Source: a bacterium
GTDB taxonomy: Bacteria; CSSED10-310; JAJRTK01
Direction of reading: 5' to 3'
Assembly: GCA_024278345.1 (NCBI GenBank)
Contig: JAJRTK010000518.1
Span: 1-15,070 of the forward strand
Length of the DNA stretch: 15,070 nt
The position numbers and the translations under genes were made by a program. Positions 1-15,070 of this stretch are shown piece by piece. The notes beneath the pieces were generated by a model. It had not been told where the DNA came from. It was given only the letters and a program-made list of their open reading frames with translations, and ran no database searches. How positions within the stretch are numbered: the stretch's first letter is position 1; every line of letters starts with the position of its first letter.

Positions 1-101
1 AAAAAAAGACGCGGAGCGTACAAAAACGCGGGTCCAGGGAGGTAACTCCCTGGTGGGTGCAGGGCGAAGCCCTGCCAGGGGGCGGGGGAGATGGAATCCC
101 C
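1..101. repeat. Left-edge element with three consecutive stem-loops
   Basis: Three perfect hairpins follow each other. CCAGGGAG/CTCCCTGG (34-41 with 46-53) closes a GTAA loop. GCAGGGC/GCCCTGC (59-65 with 69-75) closes a GAA loop. GGGGA/TCCCC (85-89 with 97-101) closes a 7-base loop. Positions 1-40 match 14901-14940 without gaps at 30 of 40 positions, including GGGTCCAGGG, so this is one member of a repeat family. It may extend beyond the window. Whether it acts as RNA or as a mobile DNA palindrome cannot be told. Confidence 0.55.
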
Positions 102-209
102 GGACCACCGCCGAGCGGAGCGCGGCGCTGCCCGGACGCTTGCGATTCCACAGTCCCGGGAATGTCCCGCCTTGCGTGGATACCCGGGGCGGCGTATGAA
201 ATCTGAACC

Positions 210-233
210 GTGGCCGGTACCATGACCGAGGCC
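210..233 (+). repeat. 24-bp inverted repeat, left arm
   Basis: All 24 bases are the exact reverse complement of 14876-14899. The unit is itself an imperfect palindrome with GGCC at both ends and a GGTACC site inside. The identity stops abruptly on both sides, so the unit is 24 bp as seen here. It lies in a gene-free stretch. Confidence 0.7.
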
Positions 234-337
234 CAAGCCCGGAAAACGCGTCACGGGTTGTCGCCAGGCGGTGGATCGCGTTTTCACCACAGAGAAGGAG
301 AAGGAGAAGCGTATGTGGGATCGGTTCGGGGAATCGG

Positions 338-436
338 GTGATGGGCAAAAAGAGGCAAGGGTTGGCGGACGGGGGGAACTCGCGCCGAAGGCGCGGGTCG
401 TGCCGACGCGAGCGGACACAACCCAAAGAAAAGAGA
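338..436 (+). repeat. Dispersed hairpin repeat, copy D (diverged)
   Basis: This is the most diverged member of the family at 4318-4373, 6024-6078 and 13940-14006. It keeps the left part (GTGATGGGCAAAAAGAGG-like), an internal GGCGGACGG, and the right part ending GCGAGCGGA then CACAACCCAAAGAAAAGA. The right part is nearly identical to the copy at 13940. About 25 extra bases in the middle form a perfect hairpin, CGCGCC-GAA-GGCGCG (381-395). A (GAAGGA)-type tandem run lies just upstream at 293-309. Confidence 0.45.
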
Positions 437-448
437 TGATTTTGCTCC

Positions 449-471
449 AGTGATCTTCCGGCGGGATCACT
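449..471. other. Stem-loop in intergenic region
   Basis: AGTGATC (449-455) pairs perfectly with GATCACT (465-471) across a 9-base loop. No T tract follows on either strand, so it is not a classical intrinsic terminator. It lies directly after repeat copy D and could be part of the same element or a protein-binding palindrome. Confidence 0.35.
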
Positions 472-629
472 TCGTTGAGGCTCAGCTTGCGGACCACGCA
501 TAGATTCGTTCTCAGTTTTCGCGTGATCTGGAGGGTGGTGGGACACTATAGAGAAGAGCATGAACCAAAGAAGCGGCCTGGCGGGCCAGCGGTCACTGGA
601 CGGCAGCCATTCAGACAGGAGAACACCCC

Positions 630-692
630 ATGTCTAGCGCGACGATGGCAATCGAGGAACCGGCGCTTTCGTTCGATCTGAGTCTCCCATAA
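630..692 (+). CDS. Possible 20-residue peptide gene upstream of the hypothetical protein
   Basis: An ATG at 630 is preceded by AGGAG (617-621) at 8 bases. It encodes a small acidic peptide (MSSATMAIEEP... ending DLSLP) and stops at TAA 690. The next downstream gene is in the same frame, so one could also read this as the decayed N-terminus of that gene interrupted by a stop. A second tiny frame (560-637, 25 codons, starting MNQRSG) overlaps its start. No family is recognised. The good ribosome-binding site and sensible composition are the only support. Confidence 0.22.
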   Translation: MSSATMAIEEPALSFDLSLP

Positions 693-872
693 GGAGAGTT
701 TTATAGCATTCCGCCTCAGACAGTCCGGCGGGTAGGCGCGAACTTGTGCAGGCTGGTTTGGAATGATTCGAAAGCCTCGCGAAGTCCGGGAAATCGGAGA
801 TCCGGCACACTGCAACCGGTTTCTGGGATGAAGGGGAGATCGGGGCGGCGTCCTTATGATCCCGCTCTTGCG

Positions 873-1751
873 ATGCGCCCGAAGGTGTGGGGCCGAGCTT
901 CGGAGATCGAGCGGCAAAATCGCTTTGAGAATTGTTTTTTCAAAATCCGTGACAGGCTGTTCGGAAAATTTGTGGACAGGGAGGAAACCGGCAATTCCTT
1001 GGAGTGGCAGCTTGGGTTTCTCGATGAGTTGGCTGGCGTGGCCAATCTGCTGGGGGAGATGGAGTCGGCGCTGGCCGATTCCGGGGGTGACAGAGATGGG
1101 ATGCGGAGCAGTTTCATTGACTGTCTGGCCGTGCTGGGGCTTCCGTTCGAGATGGTGGAGATCCGGGATGCCGCCGCCTTGGAGCTTGTGGAGATTCTCC
1201 GGAATCGGGCGCAAGCTTTGCTGGAGAGAGGCTTGACATGCCGTTCCGATGGCAGCTTTGCCATGCGGATCATCGATTCCGGGTTGAAGCCCTCTTTGGA
1301 GGGACTGGCAAAATGGGATTTGATCGTGGACCGAGGCGTTCTGGAGCTCGTTCGCGCTATTGGGCGGGTGGGCCGGCAGTGGAATGATTTGGTGGCCGCC
1401 GAGACTTTCTTCCACAGCCTTCGCCACATCCACCGGCCCGGCGGAGCTTCGCTCTTCATCAAGGGAGCACCTACCGTGATTGCCGGTCGAGTCCCGCGGT
1501 ACGAGAACCCCTTGGCGTCACTTCAGGAGGCGCGGCGCCAGATCCTCCAGAATCCGGCCTTCTACCAAGAGGAGCCCGATGGCATCTATGGAAGCGAGCA
1601 CGCGCTCTTGGGACTATTAACCCCCCATTGGAACTCGGATCCGGCGGCGGCGGAGGCCGAAGAATCCCTACTCCGGTGGGCGCTCGGCTATTTCGAGGAG
1701 CTGGAGCTTCGGAATGCCGCGGGGATGCGGCTTTGGCTCGAAGAGCAGTAA
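873..1751 (+). CDS. Hypothetical protein, about 292 residues
   Basis: I do not recognise a family. The frame is open from TAA 690, but the part before about 890 is rich in Arg, Ser, Gly and Pro and reads like non-coding DNA. From ASEIERQNRFENCFFKI onward it looks like a real soluble protein with alternating charged and hydrophobic helices (for example DAAALELVEILRNRAQALLERG, and RWALGYFEELELRNAAGMR near the end). I therefore chose ATG 873. TTG 744 and ATG 828 are alternatives and none has a good ribosome-binding site. There is no signal peptide or membrane segment. It ends 24 bases before the convergent PBP1C gene. A 295-codon reading frame on the other strand is a compositional shadow rich in His, Pro and Gln. 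The N-terminal region may have suffered a frameshift. Confidence 0.6.
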   Translation: MRPKVWGRASEIERQNRFENCFFKIRDRLFGKFVDREETGNSLEWQLGFLDELAGVANLLGEMESALADSGGDRDGMRSSFIDCLAVLGLPFEMVEIRDAAALELVEILRNRAQALLERGLTCRSDGSFAMRIIDSGLKPSLEGLAKWDLIVDRGVLELVRAIGRVGRQWNDLVAAETFFHSLRHIHRPGGASLFIKGAPTVIAGRVPRYENPLASLQEARRQILQNPAFYQEEPDGIYGSEHALLGLLTPHWNSDPAAAEAEESLLRWALGYFEELELRNAAGMRLWLEEQ

Positions 1752-1775
1752 AATGGCTGGCTGGGGCAACTCCAT

Positions 1776-4292
1776 TCATTCGATTTCGACGCGGACCACC
1801 TTTGAAATGGAGTCGGTGGCGGGCAGTCTTGCTTCGAAGCGATGGCGACCGGATTTCAAGGGCCAGCGAATGGTGTATGGGTAGTCCGCGAGACGGTAGG
1901 GCTCGCCATCGACGTACCAGACGATCTGAGGCACCGAAGGGGAAACCGCGGCCTCAAGCTTGAGAGTGGCCAGTTGGCGAGGCGTTTCCGGGTCGAGGAG
2001 AATTCGCATTCCTTCCTTGGGAGAGAGAATCTCGATGGTGGGCTTTCCGGCTGGCCGCCACGGACTTGGAGGCCCGGCATCGCCCGGTGGCCGGGACGGC
2101 GGAGAAAAGCTGGACACAGCCGGATGAAGAGCTGGTTCGGAGGCGGTTTTGGGATTCTCGGGTTCGTCGGCCCCCAGCGGACTGACTCCGGCGGGCGGGA
2201 GTTGCAGCTTTTGGGCGACGGACCACGCGCTGTACCGGGGCAGGGGCTTCACAAAGGTCCGGACCTCCACAAAGGGGGCGGGGGTTCGATCCGAGGCCAT
2301 GAGGCCGTTTCTGGTGTCGATGGCGATGCGTAAATGAGTGCGGCAGGAGCTCTTCGGTGCTTGGCCCGGGGAAAAGTATTCTTGGATGATGCGGTGGCAG
2401 GCGGGCGTGGCCAGCTTGCCGCTCATCACACAAATCGGCTGCCTTACAAAACCCTCGGGAGCCGGAAAGGGAAGGTCCTGCAAGCCCGCTGTCTGGTCTT
2501 GGTGAAGCAGGAGCAGGATCTTGTGCGCCAGGGGCGCCGCCGCTTCGTATCCACCGAGCGCCGACATGGGCGTGGCATCCGGGTGCCCCATCCAGACGCC
2601 CACGGTGGCGCGGCGGGAAGAAGCCACGGTCCAGACGTCCCGAAACCCTGATGATGTCCCCGTTTTGACCGCGACGGGAAAGGGATACTCGCTGTTGCCC
2701 ATACGGGGGAAACTGGGGAGCCTTGCCACGGGATCGCTCAGAAAAAGAAGGATCTGCCGGGCTGTAGCTCGGGAGAAGACTCGTTCTTTCGCAATGAAGG
2801 GTTCTTTCTTGAGCCATCGAAGCGGCTGGTGTAATCCGTCGTTGGAGAGGACGGTGTAGGCTTCCACCAAATGCTCCAGCGTGACGGGCATTCCGCCAAG
2901 GGCCAAAGTCAGGCCAAAACGGGTGGCTGGTTGCTCGTCCTTGTGGAGACCCAAGCGCTGCATGAAAGAATAAACGGTTTCCAGGCCAGTCTTCCGCAGA
3001 AGATTGGTCGCCGGGATGTTCCGGGAATTGGCCAGGGCGATCCGGGGAAGAAGCGGACCCAGAAAAATGCCGTCGGCATTCCCGAATCCCCCCCGGGGCC
3101 GCCGAAGATCTTCCAGTACCGTGGCGGGCGTGATGGTGCCAAGCTCCAAGGCCGCGGCGTAGACGAAGGGCTTGAGGGTGCTTCCCGGTGACCGGAGCCT
3201 TAGGATGTAGTCGATGGAGCCAGCCCTCTTCTCGTTGAAGTAACCGGTGGAGCCGACCCAGGCCAGGATCTCGTTTGTGCCCGCCTTGACCACGATGCAG
3301 GCTCCGTTCCCCACTCCCCGGTTGGAGTAGCGGCGCACGTTTCGCCCCACAAGCCTTGCCACGCGGCGCTGAAGGCCCAGATCCAAGCTGGTTCGGATCA
3401 GGGGGTGGCCCTGGAGAAGTGCGGCGCGGGCCGGCTCTCGCGCAAGACGTTCCAGCTCCAGGATGGCGTGGAGCGCCTCTTTGGGACGGCGCTTCCTTCG
3501 GGGCATTTGGAACTGTCCCAGCTCCCGGGTTGCCGCGGAGAATTCCACGAGGTCAAGCTCTTCCCGATCCCGCAAGAGCCCCAAGATCCGGCGGGCACGA
3601 AGCAGCGCCAGAGCGTGCCCCCTGGCGGAAAATGGATTCATGAGCCCCGGTGCCTGGGGAAGCGCCACCAGGTAGGCCACTTCAGCCCAGCTCAGATCTT
3701 CCACGGGCTTGGCAAGATAGCGCCGGGCAGCATAGGCGATGCCATAGATCTGGTTGCCGTAGGGTGCTAGCCGGAGGTACTGGGCCAACACGGCTTCCCG
3801 GCCGTACCGAAGAACCATGAGCAGGGCCCGGGCAGCTTCCATCAGCTTGTTTGGCAGAGTCCTCTGGGCTGGCCGCTGCAGGCGGGCAAGCTGCATGGCG
3901 ATGGTGGAGGCACCGGAAATGCGCCGCCCGGATCGAAAATTCTGCCACACTGCCCGGAGGATGGCCAGGGGATCGACGCCCGGATGCCAGTAGAAGCGGT
4001 GATCCTCGATGGCAAGCGTTGCGGCGGCGACCCGGGGCGGCAGGCTGCGAATTCTCCAATAGCCAAATCCCTCGACCCGGGGATCGCTCAACTCGGAAAG
4101 GAACTCGCCGCGCCGGTCAAGGAGCAGCAAGGTCGGCGGCGGATCGATGAATCGAGATCCCGGCAATACCAACAGGAACAGGATGAGGCCGCAGAGAAGA
4201 AGTGCGAGCAGGCCCTTGCCAACAAAAGAGCGGCTCTTTTTTTTGAGCCAGTCCCTTCCGGTGCTCGTTTTGGGGAAGTGGTAGGCTTTCAG
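1776..4292 (-). CDS. pbpC: Penicillin-binding protein 1C (bifunctional peptidoglycan glycosyltransferase/transpeptidase)
   Basis: Class A PBP that polymerises and cross-links peptidoglycan at the outer face of the inner membrane. Counting from 4292: membrane anchor about residues 25-45 (GLLALLLCGLILFLLVLP), glycosyltransferase domain with catalytic Glu96 in EDHRF and a GASTIAMQL motif, transpeptidase domain with nucleophile Ser371 in STLK, an SRN triad, and KTGTSSGF at Lys543. A C-terminal domain of about 95 residues resembles BiPBP_C, which is typical of PBP1C. The length fits the family. The start is unresolved. TTG 4172 is the first ordinary start codon but would cut off the anchor. The frame is open upstream for about 240 bases with no ATG, GTG or TTG, so CTG 4292 or ATT 4298 is the likely region. 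The usual partner, an alpha-2-macroglobulin-like lipoprotein gene, is not adjacent. Confidence 0.9.
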   Translation of the reverse strand: MKAYHFPKTSTGRDWLKKKSRSFVGKGLLALLLCGLILFLLVLPGSRFIDPPPTLLLLDRRGEFLSELSDPRVEGFGYWRIRSLPPRVAAATLAIEDHRFYWHPGVDPLAILRAVWQNFRSGRRISGASTIAMQLARLQRPAQRTLPNKLMEAARALLMVLRYGREAVLAQYLRLAPYGNQIYGIAYAARRYLAKPVEDLSWAEVAYLVALPQAPGLMNPFSARGHALALLRARRILGLLRDREELDLVEFSAATRELGQFQMPRRKRRPKEALHAILELERLAREPARAALLQGHPLIRTSLDLGLQRRVARLVGRNVRRYSNRGVGNGACIVVKAGTNEILAWVGSTGYFNEKRAGSIDYILRLRSPGSTLKPFVYAAALELGTITPATVLEDLRRPRGGFGNADGIFLGPLLPRIALANSRNIPATNLLRKTGLETVYSFMQRLGLHKDEQPATRFGLTLALGGMPVTLEHLVEAYTVLSNDGLHQPLRWLKKEPFIAKERVFSRATARQILLFLSDPVARLPSFPRMGNSEYPFPVAVKTGTSSGFRDVWTVASSRRATVGVWMGHPDATPMSALGGYEAAAPLAHKILLLLHQDQTAGLQDLPFPAPEGFVRQPICVMSGKLATPACHRIIQEYFSPGQAPKSSCRTHLRIAIDTRNGLMASDRTPAPFVEVRTFVKPLPRYSAWSVAQKLQLPPAGVSPLGADEPENPKTASEPALHPAVSSFSPPSRPPGDAGPPSPWRPAGKPTIEILSPKEGMRILLDPETPRQLATLKLEAAVSPSVPQIVWYVDGEPYRLADYPYTIRWPLKSGRHRFEARLPATDSISKVVRVEIE

Positions 4293-4317
4293 GGGAATAA
4301 ACTCAAGTGAGGGGGCG

Positions 4318-4373
4318 ATGAAAGGCGAGCGGCGGCGGACGGATTGCCGTCGCCGTGAGCGGAATGCAATCCA
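4318..4373 (+). repeat. Dispersed hairpin repeat, copy A
   Basis: The hairpin GGCGGCGG (4331-4338) / CCGTCGCC (4347-4354), with one G-T pair, closes the loop ACGGATTG. It is followed by GAGCGGAA and an A-rich stretch. It shares the 14-bp core CGGACGGATTGCCG with copies B and C, and 22 contiguous bases with copy B. It sits in the gap between the divergent PBP1C and propeller-protein genes. Confidence 0.65.
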
Positions 4374-4399
4374 AAAAAAGAAGGCGTTTCGCTTGGATT

Positions 4400-4427
4400 T
4401 TGCTTTTCAAGAACCCCGTTTTATAAG
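4400..4427 (+). promoter_or_regulatory. Possible sigma70-type promoter for the propeller-protein gene
   Basis: TTGCTT (4400-4405) and TATAAG (4422-4427) are separated by 16 bases, upstream of the secreted propeller protein. An inverted repeat AATCCAA/TTGGATT lies just before the -35 box and could be an operator or part of repeat copy A. Moderate match only. Confidence 0.35.
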
Positions 4428-4579
4428 GGGCCCCGGCGTTTTCGGAGGAGAGAGTGGGCGTTTTTTCGAAGAAACATCCGGTCCCGGCGGAAGCCAAGCA
4501 CAATAATTTGCTGTATTGCACGTTAAGTTACTGGAGAATGACCCGCCAATGGAAATCTTGGAAGCTTCGAGGTGAAAAA

Positions 4580-5914
4580 GTGGAACGTTTTTGTCGGAAG
4601 TGGCTTGGAACCTTGTTTTTCTTTGTCTGCTCTGTTTTCGTAGGGGCTTCGGCGGCTGATGCGGCCTGCACTGGATTGACGAGCGATTTCACTCCACCCG
4701 AGGGAGCGGTCGGCGGTCCGGGTACGCTGGGGCCTTGGAACCAACGGCTCATGCTTGCCGTTTCCGGGGACGGGTTGGCTTTTCAGCGGCGCAACCAGAT
4801 CGTGACCGATCAGGGCGCCGTTCCGGACCTGGCACTCGATTCCAGTGGATGCCTCTATCTTTATTACACCGGCTGGACGGTAGGCACGGCGGTCAACAAG
4901 ACCGTTGTCGCCATTTCCGCGGACCAAGGAAGCTCCTGGATCTACAAGTACCTTTCTTTGGCCGGGTTCGACAATATGGCCGATCCCGTCGATCCAGACA
5001 TTCAGATCTTGCCCGACGGGACGTTCCGCCTCTACGTGACCAGCGATCCGGGCGATGGCGACGGCCCGCGAACTTACCGGGCCGAAGGAACCGATGGGCT
5101 GAGTTTTACGAAGAAAGGCGTGGCGTTTGCCCAAGCAGGGAAACAGGTGTTGGATCCTTCTTCGGTTTTTGCCGGCGGGAAATGGCACCTGTTCAACGGC
5201 GGGCAGACCCAGAGCCCGGGCGCGAACTTTCATTCCACCTCCACCGACGGAACGAGCTTTACCTTCGCGTCCGAGGACTTTTTTATCCACGACGGGCTGA
5301 AATGTATGTTCAGCAACGGGATCCCCTTTTCCGGGGGCGTCAGGTTTTATGCTTTCGACGCCGGATTGCAGGTGGGAATTCACTCTTTTTGGTCCGTGGA
5401 TGGCGCCGCTTGGATTCCAGAGTCTGGATTGCGATTGGCAGCCGATTTTTCCAGTGGCCTTGAGGCTGTGGGAGTGCTCGATCCCGCCGTGACCCGTCTG
5501 GCCGATGGATCTTACGTCATGATTTATGTGACGGGAATTCCGGAGACACCGACTCCTACGGAGACGCCTGTACCCTCCGGCACTCCGACGCCCTCCCCAA
5601 CCGGAACCTCGACCCCTACAGCGACCATCACTCTCACGCCTTCAGGGACCGAGGCTCCGACGCGAAGTCCGACGGTGACTCACACGCCTTCGTGGCTTGA
5701 CACTCCTACGCCCACACCGACGGCCACTCCCACGTCTTGGCCCACTCCTCCTAGCTCCGAAACTCCCACGACCCCGCCTTCCCCGACATTGACGCCTACG
5801 GCCACGCACTCCGCCGCCACGGCTGCTCTTCCCACGGGAAGCCCGCTGCTCCTGACGGTGTTGTTCGGCGCCCTCCTCATGGGCTACCTGCGAAGAACAA
5901 ACTTGGTGCAGTGA
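4580..5914 (+). CDS. Secreted beta-propeller protein with Thr/Pro-rich stalk and C-terminal membrane anchor
   Basis: Counting from GTG 4580: residues 1-29 are a signal peptide (basic start, LGTLFFFVCSVFVGASA, cleavage near ASA or ADA). Residues about 30-320 contain repeated units of the type DP-x-V-x-x-L-x-DG-x-Y-x-x-Y-x-TG (PDLALDSSGCLYLYYTG, PDIQILPDGTFRLYVTS, DPSSVFAGGKWHLF, DPAVTRLADGSYVMIYVTG). These resemble blades of glycosidase/sialidase-like propellers; catalytic residues cannot be assigned. Residues about 322-415 are a Thr/Pro/Ser stalk. Residues about 420-437 are hydrophobic, followed by RRTNLVQ. GTG 4580 has GAGGTG five bases upstream and puts the signal peptide first. GTG 4454 (GGAGG upstream) would add 42 residues and fits the promoter spacing. 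Likely displayed on the cell surface; substrate unknown. Confidence 0.75.
   Translation: MERFCRKWLGTLFFFVCSVFVGASAADAACTGLTSDFTPPEGAVGGPGTLGPWNQRLMLAVSGDGLAFQRRNQIVTDQGAVPDLALDSSGCLYLYYTGWTVGTAVNKTVVAISADQGSSWIYKYLSLAGFDNMADPVDPDIQILPDGTFRLYVTSDPGDGDGPRTYRAEGTDGLSFTKKGVAFAQAGKQVLDPSSVFAGGKWHLFNGGQTQSPGANFHSTSTDGTSFTFASEDFFIHDGLKCMFSNGIPFSGGVRFYAFDAGLQVGIHSFWSVDGAAWIPESGLRLAADFSSGLEAVGVLDPAVTRLADGSYVMIYVTGIPETPTPTETPVPSGTPTPSPTGTSTPTATITLTPSGTEAPTRSPTVTHTPSWLDTPTPTPTATPTSWPTPPSSETPTTPPSPTLTPTATHSAATAALPTGSPLLLTVLFGALLMGYLRRTNLVQ
5545..5815 (+). repeat. Low-complexity repeat coding the Thr/Pro stalk
   Basis: Degenerate units of the type ACTCCTACG/CCCACACCG encode TPTPTETP-like peptide. The repetition is at the protein level with varied codons, so it looks selected for the peptide and is not a recent DNA expansion. 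Such stalks typically carry O-glycans and hold a domain away from the membrane. Confidence 0.7.
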
Positions 5915-5945
5915 GGAAAGTTCAGCTTAGGCGGGCAGATGACGC

Positions 5946-5964
5946 TCCCGGGCGGCCCCCGGGA
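5946..5964 (+). terminator. GC-rich stem-loop after the propeller gene
   Basis: TCCCGGG (5946-5952) and CCCGGGA (5958-5964) form a perfect 7-bp stem with a 5-base loop, 32 bases after the stop codon. No T run follows, so it may be a weak or factor-assisted terminator or simply protect the 3' end. Confidence 0.4.
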
Positions 5965-6023
5965 AATGCGGTGGAGAAACGCTTGAATGGCAAATTTCGG
6001 GTGAACTCCTTCGGTTTTCATCG

Positions 6024-6078
6024 ATGTTGAGTTCCGCTCGCGTCGACGGCAATCCGTCCGCCGCCACTCGCCACTCAT
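6024..6078 (-). repeat. Dispersed hairpin repeat, copy B
   Basis: Read on the minus strand it matches copy A over 22 contiguous bases in the hairpin and then continues GCGAGCGGAACTCAAC, like copy C. Hairpin arms are at 6042-6049 and 6058-6065 with one mismatch and one wobble. It lies in the 377-bp gap between the propeller gene and valS, about 210 bases upstream of valS and in the opposite orientation. It is therefore not a leader of valS. Confidence 0.65.
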
Positions 6079-6203
6079 GGCCGTTGACACGGGCTCCATG
6101 CCCCCAAGGCATCGCACGGCCGGAAGATCGGATGCGTTTGAAGAGGCCTGTTTCTTGTTTGGCGTTCCGCTCCCATCGCTCACGACCGTTTCCCGCTGTT
6201 CGC

Positions 6204-6232
6204 TTGTCTCTGACGGTTGGCGGCGCTATAAA
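6204..6232 (+). promoter_or_regulatory. Sigma70-type promoter for valS
   Basis: TTGTCT (6204-6209) and TATAAA (6227-6232) are exactly 17 bases apart. The expected transcript start near 6239 leaves a leader of about 53 bases before valS. No T-box consensus (AGGGTGGNACCGCG) or long structured leader is present, so regulation by uncharged tRNA is not indicated. Confidence 0.55.
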
Positions 6233-6291
6233 GGCTTTTCCATTGCCGGAGCCCGCGCTTTCGGCGGAAAAGGCACCCCGGAGCGAGGAAG

Positions 6292-8931
6292 ATGGCGGAA
6301 ATTCCCAAAAAATACAAGCACCTGGAAATCGAAAAGAAATGGCGTGGCCAGTGGGAAGGGTTGGGCATCTATCGATTCGATCCCGCTCGGAATCGAAGGG
6401 AAACCTTTGTCGTCGATACTCCTCCTCCCACGGTCTCCGGTTCGCTCCACATCGGCCACGTCTTCAGCTACACCCATCAGGATTTGATCGTTCGGTACCA
6501 GCGGATGCTGGGGAAAAATATCCACTACGGCATGGGCTGGGATGACAACGGCCTCCCCACTGAACGGCGGGTTCAGAACGTCTATGGTATTCGCTGCAAC
6601 GCCCGGCTCCCTTATGATGCCCAGTGGAAGCCCCAGCCCCGCAAGAAGAAGGCGCCCATCCGGGAAGTCTCACGGCGAAACTTCATCGAGGCTTGCGAGA
6701 TTCTCACGGCCGAGGATGAAAAGGCATTCGAGGAGCTTTGGCGGAGGTTGGCCCTCTCCATCGACTGGACCGAAACTTACCAGACCATCGACCGTTGGTG
6801 CCGCCGCGTCTCCCAGCAGTCGTTCCTGGATCTTGTGGAAAAGGGCCTTGTCTACCATAGCGACGCCCCCACGATGTGGGATGTGGACTTCAAGACCGCC
6901 GTGGCTCAAGCTGAAGTGGAGGATCGGGAGCGCCCCGGTTTCATGAGCGAGGTCCGCTTCGGGGTGGAGGGTGGAGGCGAGCTCAGGATCGCCACCACGA
7001 GGCCGGAGCTGCTGGGAGCCTGTATCGCCGTCGTTGCGCACCCCGATGACAGCCGGTATCGGGAGCTGTTTGGGAAGACCGCCATCACGCCGATCTATGG
7101 AGCGAAAGTTCCCATCCTGGCCGCCGAACACGCCGATCCCGAGAAGGGAACCGGCATCCTGATGGTCTGTACCTTCGGGGACGCCCATGATGTTCACTGG
7201 TGGAAACAGTCCGGGTTGCCCCTCAAACAGGTGATCGGCATGGATGGCTGCATCCTGCCTTTGCCCTTGGGAGAGGCGCCCTTCGAAAGTGTCAATTCCG
7301 AGGCGGCGGCAGCGCAGCACCGACAGATTGCCGGGCTGTCGGCCTGGAAGGCGAAGCTCAAGGTCCTGGAGATCCTGGCACAAGAGGGCACCGGTCCCGG
7401 AGGCGCCGGGGCGGCATTGGTGGGCGAGCCCGTGAAGATCAGCCACCCGGTTCGCTTCTACGAGAAAGGAGACCGGCCCCTGGAGTACATCCCCACCCGC
7501 CAGTGGTTCGTCAAGCTCTTGGAGCACAAGGCCGAGCTGGTGGAGCAGGGCCAGAAGATCCAGTGGCACCCGGAGATGATGCGCATCCGCTACCAGCGCT
7601 GGGTAGAGGGATTGAACCAGGACTGGTGCATCAGCCGCCAGCGCTATTTCGGCGTGCCCTTTCCCGTTTGGTATCCGGTGCGGGAGGATGGGGCCATCGA
7701 CTATGAAGCGCCGATCTACGCTTCGGTGAAGAGCCTTCCCATCGACCCGCTGGAACAGGTGGCGCCGGGATACGAAAAAGAAGAGCGGGATCGGCCTGGC
7801 GGCTTCACGGGCGATCCAGATGTCATGGACACGTGGGCGACCTCCTCGCTGACACCCCAAATCCAGAGCCGTTGGGGAAGCGAGCCTCAGCGGCATGAAA
7901 AACTCTTTCCCATGGATATCCGGCCCCAAGCTCACGAGATTATCCGCACCTGGGCCTTTTACACCATCGTGAAAGCCTGGATGCACGAGGGTGAGATTCC
8001 GTGGAAGCACGCGGTGATCAGCGGCTGGATCCTTGATCCCGACCGAAAGAAGATGAGTAAGTCCAAGGGGAATGTCGTGACGCCGGTGAAGCTCCTGGAA
8101 CGGTATTCGGTGGACGCGGTGCGGTACTGGGCGGCTCGGGCACGCCTTGGCACCGATACGACCTACGACGAAAAGGTCTTCAAAGTAGGCAAGCGTCTGA
8201 CGACGAAGATCTTCAACGCCTGCCGCTTTGTGGCCATGCAGCTTGGCCGGGTTGGCGCGGACCGGGAGCATCCTTGCGCGGAACAGATCTCCCACCCTTT
8301 GGATCTGGCCGTGGTCGATTATCTTGCCGGAGCCATCGTCCTAGCGACGGAGGCATTCGAGAGTTTTGAATATGCCGTGGCGCTCCAGCGGGCCGAAGAG
8401 GCATTTTGGGCATTTTGCGATCACTACGTCGAATTGGCAAAGCTTCGCTCTTATTCGGATGATCCGGGGCCGGAGCGAGATTCGGCCATCGCCACCCTCC
8501 ATTTCGGGATGAGTGCGTTACTCCGGCTTTTGGCCCCTATACTTCCCTACGTTACCGAGGAGTGCTGGTCCTGGTGGCTTGCCCGGGCGGGCAGAGAGGC
8601 GTCGATTCATACCAGCCCGTGGCCCCAACGGTCCGAGTTTGCCGCGGCGGGAGCCGAGGCTGGCGCTGCCCGGGCGTTTACCGCGGCTGTGGCCGTGATG
8701 ACCGAGATCCGCGGCGCCAAGAGCAGGGCTCGAAAAACTCTCAAATGGCCGGTAGCCAAACTGGAAGTCATGGGATCCGCCGAAAAAATCGAAGCGCTGC
8801 GCCGCGTGTTGGACGACGTGGGCCGCGCGGGCTGGGTCGAGGCCGGCGGCATGGATCTCATGGAGGGAGCGCCACCGGAGGGGCAGGATTTTGCCGTAAC
8901 GGTGACGCTGGCGGATCCCGTGGAGGAATAG
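6292..8931 (+). CDS. valS: Valine--tRNA ligase
   Basis: Cytoplasmic class I aminoacyl-tRNA synthetase that activates valine and charges tRNA-Val. The Rossmann core carries HIGH at residues 53-56 and KMSKS at 587-591. The editing domain that hydrolyses mischarged Thr-tRNA has ATTRPEL at 234-240. An anticodon-binding helical domain follows from about residue 630. At 879 residues it lacks room for the long C-terminal coiled-coil arm of typical bacterial enzymes. The sequence GWDDNGLPTE after the HIGH region places it with the archaeal-like subtype, also known from some actinobacteria, and not with the common GTDHAGIATQ type. ATG 6292 is preceded by GGAG at 8 bases. It is probably co-transcribed with the exporter gene 109 bases downstream. 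Confidence 0.95.
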   Translation: MAEIPKKYKHLEIEKKWRGQWEGLGIYRFDPARNRRETFVVDTPPPTVSGSLHIGHVFSYTHQDLIVRYQRMLGKNIHYGMGWDDNGLPTERRVQNVYGIRCNARLPYDAQWKPQPRKKKAPIREVSRRNFIEACEILTAEDEKAFEELWRRLALSIDWTETYQTIDRWCRRVSQQSFLDLVEKGLVYHSDAPTMWDVDFKTAVAQAEVEDRERPGFMSEVRFGVEGGGELRIATTRPELLGACIAVVAHPDDSRYRELFGKTAITPIYGAKVPILAAEHADPEKGTGILMVCTFGDAHDVHWWKQSGLPLKQVIGMDGCILPLPLGEAPFESVNSEAAAAQHRQIAGLSAWKAKLKVLEILAQEGTGPGGAGAALVGEPVKISHPVRFYEKGDRPLEYIPTRQWFVKLLEHKAELVEQGQKIQWHPEMMRIRYQRWVEGLNQDWCISRQRYFGVPFPVWYPVREDGAIDYEAPIYASVKSLPIDPLEQVAPGYEKEERDRPGGFTGDPDVMDTWATSSLTPQIQSRWGSEPQRHEKLFPMDIRPQAHEIIRTWAFYTIVKAWMHEGEIPWKHAVISGWILDPDRKKMSKSKGNVVTPVKLLERYSVDAVRYWAARARLGTDTTYDEKVFKVGKRLTTKIFNACRFVAMQLGRVGADREHPCAEQISHPLDLAVVDYLAGAIVLATEAFESFEYAVALQRAEEAFWAFCDHYVELAKLRSYSDDPGPERDSAIATLHFGMSALLRLLAPILPYVTEECWSWWLARAGREASIHTSPWPQRSEFAAAGAEAGAARAFTAAVAVMTEIRGAKSRARKTLKWPVAKLEVMGSAEKIEALRRVLDDVGRAGWVEAGGMDLMEGAPPEGQDFAVTVTLADPVEE

Positions 8932-8975
8932 TGATCACGGTTCACCGGTCCCCGGATGGCCGAGCCTGGACACGA

Positions 8976-8998
8976 TTCGCCGGTCACCGGCTGGCGAA
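8976..8998 (+). other. Stem-loop between valS and the exporter gene
   Basis: TTCGCC (8976-8981) pairs with GGCGAA (8993-8998) and the loop contains the palindrome GGTCACC. It has no T tract. It sits in the 109-base gap of the probable valS-exporter operon, where it could affect mRNA processing or expression ratio. Confidence 0.35.
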
Positions 8999-9040
8999 GC
9001 TTGGACTTGACCCCGTGGAGTCGAGGTAGAGGAGGTGCGC

Positions 9041-11350
9041 ATGATGTGGCAACGGCGGTTCGTGGCCTGGATCCTTGGCCACCGGCTCGTAGTTCTTGGG
9101 GCAGTGGGCTTCCTGTCCGCGGTTGCCTTCTGGTTTGCACTGTCGGTTCATTTCGACAGCTCTATCGAAATCTGGTTTTTGGAGGATGCCCCCGACCTTG
9201 TGAGCTACCGCGAGTTCCTGGATCGATTTCAGGGGGACGAGGTGACGGCCGTGGGCATTTTCGCCGATGACGTCTTCGATCCAAAAGTGCTGGCGGTGAT
9301 TGATCGGATCACGGCTGGCGCTGAGGAGGCGCCCTTCGCGAAGCGTGTCCGATCTTTGACCAACGTGGATGTTTTTTCCTCGGAGGAGGGAGGAATCGAC
9401 ATCGCTCCTCTCATGGAGGAGTTGCCGCAAACCGCCGAGCAGGCGGCCAAAGTGCGAAAACGAGCCCTGGCGAATCCGTTGCTCCGGGGCAACTTGGTCT
9501 CTGATGACGGCAAGGTCGCGACGGTCATTGTGGAGCTCGATCATGAAGGCGCGACGGTGGATGGCAAGATCGCGCAAACGACGGTGATCCGGCGGCTTTG
9601 CGAGAAGGAAGCCCAAAGCGGCCTCAAGATCCTTCTCACCGGCACTCCGGTTTTTGATGACGCTTTCTTTCGCTATAGCGAGCGGGATTCCAAGCTGTTT
9701 GGGCCGATCATGGTGCTCGCGGTGCTGCTCACGAGTTTCATCGTTTTCCGCCGCTGGTCAGCGGTGATGATTCCCTTCTCCGTCGTCGTGCTGGCCTCCC
9801 TCTGGAACTTCGGAGTCATGGGCTTTTTCGATCTCCGGGTCAACGTTCTCACAGGGGCGCTGATCCCCCTGTTACTGGCCGTGGGCATCGCGGATTCCAT
9901 CCATGTTTTGGCGGACTACTACCAAGAGCTGGCTCGGGGCGTTCCCCGGGAGTGCGCCGTGGAAATCAGCGTCGCGCAGCTTCTGCTTCCCTGCTTCTTC
10001 ACCAGTTCCACGACGGCGGCAGGCATGCTCTCCCTCTTGGTGAGCAATCTCAAGCCGGTCCGCGAATTCGGTTACCTCGCCGCTTTTGGAGTGACCGTCG
10101 CCTTCGCGTTGAGCGTCACCCTTGTACCGGTCTTGCTGGACATGATGAAGGCGCCGGACCAGGAATACCTGGAGCGCCAGAAAGAGGGACACCTCCGCCG
10201 GTTGTTCCAGTGGCTCGGACGCCCGACGAAACGCCGCGCCTGGGCGGTGATCGTGGTGACAGCCCTGCTCGTTGTCGGGTCATTCTTGGTCCTGCCTTGG
10301 CTGGAAGTGGGCGCCAACCCCATGAACTATTTCAAGAAAAATGACCCCGTTCGAGTGCATACGGAGGAGTTCGACAAAGCTTTCGGCGGGAGTGCGTCCA
10401 TCGAAGTCCTTTTCAAGACTCCGAACCAGCAGTTCAAGGAGCCCGATTTCTTGACGCGACTGGATAGGCTGGAACGAGAATTGGAAGCTGAGTACCACGA
10501 GAGCATCCCCCGGGTGCTCTCCGCCGTCGATAGCCTCAAGGAGATGAATCGCGTCTTCCACGACGGGGATGAGAAGTTCTACCGGGTTCCGAAAACGCGG
10601 CCGCTGGCGGCTCAGTTTTACCTTCTCTTGGAGGGGGAAGACGACTTCGACGAAATGATCCAGGACGATTACAAGATCGGGCGCATGACCGTCCGCGTCA
10701 ATATGTCAGCCTCAGAGAGGGTTTCAAAGGACTTTCCCCTCATCGAAAAGAAACTGGAGGAGACCTTTCCAGAAAAGGACATCGAGGTGTCCGTCACTGG
10801 TTTCATCAAATTGATGAACGAGATGGAAAAATACCTGCTCCAAAGCCAACAGCGGAGCTTTCTCATCGCCTTCCTTGTGGTGACCGCCATGATGGCGATG
10901 CTCCTGACATCCGTGCGGTTGGGACTTTTCAGCTTGATCCCAAACCTCATCCCAATTCTCTTGGGACTGGCCTTCATGGCGGTGCTGGGGATTCCGCTGG
11001 ATCCGGGGACCGTGATGATCGGCAGCATCGCCCTCGGACTAGTGGTGGATGACACGGTCCACTTCCTCACACGCCTCAAGCGAAACATCAGGGCCGGAGG
11101 AACTTTGGAAGACGCCATGGAACAGTCCATGCACCAGACGGGAAGACCCATCGTCATCACCAGTGTCGTCCTGGCCATCGGCTTCTCGATTCTTCTCTTG
11201 GCCAGTTTTACGCCCAATATCTATTTTGGGTTGGTCTCCGCGATCATCGTGCTCCTCGCCGTCGTGGCAGACCTTGTCATCTTGCCCGCGGCCCTGGTCA
11301 TCATTCGGCCCAGCTTCCGCTTTGTTCGCCCTAGACATGACGCCGAGTGA
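9041..11350 (+). CDS. RND-superfamily (MMPL-type) exporter
   Basis: Inner-membrane transporter predicted to use the proton gradient to move a hydrophobic substrate, perhaps a lipid; the actual cargo is unknown. It has the usual duplicated layout: TM1 (about residues 10-35), a periplasmic domain, five clustered helices, a linker, then TM7, a second periplasmic domain and five more helices. Acidic residues of the relay helices are visible: Asp285 in GIADSIHVLADYY and Asp670/Asp671 in GLVVDDTVHFLTRLKR. Length (769 residues) fits the single-gene COG1033-like group. ATG 9041 is chosen because AGGAGGTG lies 4-5 bases upstream; ATG 9044 is equally possible, while the in-frame GTG 9035 overlaps that site. 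It ends 22 bases from the convergent nuclease gene. No membrane-fusion protein gene is adjacent. Confidence 0.88.
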   Translation: MMWQRRFVAWILGHRLVVLGAVGFLSAVAFWFALSVHFDSSIEIWFLEDAPDLVSYREFLDRFQGDEVTAVGIFADDVFDPKVLAVIDRITAGAEEAPFAKRVRSLTNVDVFSSEEGGIDIAPLMEELPQTAEQAAKVRKRALANPLLRGNLVSDDGKVATVIVELDHEGATVDGKIAQTTVIRRLCEKEAQSGLKILLTGTPVFDDAFFRYSERDSKLFGPIMVLAVLLTSFIVFRRWSAVMIPFSVVVLASLWNFGVMGFFDLRVNVLTGALIPLLLAVGIADSIHVLADYYQELARGVPRECAVEISVAQLLLPCFFTSSTTAAGMLSLLVSNLKPVREFGYLAAFGVTVAFALSVTLVPVLLDMMKAPDQEYLERQKEGHLRRLFQWLGRPTKRRAWAVIVVTALLVVGSFLVLPWLEVGANPMNYFKKNDPVRVHTEEFDKAFGGSASIEVLFKTPNQQFKEPDFLTRLDRLERELEAEYHESIPRVLSAVDSLKEMNRVFHDGDEKFYRVPKTRPLAAQFYLLLEGEDDFDEMIQDDYKIGRMTVRVNMSASERVSKDFPLIEKKLEETFPEKDIEVSVTGFIKLMNEMEKYLLQSQQRSFLIAFLVVTAMMAMLLTSVRLGLFSLIPNLIPILLGLAFMAVLGIPLDPGTVMIGSIALGLVVDDTVHFLTRLKRNIRAGGTLEDAMEQSMHQTGRPIVITSVVLAIGFSILLLASFTPNIYFGLVSAIIVLLAVVADLVILPAALVIIRPSFRFVRPRHDAE

Positions 11351-11372
11351 ATCCCCCGGGGACCCGCCAACC

Positions 11373-13826
11373 CTAGATCCAGCGTAGCTCCTCCAGGTGC
11401 GCCACCAGCCGCGTCGCCGCTTCGCGGCGGCCGGCCTTCTTGGTGGCTGCCTGCACGGGTCGAGCACTTTCTCGTGCAGAGCCAGGTGCCTCAGCCCAGG
11501 CGGTAATTTCAAACATCGGTTGGTGCGCCGGCCCCGCCAGCCGGGCCTCCTCATACCCAAAATCACGCAAAAGCCCTTTCTGCCGAGCTTCATTGAGCCG
11601 CATCCTGGGTTCTCCGCCCCCGCTTCCCTCCGATGCGGCCATGGCCAAGCCGGGCGACTCCACCGATCCACCGCCGGTTTCCGGTAAAGACCTGCCCAAA
11701 AGCTGCTCCAGGAGGTCGGCTGCCGCCGCCTGTTGGGCTGTCTTGCCTTTGGAAGCGCGGAATGCCTTACTTTGGATCTTCTGGCCGGAAAGCCGCAACC
11801 AGGCTCGCCCAACAAAACCACCAGGCACTGCCGTTTCCTCGATGGACGGAGCAGGAAGCTTGCGTTGCTGGCAGATCTCCAAGAGCCGCCCCTTTGGGTT
11901 CCTTAACTTGAGATCGGCCTCTTGCTCCGGGTCAACGGATAGGGCGTCGGGCGGATCGATCTTCTTCCGCAGGATCTCCAAGAGCTTCCGAGCCGCAAGC
12001 TGCTCCGCCACTTTCTCCGTATGCCCGCTCCGCACACCGCTGGACACGAGCTCTCCGCGGATCTGGATCTGGAGCTCGGCCACGGGGACTCCCTGGTGCA
12101 GTGTCGCAAGCTTTCGCGGCGGCTCGATGCGCAGCCTCTGGCATAGCTCCAAGAGCCGGCCCTTGGGGTTCTCGGCCTTGAGCTCCGATTCCCGCCGGAG
12201 CTCTTCCTCGGTGGGCTCGCCGCCGCCACCGGGCCTACTCCGCGGCCAAACCATCTGCCGCCGGTGATCGTCGCGGCGGCAGTGGCCACTCGCCTCCAGT
12301 GCCCGAGCAAAACGCTCCAGGACCTCCCCATGGACCGGGTGGCCAAACCAAGCTTCCCCAAGCTGATCGATCCGCAGAGCCACACCGCTTTCCCGGTCTA
12401 GAAGAGAGAGTACCTCGTCCGGCGAGGGAAGGCGGATCTCCCTGGTCACTCTCTTCTGCCGCCGCCGGGGATAGGAGCGCTCGAGCCGAGAGCCGTCCTC
12501 GCAAAGCACCACGTCCTTGACCTGGAGACTTCGGGCAAGGGCTTGCTTGGCCCCGCGATCCCCGTGAACGAGCAGGACTGTCTGGGGCCGCAAAGCCTGG
12601 ATGAGTCCCACCATCTGCATTCGATCAGCGTGGGCCGACAGGCTGTACGTTTCGAAGTGGCACCGCACCTCCACCATCCGTTCGCCCAACTTCAATTCCC
12701 GTGTTCCGGACGTTTGACGGGCAAGATTCAGCAGGTGCCGGCCAGGAGACTCCTCATCCTGGTAGCCGGTGATGAGGATGGCATCCTTGTCGTGACCAGC
12801 CAGCTCCCCGGCGTAGAAGGCTGACGGACCTCCTGAAAGCATGCCGCTAGAGGCGACGATGACGCAAGGGCCAGCCTGGAGGATCTCCTGGCGCTGCCGC
12901 GCCTCCCCCACGGCCTGAACCGAACCGGAGAAGAAGGGATGGCCGGCCTTCTGGCTCTCGTACAGAAGTTGCCGGCTCACGTACCGGTCGTGACTGGAAT
13001 AGACCTGGCAGACAGTCCGGACCATGCCATCCACGAAAACCGGCACTTGCGGGATCCGCCGATGGCGCAGCGCCTCCCGAAGGATCAACAGAATCTCCTG
13101 AGCACGTCCGATGGCGAAGGCGGGAATCAGAACGCGGCCGCCTTCCCCCAGAATCTCGGCGACCCGAGAAACCAGCCGTCGCTCCGCCGTTTTCCGGTCC
13201 GAGTGGAGCCGATTCCCATAGGTCGATTCCGTCACCAGAAGATCCACCGGCAACGTCGGCCGATCCAGGGCCGGAACCGTTCTCTGAGCACTGACGCTGT
13301 AATCCCCCGTCACCAGGATCGAGCCCGAGGGCGTCTCGAAATGCGCCATGGCCGCACCCAGAATATGGGACGCCGGCAGGAAGGTCAGCAGAACTTCGCC
13401 AAGGACCACGGAATGCCCATGCTGGAGCGGAACGAAAGCCGACAACATGGCATCCACCTGCTTTTCGCCGTAGACAGGAAGCTCTCCCTCCCGATCAGCC
13501 GCCATCTTCATGAGTCGCAGAGCATCTCGCTGAAGAATGCGAACCAGGTCGATTGTGGGAGGCGTCGCGTAAATGGGGGCGTGGGGAAAGGCCTCGTGCA
13601 ATACCGGAAGCGCCCCGCTATGGTCGCTGTGGGCGTGCGTCAGGACCACAGCGTCAAGCTCCCGGCCAGTCAAGGCATCCAGATCGGGTAAGGCATGACC
13701 TCTCTTGAAACGAATGCCACAATCCACCAAGATCGAGCGGCCAGCGACCTGGAGAAGGGTACTGGAAGCACCGATCTCGCTGGCTCCACCAAGAAAGCTC
13801 AATCTCAATCGCCCACCTCTGTCCAC
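11373..13826 (-). CDS. Beta-CASP metallo-beta-lactamase-fold ribonuclease with C-terminal dsRNA-binding-like domains
   Basis: Predicted zinc-dependent RNA endonuclease or exonuclease of the CPSF73/YSH1-like group. Counting from GTG 13826: HAHSDH at 64-69, Asp175 in TGDYS, TESTYGNR, beta-CASP motifs PAFAIGRAQE, SAHADR (His399) and LVHGD (His421). Family members usually end near residue 450. This one continues to 817 with a basic linker, then NPKGRLLELCQ...AEQLAARKLLEIL (about 553-622), NPKGRLLEICQ...AQQAAAADLLEQL (about 643-712) and LNEARQKGLL...KKAGRREAATRLVAHL (about 742-816). These look like three dsRBD folds, the third least certain. GTG 13826 has AAGGAG at 6 bases. The frame is open to GTG 14006, but those first codons lie inside repeat copy C. 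GTG 13874 is another option. Confidence 0.85.
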   Translation of the reverse strand: MDRGGRLRLSFLGGASEIGASSTLLQVAGRSILVDCGIRFKRGHALPDLDALTGRELDAVVLTHAHSDHSGALPVLHEAFPHAPIYATPPTIDLVRILQRDALRLMKMAADREGELPVYGEKQVDAMLSAFVPLQHGHSVVLGEVLLTFLPASHILGAAMAHFETPSGSILVTGDYSVSAQRTVPALDRPTLPVDLLVTESTYGNRLHSDRKTAERRLVSRVAEILGEGGRVLIPAFAIGRAQEILLILREALRHRRIPQVPVFVDGMVRTVCQVYSSHDRYVSRQLLYESQKAGHPFFSGSVQAVGEARQRQEILQAGPCVIVASSGMLSGGPSAFYAGELAGHDKDAILITGYQDEESPGRHLLNLARQTSGTRELKLGERMVEVRCHFETYSLSAHADRMQMVGLIQALRPQTVLLVHGDRGAKQALARSLQVKDVVLCEDGSRLERSYPRRRQKRVTREIRLPSPDEVLSLLDRESGVALRIDQLGEAWFGHPVHGEVLERFARALEASGHCRRDDHRRQMVWPRSRPGGGGEPTEEELRRESELKAENPKGRLLELCQRLRIEPPRKLATLHQGVPVAELQIQIRGELVSSGVRSGHTEKVAEQLAARKLLEILRKKIDPPDALSVDPEQEADLKLRNPKGRLLEICQQRKLPAPSIEETAVPGGFVGRAWLRLSGQKIQSKAFRASKGKTAQQAAAADLLEQLLGRSLPETGGGSVESPGLAMAASEGSGGGEPRMRLNEARQKGLLRDFGYEEARLAGPAHQPMFEITAWAEAPGSARESARPVQAATKKAGRREAATRLVAHLEELRWI

Positions 13827-13939
13827 ACGAATCTCCTTGCCATGGCCGAGTCTGCACAAAAAGTTCTGGTCCACCTTACCTTCGGCCTGCAAAGAAGCAA
13901 ATCCTTCTTCGAGGGCCTCTCTTTTCCAAACCGGTTTCT

Positions 13940-14006
13940 TTTCTTTGGGTTGAGTTCCGCTCCCGGCGCCGGCAATCCGTCCGGCGCCACTCGCCTTTTC
14001 ACCCAC
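13940..14006 (-). repeat. Dispersed hairpin repeat, copy C
   Basis: Best hairpin of the family: GGCGCCGG (13965-13972) and CCGGCGCC (13981-13988) pair perfectly over 8 bp around an 8-base loop. Flanks match copy B (GTTGAGTTCCGCTC read on the plus strand) and the A-rich tail matches copy D (AACCCAAAGAAAAGA). It lies in the leader of the nuclease gene or, if GTG 14006 is the start, inside its first 22 codons. Confidence 0.65.
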
Positions 14007-14088
14007 AACCTTTTCATTCTACAGCCATCGGGAATCAGCGTCCGTGAAGTGGAATCCGGCCCACTCCGGGAGCTTCCCTGCCATCAGT

Positions 14089-14180
14089 TAAAAAAAAACG
14101 CCGAAAAACGTCGGTTCTTGGCAAGGGAACCCACGAATGAGAGGTTTTCTCCAAATCCGGAGAAATGCCGAAAGAACCGA
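14089..14180 (-). promoter_or_regulatory. Strong structured RNA with T tract upstream of the nuclease gene
   Basis: TCGGTTCTTGGCA (14111-14123) pairs with TGCC (14166-14169) and AAGAACCGA (14172-14180): 13 base pairs with a 2-base bulge. Inside sits a second perfect stem, TTTCTCC/GGAGAAA (14146-14152 with 14159-14165). Read on the minus strand the structure is followed by CGTTTTTCGGCG and a run of nine T (14098-14090). This has the form of an intrinsic terminator or attenuator, upstream of the nuclease gene in its own direction. It could instead end a lost minus-strand transcript. Confidence 0.4.
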
Positions 14181-14321
14181 GGAAAAGAAAAAACTGGCCT
14201 GGAAGGTATGGGTAGCCCCTTTGACCCGTATCACCAGACCTGGAATAAATGGGGCGTAAGGAGCCTTTGGAGGGGGTGCGGCTCTTTTTGATCCGGGTGA
14301 TAGTGTAGAGGAATCAATAGG

Positions 14322-14663
14322 TTGGTGCGGGGTGGTTCTGAATCCCGTTTTCGAAAGTTGGCCACGAAGCTGGGTTCTTCCCAAGTCCAGAAGCTGAGCC
14401 AGCCGAAGAGTTCTTGTGGGTGGAAGGGCTCGAACTTCTCAGGCAGCTCGACCAAGATTGTCTTGATGCCCATGACCGGGGATTTGTGGGGGAAACCGTC
14501 GAAGGAGCCGCTGGCGTTGTTCGCCTCGGAGGCCGGTTGCAACAACGGGCTCTTGAGAGCCTGTTTGGGACCGTTCGGGTGAAGCGAATGGCGTACAGTG
14601 CGGAGGGCCACGATAGCCTCCGGCCCTCGGATTGGAAGTTGAATCTGCCTCCTGCTGGCTATC
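14322..14663 (+). pseudogene. Remnant of an ISKra4-family transposase N-terminus, frameshifted
   Basis: In one frame FRKLATKLGSSQVQKLSQ resembles the start of ISKra4-type transposases. The reading then continues in another frame (after about 14400) as GLELLRQLDQDCLDAHDRG, then LESLFGTVRVKRMAYSAEGHDSLRPSDWKLNLPPAGY. The last part corresponds to the conserved FGxVxVxRxxY...LxPxDxxLNLPP segment of that family. A frameshift near 14400 and loss of everything after LNLPP make it non-functional. Family assignment is from memory of the motif pattern. Confidence 0.55.
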
Positions 14664-14862
14664 GGAGCCGAGCTCTTGCACAAAACAGGCTGCCCTGGCG
14701 GCTTCGCATTGACTCGCCACTCTTGCTACCAGCGCCGCCCACTGGGAGGGCTCACCATCCGGCGAGTGCAATGCAAACGCTGTATGGCCGTATTCACCGT
14801 GCTTCCTCACTTTGTCATGAGGTATAGGGCCTTGACCGTGACCCAGGCCGAGCCGGCATTGA
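14646..14862 (+). pseudogene. Remnant of a second transposase, zinc-ribbon N-terminal segment
   Basis: Immediately after the ISKra4-like piece another frame reads GCPGGFALTRHSCYQRRPLG..., then RRVQCKRCMAVFTVLPHFVMRYRALT. This is the pattern of transposase N-terminal zinc ribbons (C-x-H-x-x-YQRR, C-x-x-C, TVLPxF-x-x-RYR). Only about 60 codons survive and they are cut by the 24-bp repeat at 14876. No functional element remains. The exact IS family is not assigned. Confidence 0.4.
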
Positions 14863-14875
14863 TAGGGTTGATCCC

Positions 14876-14899
14876 GGCCTCGGTCATGGTACCGGCCAC
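14876..14899 (-). repeat. 24-bp inverted repeat, right arm
   Basis: Exact reverse complement of 210-233 (core GGTCATGGTACC). It directly abuts the right-edge element beginning at 14901 and ends the second transposase remnant, which suggests it marks an insertion or rearrangement boundary. Confidence 0.7.
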
Positions 14900-14900
14900 C

Positions 14901-14943
14901 CGAAAAAAGCGCGCAGCGCACAAAGATGTGGGTCCAGGGTGGG
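14901..14943 (+). repeat. Relative of the left-edge element
   Basis: Same strand and gapless match to 1-40 (30 of 40 identical), strongest in AGCG-ACAAA and GGGTCCAGGG. The stem-loops that follow in the left copy are absent here. GTGGGTCCAGG (14928-14938) recurs inverted at 15058-15068, so another copy may begin at the window edge. Nothing else recognisable is seen from 14944 to 15057. Confidence 0.5.
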
Positions 14944-15070
14944 GTGGTGAATTTCCAGGTCACGCGGTGAGAGCAAGTTGATCGTGTTTTTGTTCCGCTT
15001 TCGGAGGCTTGAAAAAGGCTTCCTGTCGCTTTGTCCGGACCGTCTTGCCGAAACTGTCCTGGACCCACTT

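Follow-up and report, generated by a model that had tools for sequence, protein, structure and literature searches.

The window, by which the whole analysed stretch of 15,070 nucleotides is meant, carries on its minus strand a gene whose product combines a metallo-β-lactamase/β-CASP catalytic core with a winged-helix-like linker and three tandem double-stranded RNA-binding domains (dsRBDs). The features, all on the minus strand, are as follows:

11373..13826, minus strand: whole gene, 817 aa (GTG start at 13826, stop at 11373-11375)
12513..13808, minus strand: metallo-β-lactamase + β-CASP + RMMBL core, CPSF73/aCPSF1-type (Pfam, NCBIfam, Foldseek, phmmer)
12207..12401, minus strand: winged-helix-like linker, helix-helix-hairpin with the preceding helix (AF2 models)
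11952..12176, minus strand: dsRBD 1, with NPKG motif and KxAEQ helix, no GPxH loop (Pfam dsrm, profile, VIA)
11697..11906, minus strand: dsRBD 2, duplicate of dsRBD 1 (Pfam dsrm, best stretch; profile; cross-HMM)
11610..11696, minus strand: flexible unconserved linker from dsRBD 2 to dsRBD 3 (low pLDDT; dN/dS about 1)
11391..11609, minus strand: dsRBD 3, with canonical LNExxQ, GPxHxPxF and KKxA (dsrm matches of relatives, profile, VIA)

In its maximal form the open reading frame comprises 877 codons (11373-14006), but as a full protein this form starts too early. Codons 3-26 are part of a repeat of about 70 bp that this genome contains at least 40 times, and homologue N-termini lie immediately ahead of an F-L-G-G motif, so that the first 60 codons are probably untranslated. 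Together with an AAGGAG at 13833-13838, 6 nt upstream of the GTG at 13826, this makes the latter the likely true start, giving the 817-aa protein used for residue numbering here. The GC-rich repeat itself (GGCGCCGGACGG..TGCCGGCGCCGGGAGCGGAA) occupies 13927-13998 on the minus strand and recurs in the window at 4321-4382, 6026-6072 and 390-434, away from the main genes, with copies being 84-95% identical. An Rfam scan of the whole window, repeat included, gave no match.

Pfam recognizes Lactamase_B, Beta-Casp and RMMBL in the protein, in addition to two dsrm stretches. An intact β-CASP catalytic core had been claimed by the first-pass annotation, and this holds in detail: the ten zinc-ligand and β-CASP residues, assigned through alignment to MTH1203 with the residue assignments of PMC3095777, are all present (D35, H64, H66, D68, H69, H154, D175, E200, H399 and H421) and invariant in the relatives covering them. 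Motifs 1-4 and A-C are complete, and motif C is a histidine, which marks RNA-processing rather than DNA-processing β-CASP enzymes (PMC3095777).

Foldseek matches the core to 2ycb, 3af5 and CPSF73, and phmmer finds 2ycb with an E-value of 4e-68. The aCPSF1 profile TIGR03675 scores 331 bits (E 1e-98), below its equivalog cut-off of 580, with an alignment starting at profile position 137 of 631; no KH domain was found in the window protein by Pfam or by this profile. The type VII Cas14 profile NF045584 reaches 265 bits against a cut-off of 800 (E 1e-78), with positions 1-429 of 612 aligned. An identity as RNase J is ruled out by the score on TIGR00649 (51 bits against a cut-off of 400), and one as RNase III by the match to TIGR02191, in which the dsRBD part (146-217) alone aligns and the catalytic domain is absent. 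Overall, the core resembles archaeal aCPSF1 most strongly, followed by CPSF73/INTS11, TTHA0252 and type VII Cas14. The earlier assignment as a β-CASP core can be refined to CPSF73/aCPSF1-type rather than RNase J-type, and by core and motifs the window protein is predicted to be a ribonuclease of this type.

Downstream of the core, three tandem dsRBD-like units had been proposed within 11373-12180, the first two starting with NPKGRLLE(L/I)CQ. All three units lie in this interval, and the motif is present in both units concerned. AlphaFold2 models of the full protein (pLDDT 78, pTM 0.55) and of the tail alone (pLDDT 82) depict the α-β-β-β-α fold three times and no other fold in the units, preceded by the short winged-helix-like segment; owing to the low pTM, the relative placement of the domains is not predicted. 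The Pfam dsrm family (PF00035) scores 48.7 bits on the window protein against a cut-off of 23, over two stretches corresponding to units 1 and 2, with an E-value of 8.9e-15 when the tail is searched alone. Pfam thereby bears out units 1 and 2 as dsRBDs but leaves unit 3 of the window protein, taken alone, below threshold. In two fusion relatives (L036 and L037) the third unit does score on dsrm and aligns with unit 3 of the window protein, and L036 shows three dsrm stretches. That unit 3 might not be a dsRBD was rejected despite the missing Pfam match of its own, as the relatives, the family profile and the predicted fold all indicate a dsRBD.

Structural superimposition with VIA-align yields Z-scores of 9.7-12 across the three units. 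Unit 1 superposes on Loquacious dsRBD3 (Z 12.0, 1.8 Å over 69 residues) and on RNase III 1yyk (Z 11.0), and unit 3 on ADAR1 dsRBD3 (Z 10.2, 1.8 Å over 74 residues) and Aquifex RNase III (Z 9.8, 1.7 Å over 71 residues); the sole match confined to unit 2 is DRB3 dsRBD2 (Z 9.7, 3.0 Å over 81 residues). The family profile retrieves E. coli RNase III (7r97) at unit 1, the DUS2 dsRBD at unit 2, and the dsRBDs of TRBP, Loquacious, ADAR and RNase III at unit 3. In cross-HMM comparison units 1 and 2 score 49-57 bits on each other, with a shuffled maximum of 8.5, and on this sequence evidence they are taken to be a duplicated pair. Unit 3 scores 29 bits against RNase III dsRBDs (shuffled 7.4) and is nearer to these than to units 1 and 2.

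The units also differ in their RNA-contact motifs. Unit 3 possesses helix 1, the GPxH loop and the KKxA helix. Units 1 and 2 begin with NPKG, which does not vary across the fusion proteins, and also have a K/R-x-A helix, with AEQ in unit 1. Neither has GPxH, so that unit 3 is the one unit resembling a canonical dsRNA binder. Furthermore, the protein-binding dsRBDs Loqs dsRBD3, TRBP dsRBD3 and Staufen dsRBD5 are among the structures that dsRBD 1 matches best. Given this resemblance and the absence of GPxH from units 1 and 2, a portion of the tail may be protein-binding.

Among close relatives, dN/dS is 0.08-0.13 for the core, 0.09-0.33 for the dsRBDs (0.09-0.19 for dsRBD 1) and about 0.9-1.1 for the linker between dsRBDs 2 and 3. 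These values are approximate, with dS near saturation in the pairs compared, and it is the contrast between units and linker that counts: each dsRBD unit is under purifying selection, whereas the linker is free. Within dsRBD 3, His768 and Phe772 are invariant (11 of 11), and the helix-1, GPxH and KKxA surfaces are kept in nearly every relative. Constrained dN/dS together with cross-scores above the shuffled controls argues that the units are not a chance resemblance.

Relatives were sought in 84,980 species genomes and by additional class- and phylum-wide profile searches. As to whether the same domain order exists elsewhere, a point raised by the first-pass annotation, ten further proteins share it, so that at least 11 bacterial genomes carry the fusion. 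These are L034, L035, L036, L037, L038, L098 and L155 as well as proteins in G1600, G1601 and G1523; L038 is cut within dsRBD 3 and L098 N-terminally, both by a contig end. Since independent genomes carry the same fusion, an assembly artefact or chimaera is ruled out, and a chimaeric contig is likewise ruled out by the dispersed repeat common to the contig and the rest of its genome. All ten relatives belong to Planctomycetota and Myxococcota, and in the window's own phylum, a small one, the gene is present in one of eight genomes, namely that of the window; rpoB is missing from the latter (G000). The seven fusion cores of the window, L034-L038 and L155 form one clade (SH-aLRT 100) in a quick tree of the first seven usable members, calculated with the dsRBD tail excluded and no bootstrap. 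The fusion is rare even within its phyla: it was found in 1 of 392 genomes of the phylum of L035, 1 of 377 of the phylum of L037, 3 of 296 of the order of L038 and 4 of 317 of the class of G624 (G060 included), and among 386 mixed genomes in the window's own only. These frequencies are lower bounds, few candidates being taken per genome.

The dsRBD series is not confined to the nuclease. A stand-alone protein of 291 aa from Polyangia (G624, L148:1210-2085) has three dsRBDs in the order seen in the window tail, no β-CASP gene having been found near it, and a second Polyangia genome (G1619, L196) holds a broken-looking form of the series. In addition, the C-terminal tail of a 730-aa SF2 helicase of the ResIII/DEAD type (L188:2143-4335) is related to dsRBDs 2-3 of the window protein and contains NPKGRLLE and GPxN motifs. 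The helicase gene lies beside a KfrA-like gene on a plasmid-like IMG/VR contig. Viral contigs yielded this one helicase with a related tail and no β-CASP fusion, and a plasmid search with the dsRBD tail gave no match. The occurrence of the series alone and, incompletely, on an SF2 helicase suggests a module that can be reused. The winged-helix-like linker is weakly common to a few long β-CASP proteins of Latescibacterota and Gemmatimonadota, in collinear position (best E 3e-6). The simplest history would be a single replacement of a different C-terminal part by the dsRBD series.

No conserved operon surrounds the fusion gene, the neighbours differing in every genome where they are readable. 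Among them are a translational GTPase, glutamine synthetase, succinyl-CoA synthetase and flagellin, assigned by eye except for glutamine synthetase. In a single case (L155) the gene is arranged tail-to-tail with that of a CARF-PDDEXK protein. This neighbour (L157:7579-9069, genome G982) is Can2/Card1-like by PADLOC; a PDB sequence search with it gave no match, and no type III CRISPR genes were recognised beside it in the L157 stretch. RNase III is present in all eight fusion genomes tested, so dsRNA handling is not missing in the hosts. RNase J was found nowhere near its family cut-off in seven of the eight, several of which are incomplete MAGs, making this weak evidence; the exception, at 391 bits just under the cut-off of 400, is G060, a MAG in which two rpoB types occur.

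Taking together the domain order, the intact active site, the folds predicted and the evidence of conservation and selection, we consider it reasonably probable that the protein is a zinc-dependent endoribonuclease of the CPSF73/aCPSF1 type whose substrates are chosen by the C-terminal three-dsRBD series. The core residues, the three predicted folds, the dsrm matches, the motifs of dsRBD 3, the architecture shared by 11 genomes and the single clade count in its favour; against it count the missing GPxH of units 1 and 2, the likeness of dsRBD 1 to protein-binding dsRBDs, the lack of a conserved operon as a clue to the substrate and the RNase III already present in these genomes. dsRNA binding, cleavage site and targets could then be pictured as follows. 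dsRBD 3, the canonical RNase III-type module, would dock onto an A-form duplex or onto the stem of a hairpin, while the GPxH-less duplicated pair of dsRBDs 1 and 2 might strengthen binding, gauge spacing or assist in dimerisation, with the winged-helix-like linker connecting core and tail. β-CASP active sites admit a single strand via a narrow cleft, and for this reason the cut would likely fall in single-stranded RNA flanking the bound helix and not inside the duplex as in RNase III. Candidate sites would be beside hairpins, in precursors of structured RNAs and in sense-antisense pairs. 5′-3′ exonuclease action, as in some β-CASP relatives, may also be possible.

Three other roles were weighed. 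The protein might be a general enzyme of mRNA or rRNA decay or maturation acting in place of RNase J, the dsRBDs serving just to raise RNA affinity or to place the enzyme on rRNA. The scarcity of RNase J in the fusion genomes, the presence of RNase III in each one tested and the ordinary chromosomal gene contexts would fit. We nevertheless regard this as unlikely, for the core is not RNase J-like, most relatives in these rarely fusion-bearing phyla manage without the gene, and absence from incomplete MAGs carries little weight. A factor for 3′-end formation or transcription termination like aCPSF1 (FttA), its dsRBDs reading terminator hairpins in nascent RNA, would agree with aCPSF1 being the closest named family, and the difference between KH and dsRBD is most simply read as a swap of RNA-recognition modules. 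Such a role seems very unlikely in view of the score below the aCPSF1 cut-off (331 against 580 bits), the missing KH part and a sporadic gene, whereas aCPSF1 is general in archaea.

There is also a slim chance that the enzyme serves as a defence or surveillance nuclease for foreign dsRNA, with a type VII Cas14-like core and a Dicer-like tail. The resemblance of the core to Cas14, the sporadic distribution, the CARF-PDDEXK neighbour and the related dsRBD series of the helicase on the plasmid-like contig all speak for it. On the other hand, the match of the window protein in PADLOC is negligible (LmuA, 15.7 bits), the CARF neighbour occurs just once, and the other neighbourhoods, examined mostly by eye, show no evident defence island, with no CRISPR genes recognised in the stretches covered. 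Compared with these roles, the endoribonuclease directed by its dsRBDs remains the reading we prefer. A wider proposal is that the series is an undescribed, swappable bacterial triple-dsRBD cassette, which sits on a CPSF-type nuclease, stands alone or, as a partial version, joins an SF2 helicase, and which constitutes a dsRNA pathway apart from RNase III, functionally akin to Dicer- or RIG-I-type recognition of paired RNA; this we hold to be doubtful.

The order β-CASP core to triple dsRBD is a real new architecture variant of a known enzyme class, its activity being predicted. The parts belong to known families, and the combination appears new to us. The supposition that the layout was undescribed in bacteria agrees with the open-access literature, in which no paper describing a β-CASP/triple-dsRBD fusion was found; a full-text search there for 'beta-CASP' together with 'double-stranded RNA-binding' returned one unrelated insect RNAi paper. 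To our knowledge, RNase III is the main setting in which dsRBDs occur in bacteria, and the β-CASP enzymes studied so far use single-strand binders as their additional RNA-binding modules, among them the KH domains. For the latter this accessory function is described in PMC3095777. By carrying three dsRBDs, a CPSF-type nuclease would point to a second bacterial route of aiming this enzyme class at paired RNA, and it offers a single testable protein for asking how a duplex feeds a single-strand cleft. If it is directed to dsRNA, the question arises which paired RNA Planctomycetota and Myxococcota process beyond RNase III.

Among known systems, archaeal aCPSF1/FttA (PDB codes 2ycb, 3af5, 9bct) shares with the window protein the MBL-β-CASP core (31-32% identity), the zinc and β-CASP residues and the possession of accessory RNA-binding modules. 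In aCPSF1/FttA these are N-terminal single-strand-binding KH domains, whereas the window protein has C-terminal dsRBDs and the winged-helix-like linker. CPSF73, which trims the ends of human messenger RNAs, INTS11 and Ysh1 have the catalytic core and the motif C histidine in common with it, but their C-terminal regions serve complex assembly and contain no dsRBD. The Thermus RNase TTHA0252 is a bacterial CPSF-type endonuclease core with 30% identity; at about 430 aa it consists of the core alone, without an accessory domain. RNase J is a β-CASP ribonuclease as well, but of another core subfamily and without dsRBD; in plants it gained an additional C-terminal GT-1 domain. In RNase III and Dicer, too, a dsRBD targets a nuclease to duplex RNA, and dsRBD 3 is closest to those of RNase III. 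Their catalytic domain is unrelated, and the cut expected for the window protein would lie outside the duplex. Type VII CRISPR Cas14 resembles the window protein in combining a CPSF-like β-CASP core with a long C-terminal extension, but has no dsRBD and acts in a crRNA complex, and the score of the window protein is far below the Cas14 cut-off.

A further comparison is provided by long bacterial β-CASP proteins of about 840 aa (L039-L112), the core of which is in most cases about 40-51% identical to that of the window protein. Some of them have the winged-helix-like linker, but the final ~300 residues form a different region in place of the dsRBDs, for which Pfam gave no match in L041, L044, L064, L068, L073 and L084. 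The group (e.g. L068:5001-7517, L073:5001-7625 and L084:5001-7502) is aCPSF1-like and occurs in Acidobacteriota, Latescibacterota, Clostridia and others. Two of its members, L103:3855-6764 from a Planctomycetota MAG and L112:5055-7877 from a Nitrospirota MAG, display by eye a ParB-like end (SPIEVRRI...YLLIDGLKRIIAAKSLG).
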